Shown: positions 1 to 64,000 of the stretch, piece after piece
How the letters are laid out: every line of letters starts with the position of its first letter
Position numbering within the stretch: the stretch's first letter is position 1
Source of the DNA: Stropharia rugosoannulata
Taxonomy: Eukaryota > Basidiomycota > Agaricomycetes > Agaricales > Strophariaceae
Length of the DNA stretch: 64,000 nucleotides
Direction: 5' to 3'
NCBI GenBank assembly: GCA_028532985.1
Contig: JANCIK010000008.1
Location: 1,612,001 to 1,676,000 of the forward strand
The notes under the pieces: generated by a model
What the model saw: only the letters and a program-made list of their open reading frames with translations
What the model was told of the DNA's origin: nothing
Databases searched by the model: none
Translations under genes and position numbers: made by a program

Positions 1-24
1 GAGCGTACAAGCGCTATGATGTAG

Positions 25-876
25 CGGAGATCAGTGGCTAAAGACCCGCAATCGCTCCTTAGGGCTATACATAAGAGAGAATGCCAGCAGCCAAAAACTC
101 CTGTTTCTTTCAAGCTAGTCCATACTTTTCTAACCGATCCATTCGTCTCTCATGTATTGAGGGAATTACTCGTCGCTTCGGTGGGTATGGATCAACAATT
201 TACGCCCAACAAGATTTACATCGCCCGGTGCGACCTCGCCATAGAGCCGCTCTTGCCCGTCGTACGTAACCTTGCTACTGGAAGGAGGAAGGTATCCGAA
301 TATCCAAACGGTGTCGACGGCATGATCCACATACGAAAAGTACGCGGTCTCGACCCTTCCATCTTCTTGGATTCTGGACGAGAAAAAATTTGGAGATATG
401 GAAGAGAACTGGCATTAGATAGACACTGGAAAGAGGAATCATCGGGGAAAACTTTAGGTATAGGATTGATAGACTTCCATATGGATGGAACAGAACAGGT
501 CATTACTGTACCAATTCCCATCGACGAGGAAGCGGTGACCAAGGCTAGGGAGCGCCACTCAGACCTCATGAGTAAGGGTATCAGGCATCCTGAGGCGTCG
601 CAATCGCCCATGGAAAGATATATCTGTTAGTACGTACACAGTTCTCGTTTAATTATTCCGCCGCATATTTACAGCTTGAACAGTATGGTAAATTGCCGCA
701 TACAAGATGACGAAAAGAACATAATGAGGCTACGAACTCGTTTACCGCAGGAGGCACTCAACAAGTATGTAGGCATTGACCTGGATCAATATGCGCATGG
801 GGTTTCTTTACTCCCGCCCTCGACACCAGGCAAGGGTATAAACTTTGATACGGTTTACGTCTGGCCATCCGACTGA
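25..876 (+). CDS. Unrecognised protein, 3' part only (5' end outside window)
   Basis: An open frame runs from just after an in-frame TAG at 22-24, with no early ATG, so this is an internal exon whose acceptor lies between about 24 and 33 and whose 5' exons are off the left edge. I read exons 25..629 and 675..876. The 45-nt intron has donor GTACGT at 630 and acceptor ACAG at 674, and joins the two open frames in phase (TA|C gives Tyr). The visible part is about 268 residues, soluble-looking, with no signal peptide or membrane segment. I do not recognise the family. The conserved-looking stretch DGMIHIRKVRGLD sits near residue 95 of the visible part. The stop is TGA at 874-876. The exon pair is well supported; the function is unknown. 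Confidence 0.6.
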
Positions 877-1743
877 GTAGTACATGATTTTAAATGTAGT
901 GATCTAGTGTGTAAATGCAATGTTTCATTCGGTATAATGCTATGTGATAAACTGTTGCTCAGTTTGCGCCAATTCTCTGTCTCAATGTACATCTCTTGGA
1001 GTCAGTCAAACCCTAAGTCCATAGTCTTCTTAAGATTTGAGTACAAGTTGTGAAAGAATTGACGGTCTTATGATATGAAGTCAAACTTCAAATTGTCACC
1101 TAGAGCACAAGCAATAGGGGGCGCAAGCACTCAAATACTCAACCTTATCCAGACTATTCGATTATGAGTACCGAATAAGTAGTACAGAACAGAGTTCTGA
1201 GCTCCTTAGTAAGAAAGTCGACGAATATTCATTTTACGTGTCTACATGTCCAAGTATGTCAGTAAGTTTAAGCGCTCTGCAGTGATATTGTTGGGTACTA
1301 TCAAAGTACTATCATTATAAGAACTACTACGGGTACTTGGACACAATTTGAGATACCGAACGCTTGCAGGCGGCGCTTGCCGGACGACGAGGATTTATGG
1401 CAGTCGCCATCCCCATATACTCTAGTATCATCCCAGCGCCGTTATCCCTGAGCTTGTATAAATGGGGAAACAATACAGTATGTACGATATGCGCCTACCG
1501 TCACCCGTGCGCGTCAGGATATGTCGTACTCTACATGAAAAAATGTACACAGTCAATTAAGACTTAAACTGGTCCAGAAAGCTACTACGGAAAGGTTTCT
1601 CTGTTTGAATAGGTGGACTTGCAATATTCAATTTTGTTTGCTGAGCAGTGCTACTTATGTACATCGGCGTGCTAATTATTGTTCTCAGAACTTTATGCAT
1701 TTATGACATCCACTGTCCGCTATGGTATAGGCTGCTTAGATAC
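877..1743. other. Intergenic, nothing recognised
   Basis: AT-rich sequence with only short chance frames between the stop of the first gene and the left edge of the inverted repeat. No gene, repeat or RNA was recognised. Confidence 0.5.
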
Positions 1744-1851
1744 TTTGCATATCACACTCAAGACTCAACGGAGAGGCAGGTTTGATTTGATCAGTGAATG
1801 CATTTTTGATTACAAGCACAGATGTTCTAGTTTTCATAGCTACGAGGTAAC

Positions 1852-2605
1852 CTAAAACATTGTGTGTTTGGACTTCTGCTCGCCGTTTGCTTTCGCCACA
1901 GCTTTCTTGTATGGTTCGGGCAATTGCGAGTGCGCATGTTGGTTGTAGGCGTCTACAGACGGGTGGTCGTTGGGGTTCCCGATGTACAGATGTGCTTTGT
2001 CGTCAAGCTGCTTCGGGTTCCCGAAACGAGGGGTCTGAATAATGTTGCCGTCTTTATCCTTGTACTGTCCTGTCACATGAATCTTGGGATCATTTGATCC
2101 TTTGGAGTGGGCGAGGTTGCTACAATGTTACACCGTAATTAGAGACTTGTTGTTTCATTGGATAGTAGTATGAAGACGGAAACTTACACAACCTCAGCAG
2201 AATGCGTGCCAGGAGGCATCGATCCCGCTACAACATTCTTGTGCCAGTTCTCGGTTTGTTTTCGGTTGGCCGCGTGCAGGTTCAGCCTGTCGAGTGTGTT
2301 GGCTGCATCGTGGCGGCTGTCACCTGTGCGTATTTTGACCTCAGGTTTTGGTGCTGGTTTATTTGTGTTTTTGTGTTGTTCGCCGTGTCCTCGGGCTTCA
2401 AGCACCACCTGAGTGTTGTCGTAGCGAGAGTACAGATCAAATGCGTCCTCCCGAGATGCGAGTTCGCTACAAGAAAACACGTCAGTATAATTGCGTCGTG
2501 GGCAACAGCTTTAAACACTCACTTGACGTTACGCTCCGGAATGGGAATCGCAGAGCCAAGCTGGTAAAGGACAGAGGCAGATACGAGAACAGCGAAGAAA
2601 CGCAT
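1852..2605 (-). CDS. Small secreted protein, copy A (minus strand)
   Basis: Mirror image of the gene at 3987-4740; exons complement(2523..2605, 2188..2466, 1852..2119), with donors GTGAGT and GTAAGT and TAG acceptors. The product is 209 aa with an N-terminal hydrophobic segment of about 19 residues preceded by MR, a typical signal peptide ending near GSA. The mature part is very hydrophilic, rich in N, H, K and Q, and has no cysteine. Short R-containing motifs (LASRE, LEARG) near residues 30-55 could be Kex2-type processing sites, an inference only. I do not recognise a named domain. It lies head-to-head with an identical copy, and each has its own TATA-like box at the inner edge of its arm. 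Role unknown; extracellular location is likely. Confidence 0.8.
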
Positions 2606-2736
2606 GATAGTATAAAGAATAATTATATAGAGGAGGTGTTAAATGTGGAGTTGTTTGACGTTTTAGTGACCAGCACTAGTTGTTGTTGTGATGTACAGCG
2701 CAGCTGACGATGGGGAGTAGCTGGAATAAGAGCACC

Positions 2737-2744
2737 TTTTTATA
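2737..2744 (-). promoter_or_regulatory. TATA-like box of copy A
   Basis: TATAAAAA on the minus strand about 131 nt upstream of the copy A ATG (2605). It lies within the last 11 bases of the repeat arm, so the duplicated unit stops just upstream of its core promoter. Confidence 0.5.
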
Positions 2745-2747
2745 CTA

Positions 2748-3844
2748 TTAGCTGGACCAGCTGCTTGCCATTTCTGCTCATCCTCGGATCCCTCTCGATC
2801 TCGGACGTCGAAAAGTGCGAAAGCTCAGGCGCTCTGACATCGGTAGCGGAAATCAGTACGCCGACTCCGTACTTTCTCATGTCAACAAATGACAGGAAAG
2901 ATTACAGACAACTAAAAACAGGTCGAGATGGTGTGTAATAATATATTGACAACTGAGCCTTTAACTTGACCACGCCAATATCTCATCGAAACTATGAATT
3001 GCTCAATAACCTTTCTGAAACGCCCATAGTAATATTTAGATTCAGATGTTAATACGAGAAACATCCAGGGTTTAGCTTACAGAAATTTGTACGCTGGTCT
3101 AACGGGTCCCGCATTCAAGCTGATGTAACACGCGGTAACGCAACAAATAAAATAGCGGTGTGGCGCCCACAAACGCGCGGCTGTGAGCGTGCCGCCCATT
3201 GATTCTTACCGCTGGTTACTGGTTTCTGGCACCCATATGAGCTGTCAGCTTGACTGACGCCAGTACGTGCGTCGCAATTATAGCATGTCCGAGTTTGCAT
3301 CCATGACAGTTTGATGATACTTGAGTGTTCTTGAGCATGAAATTCTTGAAACGTAGTAGATCAGCGCTGAAAGGACAATCTTTGATGGTCACAATGACAT
3401 AACTTTCGCATGGTACGTACATTTGGGAAATGGTCGCAGATCAAACGCCCGTGCTGCGTTGACGTGATGGTTGTGTTATCTCTTTGTTCGTGGGAATGCG
3501 CTCCCCTATGCTCAACGTAAATGCTAAATGCTACTCCGGCTTTTTACCACAGAAGATACATTTATCGAGAACGTCGTGTTGCAAACATATTTGCATAACA
3601 TTCACTGATGAAGGGTGGGTGATTATTTTTAGTGTCCCGTCCCGTCACGTCAAAGGATGCGCACTCGGCGAGATGAAAAATGCGAATTGAAGTGAGAATT
3701 CATTGCAATATATTCGTGTATGAATTTTTAGGTCCTTAGCATATAATACGTACTTCGCACTTACGGCGTCTGACTCGGAGATCTGAACGAAGTTGAGATC
3801 AAATGAAAAGGGGAAGCACCACGGTTGGGTACTAGTGCAGTTAG
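2748..3844. other. Unique spacer between divergent gene copies
   Basis: About 1.1 kb of non-repeated sequence separating the two arms. It holds only short chance frames and no recognisable coding signal. Because both arms begin at their TATA boxes, this spacer must supply all upstream promoter sequence for the two identical genes, with different sequence facing each one. Confidence 0.6.
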
Positions 3845-3847
3845 TAG

Positions 3848-3855
3848 TATAAAAA
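3848..3855 (+). promoter_or_regulatory. TATA-like box of copy B
   Basis: TATAAAAA at the inner edge of the right arm, 132 nt before the last base upstream of the ATG at 3987. Same box as on the left arm, mirrored. Confidence 0.5.
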
Positions 3856-3986
3856 GGTGCTCTTATTCCAGCTACTCCCCATCGTCAGCTGCGCTGTACA
3901 TCACAACAACAACTAGTGCTGGTCACTAAAACGTCAAACAACTCCACATTTAACACCTCCTCTATATAATTATTCTTTATACTATC

Positions 3987-4740
3987 ATGCGTTTCTTCGC
4001 TGTTCTCGTATCTGCCTCTGTCCTTTACCAGCTTGGCTCTGCGATTCCCATTCCGGAGCGTAACGTCAAGTGAGTGTTTAAAGCTGTTGCCCACGACGCA
4101 ATTATACTGACGTGTTTTCTTGTAGCGAACTCGCATCTCGGGAGGACGCATTTGATCTGTACTCTCGCTACGACAACACTCAGGTGGTGCTTGAAGCCCG
4201 AGGACACGGCGAACAACACAAAAACACAAATAAACCAGCACCAAAACCTGAGGTCAAAATACGCACAGGTGACAGCCGCCACGATGCAGCCAACACACTC
4301 GACAGGCTGAACCTGCACGCGGCCAACCGAAAACAAACCGAGAACTGGCACAAGAATGTTGTAGCGGGATCGATGCCTCCTGGCACGCATTCTGCTGAGG
4401 TTGTGTAAGTTTCCGTCTTCATACTACTATCCAATGAAACAACAAGTCTCTAATTACGGTGTAACATTGTAGCAACCTCGCCCACTCCAAAGGATCAAAT
4501 GATCCCAAGATTCATGTGACAGGACAGTACAAGGATAAAGACGGCAACATTATTCAGACCCCTCGTTTCGGGAACCCGAAGCAGCTTGACGACAAAGCAC
4601 ATCTGTACATCGGGAACCCCAACGACCACCCGTCTGTAGACGCCTACAACCAACATGCGCACTCGCAATTGCCCGAACCATACAAGAAAGCTGTGGCGAA
4701 AGCAAACGGCGAGCAGAAGTCCAAACACACAATGTTTTAG
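3987..4740 (+). CDS. Small secreted protein, copy B (plus strand)
   Basis: Exons 3987..4069, 4126..4404 and 4473..4740; the introns (GTGAGT...TGTAG and GTAAGT...TGTAG) restore one frame of 209 codons plus TAG. The N-terminus is a clear signal peptide; the mature protein is basic to neutral, cysteine-free, and rich in Asn, His, Lys and Pro. The start is the first ATG after the TATA-like box and is followed directly by the signal sequence. The protein is identical to that of copy A. Small secreted proteins of this build are common in Agaricomycetes, but I recognise no domain and cannot assign a function. Two identical divergent copies could raise dosage or allow expression from two different upstream regions. 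Confidence 0.82.
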
Positions 4741-4848
4741 GTTACCTCGTAGCTATGAAAACTAGAACATCTGTGCTTGTAATCAAAAATGCATTCACTG
4801 ATCAAATCAAACCTGCCTCTCCGTTGAGTCTTGAGTGTGATATGCAAA

Positions 4849-5849
4849 ATACGTAATAACTCTTGTGTGTTGCTGATAATATATGTCCGTCAGTTTATTC
4901 AGTTCCGTCTCTACGCACTTCTGTCCGGCGCTCTCTGGTGTTGTACAGTTTTGTGTTAACCATCCGCATGCTGATTGTCACGTAGTGCGCCTCTCAGTTG
5001 AGCCCATCAGTCTATATCGGGAAGCAGATATTCTAAATGTGAATTACCCCATCAGGGACTTACAAAGTAGTACGTACATTCAATTTATGGAGCTGATTAC
5101 TTAAATACGTAACAGTGATGGCAACTTTTCTCCTTGAAGCAAGTAACCACAGCGGACGGCGTAACAGCGTAACAGAGCGAAACCTCACCTCGGAGGAATG
5201 AGGATGACTCATGACTCAGTACTCGGTACTTATATCTCTTAACATATTGTCCTCATCTCTTTTTAAGCACGATTGCGTGGCACAGATTAAGTAAAGCTCA
5301 AATGCGCTATCAAGGCCTACCCAAGTCCCGCCTAGTTGATGGGAGCAGAGCATCAAGGCATTCAATAAACTCAAGTATTCTTCCGCCAACACTCTGAGTG
5401 TCAAGCACACCGTATACTGAATTTAGGAATGCCTCAGGAATGCCGCCCAGCGACAACCATCATGATTCATGATCATGGCAACATCGTGTCAATCTTCGTT
5501 TGTTGGCAAATTGCAACGCCACGGTGTGCCTAAGTATTGAGATTTTAGCCGAACACCGCGATGAACACAAGACGAGCAACCGTGGAGAAACCAAAGAGCA
5601 GTAGTGAACATGGCGTTCTGACTTCTTCCTGTGGTTGTCCTGCGGTCGACCGTCTGACCATGAATATTCATCAGAGACGCGTAGAAGAGGAGAGAAGAGG
5701 TAGACGCACTACAAGCTGTTCAAATATTGAAGCTCAAGCGCTCATTACTAATTAGGATAAACTAAGAGGTGACGCAATACATGTACTAGCATGCACCCCA
5801 TATCTATCGAAGAAGATGATAACGCATAAATTCAAAAACGCCAAATCCT
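4849..5849. other. Intergenic, nothing recognised
   Basis: No frame with convincing coding character or splice continuity. Contains only short shadows on both strands. Confidence 0.45.
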
Positions 5850-6357
5850 TTGCTACAAACAGCTTGGAAAAGACATCCGCTCGTTAAACCCCACCAACAG
5901 CTCGACATACTCACGCGCATGTGTACTCCTACAAGCGCGCAGAGGAGCCAGGACACGCTCGTGAACATCGTCAAGCTCGTCGAACGGAGCGCATATGCCT
6001 GTGAACGCGAGCGTGCGGTACGGCGCAAATCGTGGGAAGGGCGCGCTGCAAGCCGTCTACGCTCCGTGTACGTCTCGCTTGAAAAGACGTTTGCGAGGTT
6101 TGCTCAGGAGCATAGGCTGACGTCGCACGCGGTTTCAACCGGGGAAAACCGACAGTGCAGTACTTCCCCGCAGACCAGAATTATGCAGTGCATACCCCCA
6201 TGCTTGCCATCGTGCTGATCCCGTTGCTGTTTGCTACACTGCGCGATTTTTATTTAGGAAGAGGAAGAAACAACGCAGCGGGCATTCTATTTCCGACGAG
6301 TACATCTGTTCGTTTAGTTAGTTATGTCGAGACTGCTCTTCTGACATGTCTTTAGCA
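5850..6357 (+). pseudogene. Coding-like fragment, probably a broken gene
   Basis: The frame from 5850 to about 6135 uses GC-ending codons (CTC, GTC, GCG, GTG) unlike its AT-rich surroundings, and encodes a helical, Arg/Glu-rich stretch (VNIVKLVERSAYACERERA). From about 6155 a different frame continues with a hydrophobic segment (AIVLIPLLFATLRDFYLG) followed by further open sequence to 6355. The only GT...AG between the two frames would leave an intron of about 24 nt, too short, so a frameshift is more likely than splicing. No ATG in good context precedes it. I do not recognise the family; it may be a gene relic or two exons of an unrecognised gene. Confidence 0.3.
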
Positions 6358-6781
6358 TGGCGTCATGCATGGCGTTAGAGTACGGCAGGACATGACCTCA
6401 ATATCATGAGGTTTTGACTCAGTTGCACGGCGGAAGAGTCGTACAATCCTCGGGTCCGGTCCAGAATCCGTTTCTAAGTAAACAGAAATGTCTCTGAGAC
6501 CTGTCGACATAGCAGACCTCTAGTGTTGTTCCACGTAGAGCTGATGGCATTTTGAGATTGTCAGCAATGTAAGCTGGGCAGCTGGGCTTTGTATAGGGGC
6601 AAACGTTCAACAAACGTTCAAGGATATGTTGGTGCAGTGTTGGAGAATGTTGTTGAATGCGGGACCGAACAAGAATGCCGACCAATGGCATTTTACCGAT
6701 TATGGAGATGTGGCTATGCAGATTAGACGGGTCATAATTTTTTGTGATAGACTTGTTTCTCTTCCTTTACTTTGCTTCACT

Positions 6782-9144
6782 ATGTCTGACAAAATCACGC
6801 GTATCGCCATTGTCGATGCAAATCGTTGCAAACCCAAGCGGTGTGCACAGGAGTGCAAAAAGGTATGCCCAGGGACTTCCCATGTAGTCGCATGCTGATA
6901 AACGCAGTCATGTCCGGTCGTGAAAATGGGTGCGCTTGCTCATCGTTGACCCCAGCGCCCCGTACTGAGTCATGCTAGGCAAATTGTGTATCGAGGTCAA
7001 GCCCACGGACAAGATCGCCTTCATCTCAGAGTTCCTGTGTATCGGTTGCGGTATCTGCGTGAAGAAGTGCGCACGATTATCATTCGTCATCGCCATCTTT
7101 AATCTGACCTCACCATAGGTGCCCTTTTGAGGCCATCGCAATCATCAACCTCCCCACCAATCTCGAATCCCAAGTGACGCATCGTTATACAGCCAATGCA
7201 TTCAAGCTCCATCGACTGCCGACTCCCCGTCCTGGCCAAGTCCTTGGATTGGTGGGCACCAACGGTATCGGGAAGAGCACAGCGCTCAAGATCCTTGCTG
7301 GAAAACTGAAGCCCAACCTTGGGCGCTACGATGTACGCATTTATCTCATCCGCAGCTGTTGGCTCTGACTCTCCTGCAGGATCCACCCGACTGGCAGGAG
7401 ATCCTCAAGTACTTCCGAGGCTCTGAGCTGCAGAATTACTTCACCAAGGTTCTTGAAGACAATCTCAAGGCCCTTATCAAGCCACAGTATGTGGACCATA
7501 TCCCTAAAGCCATCAAGGGATCGATGTCTGTGTCCCAAATGCTTGACTCCAAGGTCGAGCTCGATAACAAGGCGAAGATGTGCGACGAGCTCGAGCTCAA
7601 CCACGTATTGGACCGCGAAATCTCGCATCTATCTGGTGGAGAGCTGCAGCGCTTCGCTATCGCCATGACTTGTATCCAGAGAGCCGATGTGTAAGTACAT
7701 TTGTGAAGAGCGATTTTTTGTACTGACAGTTGCATAGGTATATGTTTGACGAGCCGTCTTCGTACCTTGATATCAAACAGCGTCTCAAGGCTGCCGAAGT
7801 TATCCGCTCTCTCTTGACTCCAGACTGCTACATCATCGCCGTCGAGCACGATCTGTCCGTGCTCGACTATCTATCCGACTTCATCTGTTGTTTGTATGGC
7901 AAGCCTTCTATGTACGGTGTTGTCACCATGCCGTCCTCGGTCCGTGAGGGAATCAATATTTTCCTCGACGGTTTCATTCCGACTGAGAACTTGCGCTTCC
8001 GTGAGGAGTCTCTCTCCTTCAAGATGGTGGAAAACGCGGAGGAAGTTCTCGTCGACAAGACAAGACATTACTCGTACCCGTCCATGACGAAGACCCTTGG
8101 CGGCTTCAAGCTCACCGTTGAGGCGGGTAGCTTCACTGACTCCGAAATCATTGTCATGCTTGGAGAGAACGGCACTGGCAAGACGACGTTCGTGCGCCTC
8201 CTGGCGGGAGATACGCCCGACGAAGAAACGGACAAGCTCTCCCTGGCAGTCTCGCTCAAGCCACAGACGATCTCGCCCAAGTTCCCCGGCACCGTACGCA
8301 TGTTGCTGCTGAAGCAGATCAGGGCGGCATTCATGCACCCGCAGTTCCAAACGGATGTGCTCAAGCCGATGAGCTTGGATAACATTATGGACCAGGAGGT
8401 CAAGACGTTGTCCGGAGGAGAGCTGCAGCGTGTGGCTATTACGTTGGCTCTCGGTATGTTTTTTGTCTATTTTATATTGGGCGCCGGCGCGGCCCTGAAA
8501 GTCCTTGGCTGACGACGCATCTTTTGCATCACAGGTAAGCCGAACGTTGCCGTCTACCTTCTCGACGAGCCCAGTTCGTGAGTGCTCCAACCTTCTGCTG
8601 CCCCCATCACTGTTCTATTGACACACACTGCAACAGTTTCCTCGATTCCGAACAGCGTATCATCGCAAGCAAGGTCATCAAGAGGTACGTCGCGACGACG
8701 GTGTTCCCCTGACTCCAGAAGCATAATCTGACAGCATATAAACAAACAGATTCATCCTTCACGCTAAGAAGACCGCCTTTGTCATTGAGCACGATTTCAT
8801 TATGGCCACGTACCTCGCCGACCGCGTTATCGTGTTCGAGGGCCAGCCGGCGCGCCATGCGACTGCTACGCCGTACGTGCCTCATATATAGTCAGATCAG
8901 GATACATCGTCCTGACCACACCACAGACCGCAATCACTCCTGTCCGGCATGAATCGCTTCCTGGCCTCCCTCGAGATCACCTTCCGCCGCGATCCAACCA
9001 ACTACCGCCCGCGCGTTAACAAGATGAACTCCATCAAGGATCGCGAGCAAAAGGGTGCGCTTTCTCCCGTCTTTCCTTGCTCTTGGGCATTGTTTCTGAC
9101 CAACGAATGTAGCTGCTGGCAACTATTTCTTCCTCGAGGATTAA
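6782..9144 (+). CDS. RLI1: ABCE1/RLI1 ribosome-recycling ATPase
   Basis: Eleven exons: 6782..6862, 6908..6929, 6979..7066, 7119..7332, 7380..7690, 7738..8453, 8535..8577, 8637..8684, 8750..8872, 8927..9054, 9113..9144; 601 aa, the family's usual length. The N-terminus has the two [4Fe-4S] cysteine clusters ([16 protein letters not shown] and [12 protein letters not shown]). Nucleotide-binding domain 1 has Walker [10 protein letters not shown], signature LSGGELQR and Walker [10 protein letters not shown]; domain 2 has [17 protein letters not shown] and VYLLDEPSS. The protein ends YFFLED, as in other ABCE1. The known role is splitting 80S ribosomes after termination and in initiation, in cytosol and nucleus. 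All exons join in phase with no stop. The start is the ATG giving [11 protein letters not shown], matching the family. Essential and normally single-copy; identity is certain. Confidence 0.97.
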
Positions 9145-10021
9145 AACACGCTTCACTATTCAGGAGAGCGTGTGCAGTGGGAAGGCGCGGTCCGCGCGGG
9201 TGGGTGCAGTGCGCGCCGCGCGGAGAGGCGGACGGCTACATGAGTGGGGCAGAGGGTTATGTGTGCGGGCAGGACTGAGGAACAGAGCAGACGCAACACT
9301 CTTATCCCAGCCGCTCGAAAGACAAAATGAGGCTCCCACTGAGAAGCCTACAGGCATTGTATTGATTGAGTAGCATGTGTGCGGCACGACGGAGGGGTGC
9401 CCTAGATGCTGGGTGTTCCGCTTCTCCTATTTTTATCCTCCGCCGTTTTCTGTATTTATGTGTTATCGTCGCAGAGTTGGGCTGCACGCAAAATGTGCTG
9501 ATACCGAGCGATGCGGTTGTACTGCTTACAATATTGAGTGCGACGTGCGTCTTTGATTGGGAATGGGCAATCGACAAAGCCATAATCTGCTGTTGCTGTT
9601 CTGAAATATTTCTGTTATGACCACTTCGATCCATAACTCCCACTTGACTCCCACTCCTAAGGCCCAAATGAGACACTGCGGGCCCGAGCATGTCCGCTGG
9701 CGATATCCTCGCCGACCCAATACACACTATGTGATGTTCACCGTGTCATCCTTTACATTTTGATAATTATATTTGGAATCGGTGTGGGTAGTTGCGTTTG
9801 AAGTCAAGGTGGGTGAGGATCGGCATACTGAAATCATTCTGTAGACCGCTTTCAGAATCCCCCGAGGGCACTGAGAAAAGAGTAGAGTTTTTATCATGTA
9901 TTCCTCTGCACCGACGATGGAGACACTGTATGTGAGTGAACGTGTTGGGTTTTTTTAGAAAAGCGTCGTGGCCGTACCATGTACAAACGAGACAACAACC
10001 AAAGCTATATAGTACCAGGAG
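9145..10021. other. Tail-to-tail intergenic region
   Basis: Lies between the stop of RLI1 and the stop of the DNAJC17-like gene on the opposite strand. It probably holds both 3' UTRs. Frames here are chance. Confidence 0.55.
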
Positions 10022-11399
10022 TTACTCGTTGGCCTCTTTCTCCAATATTTCTCGTTCTAGTCGTTCTCGTTCCGCCTGCCTCAAGCGCATGAGAGTGAGT
10101 GCCTCGTAGTCGATTCCTGGCGCAATCGCTTTCGTCGGTGGTTCAGGAGCTGAGAATGTTTCGGGCTACAGCAATAGAAAGATTAGATCCTAACATTGAC
10201 GCAAAGCAACATACGTACAAAAGTAGTCGGAAAGGATGAAAAAGGGTCGCCCCGCGTTTTCGTTGCCTGATTTTGGGGGAGGTCGGCTTTGATCCCGCCA
10301 GAAGTGGGAGGCGACGATGGAGTAGCAGCTGACTTCGTGGCTGGTGTTGTAGATCGCGCGGTGGGGCCAAGCTTGCCCATGCGCCGCAGCCAGTCAAGCA
10401 CTTGTGGTTCCGTGCCACTCACCCAGAAGATCTTCACACCGTCCAGTCCCAAGTCAGCGCGGCCGCTCGCACCGACTGCGGCGAAGGCGTCTCCAATCTG
10501 CTTGAATGGCACTAGTGCAGTACCGGTCTTGGATGGTTTCTTGTCCGTGGATGACGTCGCGGTCCCTCGACTTGCGGCAGCGGCAGAGAGGACGATGGAG
10601 TCTTCGTCGGTAGGGCCGAACCGAGAGAGGAGACCGGCGATCGAAGCGGCAGTGGTGAGATTTGGGTATGATTTGAGAGAGAATTTTAGCCGGACAGTGG
10701 TATCCAGTGGGTCTATGGACGACGAATTGAGTATATGAACATAATTTAACTTACTCAGCGGCGGCGGTGCTTCCTCTTCTTCTTCCGCTGCTCGTGTAGG
10801 TGCAGAAGCGGTAGTGCCCCCCGACGCCATACGGCGGCCTTCCTCTAGTTTCTCGCGCAATTCTCGTTCCTTCTGTTCGCGCAGGCGCTTGCCCTCCTCC
10901 TTGATGCGTTCTGTCGCATACCATGTCTCCCGCTCCTCCTGTTGCCTCTCCGTTCGTGCCTTCTTGAACGCGCGCTCGCGCTCCTCAAGTTCCTCCACGA
11001 GGTTCTTGCGCTTGGAGTCGTATGCCTTGAAGCGCTCGGCACGAGCCTGCTTTACACGCATCTTCGCGTCGACGGCCATGCGCCTGAGCGGGTCAAGCAG
11101 TAGTTCATACGCTTGATTGAGTTCGTGGAACTTGCGTGCTGTAGAATTCAGTATGAACTACTAATACTAACTTGAGAGACTGAACCAGAAGTTCGCACCA
11201 GCATCTGGGTTATTTGGGTTCTAGTCATTGACGAGCATTAGAGATACTATAATGGCCTGGAAGTTCGATTTGTACGCACCCTGTCTGGATGGACTTTGAG
11301 AGAACGCTGGCGGTAGGCCGTACGTATTTCTTGTTCAGTCGACTCTGTTTTAACTCCAAGCAGCTCGTATGGGTTGGCTTCCTCGTCAGTGGCGGACAT
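10022..11399 (-). CDS. DNAJC17/Cwf23-like J-domain splicing factor
   Basis: Exons complement(11280..11399, 11172..11220, 10755..11138, 10219..10712, 10022..10165); 396 aa. The J domain is at about residues 8-70 with PYELLGV, AYRQRSLKVHPDR (the HPD motif) and FHELNQAYELLLDP. A charged coiled coil rich in E, R and K follows (about 80-165), then an RRM-like region (DTTVRLKFSL onward) and a C-terminal helix MRLRQAERERL. This order is that of DNAJC17 and fission yeast Cwf23, spliceosome-associated J-proteins. The intron at 10713-10754 is 42 nt and a multiple of three, so a retained form would add 14 residues and stay in frame. An upstream in-frame ATG at 11438 is possible; I prefer 11399. Divergent from the F-box gene 277 bp away. 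Confidence 0.87.
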
Positions 11400-11676
11400 G
11401 GTGGCTGCGTATAAGTTGGGTACAAGCTTGGGTGGCACAATTGATTCGTGACTATTCCACGGCCCGGGATTTCCGTCGCAGAAATAACACGAGTCAATAT
11501 CGCCTTCAAATCGCCTTTAAAGTTTAAATCGCCTTCGTCCTTGTACTTGCACAACAGCTTCGACTTGTCGCTACACATTATCAAACAGATTCTCCGCATA
11601 ATTGTGCTGCTTCTTATAGCCGTGGACTGAGCCAAAACCTCTTACTCTTGCTTAAGTATATATCCAGTGCTTAACC
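11400..11676. promoter_or_regulatory. Shared divergent promoter region
   Basis: 277 bp between the start codons of the DNAJC17-like gene (minus) and the F-box gene (plus). It must hold both promoters; no individual element can be assigned with confidence. Confidence 0.45.
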
Positions 11677-13401
11677 ATGTCAGAATCAGAACAGAGCCGT
11701 AAGCACAACGTATTCACACTTTCTCGATCGCGGCGACGTGGTTAAACATATATGTTAGATGAGCTGCTTATGGGAAACAGAATGCCCACAGAGGAAGAAC
11801 GACAAACTTCGCAACAAATCATTTCAAGCGCAGAGGATGATCTGCGGGTCCTCCTCCACAAAATGTCCGAGCTACGTGCCCAGCTTCAGGTCCTGGAAAG
11901 AGAAGAAACAGATCTCCTTGAAGTTGTTTCTCGTCATCAACTTATATTATCACCATTTCGCAGGCTGCCTGAGGATATCATCCGGATCATCTTTCTGTCA
12001 TGTCTAAACACTACCCACAACCCTTCCATGAGCAACAAGAATGCCCCTATGCTCCTGACTCAAATATCAGGCGGTCTTCGGCGGATTGCTCTGCAAACAC
12101 CTGAGCTCTGGACGGCTATCCATATTGCAATTGTACGATGTGAACATGATAACTTGCTTGGACGAGCAACATCAATAATGGACAAACGAGTTCAAGGAGT
12201 GAACCAGTGGTTCGAACGGTCTGGAAATTTGCCTCTGAGTATCTCGGTATTCGACTGTCAGAAATACAAATTCACAGAGACACTGGCACAAGGAGTTATT
12301 GATGCCATTCTGAAATCTTCTCGACGGTGGAGGGACGTTACATTCGATTCGGCATTTACTGTGCTGACGAACAAAATAACCGGTGGCGTGCTGAGCCATA
12401 CACAAGTCCCTCTTTTACAATCTATAGTCTTCCGGACAACCAGTGCCTTCAAGGATTTATCCCACTGCAAGATATTTTATGGACCATCAATACGCAAAAT
12501 ACTGTTAGGGGGCCGAGGGACACAAGACATACTCAAATCCGATTCCATCCACTGGAGAAACCTCACTGATCTCGTCTTGCTCGTTTCAGAGGTACTTATT
12601 CTTCATGACTATGTATTCGGAAGCCTCGCCGCGGTACTACGACAGACACGCAATCTAATCCGGTTTACCACCGACATAGATGTATTTCATACCTTCCAAA
12701 CTGGCGACACAACCACAGAAATACGACTTCCATGTCTCAAGACCTTGGGACTGGCAGGTCCTGAGGCCCGTAGGAATCCTTTCTCTGATCAAGGACTCTT
12801 AGCGTTGATCAATGCGCCGTCGCTTCAAGGCATTTCCGTCAGTAACGTGGAGCGTTCGAGGCCGGCCTTGTTAACCTTCCTTCAACAAAATGTCAGTCTG
12901 CGCGAATTTCACTGCACTTACTCTGAGCTCTACTGCATTCTCGATTGCGTCCGTTGCTGCTCTTCTCTAAAGGTTCTCCATCTCCATTTGCCATTCGCTG
13001 TTGTCCAGGACAACTTTGACTCCTTTCTAAGAGCCCTTGCGGCAGAAACTAGCAATCTGGAATACTTTTTCTGCAGCTGCAACGCCGTCGTAAGTGCTGT
13101 TACTCTGCGTAACTTTGTGTTCGGCAAGAAGGCTGTTATTCTGCGTTTATGTAAAGTCCCAGGCACAGAGGAAGCGTTCAACAATATTATACTGGAGGCG
13201 GAGCGGAACGGCACGAAAGTCATTCTCCAAGATCTTGATGAAGATCCCTTCAGCGGTCATTTGACTTCAGGTATTTTACCTGATCCTTCTTGGTGGTGGC
13301 CAACAAGCATGAAACCCATTTACTGTTCTGCGGAAATCCCATGGGATATCCGCCGGTTAACTAGAGATAACCCTTCGATACTGGAGAGGTTCTCGCTCTG
13401 A
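11677..13401 (+). CDS. Agaricomycete F-box protein
   Basis: Exon 1 (11677..11698) encodes MSESEQS; intron 11699..11758 (GTAAGC...GTTAG) joins it to 11759..13401; 554 aa. An N-terminal helical coiled coil (residues about 25-65) precedes the F-box-like segment SPFRRLPEDIIRIIFLSCL and the family hallmark LRRIALQTPELWTAIHI. The remainder is a degenerate LRR-like region of the type common in mushroom F-box families. The known role of F-box proteins is as substrate receptors of SCF ubiquitin ligases; the substrate is unknown. If the small first exon is not used, translation could begin at the ATG at 11752 in the same frame. A decayed partial copy lies immediately downstream (about 13610-14040). Confidence 0.82.
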
Positions 13402-13609
13402 TTTGTTCCTCACAAGGTGTACTTACTACGCCTCTTTTGATTTGTCGTACGGGCCGTGCCTTTGGAACTTGTGGAACTTGTAGGTTGCAAAGTAGATGTA
13501 GATATGCTCTAGCGACGAGGTCGGACTGTTGTTAATGCTTGATATGTATACCCAAACTATAATAATCTTACTGTGAGTCTGGACACTTAGAATGCTGTTG
13601 GTAGGCCGC

Positions 13610-14040
13610 CAATACTGTTTGTTTAGCTCTATTGAGCTCTAAGGTCTTCTAGGTTTAAAGCTGGCCTCCTCTGTGTAGATTAACATAGAGGCTTGCTTAC
13701 TTGGATTCAAGGTGACGGCCAACGCAGAAAATTGTTTTCCGAGTCATCCTGCGATTGATCACAGCGCATTTATTTGAATTCATTGGAAGTCGTGACAGAT
13801 ATGTACTGAGACAGGTCTTTTTAGCCTTTCCAACGGTGTGCTGATCTGAAAGAGCTGCATTGCATTAATCTGGATTCGGCTCGATTCTCATTAATAGTGC
13901 TCTACGTTCATGCATGACATGATAGACTTAATATTTTCTTCTGTGTCTGTCTGCAGCTTCCATGATATTGCTAGTTCTAATACTGTGCGTAAAATTGTAC
14001 TGGGAAAAAATGCTATTTTTCTACTGATTTGACTTTAGGA
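13610..14040 (+). pseudogene. Relic of the 3' half of the upstream F-box gene
   Basis: 13951-14030 aligns without gaps to 13071-13150 of the intact F-box gene; by hand about 50 of 80 bases agree, including CTGCAGCT, TACTNTGCGTAA and AAAATGCT/AAGGCT. Weaker similarity extends upstream. The relic is AT-richer and full of stops, so it is a decayed tandem copy. Its left limit is uncertain. Confidence 0.55.
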
Positions 14041-14127
14041 ATCAGCGTGTTCCCTCTAACAGAAATAGAGAGTTTCAAACGACTCGAGTTTTATTAGGGT
14101 ACCCAAATTGTAGGAAAGTGTACACAT

Positions 14128-15285
14128 TTACGACTTGAACTGCTGGCCAACTAACTTCTCACTGAGGTCCCAGAGCTTCTTCGCGTTTCCATCGTCAGTT
14201 GCATATGGCGCAACCTGCTCTGGTGAGAGTTTACTGTCTGCAAGGTAGGCTCCACTATCTCCTGAAATTTCTGGATCGAACGCGGCAACTATGTGCGTCG
14301 CTGTACATTCGCCGACGGTGCGCAACCAGTTTCCTTTGGGTGTGCCGTCCAGATTGTAAAAGTCTGAGAATCTTTCGTAGTCTTCCTTTGTCATATGTTG
14401 ATGTAAATTTGTCGCAGAACCTCCGGGCTGCATTAAAACTCAAAAGGCGATTACGAAAAATGAAAAGTGACACATACGTGTACGGAGAAAGCGACGAGCT
14501 TTCCTTTGTAACGCTCTGCGAGTTCCCGAGCGAAGAGAATATTTGCGGTTTTGCTCTGTCCGTAAGCCGTCCATTTATCATACACCTTCCCATCTTCAAA
14601 GTTATAGTCCTGAGAATACATTATCGAGATCAGGAAGAGGAAATAATGACGGTTGGCTTAAGCTTACATCAAATCGAACATCGCCCCAATAATGGCCAAC
14701 GGAGCTGATAGATACGACGCGAGGTGCATTTGCCTCGAGAAGCTTTGAAAGAATGAGATTGGTGAAAAGGAAGTTGCCAATATGGTTAGTCGCGAACTGA
14801 AGCTCAATACCATCCTCATTCTTCTCGTAAGGAGTGCCCATGACACTCGCATTGAGGATAAGCACATCAATTACACCATCGTACTTGAGAACCTCTTCTG
14901 CGGCCTTACGCACTGCCTTCTGGGATCCAAGATCAAGGACGAGCGACTTGAGTTCAGCGTTCGGTACCTCTTTCTTGATTTTCTCAGATGTCGCTTGAAT
15001 CCTGGGTGTTACTTTACAACGCTGTATTGCGGACGAGTGAGAGAAAATCCATACTTATCAAGGCTGCGTCCGGCCAGGACGACTTTGGTTCCAACAAGGG
15101 CAAGAACGCGAGCAGTTTCAGCGCCATATCCACCGGGACTGACGCCAGTCACAATTACTATTATGAAAGTAAGTCTATGTTATATTACGCCTGTGCAAAA
15201 TACAGAGCTGACCTGTTTTCCCTCTGATTTCAGTGGCGAGGGCTGTGGCGACGCTTTCACTCGTTGCACTTGTATCGAAAGGCAT
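14128..15285 (-). CDS. Short-chain dehydrogenase/reductase (WWOX/RDH-like)
   Basis: Exons complement(15213..15285, 15055..15157, 14668..15001, 14478..14609, 14128..14427); 313 aa. The NAD(P)-binding motif is TGVSPGGYG at about residues 28-36; LAGRSLDK follows the second strand; DLGS is the adenine-pocket region; the catalytic Ser is in VSISSVGH and the YxxxK motif is YGQSK; SVHPGG follows. This is the layout of classical SDRs related to retinol dehydrogenases and WW-domain oxidoreductases, cytosolic or ER-associated, substrate unknown. The usual NNAG motif reads LNAS, a departure. All five exons join in phase with standard splice sites. The last 24 residues (LSPEQVAPYATDD onward) match the C-terminus common in fungal members. 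Confidence 0.88.
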
Positions 15286-17642
15286 TGTGGAGATGAGTAA
15301 AAGGATAGATTGTTTTTCGTTTTTGACCTGTGGATGACCGTATTTCAGTTCCAGTTTTATACTTTTTCTCTTATGACGAAATCGGCATCTGTAAGACTCT
15401 CCGCGGACGAGCACCTAGCGCAGGTGTCCAAATCATACGCGTGCCGTGGGACCGAGGGGTTACATCGATATTTTCTGGAGTGCCGGATTGCGATCTTCCT
15501 TGGCTGATTGATAATGAAATGTGTTGCAGGTAGCATGTAGTTGAAAGTGGGTCATTACGGTGCTTCAGTTTCCCCGACGAGAGGTGGTCTACGCAACATT
15601 TCATGCATATGGACAGGTGTGATCACGCCGTGATCAAGGCTTGACTTGAACTGGCCAAGATAAAGAAGCTTCTCCCATATTTGCTTGCTCGACCAGTGCA
15701 AGCAAGTCTACAGATCTAGCCAGACCCTACTTTTACATGCAGTACAGAGGCAGACAAGACCAAGACGACCACGAAATATGGGTAGATCTGGGCCACGGTT
15801 AGACGTTCCTATCGCTCCTAGTTTTGAAAAGCCCGAACGGTTGGGGCAGGAAATTTCGGTGCATGCGGTATGCGAGCTGAGTGATGCCCTGTGATGCCGG
15901 TGAAGAACGTACACATAAGAGTTGCAGATGAGACGCGTGCTCGGCACAGGCGTGTGTTCAGGGACAGATTTGAAACTCAGCGGCACCCAATCGTGAGAAA
16001 AGTAACTTTTTTGACAGTCACTTTACAGTCGCTGCCCAGTTAGGCAAATCTCAATAACAAGTATGTATTAATAACGCTGTACTAGCGCCGGCTGACACCG
16101 GCAGGGCCCGCTACCGAGGTGCTGCGCTGCACGCTGGATTTTTGCCACTGAGTTGTTTCAAAGCGTTAGCTGAACTTGGGCTGTAATTTGGATGTTACAA
16201 GAAATGTTTGTATTTCACTCACCACACAGTACACCAATATACAGTAGTAAGATGTTATATACTCTATATATTAACTTTTTAGATTTCTTTGAAGGGGAAG
16301 TGAAAAAATTAAATGAGGAAAAAACAGCTTTATGAGGGGATAATTCGATGTCAACGTTGGGCTTGTATGACGCACTACTACAACGCTAGGGAATCACGGG
16401 AACCATGCGCACTTCAATCCGTTCACTACTCTTTAATGATTTAACGGAGAGACAGTGGGAAGCAGTCGAGTCAGTGCAGGAACCTTAAGGGGACGATAAA
16501 AGACAGGACAGCTCCAAAGCAACTTACAAATAGAAAGGCAGAATGAGGTGACAGCAGTGATTATTGATTCGCGTACGGTGAGTATAACACGTTCAAATTG
16601 ACGGTGGTTATGGACGGAAGGAAGAGCAAAACCTTAGCAGTACGACGGACTAAGCATGCAGAGCAGTAGAGATGCCGTAGAAAGCAAGCGAGTAGTAGAG
16701 GACTACAGAGGGCGCAGAGCAAGAGAAAAGCAGCAGGGAGACAAGTAACAGCAACTACTGAGGACGCAGTGGAGGGGGCATACTAGACGGTCGACGATGA
16801 ACAGAAAGATCTAGAACAGATTATATCATATAGAAGCATGACTATGGGAACAGGATAGACAAATAAAGGAATTTTGTGATCTTCTGCCAATTTTCAGAAA
16901 AGGTCGGTCCCCAAGACCCACTACCTTACAGGTAGCGGGAATTTACGTTTTCTACATTGCCCTAGACGGGAGAAAATCCAGAGCTTTTGTAAAGTAACGT
17001 ACTTATATCTTCATGTTTCAACTCCTTCAAGTTAACGTCGAATTCCAGAATACTGACGATCTTTAACAAAAAATGGTTTATGTACTCTAACGTATTTGCG
17101 AATCAGTAGTACAGTTACATCAAACCATAATAAGCCTTCAATGTAAGTAAAATCACAGCCCAAGCAGGGCCAGGTCTATTTCGAAGCTGATTTTAATTTT
17201 TAAAGCCCTTTTGGAGCGGTGCATGGGGTCATTCACCTTATCTGGTATCACAAGTTCGTTTCCAGGACCCTACATAGTTCTATAAATAGTATGCTTTCTG
17301 CGCATTCAAAGTGAACTGAATCAACATAGACCTGGCCCTGGTCGCCCGTATATATCTGCTGTACTAGTCGTCCAAATATGTAATACGCACTCCTTTCTTT
17401 TCAATTGTTCATATGGCGTGGTGGCGTTCAAACTCACCTTTTGATATTGGCTTTTATGGATTTTACGTTACTTCACATATACTTTGGAGACGCTGAGTCG
17501 CTCTAGGGTTGATGCAATTTCATCTAGTTTGAAGGGCGTGGCGGCCGCAGTAGGTACCTGATAAGCTATAAAACTTCAAGACGAGGCTATTGATACACCC
17601 AATTGCATTAATCTACGCTGTTTTCCAACACATCCAATATCA
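15286..17642. other. Gene-poor stretch
   Basis: 2.4 kb without a convincing frame. About 16500-16800 is purine-rich with many AGAG and GCAG words. No transposon, RNA or repeat was recognised. Confidence 0.45.
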
Positions 17643-19625
17643 ATGTCTATTGCAGGAACCCAACCCTCCTATCCACATACGACTTCATATGTAGGAAGCC
17701 TTGGACCAATGGGCAGCTCGTTTTTAATAGGAGTTCTTATAGGGGCATTGTGAGTGTTTAATGACCTTGTGGAAAGCTGTGACTCGTAGCTGAAGTTGAA
17801 GGTTTTAAGTTTCTATGGAATTCTGATATGGCAAGTCGCATTCTACTTCAATAGATATCCCGGGGACTCCAAACGGATGAAAGCATTTGTATGCCTCACC
17901 ACTAAACTCTCTTATGTTTTCTCACTGCATTTAACTTGTAGGTGGGCTGTCTACTGTATGTGCACTGATTTCACATCATGAAAGACTGTATCCCATATAT
18001 AAACAAGGATGCTCGAGACGGCAGCACTTGTCTTGGAAGTTTGCGGAGTTTATTACCGCACCATCATGATATTTGGTCTTCCAGGAGTTATGGTAAGAGC
18101 TTCGTCTGTTACTCCTTTATGGGAATGGATACAACTCTTTGACTAGTTAATACCGATCAAAATCGTACAAGTTACGTACCACAACAGTCCCCGACCGCTT
18201 CTTTATGTATTAACTTATCAACCATCCTATACCATAGACCGAAGCTGCAATAGTGGTAAGTGCCCAATATTCTTTTTTCTGCCTCTGTTAACAGAGTGAT
18301 ACAACAGTATACGGTTATGTTTATTACGCAATGGTGCCGTTGGAACTTCTTGACAAAAGATCGTATGCTAGGCTCTGATAAACTTAAACTAACCTACCAG
18401 GTACTTTGCATTCTCTCTTTGGAAATGTACGTCAGTCCCGAAACCCCTCCAACGTTGTAATATGTTAATCAATTTTGTCTGCAGTGAGCGGTCGGAGATG
18501 GCTCCTTCTGTGCGTCACAGTTCGTAGTGTTCCGTCCACATCGGTGTAAAGAGAAGTTAATGGTCTACATTAGGGTTTTCTTATCCTGGTTGCCTATGGT
18601 ACGCAAGTTACTCAATATCTTACTCACCTGATGCGGAATCTTCTACAGGTACTGCTTTGAGTATGGCGTACCTTCATTGAAAGCATCGTTGATACTGATG
18701 ACGTGTCAAATAGTGATTACCACCATAATGTATGTGCTCGACCTCTGCTAAACGTCTATTTACATTTAGAAATAACCTTAGACCAGAAAAGAAGGGGTGG
18801 AGCTGGTTTATGCTACAAGTGGGCGAGCATTTGTGAGCTGGGTAATTCGATGTACTAATACTCCAATGAACTAGGACGTCATCCCAGCCAATAAGATCCT
18901 AGAAACAGTCGTTGACATTATCATCACAAGCGGACTATGCTTCTATCTACGTCGCAGCCAGTCGACTATTCAGAGGTGTGCCAGCCGACAATTTTCCCCA
19001 TGGCTTCGCGTTACTAGAACTACTCGAATACAGGACGAACCATATGGTCAACAGGCTGATCTCATTCTCAGTACAACGCGGAGTTACAACGACGTAGGTG
19101 CCGGCTGCTTTCCACCGTAGTACACTTTCACTGCTGTGTTCTTGTCATAGGTTTCTGCAAATATGCTACCTTGTTGCGGTGAGTTTACTCAATTACTTCG
19201 GAGAATTTCTGGGTGAAAAGACTTATCTTACCTACATGTAACAGTACAAGATTAACCCAGATAAAAGGGCGTGGGTAGCGGTTCATACTATCGTTAGTAA
19301 AGGTAACCATTCTTGATATCCTGTGCCATGTACCACGTCAGTTCTCATATTCGTGAAACAAAATTCTTACAGTCTACGCAAATACGGCTATTGCATCGTA
19401 ATGTTTTCTCATAAGCTGCATCGGACCTATCCGTTGTCTGACTTACAGCAGGTTGAATGACCGTCGTCGCATCAGGGATATTGGCGAACAAGAGTCCGAA
19501 GTGTCCGGGCACATAGCTGCAATGCAATTTGGATCCACACAAGAGGTTAGTAGCTCTCAATTCGTGAAACTACTAACTTACATCTATGTCACCAGCAGAA
19601 AACTACGAACCAGGGGGAACATTGA
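17643..19625 (+). CDS. DUF6534-like multi-pass membrane protein, possibly decaying
   Basis: No long frame exists, but splicing reveals a family pattern. Confident exons: 17643..17749, 17810..17888, 17942..17955, 18008..18092, 18238..18255, 18875..18975, 19034..19093, 19151..19178, 19245..19302, 19373..19397, 19452..19545, 19596..19625. They give an N-terminal hydrophobic segment (SSFLIGVLIGAL), FYFNRYPGDSKRMKAF, LETAALVLEVCGVYY, later DIIITSGLCFYLRRS, NHMVNRLISFSVQRG, WVAVHTIVSKVYANT and SLNDRRRIR. This matches the order in Agaricomycete DUF6534 seven-helix proteins, whose function is unknown. The centre (18308-18874) has plausible exons from 18308 and near 18650, but I could not join them in phase to 18875, so the gene may be broken there. 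The start is the first ATG before the hydrophobic exon. Confidence 0.52.
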
Positions 19626-20038
19626 TAAACTTGATGGGAACTTGAGGACTTTGTGGCACTCGATTATCCTATAATAACTTATACTTCCTATTGAGCTAGT
19701 GCTGCGAAGCCGGTTGATTTGATTACTGAATTGGGAAAGAATCTCCCTGAGACTGAGGTCTATACCATGAGCCAATGGCGATAGTCAGTGGTTTGATTTT
19801 ACATTTTGTAGGTGGCAGTTTTGGCGAAGTTCGAACGAAGATCGGGATTTGCCGTGCACTGTGGCATCCGTGCAGCCGAAGTTAGCTAAATCCAGCCACT
19901 GTCCCAGCAGCAGGCTGTGAACTCAAAAGCATCGTTCATTTCCACTTGTATCATCATTAGCATTACCAGTATGTAAAAGATCCTTAAATAAAGTTTAGGA
20001 ATACTTATGACCTACTTTATCAGTAGGCAACGGCATCG

Positions 20039-21266
20039 ATGGAATTTCACACATCTCAACCTCCACCTTCGACCCGCAATCTCTTCCACAACGTTTCTGC
20101 AGACATATGGCTCAATATCATGGCCTCCTTAGACCCGATCAAGGACAAGACCACTCTGATGGCTGCCGCCCTCTCATGCCGTGCGCTGGCGTACCCTAGC
20201 CAAGCGTCGTTATTCAAGTTTGTGCAGTTGAGGGGCAATCACTCGCTTGAGGCGCTCTACTCTATTTCTGCAGATACAGCGGAAAAAGTGGCCAAGTGCT
20301 GCCGCTACCTTCGCATACACGACGCCAAAACCCGGTTAACAAACTGGGATGCTCCCTTGGACAGACTCGAAAGCTTCCTCGGCCTGTGCACAGGCGTCCA
20401 GGTCCTTTATCTCGATTTCTACGACCCGGAAGCTATATTTCTCGGGACCTCTAATCGCTCGATCCTTGCTCGATCGCGAACACAGGAAACCGACAGACTT
20501 TTCCATCTTCTACCAAAGGTCCACACAGTGGGGCTGATGTACGCGTATGCGGACATAGGGCTATATTTCCACGTTCTTAACTGCTTCCCTTCCCTCCAGA
20601 AGCTTGTCATTCGTCATGTCTACGAGTACCCATTCCCGGAGGACCGTAAATCAGCCAAACATGTTCGCGCAGATCCACCGACATTCTCACTCAAATCATT
20701 GTCGATTGTGGAGCTTTGCGATGAGGATGCGCTGGAGTGGATGCGTCCTGCAATAATGGGAATACAACGTCTGTCCTTGAGCAGAGACGCGGGATTTAGA
20801 AAGGACGAAGATGATAGCGACAGTGACTACGACTACTATGAATCCGATGACCATCCGCCACGTATATTATCAGGCGCTCTGACGACATCCTTCAAGAAAT
20901 GGTTGAAGGGAATTGGGAAGTCAGTAACTGAGTTGACTTTGGAGATGACCCCTTCTCATCGTAAGCATACTCTGCTTATCAAAAGTCAAAATCGTCAATG
21001 ACGCCCGAGCAGAACACATAGGACCGTCTGCCTTTGTGCAGCTTGCTCTGCTAACACCAAATATCAAGTCGCTCAACATAAACTGTTTGAATCAAGGTGA
21101 CTCTCCCGTGACCAGAAGGCAAACTAAAAAAGCGGCACGAGATGAACTATTGAAAATCGTGCCAAAATTGAAATATTTGGAAGAGCTCACCTTTGACGAC
21201 GCACTTGCTTTACAGGGCAAAGATATCGCGAAAGAGATATCGGCTTCGCCCATTTTCGCTTCTTGA
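20039..21266 (+). CDS. F-box/LRR-like protein
   Basis: Exons 20039..20960 and 21022..21266; the 61-nt intron (GTAAGC...CATAG) is in phase (C|GA); 388 aa. The N-terminus carries an F-box-like segment (NVSADIWLNIMASLD...ALSCRALAYPSQ) at about residues 18-55, followed by a Leu-rich repeat-like body (VQVLYLDFY, LPKVHTVGL, FPSLQKLVI, LKSLSIVEL). A run of Asp/Ser/Tyr near residue 260 (EDDSDSDYDYYESDD) is an acidic insert. Probable SCF substrate receptor by family; substrate unknown. It lies 413 bp downstream of the DUF6534-like gene on the same strand. A decayed copy, missing its middle, lies at about 27230-28130. Confidence 0.8.
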
Positions 21267-21578
21267 GGTTACAAATCTCACATGAAAAGCAGATTTCGTG
21301 AGATTCATTTGTGCGCGATAACTGTTAACGACCACGGAAAGCGACGGTGATCGGATTGTAATGGTAACCCTGAATAGTCTAGTCGTATTAAAATGGTAGC
21401 TTTCATGTCGTGAAAGCATATAACAACTGGAGGTAGTAACATCTTCTGTCAATGGAGACCGAACATTGTCAAACTAGAGCCCGGTGCCCAGTAAAGCAGC
21501 AAGCGCATTTCTCATCCTCTGGACAAAATCACTGAGACGTTGGCGAGTTTGCTCTAAATGCCAGCAGACATGTAAGTA
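21267..21578. other. Tail-to-tail intergenic region
   Basis: Between the F-box gene stop and the stop of the minus-strand hypothetical gene. Nothing further was recognised. Confidence 0.45.
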
Positions 21579-22262
21579 TCACATCCTTACAGAAGAAGAA
21601 TCAAGGAAATGAGGTCCGGATGTACACACACTCTGACTCGCCAGCTGGGAGAAGAAGAGCGTACCGACTATAGAGAGTGTCACAGAAGAGTGAGGTCGGA
21701 ACGTGCCTTGGTCGGATTCAGTCTGAGCAACTTGTGCAATATCCGCCTCGAGCGCGGCGCCAGCCTGCGCCGCGGCATGGCGGGGACGACTCGAGGCCCA
21801 TGCATGTGTCTTGAGGAGAACGTCGAGGAACATCTTTGCCAGTTCTAGTCGAAAAATATCACAGTGAAGACAAGAGTCACGGTAAGCGAAGCAGTATCAA
21901 GACAGGAGGATTCGATGTGCCATATCCTAGAGATTTATACGTGCATATATGCGCATATATACGGCGCAGTCTGAAGTAGGAAGTGCTTCGACCAACACAC
22001 CTTTTTCGAAGGCAGCATCCCGCGCCGCTTCATCGGCGAATGGGCGAGCAATACGGGCTTGCGCATCGAAGGGAGGGTGTTGGGCGTCAATTATGTCTGC
22101 CAGAGATAGCTTTGTCGAGGTTTGATTGCTCCTAGAAAGACCGCTCGACAAAGGCTTCTGAGGCTCTTGACTGTTCTTGGGCGTCTCAGTCTTAGATACA
22201 GACCCTGGGATCGCCAGTACGGTCGTTACAGGCGTCGTTGAGGCTGCTGATGAGTTGTCCAT
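21579..22262 (-). CDS. Hypothetical protein, divergent from KGD2
   Basis: Exons complement(21941..22262, 21579..21844), intron of 96 nt with donor GTATAA and acceptor CTAG; 195 aa. The N-terminal half is Ser/Thr/Pro-rich and probably disordered (residues 1-55). A helical part follows (LADIIDAQHPPFDAQ, ARDAAFEKGV, LAKMFLDVLLKTHAW, AALEADIAQVAQTES). No signal peptide or membrane segment is certain; the tail is hydrophobic only near FFSQLASQS. I do not recognise the family. The donor is weak, and a further intron after TESDQ is possible, which would change the C-terminus. The divergent arrangement with KGD2 (431 bp apart) implies a shared promoter region. Confidence 0.5.
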
Positions 22263-22693
22263 TGCAGAGTTATCTGGTGGGGGTATTAGCAGTTGGGAAA
22301 CAAGTGTCGTCCCCTTAAGCGCGATGAGTTAACCGACTTAAGGGCAGGTCGTTGCGCGTGCTTTTTATCAAGCTTTTACACCGTCCACTACAAAGCTCGC
22401 TCAGAATTTGATAACATACTAGAGTCAAGCATTGGCATTTTAAAGTAATAAGACATAGATTATAAGTGCAATTATTTCAAATCGTTGAGCCTGGCCGTTG
22501 CGAAATCGCACTTTCGAGCAGGACCGGAACAAAACCGGAGCAGGACCGGAACGGAGTGTCGGGAGAACTCCGGGTGTTGATTTACGTATGTATCGTTTCC
22601 CGGGTAATGGCAGCCAGGTGCAAACAAATTACCGTATGGATAGCTGGCACCCTTGTCCGCGAAAACTCACTCCTCCATCCTCACAATCCCCCC
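22263..22693. promoter_or_regulatory. Divergent promoter region, hypothetical gene and KGD2
   Basis: 431 bp between two start codons in opposite directions. Contains a short repeat of GGACCGGAAC-like words at about 22520-22550. No certain TATA box. Confidence 0.4.
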
Positions 22694-24519
22694 ATGCTGT
22701 CAAAACACATAATTGCCGTTGCGCGAGGCCGCGGTATCCTCCGCCCAAAACAGCTGCAGGATGCTTCTAGACTGCTGTGAGTATGGCGCCTAAAATCGGC
22801 GAAAGAAAACGGGCCTAATCGTCCTGCCAGTAACCGTGCTAGGATAGCGCAGTTCCACTCTTCTCGCCTTCTGCAAGGTGAATGTTGCGCCGCACCTTAT
22901 TGCAAGCGAGGCTAACGCTGAAATTTATCAGCGGAAACCGTCAAGGTACCCCAGATGGCTGAGTCCATCAGCGAGGGTACGCTCAAGACTTGGTCAAAAC
23001 AAGTCGGCGACTCTGTTTCCGCAGATGAGGAGGTCGCTACCATCGAGACCGACAAGGTCCGTATGAACCGCAGCGATCTCCTCCGACCACTGACATCGTC
23101 CATTTCGTAACCTTGACGCGTTGCGTACATCTCTGACACTTCAGATCGACGTCTCCGTGACTGCGCCTCAATCCGGAACCATCATCAAATTGCTCGCAAA
23201 CGAGGAGGACACTGTGACAGTCGGACAGGACCTCTTCGTTATTGAGGCTGGTGAGGTCAGCGAATGTATGTCATTTCTTCTATGTCATTATGCATTTACG
23301 CTTACCCAACTCGACGGGTGCAGCCTCGTCTGCTGCCCCACCCAAGGAGGAAAAATCGGAAGCGCCCAAGGAGGAGAGCTCAAAACCTGCTGAACCTTCG
23401 AAACCTGCTGCTCCCCAGCCCGAGAAACAGGAATCAAAACCTGCCCCACCGCCCCCGACAGAAACGGCTTCGAAGCCCAAGGAGTCGACGCCTAAGAAAG
23501 AGTCGAAGGAGCCTGCACCCGCACCCAGACCCGTTGCTGGAAGCCGTAATGAGACAAGGGTAAGTATGGGCTGATTGCACCACTTTTTATGTTAAATCTT
23601 TTTGAAGGTGAAAATGAACCGCATGCGTCTCCGCATCGCAGAGCGTCTCAAGCAGTCACAGAACGCTGCTGCATCGTTGACAACGTTCAACGAGATTGAT
23701 ATGTCTGCGCTTGTCGAGATGCGCAAGAAGTACAAGGCCTCTGTGCTTGATGAGCATGGTGTCAAGCTCGGTTTCATGTCCTTCTTCGCCCGTGCCTGCG
23801 CTCTCGCCCTGAAAGAAATTCCTGCCGCCAATGCCAGCATTGAGGGAGAGGAAATTGTTTACCGTGACTACGTCGACTTGAGCGTCGCTGTCGCCACCCC
23901 GAAGGGCCTTGTCACCCCCGTCGTGCGGAATGTGGAGTCTATGGGTCTTATCGAAATTGAGAAGGAGATTGCCGCACTCGGTGCAAAGGTGCGTGGCGAA
24001 AATCACTGCGCGGGTGCGACCATGCGTGCTGACCTCTATTTTTAGGCACGCGCTGGCAAGTTGAGCCTTGAGGACATGGCTGGCGGAAGCTTCACCATGT
24101 ACGTTGATACACATTGAAAAGCTGACCTTGTCTAATCAAAATCCATCAGCTCGAATGGTGGTGTCTTCGGATCGCTTTACGGTACACCCATTATCAACTT
24201 GCCACAGTCGGCGGTTCTGGGTGCGTCATAGAGCTTGACATAACAGAAGGAAGCTAACGCATGACGTCAATCAGGCATGCATGCTATTAACGACCGCCCT
24301 GTTGCCATTAACGGACAGGTCGTCATCCGACCTATCATGGTCGTCGCGCTCACCTACGACCATCGTCTCCTCGACGGCCGTGAGGGTGTCACTTTCCTCG
24401 GTATGTATATCGCCTTTTATGCAGGAGGGAGTTGGAGCGCTGATCGGCGTCACCTACCTACTATAGTGAAAGTTAAGCAGTACCTTGAGGACCCCTCGAA
24501 GATGCTCCTCGCCGCTTAA
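22694..24519 (+). CDS. KGD2: Dihydrolipoyllysine-residue succinyltransferase, E2 of 2-oxoglutarate dehydrogenase
   Basis: Ten exons: 22694..22776, 22843..22877, 22932..23056, 23145..23250, 23324..23559, 23608..23988, 24046..24098, 24150..24220, 24275..24400, 24467..24519; 422 aa. A basic, Ser/Leu/Arg-rich mitochondrial presequence ends near HSSRLLQ. The lipoyl domain follows ([13 protein letters not shown]; lipoylated Lys in ETDKIDV). A linker rich in Lys, Pro, Glu and Ser (about residues 120-190) replaces a subunit-binding domain, as in yeast Kgd2. The catalytic domain contains [13 protein letters not shown] and the active-site motif [10 protein letters not shown]. Known reaction: succinyl transfer from lipoamide to CoA in the mitochondrial matrix, in the TCA cycle; the same E2 serves the 2-oxoadipate complex. 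Every exon joins in phase. Donor GTCCGT at 23057 is slightly unusual. Confidence 0.96.
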
Positions 24520-25136
24520 ATACCAGTGATGATGCACATTGCGAACAACGCTGTATCTCACTAAATCTCCTGGTCTCGTTGGAGGATACTAAATATATAA
24601 TGTAACGTCTCTTCTTCGGGATAAACCTTTTTTAATGAATGTCTGTTTCCTATCACACTCTCACCCTCGTTTAAACTTTTCTGTCCTAACCTTTTCCTGT
24701 CCTTTTCGACTTGTCAAGACTTTTGCGTATGTGTATGTATGTACGTATAGGGGGTACATGCGTTATTTTTGCGTAGAATGTTGGCTGTGCCTGGGAGGTG
24801 TATGCTAGCCTTTCGTCGTCGCCACCAAAGGTGGCGATTTTATAGATGATTCGCACTATAGTGCCCCTCTTTCAGATTTGTGCAATTCCTCCCCATTCCC
24901 CGCTTTCCCCTATCTCCCCACATCTTAGCCTGCAGCAAACATCTACAAGCATTTGGTTCAAAGATCTTGTTCCATGCTCCGAAGGGGACTCAGGATCGCC
25001 AAGAAAGTAGTCAAATAACATGTGCTTCCAGAACATGTTCTTTTATTAACCTATGATGTACAATATGAAATTACAAAAAAATTTACCCCACATAGACCCC
25101 GCATTGCAAAAGAGAGAAAAATGAGAAAACACTTGG
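24520..25136. other. Tail-to-tail intergenic region
   Basis: Between the KGD2 stop and the stop of a minus-strand gene. It is T/C-rich after KGD2, consistent with its 3' UTR. Nothing else was recognised. Confidence 0.5.
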
Positions 25137-25898
25137 TCATCGATGTTGGTGACTCCAGATTGTCTGGTTTATAGCAAAAGCAGCAAGTACTGCTGCGTGA
25201 ATAAGGTTGACGGACGCCTCGCGAACTAGTAAGGGAGACGGAGGTAAGTTGGACAGCACTATCTCGAGAGCGAACTCGTCTTTTGTGTGGTACACCGCAG
25301 TGATGTTGAAGAAGAACGGCCACTGCGCGAATAAATTCGGGTCGGCGTCGCAGGGCAGGAAGGGCGATGGGTGGAACTGGAATTGAGTCTCCTGCGTCGT
25401 CACGTCCGACAGTAGTGTAAGCGCTGACAATGCGTTTTCCTTGTGTCCGCGGTTGCGTGGTGGGTGCGACACCCTGAGTGCGACTCGGCCGCCGTCGCTT
25501 CCTAGCCTGAACCACTTCTGACAGCCGTACCGCGTGCGCATGCTGAACGCGCCCCCACTGTGTGTGCGTGCCGTGCAAAAATAGGACAGATAAAACGCAT
25601 GCATATTCAGAGAAACGAAGGGGGAGATATATTTAGCGAATGGCTCTGCACGTCCGACGGGGCGCGCCCCGCGGGCGGAGGAAGAAGGGGTTGGGGGGGG
25701 AACTCACCTGCCGGGAAAGAGCGAGGTCATGTCGTCGATGTACGTCGACAGCGGGATCTGCAGCAGCCCGAGCGACGGTGCGTCGAGCACGTCGACGCCC
25801 AGCTCGGCGGAGTGCGTGATCTGCGCCCAGCTCTCCGTACTGTCTGCGTAGCTGAACACGGTGCCCGGCCCAGTGTGGCGAATGTCGACGAAGGGCAT
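25137..25898 (-). CDS. Unrecognised two-exon protein
   Basis: Exons complement(25708..25898, 25137..25557); the 150-nt intron has donor GTGAGT and acceptor ACACAG and joins AG|T in frame; 203 aa. The N-terminus MPFVDIRHTGPGTVFSYAD suggests a beta-rich start. The middle is Arg-rich (KWFRLGSDGGRVALRVS), followed by NLFAQWPFFFNITAVYH and a C-terminal hydrophobic helix (LIHAAVLAAFAINQTIW). An upstream in-frame ATG at 26108 would add 70 Pro-rich residues with low-complexity character, so I prefer 25898. High GC and GC-ending codons contrast with the sequence to its left. I recognise no family; it may be a small enzyme or structural protein conserved in mushrooms. Confidence 0.58.
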
Positions 25899-27229
25899 GG
25901 CGGCGGGCGGGCGGTGCGGTGCCTGCGCAACTGCGGTGCGGTAGCAGTGCGTTGTGCTGCTGCCTGGCAGACGTTTGAAGTGCAGGCGCAGAGGCTCGGC
26001 CGCTGGGTATGGGGGGCTACAGCGGCTCATGGATGGGTATCTAAGTGGTGGTGGTGGTGGTTGTGGTGGTAGGGGTATTAGATGGATTCGCGTGCCACTA
26101 GATGCCAACGCGCACGGATTTGGTAGTAATCAACAGCGGCATATTATGCGGCGCCAACTGGGGCCACATGATGGTCCATAAGCTTGCTTAGTTATTGAGG
26201 ACCAATTTGACCCGCTCTCTTGGCCCTCTATTATGCATCCTTTTGCACTGCAATGCCGCCGTCGTACGCGGCACGCTCACGATCAGGGGCATGCCCCGGC
26301 CGTCGTCACTCCAAGTCAATGTCCTCTGCAAGGCAGTATCTCGCCTGACCCTGAAGGTCTACATGCATGGGTATTCTCTCAGAATCATGGGACACCTAGG
26401 ATGTGAAGCCTGTACAATCCGAATAACATAAATGTATAAGACATGCATTTAGTTCTTTACAACTGTATTGTAAGAATTGACCTATTTTTGGTAAGCCATT
26501 TACCCCGCACCGCGAAATTTTATGCAGGCGCTGTAAAGTTGAACCGCTCGAAGCGCCTGACCGCAGTCATCTTGGGAGGACCCGTTTGGCAGTTCCGACT
26601 GAGACCGGCGCCAGTATGGGTAACTATCTTACTATATTTAGGCATTGGCTACACTAGAAAAGCAGTACACACCCCACTAACATTCACTCCCTCCGGATAC
26701 ATGGCGGTCCGAGTAAGCAATCAAAGTGTTGTCACTTTATCTACCTTTTTAGGCAGCATGTTCGCATACGCCACTTGAGTGTCATCTTCGAAACGCCTAC
26801 TGACAAACACAACTTTACCAATGCATTGAATGAAATTGTAGGGCTGCGGAATCACTTATATATGGATTTTGTCAGCTATGTTTCAGGCCTAAATTGAGCG
26901 CATTTAGCTTTTACGGAGCCCTCTTACTGGCATATAGTAAGCGGCGTTCTACTTTGCAAGATATATCAAGGGTTCCCCAAATCTTAAAGCATTTTTTCGT
27001 CCTCCCATTAACAGTACTAGATTGTCGTACTGGCAGTGTCTCCATTATTTGTCGTATAGGCAAATTTCTTGCTGTACGTGCAATTATTTGGTATACAAGC
27101 GTGCATGCATTTTATATCTACACAAGGACCCTCCAGACGGCTGCAATAACCTTTGCGGTGCACGGTTTGCACTATCGGACTTCATGAGTTACTCTACTAC
27201 CATCAGAGACCAACCTGCAATGTCTTACT
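25899..27229. other. Intergenic with probable gene relics
   Basis: After the upstream region of the preceding gene there is no intact gene. From about 26500 to 26780 a frame contains LNRSKRLTAVILGG followed by hydrophobic residues, resembling the fourth-helix region of DUF6534 proteins. The rest is AT-rich with scattered hydrophobic frames. Given the F-box relic directly after it, this may be a decayed copy of the 17.6-21.3-kb gene pair. Confidence 0.35.
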
Positions 27230-28130
27230 TCCAGGACGTTTCTGCGGATAAACGCATAGCTCACTATCATGGCCACTTTGGACGTATTAAATGACAAGAC
27301 CACGCTGATGGCTGCCGCCCTCTCATACCGTGCGCTTGCATAGCATACCCTAGCCAGGCGTCGTTATTCAAGTTTGTACACTTGAGGTCGGGGCAAGAGT
27401 CACTCGCATGAGGCGCTCTATGCAATAAGTTCTCAATTCTGCTGGCACACGAGCCGAGTGAGCCCGCTACCTTTGCATTTGCATAGTGCACGATGCCAAA
27501 TGGGACACGTTTTGGACAAACTCGAATTTACAGCCTGCGTCCTCGGCCAGTACACAAGCATTGAACGTTTGAACGTTCTGTCGGAAAAATCGGCCGTAGG
27601 ACGCTCGATCGTTCGCTCCGCGCTCCAATGTATCGCGAACGCAGAAAACCGGCAGATTTCTACTTCTTCTACTACATACTGACAACGGTACACACGGTGG
27701 GCCCGGGTGATGTATGCGTATGCGCATGCGGACATAGTGTCATATTTCCACGTTCTTACTTGACTGTTTCCCTTCTTTGCTCCAAAACCGCTTGTCATTC
27801 GAGGAGTTGTCAGAGTACCCCGGGAATCCCGGACGAGAACGGTAAATCAGCTGCTTGATTCCAGAAATGGTTGGAAGAGGTTGGACTCGGAGTCCGTATC
27901 TGAGTTAACCTTTGGCGATGATCTGGACTGCTTCTCACCACGACCGTAAGCATAACCTGCTTGTGCTGGTCAAATATTCAACTTGTCAGCCTGAGCGCTA
28001 AACGATATATGATATCCATCCGCTCAGAGCACACAAATTCGGTCGCATCTCCGTCACTTGTCTTGCTAACGCCCGACACTCAACGTAAGCTGTTTAGTAG
28101 TATTAAACCACGACTTGGACTCTCCCATGG
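27230..28130 (+). pseudogene. Decayed copy of the F-box gene at 20039-21266
   Basis: Long stretches match the intact gene: GACCACGCTGATGGCTGCCG at about 27298 corresponds to 20149 onward, and CATATTTCCACGTTCTTA near 27740 corresponds to 20560 onward. The match continues through the intron donor (27945 onward) and weakly into exon 2. The copy lacks the part equivalent to about 20700-20880 and carries many small insertions, frameshifts and stops, for example GCTTGCATAGCATACCC where the gene has GCTGGCGTACCC. It cannot encode the protein. Confidence 0.85.
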
Positions 28131-30633
28131 GGAGGCCGCCGGCCTGGAACAAAGCAAACAGTGGACTTGTGGAGCTCGCAAGTTAGTACTAGGCGGTTGA
28201 CTTCACGCTCTGACTATAAGTTGGTGCAAGACACTTAGGGTGGAAAGACCTTAGACAACAAGAATCCTCCCACTGAGGGTGTAAATTAATCTGACAAGTC
28301 TTCGTGGTTTTGACTTGCATGTCTTTTTTTTTTGATTGATTGATCGCTTTGACGACTTGAATTGAAGACATAAGACTTCTGTTACTATGATGAGAGAACA
28401 GAACGATGGGAAGAGTCAACTTAAGACATATTGACCTAGATCTCCAGATAACCTGACGATACCTCAAATTGGGCCGGGCCGCGTCACACCCTCCCGTAAT
28501 TTTAATCTCGGTCATATAGTCTATTACTAGGCTGCGTTTTGGTTTGAGCACACACACATATATATGTGTGCGTCCGGACTCCGGAGAAAAGAAAAAGAAA
28601 TGCAATCGAAGTGTCATGTTGATGTCGATGTCACCGTCGTGTCGTGTCAACGCAGTCCTTCCAAGTTCTGAGCCCACACGATAAAGGTTGTGTCACATCC
28701 AAGTCTGATTCGAGTGTTACATCTGTACACTACTTCAACGTTCAACGCCTTCCATACTATGATATGATATGATATCCTGTCCTGTCAGCGTATGGCACTG
28801 GTTGCCCCATACGTCAGACCCTCGAGCTTCGAATCTAACCTGCCTCTTGGCGTGTGTAGAGTAGAGAGTAGAGTGGAGTGGAGTAGAGTATGTAGTCGGC
28901 TAGTTTATACCATGCTATAGTAGAGCAGTCGAAGTCGCATTATGGCACTGGCACGCCCACGCCCAGTGATTTGTAAGTTGAGTTAGTATGGAACACCGAA
29001 TATCAACACTGAATTATTTATAAAACCAGACTTCCGTGTCCGTGTCCGAGTCCATTGCATATGCATAAGCATATCAGTGAGAGCGAAGGAAGCGCATCGG
29101 CAGAGTGCATGTTGAAGGAAGCACTGGCGTCAGTAGAGAGCGAATTAAAAGGAAGTGTGACATACTCTATGTTTGTCTTTGAGAAGAAGCGAGCATGCAG
29201 AAAAATAAACTGAGGAGGAGAAAGAACTTGCTAGTGCACAGTGTGGCGGCCTAAGTAGTAGCTAAATTCCCAAAACACATCGGAGAACAGAACAGAATTC
29301 GACTTGAGAAGAAGCGCGAGTTGGACTCTTCATCGGCTGACTCGGATTCGGGTTCTATTGGTCCTCTCTCTATACCCGCACTGCTTGTAAAACATACCCA
29401 ATTCAACATTCTCGTACCCAGTAACATTCTCGTACTCAATTTAACATCCTCGTGTATACCCAATTCAACGTTCTCGTACTCAAATCAACATTCTCGTACC
29501 CAATTCTCGTACCCACACCGCAGCCATAGCCGCACCCGGATTCAGCGGTGCTTCTCTTCCACGTATGTAGTTAGTAGGAAGACAAACCGAGTATGTACAT
29601 AGATACTATAATAGGTGCTCGCTTCGCTCGCAATAACTGCGGTTGGACGCCGGCGGTGAAGAACCACGCGAAGCTGTCGGGCGGGCGGGCGTATATACGC
29701 TTGACCCCCCCAAAGGCAAGCATGAGCGAGTCGGATTCGGACGTGACAGGTTGACTGGCTACAGTAGTACTATTGCTGGCGCGATGTACGTTGTGAGGTT
29801 AGTGTTCTGTCCTGTTTCTGTGTCTCCCTCCGATGACGACGAGGCGAGACGGAATGAGATGAAATGAGATGAGTCTGGACGAGGGCACTGTTTGGACTTG
29901 AGCTTTGGAAGTTATTGGATGGATGGATGGATGTAGTTGCGTGCTTGTTTGATTACCGTACACTGTACACTCTGTGCTAAATTCTTGAAAGTTGAACACC
30001 GAATTATGGCACGATGCCCGGGGATAACATATCGATAAGTACTAAATACTAAATACCAAGTGTTCTGACAGTGCGCAGCGCGCGAAGTTCTTCTGGGTTC
30101 TGAATTCGCACGGATTCTGGGTTCGCACGGATGCGGGCGGGCGGGGGGCGGGGTGCCGTATACCCCCTGGTACTCTATTGAGCGGTACGTATGTCTGCTT
30201 CTTGGACTTTGTGAACGGCCGACGATGACGTCTGCTCGGTGTTCTTCCGCGATGCTCGTGGGCCGTGGTTGAAGACATGTCCCTGCCAGTGGGAGTGGAG
30301 TGCGTGCAGGACCTCAAGGCCTCAAGGCGTTAGGCCTCATCCCGAGGTGTGCAGGGCGTGCCCTGTGCATGGATCGCGATCTGGCTCGATTGAAGATGAG
30401 AGGACGGAGAAGCGAGAATGGATAAGGCAAGGGCCGACCAGGGGCAATTTAGCAGAATAGAGCGTAATGCAGCCCTCGAGGTGCGTGGGAAGTGGATAGA
30501 GAGACAAGTGCTAATCTATAAACGGGCGAGATCAAACTCCGTGACACGTTTCCGCTTGCTATTTATTCTGCCCTCAAATCCCACAGAGTCCAGCTCGCCC
30601 CCCGCCAGCCCAGCACCAGCCACCACAATCCAA
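28131..30633. other. Non-coding stretch with simple repeats
   Basis: No convincing gene. Contains short tandem words: ATGAT/ATATG near 28758-28775, GAGTA/GAGTG runs near 28858-28890, GGAT repeats near 29920-29932, and the minisatellite at 29400-29516. Probably includes the promoter and 5' UTR of the next gene. Confidence 0.5.
29400..29516. repeat. Minisatellite, CATTCTCGTAC(C/T)CAA unit
   Basis: About seven imperfect copies of a unit around ATTCTCGTACCCAATTCAAC, with alternating CCCA and CTCA variants. Non-coding. Confidence 0.75.
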
Positions 30634-31358
30634 ATGCTCCGCTCACCCACCCGCCCTTCGTTCCCGCGCTCACAGAGCATCACCCCGCCGCCCTCCCCCA
30701 CCTCACAGCGCACAGCAGGCCCGGGCCAGCGTCTCTCCCGCCGCGTCTCCGGCGTATTCAGCACCCTCGTCAACCTCCACCGCTCCTCCTCCTCCTCCTC
30801 CTCTTCCTCCTCCAGCTCCAGCTCGGCCTGGGTCCCGTCCTCGCGCGCGCGCACCCGCACCACCCTTTGCTCCGGCGCGCCGAAGAGCCACCCGGGCGTC
30901 GCAGCGGGGCGCAGGGGCGACGCGGGGACAGTGCCCGTCGAGTACGCCGAGCAGTACGTGTGCAAGGGCGGCGTGAACGTTGCCACCCTCCTCCGTGCCA
31001 CCCGCCTCGCCCTCCTCGAGCACTGTCACCACATCGGCGCGAATGCGCTCGTCGATGAGGAGTACGTCCTGCGTTGTCTTCCGTTGTCTTGTATTATCCT
31101 GACCTGTCCTAGATGGGAATGCCGCATCTCGGGCCCTGGACCCAAGGCCGCTCCGAATGGGTCGTACAAAGTCGACGTACGTACCCTCCCTTCCCTTCTT
31201 TCAATCCATTGTCCTTATCCGAGCCTGACTGTGCGTAGATCGTGTACACGGCTGGGGCGACGCGCTCGACGGCGGCTGACCCGCGCAACCCCGTCCACCT
31301 CGAAAAGGTGCAGAACATCCCGGGCCTCATGACCATTGTCCGCCGCAAGAACGAGTGA
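30634..31358 (+). CDS. Small Ser-rich protein, unrecognised
   Basis: Exons 30634..31061, 31113..31176 and 31239..31358; donors GTACGT twice, acceptors CCTAG and CGTAG, all in phase; 203 aa. The first 65 residues are Ser/Pro/Arg-rich and disordered (SPTRPSFPRSQSITPPPSP), with about 14 consecutive Ser near residue 47 encoded by TCC/TCT repeats. The C-terminal half looks folded: YVCKGGVNVATLLRATR, ECRISGPG, SYKVDIVYTAGATRSTAAD, and ends NIPGLMTIVRRKNE. Similar short C-terminal modules occur in mushroom hypothetical proteins, but I know no function. An upstream extension of the same frame to 30418 is probably 5' UTR. It sits alone in a repeat-rich island of about 7 kb. Confidence 0.7.
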
Positions 31359-32744
31359 GCCCATCGTCTAGTTAGCTTCCGCCCCCACACTCGCGGATCT
31401 CGGGCGCGATAAACCTGTCATACGTCCCGCATATACGCTATACCCAATCCGTTCTCCCGAGTCCCGCCCCCGCTCCCTCGCTTCACGTCACCCTCGCCTC
31501 CCACGTCACCCTTCACCTGCGCCCTGCGCCCGCGTCGACTACAACTGTACATCACCCGGACTTTTGGTTCTCGCCAACCGCAAAAACAAAACAATTAATT
31601 GTACACTACACCACGCCATGCCCTTGCCCTTCTTGGCACCCCCCTCGCACCCGCGCCTGCGCTTCCGACACTCTTTTTTCATTCCATCACTCCTTCCTTT
31701 CTTCCTCGCTTGCGATCACATTGTTTCTCCCTCCGCCTCCTCTCCGCGCTCATCGAGCCGACGCTCGCTAACCGACGCCCTCGCTTCGCCCGCACCCATA
31801 CGCGGGCGCGGGCGCCGCTCCACCCCCATTCCACGCATCGCACAAGCGCGAGCGGCGAACTCGACGAGATCATGCGTCTACACCCAGGGGCTCTATAGAT
31901 GGGCGCCACACTTGACCGGCCCGCGGTTCCCCTGTTCGCGCGCACTTACCAGTTACCCACCGTCCAGGCTGGCAATTTCATTTAGCTTGTCCTTGTCCTT
32001 GTCCGTCCATTGTCCGTTGTCTCGACTTATCCGATTGTCCATTGTCTGGACTTGTCCAATTGTCCATCCCGCGTCTTCCATTCCGCTCGTCTCCACTTCA
32101 TCTCCACCCCGTCTCATCATTTCCACCCGGTCTCGTATGGGATGGATGGGCAGGCTAGCGAGGGAGCGAGCGAGTAGTGCTGCGTGGGAACTTGAGCCGA
32201 CGGAGGCGGCTGCGGCTGCGGGCGATCTGGCCTTCTTCTTTCTCTTGTCTGCTTCCTTTCCTTTTCCTTCTTTCCTTCCTACTATGGTTTCTTCTCCCCC
32301 CTCTGTATCACCACCACTACCAACGAACGATCATCTAAAAAGAGGCTGTTTGCCTATTTCTCCCCCGTTACCAGTTACTAGTTACCAGTTCTGATTCCAG
32401 TTCCGATTTCAGTTCCAAAAGGTTCACTTTCAATATTCAACCGCATCCATCCTTCAAGTCCTTTGTACATACATACACACATACCATACATACCCTCCCT
32501 CTCTCTCCCCGGATCATCATCCCATTCACACACGCTCTCTCTCATCCCGTCGGTCGGTCGGTCGCCGCGCATCGCTCAACGTCTACAACTTTATTTATGT
32601 ACTATTCCGTGTACTGTAGATCACATCACATCAGATCCTGATAGGTCAGATCAGGTCCGTAGCTTAGCTTAGCTTTAGTTTAACTCTTGTAACAAACCAT
32701 CATGGTGGATCCCGTACATGGGTACGGGTATGCCGTGCGTTAAT

Positions 32745-32810
32745 TGATTTTTTTTTTTTTTTTTTTGGTATTTCTTTTTTGGTATTGTTTTTTGGTATTG
32801 TTTTTTTTTG
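32745..32810. repeat. Poly-T and GGTATTG/T-tract repeat
   Basis: A T tract of about 20, followed by several copies of TTTTGGTATTG-like units separated by T runs. Confidence 0.8.
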
Positions 32811-33131
32811 TGAGCTGGGGTCCTTTGTGCCTTTGTGCCTTTGTGCCTTTGCCTTCTGAGTTTATTGAGTCTACTGAGCCTCTATGTATACATGTACAGG
32901 TGCCCCCGCCAATCCCATCTCACCCCATCCCATCATATCCCCCTGCACATCCCCCTGCATATCCCCCATCGCATTTCATCATGCCATCATGCATCACATC
33001 AGATCGCCGACGTTCACGCTCGCTCGCTCGTTCGCTAGCCGACGGCCCCTTCGCGAGTTTAATATTATTGTTAATTAAATCGCCAGTATGTAGTGCTGGT
33101 CAGAGTACAATTACTTGCTAGCGCTGGTGTG

Positions 33132-33302
33132 AAGCCGTGAGATGTGAGATGCGAAGCCGTGCGCGTGAGATGTGACTCGGCCGTGAGAGGTAAGAGGTTA
33201 GATGTGAGAGGTAAGATGTGAGAGGTAAGATGTAAGATGTGGAGCCGTGAGATGTGGAGCCGTGAGAGATGGGAGATGTAAAATGTGAGTGAGGTGACTC
33301 GC
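33132..33302. repeat. Degenerate GTGAGATGT tandem array
   Basis: Roughly 17 imperfect copies of a 9-10-nt word (GTGAGATGT, GTAAGATGT, GTGAGAGGT) interspersed with GGAGCC and GAAGCC. Purine-rich on the plus strand. Confidence 0.75.
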
Positions 33303-33628
33303 TACGCGCCCGGGGAACGACAGGGAACGACAGCTGAATGGGAGGTGAATTTCGGATAATTAATTAATGAAAATGAAAAAAGGAGAAGAGAGTAATAAAG
33401 TTCGAAAAAGGAGAGAAGAGTAATTACATATTCGCACTCGGCGCCGCCGTATGCGCACGCGCATAATGCGCATCAGGTTCAGGAAGTTCAGGAAGTTCGA
33501 GTTCGACTTGTGACTTACTTCGCATCTCAGGAATATGAATCGGCTGCGCAGTGCCGCGCTTTTATATAATATACGGTAAGTACGAGTGTCATTCAAGCTC
33601 AAATATGACACTGTGCCCACTGCGCTCG

Positions 33629-33660
33629 ATACCGATACCGATACCGATACTGATACTGAT
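33629..33660. repeat. (GATACC/GATACT)n microsatellite
   Basis: Five to six tandem hexamers GATACC changing to GATACT. Confidence 0.85.
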
Positions 33661-34035
33661 GTGTATAGGTATGTATAATACCGCACAAGCCTCACGATGC
33701 ATAGAGTAGAGTAGAGTAGATAGATACACCCACAGAGCAATCGCAACAGCAGGACGCGAACAAGGATACGATAGACATATATAGAGTGTATACATAATAC
33801 ACCAGTGCATACGGTTCGCGATGTAAGTTTCGCCCCCGCCCCGCCCCGTTCCATTATCTCAATGCGCATCAATGTGTCAATCAGCCTAAGCTAGCAAATC
33901 AGCCGCAATCAGGTTTCTGACTATGTGTACACGGTCGGGCAGACGACGGAGCCTAAGTCCGTGGCCCGTGGGCGATCCATGATTCCATCACCCACCTGAA
34001 AAACCTAATATATGTACCTTATCGTATTGCCCTTT

Positions 34036-34080
34036 GCCATCGCCACTGCCACTGCCACTGCCATCGCCATCGCCATCGCG
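34036..34080. repeat. (GCCACT/GCCATC)n microsatellite
   Basis: Seven tandem hexamers, GCCACT then GCCATC, ending in GCGAGC. Confidence 0.85.
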
Positions 34081-35864
34081 AGCAAGTAAATAAATAAAAA
34101 GAGGAAGAAGAAAAAACACATCACGATCATCAATCAAGACGCGATAAACTATGGGAATTGGAAATCATGGAAGATCAATATTCAATACAGATCACGAATC
34201 GCGAATCATGGCTGAGGGACTGACTACCTGACCTGCAGCAGTCGCAACACGGGCACACAGTGGTTATGTATAGTAGAGTAGCACTCTACATCGATCATAC
34301 ACCTAATGATATATAATATGTAGTAATAAATACTAGATACACTGTACTTGAAGCTTCTACGACCGCCGTCCTGCATTCGGGACGGAGTGACAATGGCGGT
34401 GAGACTACTGGTGATGATGACGTTTATAGAATTGCAAGACGAAGTACTCAGCGTGGTACAGGAGGGTCCAAATTATGCCCGCCGCCCAGATACACACCAT
34501 CTGCAGTATTTTTGCATTTTTTGACATCCCTTGCATTTGTATTGCTTGCCAGCCAGCCGGCTGCATGGATGGCTGGCTGGGTTGGTGGCATGATTCGGAC
34601 AATTATAGCGCACAAAAACACATATAGTAAATGCACAGTCAGGCTCACGCACACCTCGCCTCGACTGTGCTCCATGCCCCCATCCTCGCAGCTCCAAAAG
34701 CCTCATTCCCATTCCGAATTCCGCATTCAGACGCAAACTCCCAAAGCCATTCATCGATCACGTACATGCCTCTCTGCGCAAGCCTCAGCCTCAGGTCGTC
34801 CAGACGGCGAATAAATAACAGCGAATAACAAGAAAGAAGAGTTGGGGCTGACATAACTCCGCCCATGGCACCGGAGCAGTTCAGCTAGCGAGATTACTTA
34901 TTACTTACGCCGTTTATTTAATATCCACTTACCCCATAATATTCTGTAACATGAGGCTCACGACATGCACACAAGGCAAACTACTCCAAGAGGCTCCAAA
35001 CTCACTCCAAACTTCAGGAAGGACGGACTCCAAATTCCAAGCTCCAAGCTCCGGGATAAACAACGGGGGAGGCAGGCACATTAGTGGTTATCAGACTTAT
35101 CTCTGACATGGCAATTAAACGCCCGACTAGGACTGATGGTGGCCAGCGCTGCCACTGATGCACATACATAGTACACTTATTTATTTACTTATCTTGAGTT
35201 GTTCAAGATACGTTCCAATTGCCAGTGTGCGATATCCTGACTCCAGGCACATATCGCGACGTGATGTATGATCCCAGAGGTGGAGCTATAAATAGCACAC
35301 GACCTGAAGTGACTGCAATAAATCCCAAAATAGCCGCCAGACCCGCTCGGACACCGGACACCAACATGTCAGTGGTCATTGTCTTGGACTTCGCACATCC
35401 ACGAATGTCTATGTACCAAAGCTCATACGAATAGGCTCGCTTGCACTTATGCTTCGTAATTCAAAAGCGACAGGGCTTGGCAATCTTCCCAAGTCGGTAT
35501 GAAACAACGCGCTTCCTCCTATGACTTCGGACGTCTCCTCGCCGCTTCTCAAGTTTAAGTGACATCTTCTGGCTGGGGCTTATTAACCGGCGAAGAAGGA
35601 ACAGCGCCAAGACAAGAGGATAGCCTAAGTATTCTTGCACCATTAATTAAAGAATCGCAAGAGCAGCACCCACGCGCACTAGCTAGCGATGCTAATCCGC
35701 ACAACGTCTGCGGTCTAGACACACAAGGTTTTGTCAGACCCGAGCTCAATGTAACCTACTTGAACTAATTCATTCGGGGGACATAGAATTACAACGTCAT
35801 GAACAAGTCCTTCTTCTACTAGCTACGATTCTTCTGTTCTCACCCCACGGGCATTTGGGGTAAA

Positions 35865-38800
35865 TCACCAGCCGCCCCCGTACGGAGGGTTGTTACCTCC
35901 TGGACCTCCGGGGAACTGTGGTCCACCTTGTCCTCCATAGGGATCCTGCGGGAATCCATACGGCGGCCCGCCAGGCGGCGGCCCTCCAAACCCTCCTGGT
36001 CCACCCGATCCAGGGAACCCGGGCGGGGCGCCTTCAGCCCCAGGGAAGCCAGGAGGGCCTCCGTGCCCGTGATGTCCATGATGCCCGCCTGGCGGGGGAG
36101 CGCCATAACCTGGATTGTACCCACTGTTCTCCTGCCCGGGGAACGATGGTGGACCTTCGGATCCTCCTGGAAAGCCCGGCGCTGCGCCAGGGAACGAGGA
36201 CCCGCCCATAGAATCACCTGGGAAGCCAGCGTCCTCACCAGGGAACGTCGGCCTGCGCTCAGGGTATCCTCCTCCAGAGCCAGGGAACGAAGGTGGGCCA
36301 CCATGAGGCGTGGGTGAAGTGTAATTAGGTGAGTATCCCGGCTGGTACGAAGACCCACCTGCGCCAGGCATGCCATACGATTGCTGACCGGGTGCCGCTT
36401 GGGGAGCTCCAGAGCCAGGCATTCCATAGGGCGAAGCCCTAGGAGGTGCAGACGAAGTATGTCCGCCGTATTGTGATTGGGCGTCAGGCCGAGCTGGTAT
36501 GTTAGGCGGGGCGGACTGATTCCCTGGCGGTCCGCCAGGGAAACCAGAGCCTCCTGGTCCGTCTCTTCCTTGCCCTGCATTATTGAATAAGGACTGTGCT
36601 TGCGAAAAGCCTGGTACATGAGTCGCCGCAAATCCTTGCAAGCCGTGCTGGAATTGATGCGCCTCTGTCTCTGCGAATGTGCCTTGCGATGCCGGAGGAC
36701 CGCCTTCACCAGCAAGTCGCATGTTCTCATGGTTCCTCACAGCATTCTTGGATAAGCGCTGCATGGCAGAGTGTTGGTTGGGAAGCTTAGAGACCCAGTC
36801 TTTTAGGCATTGTAACATCTGACGCTGAATCTCGGAGTTACTGTTGTGGAAATCTGGATGGAACCTGCACGGATATTAACCTATGCCTAATGTCCAATGT
36901 AATAACATCGAATCAACTCACAGGCATTGCAAGACGTCTTCAGTAACATGATGCACGTTGATTGAGGCGTCGTCCCAAGCCTTGATAACTAGCTTTACTG
37001 TATGTCTCTGCAGAAAAAATAGTATCCGATAAACCTGGACGAAAGAGGAAGACCTACAACAACGAGCTTTGCGATCTGGCCTGCCGGCTCGTTAAGGAGG
37101 AGATTCTGTATAGTGATAAGAAAGAGAGGCGCAAATTCTGAAGCATTTGGTCTTACGAAGTGATCTTTACTCAAAAACGAGTGAGTAGGGTCGGACTGTC
37201 AAGTAAATTAGACGTCAAAGATCTTTCTCTTGATAGAAGAACGTACGGCACGAGGATCGTTGAACACTTCATATTGGTCTTGGTTGTTGATAACCTCTCC
37301 CGAAGCGCTTTGGAGTCCGGTCGTCGCAGATTTTAGAATAGGCTTCAGGAACGGCTGCCGAAGAAAAATGAATAAAATTTGCCCATAGATGGTCAGATAT
37401 ATGCACGTACTTCGAGAGTGGTGAAGACGAAAACTGCAATGCATAGCAGATTAACGCAGGAATATATGATAAAAGAGCATACGCACCTGAAATGGAGTCT
37501 GTAATTTTCTCAATCAAGGGCCCTAAACCCGGGATTTTCTCTATTGATCCATGTGTAAGATACTTATGCTAAAGGAAAGGGGAGAACAACAACTAACCAA
37601 TTGTTTTAGAAATCTTCTTTGCAACTGGATAATGACGATGAATAAAGCTCGATTAAGAGAAGGGGAAAACATGCCAGAATCTCTGAACGTCAGCACTTGC
37701 CACAGCACAGAATGCAGCTCCTGTGGGCTCATTTCATCCGGGTTTTTACCGCCGGCAGCGGGGCCTGCTCGAATGCGCTCAATGTTATCCATATCCCTGG
37801 AAAGTTCGCTGCCCGAACCGCCAGGGATGCTGAATAGAAGGTCCCGAAGAACATCTCCTGGATTGAGCGGCGCACCGCCGGGACCACGGGTGTTAGACAT
37901 TGATTTAGAGCGAGCTTTCTCGAGCTCTTTATTGAGGTCGGTTACTGAAGCCTAAATATGCAAAATCAATTGAGCAACGCTAGCAATGAAGGCAACGCAC
38001 TTACGGAGCTCTATAGTCCAACAAATTATAATTAGAATAAGCTTAAAGAATATAATACGAAGGTGAGCATACCAAGTGATCAGTTGCCTCTGTGGTTCAG
38101 TTAAAGTCAGTGATCAAAATAATTCAACCAGATTCTGGGCCAGTCACTCACCTCCAAGTAAGGAGTGAATGAAATCACTCGATCCAAATGATCCAGTGAC
38201 AATGGGCGCAACCCATTTACCATTAGGTGCTTGTATGCGTACCTGATCACCGACATGCACGAACACGTCCTGGTGACCAAGCGAGACGAGAGCCAATTCG
38301 CAGAAGTTGGAATGTGCGGAGAAATCTTCGAGAGTATGCAGCTGCATCGAGTGCACGAAAGTCAGTAATTATGCTACGCAATGTATTACGAGGTGTAAAA
38401 TGTACCGCTTGTCCTAGGAGACGGAATGCCTCGTATTCGTCCTGCTTTTGGCCGTTCGCGCGGTTCTGACGGCCGTGATGAATGCATCGCTCAAGCGTGC
38501 GACGGACGAGCGCTTTGGAAGTATCCCAATGGCCTTGCTCATTGGCAATGTAGTTCTTCATGCCTGTTTGAGGATCAATTTCTAACTCCCTTGGCTGAAC
38601 GACGTCATATAAGCCGGCGAATATTAAAACAATTGTACACATACATCTACTGGCCCTCGCAGATTGGGATGGTATTGACGAGCATCCTCACCCTCCCCAT
38701 ACCCTTTGGGGTTATCGATGTGTTCCGTAGGCAAGTAAACTCCGAGCCTTTCGGGGGTTACCTCAAACTCATGGGTTGCATAACCGTGAGCCTATATTTG

Positions 38801-39427
38801 CGAGGTCAACGGCATAGGCAGCGAGTATAATCGGTGCACATACCATGAATCCAAGGACCATCACAAGGTTGATAATCGTCTGTGCAGTTATGGTTACAGA
38901 GGACGACATTGTGAACTGATGTGATCCTACCTGGAGCTGAACTTTCTTCAGTGAAGCGATGTCGACAGCCTGACTGTAGTCCCGCAGCCAGTTCCTGAAG
39001 GAGGATTACTAGCTGGACATGAATATACGAGCAGAGCTCAGCGTACCCAAAGTATACCCTCTTTACATCCAGTCCGTTGAATTTAGTGCCCTTCGACCCT
39101 AATAGACTCCCAAGAGCAAAACCTCCTCCAGCAGCGGAACCCCTCTTTATGAGCTCGGACAGGATGTCTTCCTGGGTGTCGCACGTCAGTCAGTACTCAT
39201 TCTGTCTAGATTATGGCTTATTTGCGCTCACTATATCCCCATGCCGAAAGGCGCGCCCTTCCATATAGGCAAAGCTGTAGTGTAGTCAAGATCAGAGCCT
39301 ATCTATACATGCAACGGACGCACGATGGGATGTTTCCTGCCCCGAACGCATACACCCCATTTTGCGACAGGCAGAAGGCGAAGATAACGAATAGAACGAG
39401 AATGTAGGTGGTACTACTGCGAGCCAT
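35865..39427 (-). CDS. HET-C (heterokaryon incompatibility C) homologue
   Basis: Nineteen exons on the complement: 39324..39427, 39232..39274, 39047..39171, 38931..38994, 38844..38879, 38645..38791, 38406..38594, 38152..38341, 38073..38089, 38005..38010, 37675..37951, 37598..37624, 37487..37540, 37411..37433, 37247..37354, 37157..37195, 37058..37105, 36922..37007, 35865..36864; 860 aa. The N-terminal signal peptide ends before FGAGNIPS, as in HET-C. Family blocks follow in order: AFRHGDIED, NWLRDYSQAVD, ATHEFEVTPERLGVY, ELEIDPQTGMKNYIANE, LHTLEDFSAHSNF, EKIPGLGPLIEKITDS, NLLLNEPAGQIAKLV and FHPDFHNSNSEIQRQ. The last about 290 residues are Gly/Pro-rich (PSFPG, PGFPG repeats). In Neurospora and Podospora allelic differences trigger vegetative incompatibility; its basidiomycete role is unknown. 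One intron is GC-AG and one exon is 6 nt. Confidence 0.95.
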
Positions 39428-41094
39428 GATAGAGCTGCGATAGAGCCGCCGAAGAAAATATTTACGTCGTGGTGGTGTGGGAGCAAGAAGCAGCGCAAAG
39501 AAATCCACGCCATGTCCTTCCTGATCAAACCCACTTGCCAAGGTTCGCTGGGGGCGATGCGCTATGACCAGTTTTAACTCAACTTCGACTTGGTACGGTA
39601 CAGCCCTGACATCACGTATTAATAGGAAAGGCTATCAAGCAGAATCCTTTTGCTCAAGACCCTGACAAATGCTGGTTAAAAGCTTGTTGAAAGCTGAAAT
39701 TAAAGAAAGCTGGGGGCGTTTCTTGCCGAAGTAATCTATTATCTCGGGCCGGCATCTCCGGAGTCCGGCTCTCATGATGTCAATATCCAATTGACTTCAG
39801 CAAGCTACCTAAATGAATGACATGCGAATCACAAGCGTGCAGAAAAAAGTTGCAGTCATTCAAAGACAGAGGTAATAGGCTAGAATTTGCTGCATATTCA
39901 TCTATTTCAGGTGTATAGTAGTACTACCACTGATGGTAAATTACCCTATGGAAAACTTGTTTTATTTCTAGTAGTACTCAGTCACTCATGAACGTTTTAA
40001 GTACCCTAATCTTCTAATTATCATGCCCATCATTCAGTATGTAGTTCATTACGTAGAGTCAGATATTCAGAGAGGATCACCTTTAACGACACGCTTATTT
40101 TATCACTACCGTACTACAGACCTGAGCTACTGGCAAAGAGATGCTGAACAATTAATTTGTTGAGGCAGCCCTTTTTTATGGTATCTAGTTTGTTTTGTCT
40201 GAGTCTTTTTTACGCAATCACGGATTTTCGAGGTCCTGGCAACCTTTTGCTATGATTGTTAAAAAGTGTCCAGGAGATAGGCCTTCGGATTACTTGCTTT
40301 GAGTGACTAGATGAATTGCATTTTAAATGATGCACATCACTCCTTACGCAGTCGACTGCACGGATACTAGTACGACCTTATAGTAAACAGGCCAGCTGGT
40401 AAATAAGTAATAGTACTGGATTTAGGGACGAGTGCCAGTGATCATCTTTAAAAATATTCTTTGCCTGAACCTGTTTGTCGGCCAGCACTCTCAGCCTTAG
40501 ACCTTTACCGAGTAACAAGGTCAGTCAGACTCGGGAAATATAGTACAAGGTTGTTCATCTTTGATTAGTTATTATCGTACATTTTACGCATCAAATGTAG
40601 TACTGATCTTGGCTTGTCTGATTGCACGTAGATGTCCAATATGATCATGCATAATTGACGGCGACATCACCGACGAGCTGCTGAGCTTGTGCTGAGCCAG
40701 TCTTTCACGCTTTTTCTTCTTTGCTTTCTCTTCACTTTCGCAGAGCATAGTCACCTGTATCGACGCTCTGATTTATTTTTAAAAGATGCAACTAACCCCC
40801 GGATACCTACCTGTACCTAGTAATTACTAATACGGCGCGACATCAGTGCGACATGAATGTTTAAAATTTCAGGCCTTTCCTAATATTGAACTTGAAAGAT
40901 GCTTAGTATACAGGCCGTCAAATAAAAGCAGTTTCTGGGAGTATTGTGGACGGTGACTTGGTGGATACAGTGTTTATACGACTCTTTTGGGTGCTCCATA
41001 GCCGCCATGAGACAGAAGTCGACGGAGATCACATCAAAGTTTGCTGCGTGCGCTGACATAAGCAGCATCATCTCTGCTCCCAACCACCACAAAA
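39428..41094. other. Divergent intergenic region, HET-C and RPB10
   Basis: 1.7 kb of AT-rich DNA between two start codons in opposite directions. Must hold both promoters. No gene or repeat was recognised. Confidence 0.5.
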
Positions 41095-41512
41095 ATGGCA
41101 AGCGCCCTGCTCTCGCTGCGCCCAAACGTCCGCTCACCACGCCCATTGCATGTCTAGATTATACCCGTGCGCTGTTTCTCGTGCGGAAAAGTGATTGGCG
41201 ACAAGTGGAACGCCTATCTGCAGCTGTTGGCGATGGACAAGACGGAAGGGTGAGTTTTTTATCACCAATCGTTTGCGGGCGCCTTTCATCATGTTACTGT
41301 CGTTGTTTCGCGGATACGCTGCTCCAGTGATGCCCTCGACGAACTACAGCTGAAACGATACTGCTGTCGCCGGATGGTTCTCACCCACGTTGATCTGATT
41401 GAGAAGCTGCTGCAGTACAACCGTACGTCCCATCCGTCTTTCCTGTCTCCACGCGGCTAACACGGCTCCGCGCTCAGCTATGGAGCGTACGAAAGACAAG
41501 GCCAACTTCTAG
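41095..41512 (+). CDS. RPB10: RNA polymerase I/II/III subunit Rpb10 (RPABC5)
   Basis: Exons 41095..41097, 41158..41249, 41328..41422 and 41478..41512; 74 aa. After the ATG the protein reads [20 protein letters not shown], the invariant Rpb10 start; the zinc ligands are CxxC (CFSC) and the CC pair in [18 protein letters not shown] and a basic tail end it. Known role: shared structural subunit of all three nuclear RNA polymerases. No ATG adjoins the second exon in frame, and the only fitting start is an ATG followed directly by GCAAGC, a GC-AG intron donor, so the first coding exon would be just the start codon. Exons 2-4 are certain by conservation; exon 1 is an inference. The short length is normal for the family. 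Confidence 0.95.
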
Positions 41513-43103
41513 ACAGTGCCAGGCGTTGTTCCTGTATCTACGCTCTAGCGTCCTTGTCATACCGACTCCACGGTTCGCGTCGCCTGTTCAGCGCCCACGT
41601 CCGTCTCCCCTGATGACTCGTCCTCAAACACCGGCCACGACGACTACAAATCCCCAAAATCGGCCGAAACTCACTCAAAAGTTGTGTTTCTTTGCGATTA
41701 TATGCGCATTTCTGTTCGGTCTCGGGCATTCGCCACCACCTCGTTTTGTTATTCATAGACGCATATGCACACTTAATCACATTGTCTTTGTCAGGAGATA
41801 CCTACATCTTTATAAGAGCCACCCCTGCGAATCAACCATCAAGCCGGCGGATTCTCTGGATTCATATTATTATCAGAATCCTGCGTGATTTGATTGGTAA
41901 ACGCACATGCCGCTTGTTTGAGACTGCTGATGTCCATCTGCGTGTGGCCTGCTTTCGTTTGGTGTTGTCGTCTGGACACAGATTTTTAGCAATTTGGAGA
42001 GCGCTTGGGTTGGACATTCACTGTCAGAATGCCAAGTGTCCCAGAAGTAAAAGGAACCAGATGCACATCAACGTACACAATCAGTGAGGTTTCTAATTTT
42101 ATCATTCTAAAATGCTTACAAGCAAATACATAAGGACTACATAATGACGTGGTTTCGGCCACAGTGGACAGTGGGCGCATGTCCTGTGTCGCGAGTAAAC
42201 TGTCCGTCCGCGGCGATCCGAAATCACAAATCATTGAGTGATCTCTGCAAGAGGACAGACATACAGACGACAATGCTGTGCTGTTGACATCAAGCTTCAA
42301 TTTCTCTATCCTGACATAAGCTCGTGATCAGGCTTTCGAAAACCGCCGGAGTATGGACAACGGACGGCTATTCGTGGATTGCGGATGCGGAGCCCGTCCC
42401 TGCCCACCCCCTCGCCCTCGCAACATTCGCCATCCCTCCCGCAAAGGATAATTGTTTGATATGTACCCATCAGGCATTTTACACCTCGGGCATTTCGCAT
42501 CCCTCCCCGTACCGTCTAACCTAAGCTACCGCATCATGACGTCCATTACCGCCGCTCTTACACACCATGCATTTGGACGCCAACTTGCCCGAACGGTGGA
42601 ATTGGATAGGCCATGGCGGATCATGGGCGTCTTTTTCCGAATTGGCAACCGTTCAATACAAATGCAAACCACAAAGCGGGCTAGGCGAACCGATCTCCGG
42701 TATCTTGTATCGTTGGTTTTCACTTTCACCCTTGCTGGGCACCTCGGACTCGAGCTGCGTTGGGATCTCAGGCTAAATTGATCCTTGACTGATGTAGTGA
42801 TCCCTTGACAGTCCTGGTCTTGTATACTGATCTTCCACGTGAGGTGAGCAGGGATCTCGGGTACTATGGGTTTCTTGAAGACACTTGGATCAATCAAGAG
42901 ACTTTAAAAGCCAATCGTGTGTGTGGAATGTGAATGCCCGCACATAATTGCTTTACCTTCTGCGAAAAGCACTTTTGCGCAAGTTAGGTATAATCCCCTC
43001 TTTCACGTACGCTACTCTCTTCATACTCGCCATTTTAAAGGTGCCACATCCTTCATTACGCTGTGATTTTTACTGACAACATTTACTATCAGTGATCCTT
43101 AAC
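41513..43103. other. Intergenic, nothing convincing
   Basis: Several frames of 100-130 codons lie on both strands, but none shows family features or splice continuity. A GC-richer part at about 42310-42780 could be a relic. Confidence 0.4.
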
Positions 43104-44536
43104 ATGCGCGTGCGCTCAGCAACTGCTCTGCCTATAGAAATTATCTTTCTCATTCTCGAAGAAATCATTCTTGATGGTGATCTTCGCACCCTCAAGGTGG
43201 TATCAACTGTTTCAAGAGGCTTCTGTGAACCCTGTCGCGGGCGCCTCTTTAGACATATTAGAATCGCCATCTCCTCAGACCGTCGCTACTCCCCCTCCAA
43301 TGGCCACAGTCCTGAATCATTCCTCGACTTTGCCAAATTCCTTGGCTCAAACACACACGTACTTAAATCAATTAGAAAGCTTGTTCTCCTCGATGTCTCC
43401 GGACCTCCTAAGTGGACGCTGGAAGCCCCTGACACTTTTGAAGACGACCCGCCGCACAGGTGGTCGACGGTAGCTTCCCCGCTGGCGCGCATCTTGAATG
43501 GTTTAGAAAGTCTGCAATATTTCGAAATACGGTCGGACACGGAGCTCGATTGGCCGACTTTCGACGTTGGGATCAAGCGCGCCGTCTATGACCTCCTGCG
43601 GCGTCCGTCGTGCGCGGCTACCGCCGTCCGCTTGGTTGGTCTACGCGGCGTAACCGACGGGGACCTCCTCTCGCTCGTGGAGCCGTGCGCTGATGTCGCC
43701 CTAACGCAGGTCCATTTCGATCTCAGCAACGGGCGTCCGGCGGGGGCAATATCAGGGTCGTACCCGGGCGACCCAGTCGCGTCAACGTGTGAGCCCGCCT
43801 CGGCGCCTGCGCTCGTGCGCCTCCGACTGGGCCGCGAGATGGGCATCGACGCGCTCAACTGGCTCGCAGCCCACCCGCAGGCGTTCGCCAGTGTGCGCTA
43901 CCTGGCGATGGAGAGCTTCAGCTCGGCGCCTTGTCTCGAGGATCTCTGGAAGTTTGCTCAGGGGACGCGCCATTCGCTGGAGTATTTGGAGTGGTGGTTT
44001 GAGGACCTGGGTTTCCGCGAGCCGGGTGAGTGCTGTCTTGCTTTCTTTCGTATCCGCTGAGGGTGATTGTGGTGCGCGTGTGCTGACCCCCCGTCCCCCC
44101 TTCCCTCCCTTTCCATCGTCCCGCCCATCTGTTAGCGGACCTGCTTGCCCTCCAACAGATTGATCTCAGCATTTTCCCCCAGCTGCGCTCTTTTGCAGTT
44201 TGCAGCTCGCAGTCTGGACAGCTTATCAACTGTATGGTCATCCTGGAGTCCACGAAACCTGTCAACACGATAGAAGAGATCACCATCATCATGCCATCTA
44301 GCATCGACAAGTTCATGACATTTCGCCCGTCCGCTGTATGGAAACGGTTTGACGCGGTGTTTGCGAGCGCGCGGTTCAAACCCCACCTACGCGCCGTCAC
44401 CCTATCCTTCGCCTGGAGGATTCAGCCACTCCGGGAAAGCACATTATACGCACTATTTGCAGCGTTCAAGCAGAATCTCCCCAGCCTGCGCGGGAAAGCT
44501 CTCACAGTGACCCAAAGGAAGGCATGCGCGTTCTGA
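43104..44536 (+). CDS. F-box-like protein
   Basis: Exons 43104..44025 and 44136..44536; the intron has donor GTGAGT and acceptor TTAG, in phase (G|CG gives Ala); 440 aa. An F-box-like segment begins at residue 8 (LPIEIIFLILEEIILDGDLRT) and continues VVSTVSRGFCEPCRGRLFRHI, a pattern widespread in mushroom F-box proteins. The body has Leu-rich stretches (IRKLVLLDVSG, LESLQYFEIRS, VRYLAMESF, LRAVTLSFAW) without a clear domain. The start is the ATG at 43104; four upstream in-frame codons begin with GTG and are not used. Codons are GC-rich from 43440 on. Likely SCF adaptor by family; substrate unknown. A C-terminal extension after LPSLRGK is not conserved-looking. Confidence 0.75.
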
Positions 44537-47500
44537 CGCGAATATGGCCTTTTCTGAACGAGGCGATCATGTGTCGCCCGCTCGAGCCCCTCAGACCCGG
44601 GCACCCCGCGGCGGCGGCGTCCGATTATCAACATGTCTGAATGTGAGCCACAGAACCGCTCCCACTGCAACGTGTGGTTGTGTAATTTTGGGACGTAGCT
44701 AATTATTCCACCCTGTGCTATACCCGCTCCTGATGTTTCTATTTCTCATCATCGTTAAGAACATCGGAAGTCACCCCTTGCACATTCTTGTCCACCATCA
44801 AAAGATCGTCATCACCACTTTCATCGCAGACCCCTCGCATCTTAATTGACTGGTCCCTTGATCATGATGCAGTCGTCGCCCCCGCGGCATGGACAACCAA
44901 CGGGCAACGGTTTTCTGTATATTGTTAGCTATGCGTCGAAACGCCTCGAGACTTTGTTGAAGCTTGTAGCACGTCATGTAAAGTAAGTAATATCACATAT
45001 ATGTGCATTATCTCGGGTTTCAAGGCGATGATGCTTGCTCTTATCGCATGTCTAACAGACATTATTATACTTCCGTGCTCAACGAAAAATAGGTAGTGTT
45101 GATCAACTGTGCGGACACGATGGATAAATGTTAGATTGCCAGGGTACAGCTTTGGTTGCTGGTGTATAGGTTTCTGCGTTATCCGCATATGTGTAGTTAC
45201 GGAGCGCCCATGTCCTGACTTGCGTGCCGCAGCTTGGCGGCCGCTCGCGCGGGGAATGGCAACGGGGAAGACATCCAGATTCCAAAGCACAAGTAAAGTC
45301 ACCAAACTACACCAGATTTCATGGTGTGAATCTATCGTAACTTTCGGGTGCTAACGGGAAACCCGGGCGTATTGCTATACGACGGCTTACTGTACAGCGA
45401 GACTCGAATGTATAGAACAGGTGATGAGAGAGTATAACGCGGGTTTCTCGCTCGAACGGCTGGATAACACTACTCAGAGTCAAAGGCATTATATTCTCGT
45501 GCGCTAATTGACAGGAGAGCCGAGCCTGCGAACACATCGACAAGCGGTCGTATACATATACTATACCTATGCAAGTTGGGTCAATATGAGTCACTATGTC
45601 CGTGTCATATACTTCTATATTGATCGCGTAGCAGATTGTCGGCAATAACGTTAATAATACGAACCTGGCCAGGTCTCCTGCTCAGTGAGGGACTCAAGCA
45701 TTCAAACGATAACAGTCCAAATTGTAAACACTCTGTGTGGTGCATCTTCACGAGCTTATAACTGCCACTACTCATTTCCAAATATACATGAAACGGGGCC
45801 ATAAATACCACTGTGCATCTTACAGTTCTCATGCCGCTCTTCGTGCAGTCTGAATGACATCTCGTGATCGCGCAAGGTGCGCCGCAGATCAAGCGCAAAC
45901 CTGCACGTTAAGAGAACCACCAAGAAATTCGGAACGGCGCCACTTGCGTCTTGCGGTTGCGCAGTATCCGAAAACGTATGTGACGGACCTGATTTAGCGG
46001 CCTCTTACAGAAAATTGGAGCCCACATTCTATTGTAGTACGCTGTGAATGGACAAGCCTTGATGTATGAAATTTGATATATCATGTACACCATGATCAGA
46101 AATCATTTTCACTGCCTTTCAGCGAGATCAAGATGGGGTTACTAGATACATAGCCAGCGGAATGAGTTGGTAGTCACTCTGGTGCTACTATACTGCGGTT
46201 ATTGATTGTCAATTCATAAAACGTGAAGAGCTGAAAATTTCCGGAAATCAGGCAACGGTAGATCTCAAAGAATTCCCGCTCTACGGTCGACCGCAGCCGT
46301 CTTGAATAACCTTCCGTAGCCCATTGTAGTTCACTTCGAAATATGCCATGTAAATTCATATCGCTTTTGTCTGGCACAGATTTACCAGCGTCTAACATGG
46401 TCCGATAGCGATCATCCTCATCAGATGATCTGCAACGGGCTATGTTATGGGGACCTACAACTTAGCGCCCAAACGTATGAAGTATCCGAGTCTCTAGCAG
46501 TAACTAAATGGCTGGAATCGGTATGTAGGCCTCGCCGGGCTTAGGTGTCTTACGCTCTCTCGTGCCACGACTTTCTCGTCAATTGAGGGTATGTACTGCG
46601 GCGAGGAAAGGCGATTTTCGCCAGTTCTCCAGGGTAAAAGCCCGCGTATCATCATCTCAATATTTGGCTGAAGATCACGTTGCTTATGCAGATATATCTT
46701 GCCTAGCCTACCCGTGCAATTTGAATTATCTTTGCGGGACCTCGCAGTCTGCGTTTCATAGCTGTCAACTTTCCCCTGCGCTTAGTCGAAGCTACGAAAG
46801 ATCATTACTTGGTTCAACTGTGTATGATCCAATTGGGTCAGAAAATGAGGCTGGTGTCTATCTGCCAACACCCTAACGTTTCAGGTTATCCAAGCATTTG
46901 CTTGTAGGTCGACATGCACGGCCCCCAGCCCTCCCCAGCCTTGTGCTGAAGAAGCAATGCAGTTTAAATTAAAATCAATTGTATTCGAGTGCGGCACCTG
47001 CTACCAGTCCTTTTAAAAAGAAGCTACATATAGAGCGTGGAGACAGTACATACCTCTACGAAGAATCTAGCAAATGAGCAGCATTATCGAGGCCCAGGTT
47101 TACTGGACGCAAAATCCCTAAGCCGCCTCACTTGATACGATGGCCAGAGAGGAGTAACCAGTACTTCGATAATATAGATGCAGCCTTTGCGTCACCTACG
47201 CGTCAGCCAAGTTGGGTGAATTTTCTGTTGCAGATGTGTTTGTGTGAACGCACAGTGATTTGCGAATTGAACCGGCGTTCATAGGAGAGAGATTGATATC
47301 ACTGTACACCTGTTTACGTACATAGTAACTATATAGTAGTGCATATTAATAGACATTTGATCCGGTATCATAGGAACTCTACCAGAGATAAATACAAAAT
47401 GATAACTGGTGTTTGAAGAATCCCAATCTTGCATGAGTATATTTAGTCCAGCGATCGTACGTCGTTGCTGCCCTTATACAGTATCCAGTACCTTTTTATT

Positions 47501-47879
47501 TTATATTTTATATTTATCTTGTAAAGAGTGTAGATCATGTTCAACGCCTGAACCGTCTGAGATATATCGCCAGATGAGCTCTGGCATGCTTTTCGAGAAA
47601 AAGAAACGCTTACTCAGGCTTTTGTTAGCCTCGGCTCAGTCGTAACGTGTGTTCACGATTCAAAGCTTCAAGCTGCAGGGTTTATATATTGGGGTCAGAC
47701 TGAAGTCCCCTTGTTTTTCAAATTGATTTGCTACTTCTTGGCTACCCTCACACTGACGTAAAGATCTGTGGAGTTTTAAATTTTAAGCCGAATGCATTCA
47801 GCTAATTCTTATTAGGATGAGGTGTCCCGCATTGTACGCTAGGAAAGACGAATAAAGAATTGCCCATATTTGCTTTGCA
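44537..47879. other. Gene-poor region, nothing recognised
   Basis: 3.3 kb of AT-rich sequence with only short chance frames on both strands. No repeat or RNA recognised. Confidence 0.5.
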
Positions 47880-49190
47880 GCCATGCAACTCCGACATGCC
47901 GCCATACTATGTAACGAGAATCGTAAGTGCTATGTGTGGATTCGAATGCAGGAAGAGCATGCATTTTTGTCTGTTTGCACTGTTCCGCGTGTAGTCATTG
48001 CCTATATATGGAAAACCAGTACCCATACCTGGGCCGGAGATCGCCAGTTCGATAGCCAAAGTAAGGTACTGTCAGTAGTTAGTACTAGCCAAAATGTTGT
48101 GTCTAATCTGTAAGTCGCCACAAGAGGATAGTGAATACTGGATGATTTCCAACAATATCCACCTGTACTTGGTATGCCTTTGACACCGATCTTGACTACG
48201 CCGCCTATAACAATGCACACCATAACTGTGCCGCTGTCGATTGGTACCAACCATGTGCGAATTGACATGTCACCTCAAATTAAATTTAGGTATTGTCTGC
48301 TATCGTGCGCACTGCGTATCATTGTGCTGTACGGTGAGCTGCTACCGCAGCCCAGTAGCGGGGATCGCGGCAGTAGACCTATTCATTTGTTCATTACTCC
48401 TATTGTTGCCGCTTGGTACCCACTGCCATTTTAATGCGCAGCCTGTCTCTTTCAGGAAATTTTCAAACTGAGATTAATTGGTGCATAATGACAAGGAGAT
48501 GTTGGACGAAAATGGCGCACTGCGCACGCGGCGCCGCGCCGGTGGGGAGTTATGCAGACCCAGCTGTTCAGATTTCAGGATTCAGTTCTGGCCCCTGGGT
48601 GCACTTGTGATACTGCAGAACATCAAGCACTTGAGGGTGCAGTGGGTGCCACGAAACCGCGTCTATCGGTGAATACCTAATTTAAAATGGACTACGCCGA
48701 TAATATTTGGTTTGCACGTAGCAGGACGTGCACACTGGCTAAACAAGTATGATTATGCGAGCAACATTGAACATAGCTGTCAGAGGGGCTATTTATTGCA
48801 GCGCAACTGCGGCCGGATTGTGCTTTGGGTTTGACAGGCATCTTAGAATCGAAAATAGAAGGACACTCCCTGCAATACGACGGCCGCTGCACGAAACCAA
48901 CAATTACGCATATGCTTGTGCAGTCGATGTCATTCTCATTAGCGCTGTTTCTGATATATCGCCTAGTACAGAGTGCTTTCGGTAGAAAGACTGTCGGAAT
49001 CCGCCATTCTTTACTTGTTTGCTATGCCTTGGTCGACCTCATGCTACGTGCCATGCCACCTTTCAATTTCACTGTATTCTGTTTCAGTCAGACGATATGA
49101 AGACACTGACTTTATATTGGTAAGTGAGGAGCACTTTATGTATATATCTCTATATATGTTCTTGTCACTTGAAGAAGGTTTCTAGAGAGA
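47880..49190 (+). pseudogene. Possible remains of a multi-exon membrane-protein gene (DUF6533-like?)
   Basis: Scattered short frames bordered by plausible splice signals recall fungal multi-pass proteins: VIAYIWKTSTHTW near 48000, a stretch giving LSAIVRTAYHCAV near 48300, and SMSFSLALFLIYRLVQ near 48930, each like a segment of DUF6533 proteins in that order. I could not build a continuous model, and the frames are separated by stops. It may be a decayed gene or an intact one with very small exons. Weak evidence. Confidence 0.25.
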
Positions 49191-49573
49191 CAGGAGCGAT
49201 TACAATGCGGAACTGCAGAACGCATTAGTCGCATCACTTGTATTCAACTTTCTGCATGATACCAAGTATGTTTCCAGAACAAGCTCAATTGCTCTTGAAT
49301 GATTTTTACCTTTCGACGCTGACCGGTCACCGCAGGTTCCAAATACAGCGCACAGCGGTTATAATACCCCAAACCCAGAGCAAGCTGTATCAATTGACAG
49401 AAAGCGACCTTTTGAAAGCACGCTTGCTTATTCCTTCAAGTAAACGCATGAAAGGGATACGTGCATGCTTTCAGCGTCCACAGCCAGTCACAGCATGAGT
49501 CAGATACACATATTTAAGCAGCCACAAGCCAGCGGTCTTGCCCATAATTAACTGATTACCACACTGAACGGAC
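49191..49573. other. Upstream region of the HDEL-protein gene
   Basis: Contains TATTTAAG at about 49509-49516, some 60 nt before the ATG, a possible TATA-like element. Nothing else was recognised. Confidence 0.35.
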
Positions 49574-50029
49574 ATGAAGAGCACAATCCTCACATCTATT
49601 CTTCTATTCACTACCTTCGCCTGCTCAGTGGCATACACCGCTGAGCCGGCGTCAGACATCGCTGCAGAAGTTCCAATTCAGGAGACCAACGCAGAGGTGT
49701 ACCAGCCCGGAACTCAAGTACTGCCTGATTCGTTGGATGACTCAGCAATAGAAGAGGAAAAAGAAATTTACGCAATACACAACAGAGCAGAAGATGGTAA
49801 AGACTATCCAGAAGACGGTCAAGACTACCCAGAAGACGATCAAGGCTATCCAGAGCCAGAAGACAACCAAAATCTTCCTGAGGACCTAGAGCAGGATGAA
49901 CATCCTGATGGGGACGAATTCGATGGTTATGGCTACCCGGAAGACGAAGATTATGGCGAAGGTGACGACGATATGTGGGATGAGCGTCAGAACAGTTGGT
50001 ATGATTGGGATGGACATGACGAACTCTGA
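49574..50029 (+). CDS. Acidic repeat protein with signal peptide and C-terminal HDEL
   Basis: A single exon of 151 codons. Residues 1-20 form a typical signal peptide (MK, a hydrophobic core, then SVAYTA). The mature part is extremely acidic (Asp/Glu about one residue in three), cysteine-free apart from the signal region, and carries tandem heptad-like repeats at about residues 78-100 (YPEDGQD, YPEDDQG, YPEPEDN) and again YPEDEDYG near 121. The last four residues are HDEL followed by TGA, the fungal ER-retention signal. Signal peptide plus HDEL predicts an ER-lumen protein; the acidic repeats suggest a low-affinity calcium or cation buffer, or a binding partner of basic proteins, which is inference. 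I know no named homologue. The first in-frame ATG fits the signal peptide exactly. Confidence 0.78.
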   Translation: MKSTILTSILLFTTFACSVAYTAEPASDIAAEVPIQETNAEVYQPGTQVLPDSLDDSAIEEEKEIYAIHNRAEDGKDYPEDGQDYPEDDQGYPEPEDNQNLPEDLEQDEHPDGDEFDGYGYPEDEDYGEGDDDMWDERQNSWYDWDGHDEL

Positions 50030-50571
50030 ATACAAGCCCTGCCACCAGCCATATCAGTACAATGTTAGAGTCATATATTATATCCCAATTGCAAGCGTAT
50101 TATGTATTCATACTTAGCCACAGTATCAAGCTCATTTTAACTTCATTTTTGTTTGATTTTTGTAGTAAGAAATCTTCGTTTTGGGAAACATGTTGAAAGT
50201 CAAAGTAGCGAGTGCAACAGAAGTGGCTGTCCTCAAGGCTTGAGACGTTGCGCGGTTGCAAGTAAGAACACCAAGAATGAAGGGAGTTACCCAGCACTAG
50301 TACTGAGACGTACTCGCAAAGACGTAACGCGGCGGTAGAATGAATTCGGAATGGAAGGATCCCGGGCCGTTCTTGGACCGTGCACCAGGTACAGAGCGAT
50401 TAAGTAAGAACGCGTCATATTGCCTGACAAGCTCTTCGACACTAACCACCACGTTTTGGCAACGTTTTGGTACTTGATATCTTTCTTTCTACTATTTCTT
50501 CCCTCAGGTATGCTGAGCTAATACTGCTTGGTTTACGAAAATAAATGTATATCAAAGCAGCAGATATCGAA
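50030..50571. other. Intergenic between two plus-strand genes
   Basis: Probably the 3' UTR of the HDEL gene and the promoter of the methyltransferase gene. No further feature recognised. Confidence 0.45.
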
Positions 50572-51540
50572 ATGGCCTGGCGGTGCACAGGAAAGACAAA
50601 TGCACAACTAGTCTCCAACCTCAAAGCAAATGGAATATTCCATTCTGATAAAGTTATGGCAGTAAGGTTTTCAGCTGCTACCATGTTCCTGTGTATTCAA
50701 TACTGCCCTTCATAAGGCAATGAGTGCTGTAGATCGAGGCAATTATGTTCTTCACCCGAGCGAGGCTTACGAGGATTCTCCTCAGTTCAGTATACAATGC
50801 TTCGTTGCGAAGTTACGTATGCTCAAGGGATGGTGATGTAGATACATCGGCCACAACGCCACCATAAGTGCACCTCATATGGTAAGCCTTATCCGTATGC
50901 CCGTACTGCGACGATTTGACGGCATATCGTAGCACGCTTATGCTGCTGAACACGTCTTGCCTTACCTTCGCCCTGGGGCTAAGGTCCTTGACGTTGGAAG
51001 CGGAAGCGGCTACCTAGTGGCAGTTCTGCACCACCTCATCTCTCCTGGGGGCAAGGTTGTGGGCATCGATCACATCAAAGACCTCATCGACGATTCACAG
51101 CGCAACCTTCGTAAAGACAGCTTAGGAAAAGCGATGGATGATGGAGAAATAGTAATGGTGACGGGAGATGGAAGGAAGGGGTGGAAAGAAGGAGGTAAGG
51201 CTACTCGCATGATGCAGCTGTACAATGATGACAACATGCTGACTGTTGAACTTTCACATAGCTCCATACGACGTGATCCATGTCGGTGCTGCCGCCCCAA
51301 CCGTGCCACAGGAGCTAATTGACCAGCTTGCAAGCCCAGGGAGGATGTTTATCCCTGTAGGGCAATATATGCAGTACATTGAGCACATCGACAAAGATGC
51401 TCACGGGAATGTGTCCCGTAAGCGCGTCATGGGGGTCCGCGTAAGTTTCATTCCTGTTATCTACTATTCGTATGGCATTGACCTTTGGCTTCTCCTAGTA
51501 CGTTCCTCTGACTGATCGTGAAGCTCAAGTCGAGAACTAG
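50572..51540 (+). CDS. Protein-L-isoaspartate O-methyltransferase
   Basis: Six exons: 50572..50661, 50717..50784, 50842..50881, 50933..51194, 51262..51440, 51499..51540; 226 aa, the usual length. Family features in order: [38 protein letters not shown] (substrate and active-site region), SAM-binding motif [21 protein letters not shown], motif [13 protein letters not shown] and PGRMFIPVG, then [10 protein letters not shown] at the C-terminus. Known reaction: transfers methyl from S-adenosylmethionine to isoaspartyl residues to start repair of damaged proteins, in the cytosol. Every junction keeps frame with GT-AG sites. Its 3' end faces that of the DHTKD1-like gene 535 bp away. Confidence 0.95.
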
Positions 51541-52075
51541 TGTGGATAGTTGTACCCCCTCGCAGTGATTGTCACATTTTTGGACACTGTTGCACTTACA
51601 ACCAGCTACTTTTACTAGATTTTTATGTACTATAAGAAGAACGCGAAATACAGATACAGTGCCTGTAACATAACAAGCTATGATTCAGAAATCTAAGCAA
51701 CGGCCGAGTACGACGATAGGGTGCTTGCAGTTGGATAATCGTCATTAGGATACACACTCGTAATAGTTCCAGAAATACAGGCTGTCCATCTCTATGTCTT
51801 CTTATGTTGGCCGACGTTTCAACGACATCTTCGGACGCAGGCCGTTTCTTTTTAGCACCTCTCTCCTTCAATCATTAGTACTTCTAGTACATATTCACCT
51901 GGAGATTTTTTTGCTCACGGAAGGGTTTCAATAGGGTCCAGAATGCCAGACTCAAAATTACAATGGGTCCCAAGGAAATGATAAATCCCATCCCACTATA
52001 TTGTGGAATGGTTTGAACCTTGAAATTTGAAGTTTAGATAGAAGAGATATTAATACTCTAATTTATACATAGCAT
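51541..52075. other. Tail-to-tail intergenic region
   Basis: Between the stops of the methyltransferase and DHTKD1-like genes; likely two 3' UTRs. No other feature. Confidence 0.5.
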
Positions 52076-55000
52076 TCACAGTCCCTGGAAGACTTCTTCT
52101 ATGACTGCCTTCTGCTGAGCCTGATACAGCTTCCCAACGCCAGGCGCAGGAATGGCACTCTCCCGCCTTCCCACATACCGCAAGGATTTGCCCTCCCATT
52201 CTAACTTCTCCAAAACGCTCTGGATCCTATCACGAACATGGATGTATGCGCCTTGATTCCTGGGCTCTTCCTGGGCCCAAACAATTTCACGGGCCGAAGT
52301 ATACTTCTGCAGCGTTTCCTCGAGAACAGAAAAGGGGAACGGCGCCAGTTCTTCGACTCTGACGAATGCGACCTCGTTAGTGAGCGATCGCACATCCCTC
52401 TCCTTGAGAAGTTCATAATACAGTTTGCCAGTGAGTAGAACAACGCGTCTCGCACTCGACTCGTTGAGGGGGTCTGCAATGACTGCCTGGAACCGCGTCC
52501 CTTCCGACATGTCGCTAACGGAAGATGAGGCAGCCTGCAAAGAGGAAGGGTCAACGAATGCTCAAAGATAAGAAAGACGGTCCCACAGAAAGCCGAAGCA
52601 GACCCTTGGGTCCTGCAATGATAAGAGGCTTGCGGTAGTTCCTCCGTATTTGGCGTCTTAACAGATGGAAATACTGAGCGGGAGTAGTAGGGTATACAAC
52701 GTGCATGTTGATATTGACAGGCCCAGAGTTGGCGTCATACCGATCGTTTGTAAGCTTTGAAGTAGTGGGTGAATATTAGCATATGCTGGGCTGAATGTCC
52801 GGAGAAGTACAGCACCTGAAGCATTCTTTCTATTCTGGAAGAAGAGTGCTCTGGACCGGCACCATCGAGACCGTGAGGTAGCATCAGTACGATTCCGCTT
52901 TGTTTGAGCCATTTCGCTGTCAATAGACAGACGATCAGCACATGTTCGTTTTGCAGAGTAAAATATAAGCATCAAACATACTCTCCGCTGATGAGATAAA
53001 TGTATCAATTATAACCTAGTGCCCAATGGTCAATAATCCAGTGAATAGAAGAGCTATAAACAAAACGAACCTGGGCACCGTTGAAAAAGTCCCCGAACTA
53101 AGCCTAGTCAGAGCAGGCGTCGCGTAAACGAATGAAGGAGACTTACTTGCGCTTCCCATATCGGGAGGAGATTCGGTCGTTCCCAGCTTGCCCCGTATTC
53201 GAACTGGAAAAGGAAACATCAATAAATTAGCGGGAGCAGAAAATGACGCCAACAGCATACCCCGAGAACTGCCATCTCACTGAGGGAGCCTGCAGATAAG
53301 AATGCATCAGAGGTAAAATGCGGCCTTACTTAAATACGATACTCACTGTTAGCTAATTCAAGCTTGCCATCTGGCTTGAGCGCATCGTTGAGAGGGACGA
53401 TTACCCCCTCAGTTTGTTGATTTACTAGCATAGCATGTCGGTGACTGAACGTGCCCCTTCCCACATCCTGGCCTGAGATGCGTACATCCGTTCCCTCGAG
53501 CATCAAAGAGCCAAACGCTAACGCCTATACACAGAGGAGATGTATATGGTGACCGTACCTCAAGGGAAGAAATGGTCTTCTCACCTCAGCTGTGGCAAAA
53601 TCTAGTCCCTTCTCTGATTCTATACTCTGAAGCCTGTTCTTCACATGTCGGTGGAGTTTACTATGGATCTCCTACGGTTTCATCGATGAGTGGACAACAA
53701 TATTTTCCAAATATTATTACTTACAAAGCCTTCCGGGACCCTGACGCTTTCCCTCCCAATGTGCTTCAACTTTTCTATACAGACACCAGTTACAGGGTCA
53801 TGCACCGCTTCTTTGCTAGCGGGCCAGACGATGCCATTCCACTGCTTCTCCAACATCGACGCCGTAGGGACATACTGGGGTACCTTCGCCAGCTCGGATT
53901 CGAGGTGAGCCTTGTACGAAGAGCGGACGGTGTTAATGTCGGTGGGTAAGAGAACTTCTTCGGACTAGAAGAAGAATGGGTAAATATCAGTATTTGTTGG
54001 GAGATGTTTGGGGTAACCGCACAATGAGTTTCTGTTCGTAAAGCTGAGGCACGGACTTCCTGGCAGTAATCGTTTGGTACATAAGCGGACTAGTTATGCT
54101 TGGGATGTCGAGTTCGTTATGTCTAATACAAGGTTAGCGGGGAACGAAGATTTGTCACGATAAATACCAACCCCCTTTGCAACTATGTGAGATGATTGTG
54201 ACAGTAATGGTAATAATAATGTCTCACCAGCGACGGTACACCAATAGATCAACTATGATATCCTTCCTGAAGTAGTTCCTATAGCGGAAAGCGATGTCCA
54301 TGGCTTTGACGACATCTATGATAGACAATGGGTATGATGTATGTAAGTAAGGGGATTGTTGGGCTGACCTTCGGGATAGTCTCCATTGACGTGCAAAACA
54401 GGGGCATTGATCATTTTACCTACATCCGAGCAATATTGCGACGACCTGGCATTGGACGCAGGCGTCGTATATCCAATACTAAATAAGGTAGAGTTAGGGT
54501 TAAATAAATTGAAAGAGACAATTCCAATAACTTACTTGTTACTATGAAAAAAGGACAACGGTTCTAATCACTTCCGCATCTAAAGATATATATTGACACC
54601 ATCGGAGACTCACTCGACAACCAGATGCACGCTCCCGCCACTCGTAAAGTGGGGCAAATTGCCTGTGTTTATCGATCAGATACGCTGCATAATCGATATG
54701 GAGTAACCAACTCACTTAATCCGAGAGATTCCATAATAACACCTTGTCCTGCAAAGCTGGCATCGCCATGAATCTGCACGCACATAGCCTTATCACCAAG
54801 TTTGCAGTCATCGGGGGAGGTTTTCAGAAGGGAATACTGTTTCGCCCGCGTCTTGCCCATTGCAACAGGGTTAACAGCCTCTGAGATAGATGTGATAAAT
54901 ATCCTTCGCGAGAATGTAAAACAGTGGATGGCTACCAAGGTGTGATGGGTTAGGAAGAAGTGATACTTTGATTGGCTCGGCGGCGGCGTCGTACGTTAAG

Positions 55001-56063
55001 GAAGGCGACGCAACTGGAATAAATCAGTACATATGGCATACCGTAGTTGAATATTTCGGACATACCAAGATGACTAAGGACATCTCCTTCAGCACATAGT
55101 TCCTCTGGGATTTCAAACCCTCCTCTAATCTTGTGAAACATTCCAGCAGGGGAATACTTCAAGACATCGGTCAGAAGGTTGAGGCGTCCCCTATGTGGCA
55201 TAGCTAAGGAATATTAGGACAAGGCTGACTATATGTGGTAAGAAATACGAACCAAGCATGACATGTTGGACTCCCGCCTGAGCAGCAGCAGAGAACAAAG
55301 AATCTAGAGCAGGCAGCATCGATTCCCCTCCCTCAAGGCCATAGCGCTTCAAATTGGGGAATTTCACCTGCAAGAAGTTGTCAAACACTTCACTGCGTGC
55401 TAACAGCCCGTGTATGCGCCGTTTCCTTGCTTCGTCGACAATCACTAGCGGAGTATCTTCGGGACTGGGCAGAGACTGAGATTCGAGAAGATGGGAGAAC
55501 CACAAGCGCTCCGTTTTGGAAGGGGAGTGCATATACTGGCGTCCGTGTTTTTTAAGCTCACGAAAGGCGTATTTTAAACATAGAGACCGACCTCATAAGC
55601 AATATTTCCAACATATACTTTGCGTAAATGCTCCCTAATCTGTTTTAGAGTCCACCACTCTGCATCATTGGACTCCCCAACGCGTTTAGTCCACAGAATG
55701 CCATTGACGTTGTACCGCTGATTCTCATCAGTCAGGCCATAGCGCTCCGGGAGCAAGGCGGCGACTTCTTCCCGATGGATGAGGTCCAGGGGATCAATTC
55801 GAGCTGCTTGATGTCCATGAGTTCGCAAAGAGTCAATATATCGCAGTAGAGGAGCATTTTCTGCTCTGTTCTGAAGCTGCGCTTGAGTATCTGAGAATAG
55901 GGGTCAGCGCTGGTGAGGTAATATTGGTGAAGTGCATACAGTCGGGAAAGACGTAGTCGCGTGGCTTGCGAAAGCCAAACGACTCATCATGATAGTCCCT
56001 GCGCCAAAGTGGGCAGAGTCGACGCGTAGCAGACCTCCTGCAGGCCGTAGCGAGCGACTTCAT
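52076..56063 (-). CDS. 2-oxoadipate dehydrogenase E1 (DHTKD1-like)
   Basis: Twenty-two exons on the complement: 55940..56063, 55592..55890, 55253..55535, 55066..55203, 54936..55013, 54716..54880, 54614..54662, 54536..54541, 54369..54478, 54228..54315, 54172..54174, 54023..54122, 53725..53964, 53585..53671, 53347..53524, 53261..53289, 53147..53203, 53071..53097, 52982..53015, 52816..52916, 52587..52754, 52076..52534; 940 aa. An Arg-rich presequence precedes [31 protein letters not shown] and LSHLG are the DHTKD1 rather than Kgd1 form; the ThDP site is GDASFAGQG; later [37 protein letters not shown] and [12 protein letters not shown]. Known reaction: ThDP-dependent decarboxylation of 2-oxoadipate in lysine and tryptophan breakdown in mitochondria, with the KGD2-type E2. 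The usual NNQ reads DNN. Exons of 3 and 6 nt are needed. Confidence 0.93.
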
Positions 56064-58085
56064 CGTTATCCAGAAAGAACGGGTCCCGACTCTGATCCAA
56101 GCCTCTTAACGAGCAAGCAATTAACTTGTTCCGCGTGCTCGTCAATCGTACCGTGCCTGCGGTTGTTGATAACGGCGCGAGTGCTGATATGGTTCCCTCC
56201 GTGTGCACGGTTGCAAGGATAAAGGACCAGAGAGCCGTATGGACTGTAATACATGCTATACATAAGCGCTTCCGGGCGGAGCTCAGCGATCCACGCGACC
56301 AGTATTGTCGGCGCCGGAGCATTGCCACGCTATTATGTACCTGGAAAGACTGGACGGCGAATGCCGAATCTCATCTGCATAGGTAAGAGCGCCTACCGCA
56401 GCGTACCGCTCTTCCAGGTCCAGGACCAAATGCGACGGCACACGACCGACGCGTTTCTGGTGTTTCCTGAATCCCTGGCGTTCCTGAACGTGTAGCCGCG
56501 TATTCTCGCGTATTCCAAGCTAATTCGCGCAAAGCACTCTACATACTACAATCTCAAAGAGCTTCTCTCCAGCAGAGTGTGTATCTGAACATGGATGAGT
56601 CTTCCAAACTTTTTGTCAAATTTCAGCAAGTAAAAATACTTACGAAATCTGCATACATTGACATGTACTTCAGGAAGCTACAGGAAGAGCAAAAAAGTGG
56701 ACTGATCAGAGCTTGGACTTGGCTTCCTGCAAAGTAAGCTAAAAGGCCAAAAGTAAGATAGTGTAAGTCCATCTCTTGGGCACGTAGTCGAAATCTGTGG
56801 ACAAAAGATAGAACTTACCGCATACTGCATAGAGAGGTTTGACATCCCGCTCATAAAAGTGGCGTGCAGAATGACAAGATACAACAAGTGACAAACCTTA
56901 CGCCAAATATCTGCTGTCTTCAGTCCTAGTCATTTCCCAACTTGAGGCTCGGTCATTGAATGTGTTCCATCAAGACGCATCCTCGTCGTCCGTGTAGAGT
57001 ATCTCGGAAGTAGACACTTTGTCCCTTCAACCTCGAGATTCGGAAGTTGTGGAACGCGGCTCCTGCGCCAACTACATATGTAATTCGTTCGAGAGTGCCC
57101 GACGGGATAAAGAGGTTACGGAAGTCGCTTGCCGCCCTGAGCCTTCAGAGCGTTATCTCCCGCGCAGGAGTTAGTCCGGGCACTGCTACAGCCTAGAAGA
57201 AAGGTTGGGTCACAAAAATAAGTTTCTAAGCGGACAGAGCTCTGTTAAGAGTCCCGTTGAAATTTTAGGTTAGTTTCTCGTTTCAAAGTTGTGCGAACTA
57301 CGGGCCTTGGTTGGACCTTGGCTAACCTGGATTCTTTCCTTGTAGTTCATTTTCAACTGAAGTTTCTGCCTCATTCCAAGGAATCCAAGCATGGCTATTG
57401 CATCCCAGATGATGACTCCATGATTCTTTTTCTCAGCACGTTCATATATTGCCCCCCTGAAGCTTCAAGCTTCAAGCCGTGCTGTAAAGTCTAGTGTTTT
57501 CCTGAAGTCCTACATGCCATCCTGCTGGCTGAAGGCTTATTCCGATTTCCAGGCTGTACATAAATGCCCAACAATTGCAATTCAGTTTGTGCTATTGTAG
57601 GCTATTGTCAATCTTCGCCAACTCTTAGCTGAAACCACTTGATGCGAATAGATGCAGCTAATTGTTCGAGACTGACTAAAATATGACGTTATTCGCCGCC
57701 TCATCGACGGTGAATGCCAAGTGGCGGTCGCTTACTGCGGTCAGGATTAGGTCATGAGAAAACCGGCCCTGAGCCAAGTATAGATAGCTTGACCGTGCTC
57801 CACGACCACCCTGCCCACAAGAAAAAATCGCACGATGACGAGGGGGAAGCGTACTCCGGAACAGGATAACGAACAGCTGTACGTCCCTCTTTCCAGTTTT
57901 CTGCATTGTCGCTGGCAAGGATAGAGCTCGGGACTGTATTCCATGACCAGGTAATGAACCGTCCTAGAGACTTTTGGGTGTATCCATGTGACTGTGGCTA
58001 AACAAATACCAGCGTACTGACTTCAATCTTTCTCCGCAGGTTACCAGCCGACGACACCTCCTCGCAGGACCACCAGCGACAAGGC
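56064..58085. other. Divergent intergenic region
   Basis: 2 kb between the DHTKD1-like start and the tetraspanin start. A GC-rich frame at 56126-56495 runs antisense to the promoter side of DHTKD1 and shows no family feature. A small additional 5' exon of the tetraspanin gene is possible near 58041. Confidence 0.4.
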
Positions 58086-59440
58086 ATGCACCTTGATCCT
58101 CCAAACCCACCGTTCAACCACCAGTCTCGGCGCGAGTCGTCGGTGTCCACGCTGCAGGGTGGCGATTTCGGATACAATACCCCCTCAACGCCGTCTCGGT
58201 CAAGGAGGAACTCTTTTTCACCAACCGATGGCCCTGCTTTACACACTGCGGACAGCAATGTGTCGCTTTCGGTCAATTACCTTCCGCACAAATTTTCGAA
58301 TCCAATGCTATCGTCACCGGGACAACGACGCCGGCGGCCTTACAGCGAAACGAAAGGCCGGACCACTCGCTCTGGCGAGGGAATGCCGAAGATGGGTGGT
58401 GGAGTCGATGCGTTTAGGAGAGGTGAGGCTCGGATGGGTGGCCCAGATGACGACGAAAGCGATAGAGTCGAAGATGGCAGCAATCCTCAGTGGGGGAAAA
58501 ATTCGTCAAAAACAAAAGGCTCATCGGGTTTACGATGGAATAAGTTCAAGTGGACGCTATTCCTCACTAATCTACTGGCAAGTACCCTTTCTCTTCCTTC
58601 TCCTAACTCCTAACGTCATTTTCTACCTAGCTGACTGCCTACTCGTTTGCCGGGCTCATTGGATGCCTCCTCACATGGTTCAATATCTGGGAGAAAGCAG
58701 ATATAATCCGCGTGGGCGCCCGCACGGAGCTCATCATGTCTACCATTGCAGCTGTGATTGGCATCTTCACCTGCCTGATAGGATGGGCCGGAATTCTCCT
58801 GAATAACCGTTCCTTTCTGGCAGTCTACTGCTTCTTTACATGGATCACATTCCTCTTCCTTCTTATCCCGGGCTATCTGACCTACAAGCGGAGAGCATTC
58901 AACTTGGAGGGAAAGATTAATGCTCAGTGGTCTCAGGACCTCGGCTCGGCAGGTCGGTTGCGCATTCAAAACGTACTTTCCTGCTGCGGCTACTATTCTC
59001 CGTTCGTCGAAGCCACCATTAGTCAAAGTTGCTATGCACGAAGTGTTCTTCCTGGCTGCAAAGCAGGCTACCTCAATTTCTCGAAATCGGCGTTGAAGTG
59101 GTGGTACACTGCAATCTTCGGCCTCGTGCCCCTGCAGCTGTTGGTCATGGTGGCTGGTCTCCTATGCTCAAATCACGTCACCTACCGCTTTGGTAAGGGC
59201 ATGATGCCAAAGGCGTATCGCCTAAGTCCCAAGAGTCTCGCGATCATTATGGACAATTATGCTAGGTAAGTGATTTACTTAGTCTTGGTCATGCTTTCCT
59301 GACTTCTTCCATGATTCAGTCAACTGGCTGAACAATATGGAGAGGATGTAGCGTCAGAAATCCTTACTCGCTCGCGTTCAGACCTCCAGCTGGACACCAT
59401 TCCTAAAGTACCCTACGCACAAAGTCCGCTCTACAAATAG
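58086..59440 (+). CDS. Tetraspanin (fungal Tsp2 type)
   Basis: Exons 58086..58577, 58631..59265 and 59320..59440; 415 aa. A long Ser/Arg/Pro-rich cytoplasmic N-terminus (residues 1-150) is typical of the basidiomycete Tsp2 group. Four membrane segments follow: about 155-180 (ending AGLIGCLLTW), 195-220 (STIAAVIGIFTCLIGWAG), 228-250 (YCFFTWITFLFLLIPGYL) and 325-350 (AIFGLVPLQLLVMVAGLL). The large loop between segments 3 and 4 carries the hallmark CCG (LSCCGYYSP) and further cysteines (QSCYARS, PGCK). HVTYRFGKGMMPKAYRLS after the last helix is strongly conserved in the group. Tetraspanins organise membrane microdomains; fungal ones are linked to appressorium and hyphal functions. Intron 1 begins GCAAGT, a GC-AG intron; no GT donor restores the frame. 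Confidence 0.93.
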
Positions 59441-61659
59441 ATGCGCCACATCCGAACACTACGCAACCTCCCTGCCGCCTGGCGAGCGGCATGGCCTCGA
59501 CACGCACCGTGGGCGACTGCACGCTCCTTACCTCCTTCACATTCACTACCCCGCAAACCATCATTCGCACTGTACCTAGACGGTCCGCCTGGGAGTGCCC
59601 CCTCTCCACCTCAGCACAGTCGCCTCTAGTAAGCGGGCCACTCATGGACATTATTCGCCTGGCTGGTAAGCCTGGACGGCATACTATCAATAATCGTAAA
59701 GCATGTATTAATCTTCTTGCTCTTTCATTGTCATTCACGTCGCCTACATGTCCATATTAACACTTGCAAAGGCATCGCATCACAAGACATCGTCGACGTA
59801 CCATCGCATAGCAAAGGACTTTTCCCATCCACATTCTCTTCCGTAGGACATTCGTATTTACAGTCGTGGTTACTATACTTCGTTTCCAGACGTTTTCTTT
59901 TATAGCTACCTCTCCCCAAATACACTCACGGACGCTGGAGATGGAGCTCACCCTGTAGTATGTAGCATGCGTCTTACAAAAATGCATGTTACCATCTCCT
60001 ATCCCTTCATCCCCACATTGTACTGTTTTCGCGAAACGCTACTGGTCTCAGTTTTCACTATCTATTTATCCTTTATTCCGCAAACTCTAGCTATATTGTC
60101 CCCTTGCGTTGTTGAACTCTATTACAGGAGCGTATTGATCCTATTACAGATTGGCTAATGGGCAACCTCCGGGTTGGTGAAAGTCACAAAGATGTATGGT
60201 TTTTTTTGTCATGACCTTATTTCCCCCCAGAAAACCCCACCCACGATATAAATGGTTGTGACATCGTACCTTTAAGCACTGTAGTGACGTAATGGCTCAC
60301 AGGTAGGTCGTTCGCGTTAGGCGCCGCCAATCTATTTTCGTTTGCCTGCCGCGGTCTCTGCAGTGGAATTTCGCGTCGGGCACAATAAACTACGGAGAGT
60401 CGTTTGAAAACCTGAAGCTGAGTCATTAGTACTGTGTCAACAATTACTTCAATGCCATCGATTACTGGAGGCAGTATACAAGTATTGATTGTGCAGATTA
60501 GAGGTTATCTCGCCGACAGCGGTCTGCCGCCCCCGCCCCCGCATGTGCCCGAAATTAATAAGGCATCCTATCAGACCGCGCGTTCGACGAAGCACCTCAT
60601 GGATGATAATGAGAGCTCAGGCCTGTTCAGGCCTAAATTACTTACTTAGCCGCGGATGTAGATATTTCCAACACTATTCAGGATAAATAGAATTGGATGG
60701 TGATCATGGGGTGGCAGTAATGCTCCAACGACGTAGAGATATCACTACTGACATGCATGATTTGACCACAATGGAGGTAGGATATCAACGCTACTTACCT
60801 CTTGGACTTGATTTCATCAGCTTCATGACATCCTCAATCGCTTTCTAGCTTGCAGGCTCGGAAGCGACTTGTCATGAACGGTCAAGGCATGGTAATCTTG
60901 AGCGCGGATAGGCGCGGATGCCTTCTAAGTATTCCGAAGTTCTCAAGGCACTGTGTACAATCCAGTTCTCCATTGAGGGTATTGGCGTGAGCGCGTGAGT
61001 GTGTTGGCGTTGAGCAGGTGAGAACAAGGTCTTAAGATCTTATCCGTCGTGTCCTGTCGTTTCAATGGTCATTATTAATTCTCTGCGTGTATTGGACATG
61101 CACTACAGCCACATTATATATATCCATCGTTCGATTCTAAGGGGCGACGTACGATAACTCATTCGTGGAAGCTGCTTCTTCCTGTAAACTGCGTTCGCGT
61201 TCGGCGCAGTTCAGCCATCTATGTAAGCCAGAGCACAATTGTGAAGCAATCTCAGCGTCTTCAACGTACCCCTGCACCGGCCAAGTCGGCCGAGCGACTC
61301 GAAAGGTGCAAGAACGTTCTAGGGACCAGATATCGCAAGGCTAGTCGGCTTTGCAAGTTTCTGATTTATTGAAGCGCGCCGAAACCACGCACCCACTTCG
61401 GCACACCCTGGCACACCACCGCCAGGTAGTGTCGCCACACTGCGGCCTATGAGACGGTCCAGCGAACGGCCCCATGTGTACGAATGAGTCGACTCCAGCG
61501 AACTCGCCCAATCTCCCAACTTCACATTCCAAATTGGGAAAGCGCCGAGGTGTCCAAAACGCCGAGTGTGTCTTACTACAATTATATTATATTAGATGTT
61601 GTATGTAGTATATTCATGCACTAATACTAGTATGATCAATAAATGCTTGACCATTGGAA
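59441..61659. other. Intergenic, nothing recognised
   Basis: 2.2 kb with only short frames. The first few hundred bases are probably tetraspanin 3' UTR. No repeat or RNA recognised. Confidence 0.45.
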
Positions 61660-62270
61660 GCGTGAATACTCGGCCATAGCAAGTTTACATACTCGGCCAT
61701 AGAAAGCATATATACTCGGCCATAAATGTGTAGATACTTGGCTATAAAAGTGCAGAAACTCGACCATAAAATCATAAATGCTCATCTACAAAATGCATGA
61801 ATACTCGGCGATAAATAGTGTAAATACTCGGCCATAAATATGTAGTAGATACTCGGCCATAAAAGTTTAGATACTCATTTACAAAATAAATAAATACTCG
61901 GCTATAAAATGCATAAATACTCGGCCATAAAGATTGTAGATATTCGGCCATAGAATGGATGGGTACTCGGCCATAAATATGTAGATACTCGGCCATAAAA
62001 GTTTAGATACTCATCTACAAAATAAATAAATACTCGGCTATAAAATGCATAAATACTCGGGCATAGAAAGGATGGATACTCGGCCATAAATATGTAAATA
62101 CTCGGCCATAAAAAAGCACAGATACTCGGCCATAAAAGCATAAATACTCGGCATAAATACTCGGCCATAAAAGTTTAGATACTCATCTACAAAATGCATA
62201 AATAGTTGGCTATAAAATGCATAAATACTCGGCCATAAAAAGTGTAAATACTTGGTCATTTCCTGCAGCT
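61660..62270. repeat. ATACTCGGCCATAAA minisatellite
   Basis: At least 13 exact copies of ACTCGGCCATA plus many variants (ACTCGGCTATA, ATTCGGCCATA, ACTTGGCTATA, ACTCGACCATA), spaced about 20-25 nt apart by short AT-rich linkers. A second-order unit of about 130 nt is visible: the blocks near 61842-61930 and 61972-62060 are nearly identical, each containing TAGATACTCAT(C/T)TACAAAATA. Minus-strand frames through it (MAEYL...YGRV) are by-products of the repeat. Confidence 0.92.
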
Positions 62271-63020
62271 AATTGGTAACCAGCAGCATGAATTCTGATG
62301 CTTATTCTCTTATGTAGTCATTGGCCATTTCATATTAGAATGCTTAATATATAAGCATAATGGCCGATGATCACAATTTACTTAGAGATATTGTAGCCTA
62401 GTGTAGTAATTGAATTAAGTGCCAAGTGTGCTAATAGCAAAAGTCATGGTGTACTCAGAGATATTAACCTACTATGGCTTTCAAAGCATGATGTGGGGCC
62501 TGTTAACAGAGCAGGTTACAGAAAATAGAAGTTTTAAGGTGTTTTGATGTATGACCTTACCCAGTGGTTACAAGTAAGGCCTGTAAGAAATAAACTCTGG
62601 ATATAAAAAAGATGGGGTTACATGATCCATGGAGATGCGAGTACATACTAATAGAGAGAGTAAAAATATAGTAAAGAGGGATGGCAGAAGTATGTGCAAT
62701 ATAGAATGGTGCACGAAAGTGGGCATAACTAAACCATGGGGAGGATATAACAGTTTTGCAAGCCAGAGGTGGGTTATCTTTGTCTTTGCCTCTAGCAATG
62801 GTACAAGAATATTGTGTGTCTCACTCAATAATAACTCCAGATTGCTGCTGAGTGGACAAGATATATAAACCATGAACAGTTGTATACAGCTGTTATAGAG
62901 ACACACCCTGCCCTTTCTTCTCATTCTAAACAACTGTTAAATACCATATCTCTCTATTCTAATTCATCTATGGACCTGCAAAGTATATGTTTGGCTATAC
63001 ATTTAAGCAGCTTGAATTAA
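62271..63020. other. AT-rich spacer between two arrays
   Basis: No gene or repeat was recognised in these 750 bases. Confidence 0.45.
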
Positions 63021-63790
63021 GGCTGATGTTTTTACTATTAATGGCTGACAATTTTAATAGTAACAGTTAATGTTTTTACTATTAACTAGTACCGGCCGAT
63101 GTTTTTACTATAATTATTAACTAGTACCAGCCAATGTTTCTACTATTAATGATTAACTAGTACCGGCCGATGTTTTTACTATAATTATTATCTAGTACCA
63201 GCCGACATTTCTACTATTAATGATTAACTAGTACCGGCCGATGTTTTTACTATTAATGGCTGACACTTTTACTAGTACTGGCCGATGTTTTACTATTAAT
63301 GATTAACTAGTTAACTAGTACCGGTCAATGTTTTTACTATTAATGGCCGACACTTTTACTAGTATTGGCTGATGCTTCTACTATTAATGTCTGACACTTT
63401 TATTAGTATTGGCCGATGTTTTTATCATTAATAGCTGATACTTATACTGATATTGGCTGATGTTTTTTTTTTTTGTGATAATGGCCGACATTTTCAGTCA
63501 ACATTTCTACTAGTAACAGCCGGTGTATTTCTATGTAGCAGCCAATATCTTTGATAGTACAAGCTCATGTCTTACTAGTAGCAGCCAATATGCTAGTTAC
63601 AGCCATACTAGTCACAGGCAATATTTTCTACAAGAATTTTTACTAGTAATGGCCGATGTTTATGCTAGTGATTTCTGCTAGTAATGGTCGATGTATTTGC
63701 TAGTAACAGTTGGCATATTGACTAGTACCGGCCGATGTTCTTACTAGTAAATGACCAATGATTTTACTACTTATGGCCGATGTTTTATAG
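63021..63790. repeat. ACCGGCCGATGTTTTTACTAT minisatellite
   Basis: Roughly 25 imperfect copies of a 20-40-nt unit around (C/T)(C/T)GGCCGATGTTTTTACTA(T/G)TA, mixed with ATTAACTAGTACCGG and GGCTGACACTTTTACTAG variants. The first half is regular; from about 63480 the copies diverge (CAGCCAATATTT, AGCAGCCAATAT). Interrupted by a T tract near 63463. Non-coding. Confidence 0.9.
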
Positions 63791-63800
63791 TGCTCAATAT

Positions 63801-64000
63801 CAGTTATTATTGCAGCACACTAAAATTAACTATCCTTGATGCACAAATTTTATGCCGCGTGTTCCAGGCTCCAACCTGGTAAACAAAAATACTTATATTT
63901 TGTGGCTATAGACACTAGTATATTTACTAGCTAATCGGCCTTGAGGAATATTATTCTCGGCCGTCTCGGCCCCCGACCTTTATTGAGGGGGGTTCGCTGG
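63801..64000. other. Right edge, no gene
   Basis: Ends in CTCGGCCGTCTCGGCCCCCGACC and a G tract; shares the CGGCC word with the arrays. Nothing else was recognised. Confidence 0.4.

What the first reader, a model, noticed from the sequence alone, without database searches (positions are those of the whole stretch)
1744..4848. Perfect 1-kb inverted repeat with two identical divergent secreted-protein genes
Seen directly: 1744-2747 and 3845-4848 are reverse complements over 1,004 bp, introns included, with sharp ends just upstream of the TATA box and about 108 nt after the stop. The unit duplicated is one whole transcription unit. Zero divergence in introns and flanks means a very recent inversion-duplication, active gene conversion between arms, or misassembly. 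Long palindromes are normally unstable, so retention would suggest selection for dosage or two promoters.
Basis: seen in the sequence. Interest (0 to 1): 0.75.

Follow-up and report, generated by a model that had tools for sequence, protein, structure and literature searches.

The report
Mirror-image gene pair kept identical
Two neighbouring copies of an uncharacterised fungal gene, pointing away from each other, are letter-for-letter identical over one kilobase although the control regions beside them are old and different, so one copy was most likely recently overwritten by the other, as is known from a few fly, worm and yeast gene pairs.

Summary
In detail: 1744-2747 and 3845-4848 are exact reverse complements (1,004 of 1,004 bp) around a 1,097-bp spacer. 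Each arm is one transcription unit, from 3 bp before the TATA box to 108 nt after the stop: three exons, two introns, a 209-aa probably secreted protein.

The same genome (48 Mb, fungal) holds at least four more family members: a tandem pair on C7 and a convergent, non-homogenised pair on C13. Just outside the arms the two promoters are diverged, yet resemble each other (0 and 2 of 5,000 random segments score as high) and, above all for the left copy, the paralogues' promoters. Beyond its 3' end the right copy continues in homology to paralogue A; the left does not. So neither copy looks like a fresh insertion: both lie at old family loci, and the unit between was recently homogenised. Synonymous divergence to A is about 0.67, between the arms 0.

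Best reading: ectopic gene conversion between head-to-head paralogues, probably right to left. This is a known kind (Drosophila Amy/Hsp70, C. elegans hsp-16, Saccharomyces flip/flop). Collapse of near-identical arms during assembly is not excluded. Protein function is unknown.

The parts
1744..2747 (-). Left arm (copy L): whole transcription unit, mirror image of the right arm
   Evidence: 1,004 of 1,004 bp identical to the reverse complement of 3845-4848
3845..4848 (+). Right arm (copy R): whole transcription unit
   Evidence: same unit at 77% DNA identity on C7 (paralogue A)
1852..2605 (-). Gene L, ATG to stop; exons 2523-2605, 2188-2466, 1852-2119; 209 aa
   Evidence: gene model by splice sites and by alignment to paralogues
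3987..4740 (+). Gene R, ATG to stop; exons 3987-4069, 4126-4404, 4473-4740; 209 aa; hydrophobic N-terminus read as a signal peptide (inferred, no predictor run)
   Evidence: homologues
2748..3844 (.). Spacer between the arms, holding the two divergent promoters
   Evidence: no second match in the own genome at E<=10
2748..2857 (-). Upstream region of copy L (110 bp outside the arm), old family promoter
   Evidence: anchored score to A 50.5 (0 and 0 of 5,000 random segments as high), to B 42.5 (1 and 0), to C 34.5 (2 and 3), to D 33.5 (6 and 6)
3735..3844 (+). Upstream region of copy R (110 bp outside the arm), diverged family promoter
   Evidence: anchored score to L 38.5 (0 and 2 of 5,000), to B 35.0 (2 and 3), to C 28.0 (22 and 42), to A 24.5 (116 and 106), to D 15.5 (1,004 and 814; not significant)
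5020..5086 (+). 3' flank of copy R beyond the arm, colinear with the 3' flank of paralogue A
   Evidence: 52 of 68 aligned columns identical, E=8e-9; score 59 against a maximum of 29 in 600 random comparisons
5194..5217 (+). Second short block of the R 3' flank that matches A
   Evidence: 21 of 24, E=0.007
3882..3930 (+). Conserved 5'-leader blocks GTCAGCTGCGCTGTACATC and TAGTGCTGGTCACTAAA (mirrored in L at 2662-2708)
   Evidence: both exact in L, R, A and B; first block with 1 mismatch in C; second with 2 mismatches in C and in D

Best explanation
L and R are two old paralogues of a small gene family, lying head to head. An ectopic gene-conversion event (repair of a break in one copy using the other as template, which an intrachromosomal inverted repeat allows) recently overwrote one transcription unit with the other. 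The tract runs from 3 bp before the TATA box to 108 nt after the stop codon. It left the two upstream regions different, so identical genes are now read from two diverged promoters. The 3' end of the arm continues into family sequence only at R, so R was probably the donor and L the recipient. Shown: the identity, the boundaries, the paralogues, the family-like flanks, no difference between the arms. Inferred: the conversion mechanism, its direction, expression from both promoters.
For: Identity 1,004 of 1,004 bp, upper 95% bound on divergence 0.30%. The 110-bp regions wholly outside the arms, aligned from the TATA box: L-R score 38.5, reached by 0 and 2 of 5,000 random segments and by 0 of 124 comparisons with other TATAAA sites; L-A 0 and 0, L-B 1 and 0, R-B 2 and 3 of 5,000. 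In a tree of the promoters the L-R path is about 0.89 substitutions per site, similar to L-A (about 1.02), while it is effectively 0 in the transcribed unit (promoter nodes weakly supported, 48 and 70). R's 3' flank matches A's outside the arm: 0 of 600 random comparisons as high; L's matches none of A, B, C, D (0.23 or more of random comparisons as high). dS R-A 0.67 (NG86) or 0.78 (YN00), dN 0.11 or 0.10. The family's other pairs differ by 25% (A-B) and 44% (C-D) in their exons, so near-identity is not the rule for this family.
Against: No strains, sister species or reads were available, so conversion was inferred from one genome. R's promoter resembles A only weakly (116 and 106 of 5,000) and D not at all; A-B, A-C and B-C promoter similarity is not significant either, so the promoter argument rests mainly on L and on the pairs L-R and R-B. 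Shared binding sites could add to the promoter similarity. L's 3' flank has no family homology, so at that end a plain non-homologous junction is also possible.
Confidence: 0.75

Rival explanations
1. Recent incomplete inverted duplication: the unit alone was copied, by chance from the TATA box to the 3' UTR, into a place without a family gene.
For: Sharp ends and zero divergence. A Caenorhabditis review warns that identity with diverged flanks alone does not exclude this (PMC3966223, passages). L's 3' flank is unrelated to the family.
Against: L's upstream region is that of an old family member (to A 0 and 0, to B 1 and 0 of 5,000), and R has a family-like 3' flank, so each copy has its own old family sequence next to it. 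Copying into a resident family member is gene conversion in effect.
Confidence: 0.1
2. Assembly artefact: both genes are real, but the assembler or polisher merged two similar arms into one sequence used twice.
For: Short-read assemblies cannot resolve long near-identical inverted repeats (PMC9731477, Discussion). No reads were available here.
Against: The four junctions are different, and at least three of them (both promoters, the R 3' flank) carry family homology that a doubled contig would not bring. A missed-adapter palindrome would have almost no spacer (recalled), here it is 1,097 bp. Merging needs arms that were already nearly identical, so recent homogenisation would still stand. The genome has 20 contigs for 48 Mb, which suggests long reads (inferred).
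Confidence: 0.12
3. The whole 1744-4848 block is a mobile element with 1-kb terminal inverted repeats.
For: ATAC abuts both outer ends (1740-1743 and 4849-4852; read), like a 4-bp target duplication.
Against: A 4-bp match is expected about once in 256 tries. R's 3' flank outside the block is family sequence, so that end is old. Neither the spacer nor the arm 3' ends (matches of A, B and C start at query 107-110) are repeated elsewhere in the genome as far as the search reached.
Confidence: 0.03

Closest known systems
Drosophila Amy-p/Amy-d and Hsp70Aa/Ab palindromic pairs
   Same: Linked paralogues in mirror orientation; concerted evolution by ectopic gene conversion, for Amy confined to the coding region while flanks evolve on their own (PMC3924832, passages)
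   Different: Different gene family and kingdom; here introns, leader and 3' UTR are included; only one genome examined
C. elegans hsp16-1/hsp16-48 modules
   Same: Identical modules as an inverted repeat with diverged flanks; the authors favoured gene conversion (PMC3966223, passages)
   Different: There the module is a gene pair of 1.9 kb; here one gene of 1.0 kb per arm, and paralogues show that the flanks are old
Saccharomyces flip/flop inverted repeat (YNL018C/YNL034W)
   Same: Fungal inverted repeat of lineage-restricted genes kept homogeneous by gene conversion (PMC9731477, passages and Discussion)
   Different: 4.2-kb repeats 24 kb apart, shown across eight species with inversion polymorphism; here 1.0 kb, 1.1 kb apart, inversion untested

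Membership tests
Gene pair homogenised by ectopic gene conversion | Paralogues far more alike than the age of their loci allows | tested here: met
   0 differences in 1,004 bp beside homologous but diverged promoters (L-R 52 of 98 aligned bases, a stretch that includes 2 bp of the arm; for significance)
Gene pair homogenised by ectopic gene conversion | Abrupt change from identity to divergence at tract ends | tested here: met
   strict flanks
Gene pair homogenised by ectopic gene conversion | Paralogues within a species closer than orthologues between species | not testable with these tools
   no genome of a close relative with positions was available; closest named homologue is 41% identical in protein
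Gene pair homogenised by ectopic gene conversion | Shared polymorphism between copies, or conversion seen in reads or populations | not testable with these tools
   no reads or strains
Flip/flop inverted repeat | Spacer found in both orientations | not testable with these tools
   one assembly only; promoter and 3'-flank trees point in the direction of a past flip but with weak support (70 and 71)
Transposon with long terminal inverted repeats | Whole block inserted in unrelated DNA, with target duplication | tested here: not met
   ATAC at both ends, but R's outer flank is old family sequence
Secreted orphan family of Agaricales (no name) | Sequence homology over the protein | tested here: met
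   19 proteins at E<=0.01 with the alignment of six (five from this genome plus P0002); 8 from named species, 11 from JGI sources without species; four of the five named species looked up, all Agaricales
Any Pfam family or solved fold | Profile, sequence or fold match | tested here: inconclusive

The most novel reading that the evidence does not exclude
The palindrome is a promoter switch: recombination between the identical arms not only copies one gene onto the other but now and then flips the 1,097-bp spacer, exchanging the two diverged promoters between the two genes, while conversion keeps the product constant. The promoter nearest to paralogue A now drives L, whereas the 3' flank nearest to A lies behind R, which is what one past flip would leave.
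Probability: 0.1. Interest if true: 0.55.

Novelty: new member of a known kind. Interest (0 to 1): 0.35.

Why it matters
Reviews caution that identical genes with diverged flanks may be either converted old duplicates or recent partial ones (PMC3966223, passages). Here paralogues elsewhere in the genome show that the flanks of both copies are old, which largely settles it from one assembly. It adds a compact case from a fungus that, by its protein relatives, is probably a mushroom (inferred): arms 1 kb, spacer 1.1 kb, one gene per arm, with identical products under two different promoters. That makes it a tractable place to measure conversion tracts and spacer inversion.

Tried and rejected
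Recent duplication as sole cause: disfavoured by the flank tests. A first promoter test included 2 bp of the arm in each 110-bp stretch; I repeated it strictly outside the arms, where results weaken slightly but hold for L-R, L-A, L-B, L-C, L-D and R-B; R-A and R-C are weak and R-D, A-B, A-C, B-C not significant.

Weak palindrome inside the spacer (score 44 against a maximum of 41.5 in 50 shuffles): not centred on the spacer; not pursued. Inverted homology of the outer flanks: none above shuffles. The longer unanchored upstream comparison (600 bp) gives L-R no signal (0.59 of random comparisons as high); only the TATA-anchored 110 bp does.

RNA structure in the 5' leader: not better than shuffles (z 0.39). 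Structure of a relative and fold searches gave no usable match. In one search paralogue C (L005) was given in the wrong orientation and gave no alignment; one search did not test it in the promoter comparison; C and D were compared from then on.

Paper searches found no fungal case of a head-to-head pair like this one beyond the yeast repeat; they cover open-licence papers only and I saw listings, so this is no claim that none is in print.

Full report
What is there. Bases 1744-2747 and 3845-4848 are reverse complements over 1,004 of 1,004 bp and the match stops at those bases. The repeat finder reports no other inverted repeat of 60 nt or more in the 64 kb. The spacer, 2748-3844, has no second match in the genome at E<=10. 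Each arm is one gene with its core promoter: TATA box 3 bp inside the arm, a leader, three exons, two short introns and 108 nt after the stop. The protein has 209 residues and a hydrophobic start that I read as a signal peptide; no predictor was run.

The family. The window lies in a genome of 48.0 Mb in 20 contigs. DNA and protein searches of it found four more members, a lower bound by the tool's own note: A and B, in tandem on C7; C and D, convergent on C13. Exon identity to R is 82% (A), 73% (B), 65% (C) and 61% (D); A-B 75% and C-D 56%. So the other two pairs are not homogenised. R against A: dN 0.108, dS 0.672 by NG86, 0.102 and 0.780 by YN00, which indicates purifying selection. A search with six aligned proteins (five from this genome and P0002 of Crassisporium funariophilum) gave 19 proteins at E<=0.01 among 6,249 candidates: 8 with species names (Crassisporium funariophilum 4, Cyclocybe aegerita, Flammula alnicola, Psilocybe cyanescens, Agrocybe chaxingu 1 each) and 11 from JGI without one. 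Four of these five species were looked up and are Agaricales.

Which cause. If the unit had been freshly copied into unrelated DNA, at least one copy would lack old family sequence at its edges. I aligned the 110 bp wholly outside each arm, anchored next to the TATA box, and compared with random window segments in two directions of 5,000 each. L-A: 0 and 0 as high. L-R: 0 and 2. L-B: 1 and 0. L-C: 2 and 3. L-D: 6 and 6. R-B: 2 and 3. R-C: 22 and 42. R-A: 116 and 106. Not significant: R-D (1,004 and 814), A-B (922 and 1,040), A-C (269 and 338), B-C (1,894 and 1,687). Against 62 other TATAAA sites (124 comparisons) L-R, L-A, L-B, L-C, L-D and R-B were reached by 0, R-C by 2 and R-A by 3. So L's promoter is clearly that of the family and R's is a more diverged one. 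Unanchored, over 600 bp, L-R shows nothing (0.59 of random comparisons as high).

On the other side of the genes, the R flank beyond the arm is colinear with the flank of A: 5020-5086 matches at 52 of 68 columns (E=8e-9) and 5194-5217 at 21 of 24 (E=0.007); the best local score, 59, exceeds all of 600 random comparisons (maximum 29). The L flank matches none of A, B, C, D (0.75, 0.77, 0.23 and 0.95 of random comparisons as high) nor R (0.58). The last 108 nt inside the arm are also related to A's 3' UTR (0 of 1,000 as high). So the arm's 3' end belongs with R's flank, and R is the likelier donor.

Together: two old, diverged loci with an interior that has no differences. Trees say the same with little support at the nodes: the L-R path is about 0.89 substitutions per site in the promoter, and effectively zero in the transcribed unit. 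Recent gene conversion over one tract explains this with the fewest steps. With 0 of 1,004 differences the 95% upper bound on divergence since then is 0.30%.

What is not settled. No reads, strains or sister genomes were available. Assembly collapse of two nearly identical arms would also give perfect identity, though it presupposes recent homogenisation. The mechanism and direction of conversion are inferred, as is expression from both promoters. Selection for dosage, or for two promoters with one product, is possible but untested.

A bolder reading. Recombination between inverted arms can also invert the spacer; in the yeast flip/flop region the authors propose just this as a by-product of homogenisation (PMC9731477, Discussion). 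Here the spacer holds both promoters, so a flip would swap them. The promoter nearest to A belongs to L, the 3' flank nearest to A to R, as one flip would leave; but the nodes have support 70 and 71 only, and L's promoter is also nearest to C and D, so it may merely be the slower one.

Comparison with known cases. In Drosophila the Hsp70 and Amy pairs lie in 'palindromic' orientation and undergo conversion, for Amy confined to the coding sequence with independent flanks (PMC3924832, passages). For the C. elegans hsp16 modules conversion was favoured over recent duplication because flanks were diverged, and the review warns that a partial duplication could look alike (PMC3966223, passages). The present case is of this kind; what it adds is that paralogues show the flanks to be old.

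Noticed in passing
window 3882-3900 and 3914-3930 (mirrored 2690-2708 and 2662-2678): Two near-invariant blocks in the 5' leader, GTCAGCTGCGCTGTACATC and TAGTGCTGGTCACTAAA. Exact matches to each lie only in L, R, A and B in this genome; C has the first with 1 mismatch; C and D have the second with 2, as do three unrelated places. RNA folding is not better than shuffles. They may be core-promoter or leader elements of this family.
   Followed up: partly
window 5898-6251 and G000:C8:1610775-1611132: A 68% direct copy of this stretch lies about 1.2 kb left of the window start, in the same orientation, so the palindrome sits between two diverged direct copies.
   Followed up: partly
window 47-787: Diverged copies (66-76%) of this stretch lie on C9 (3,164 kb), C7 (1,972-1,975 kb) and C8 (1,595 kb). 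No Pfam match for the longest open frame there.
   Followed up: partly
window 61666-62255 and 63016-63740: Two AT-rich tandem arrays with short units, built on ACTCGGCCATAAA and on TTAACTAGTACCGGCCGATG.
   Followed up: no
window 1740-1743 and 4849-4852: ATAC abuts both outer ends of the palindrome, like a 4-bp target duplication; probably chance, since the right flank is old family sequence.
   Followed up: partly
G000:C13:250977-253814 (L008:4977-7814): The sister family pair C and D is also inverted, but tail to tail, and has diverged (56% in exons), so inverted arrangement alone does not keep copies identical.
   Followed up: partly
window 7131-8512: Open frames matching the ABC transporter domain (one above Pfam's cut-off, one below); by my reading an ABCE1/RLI1-like gene (recalled, not tested).
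   Followed up: no
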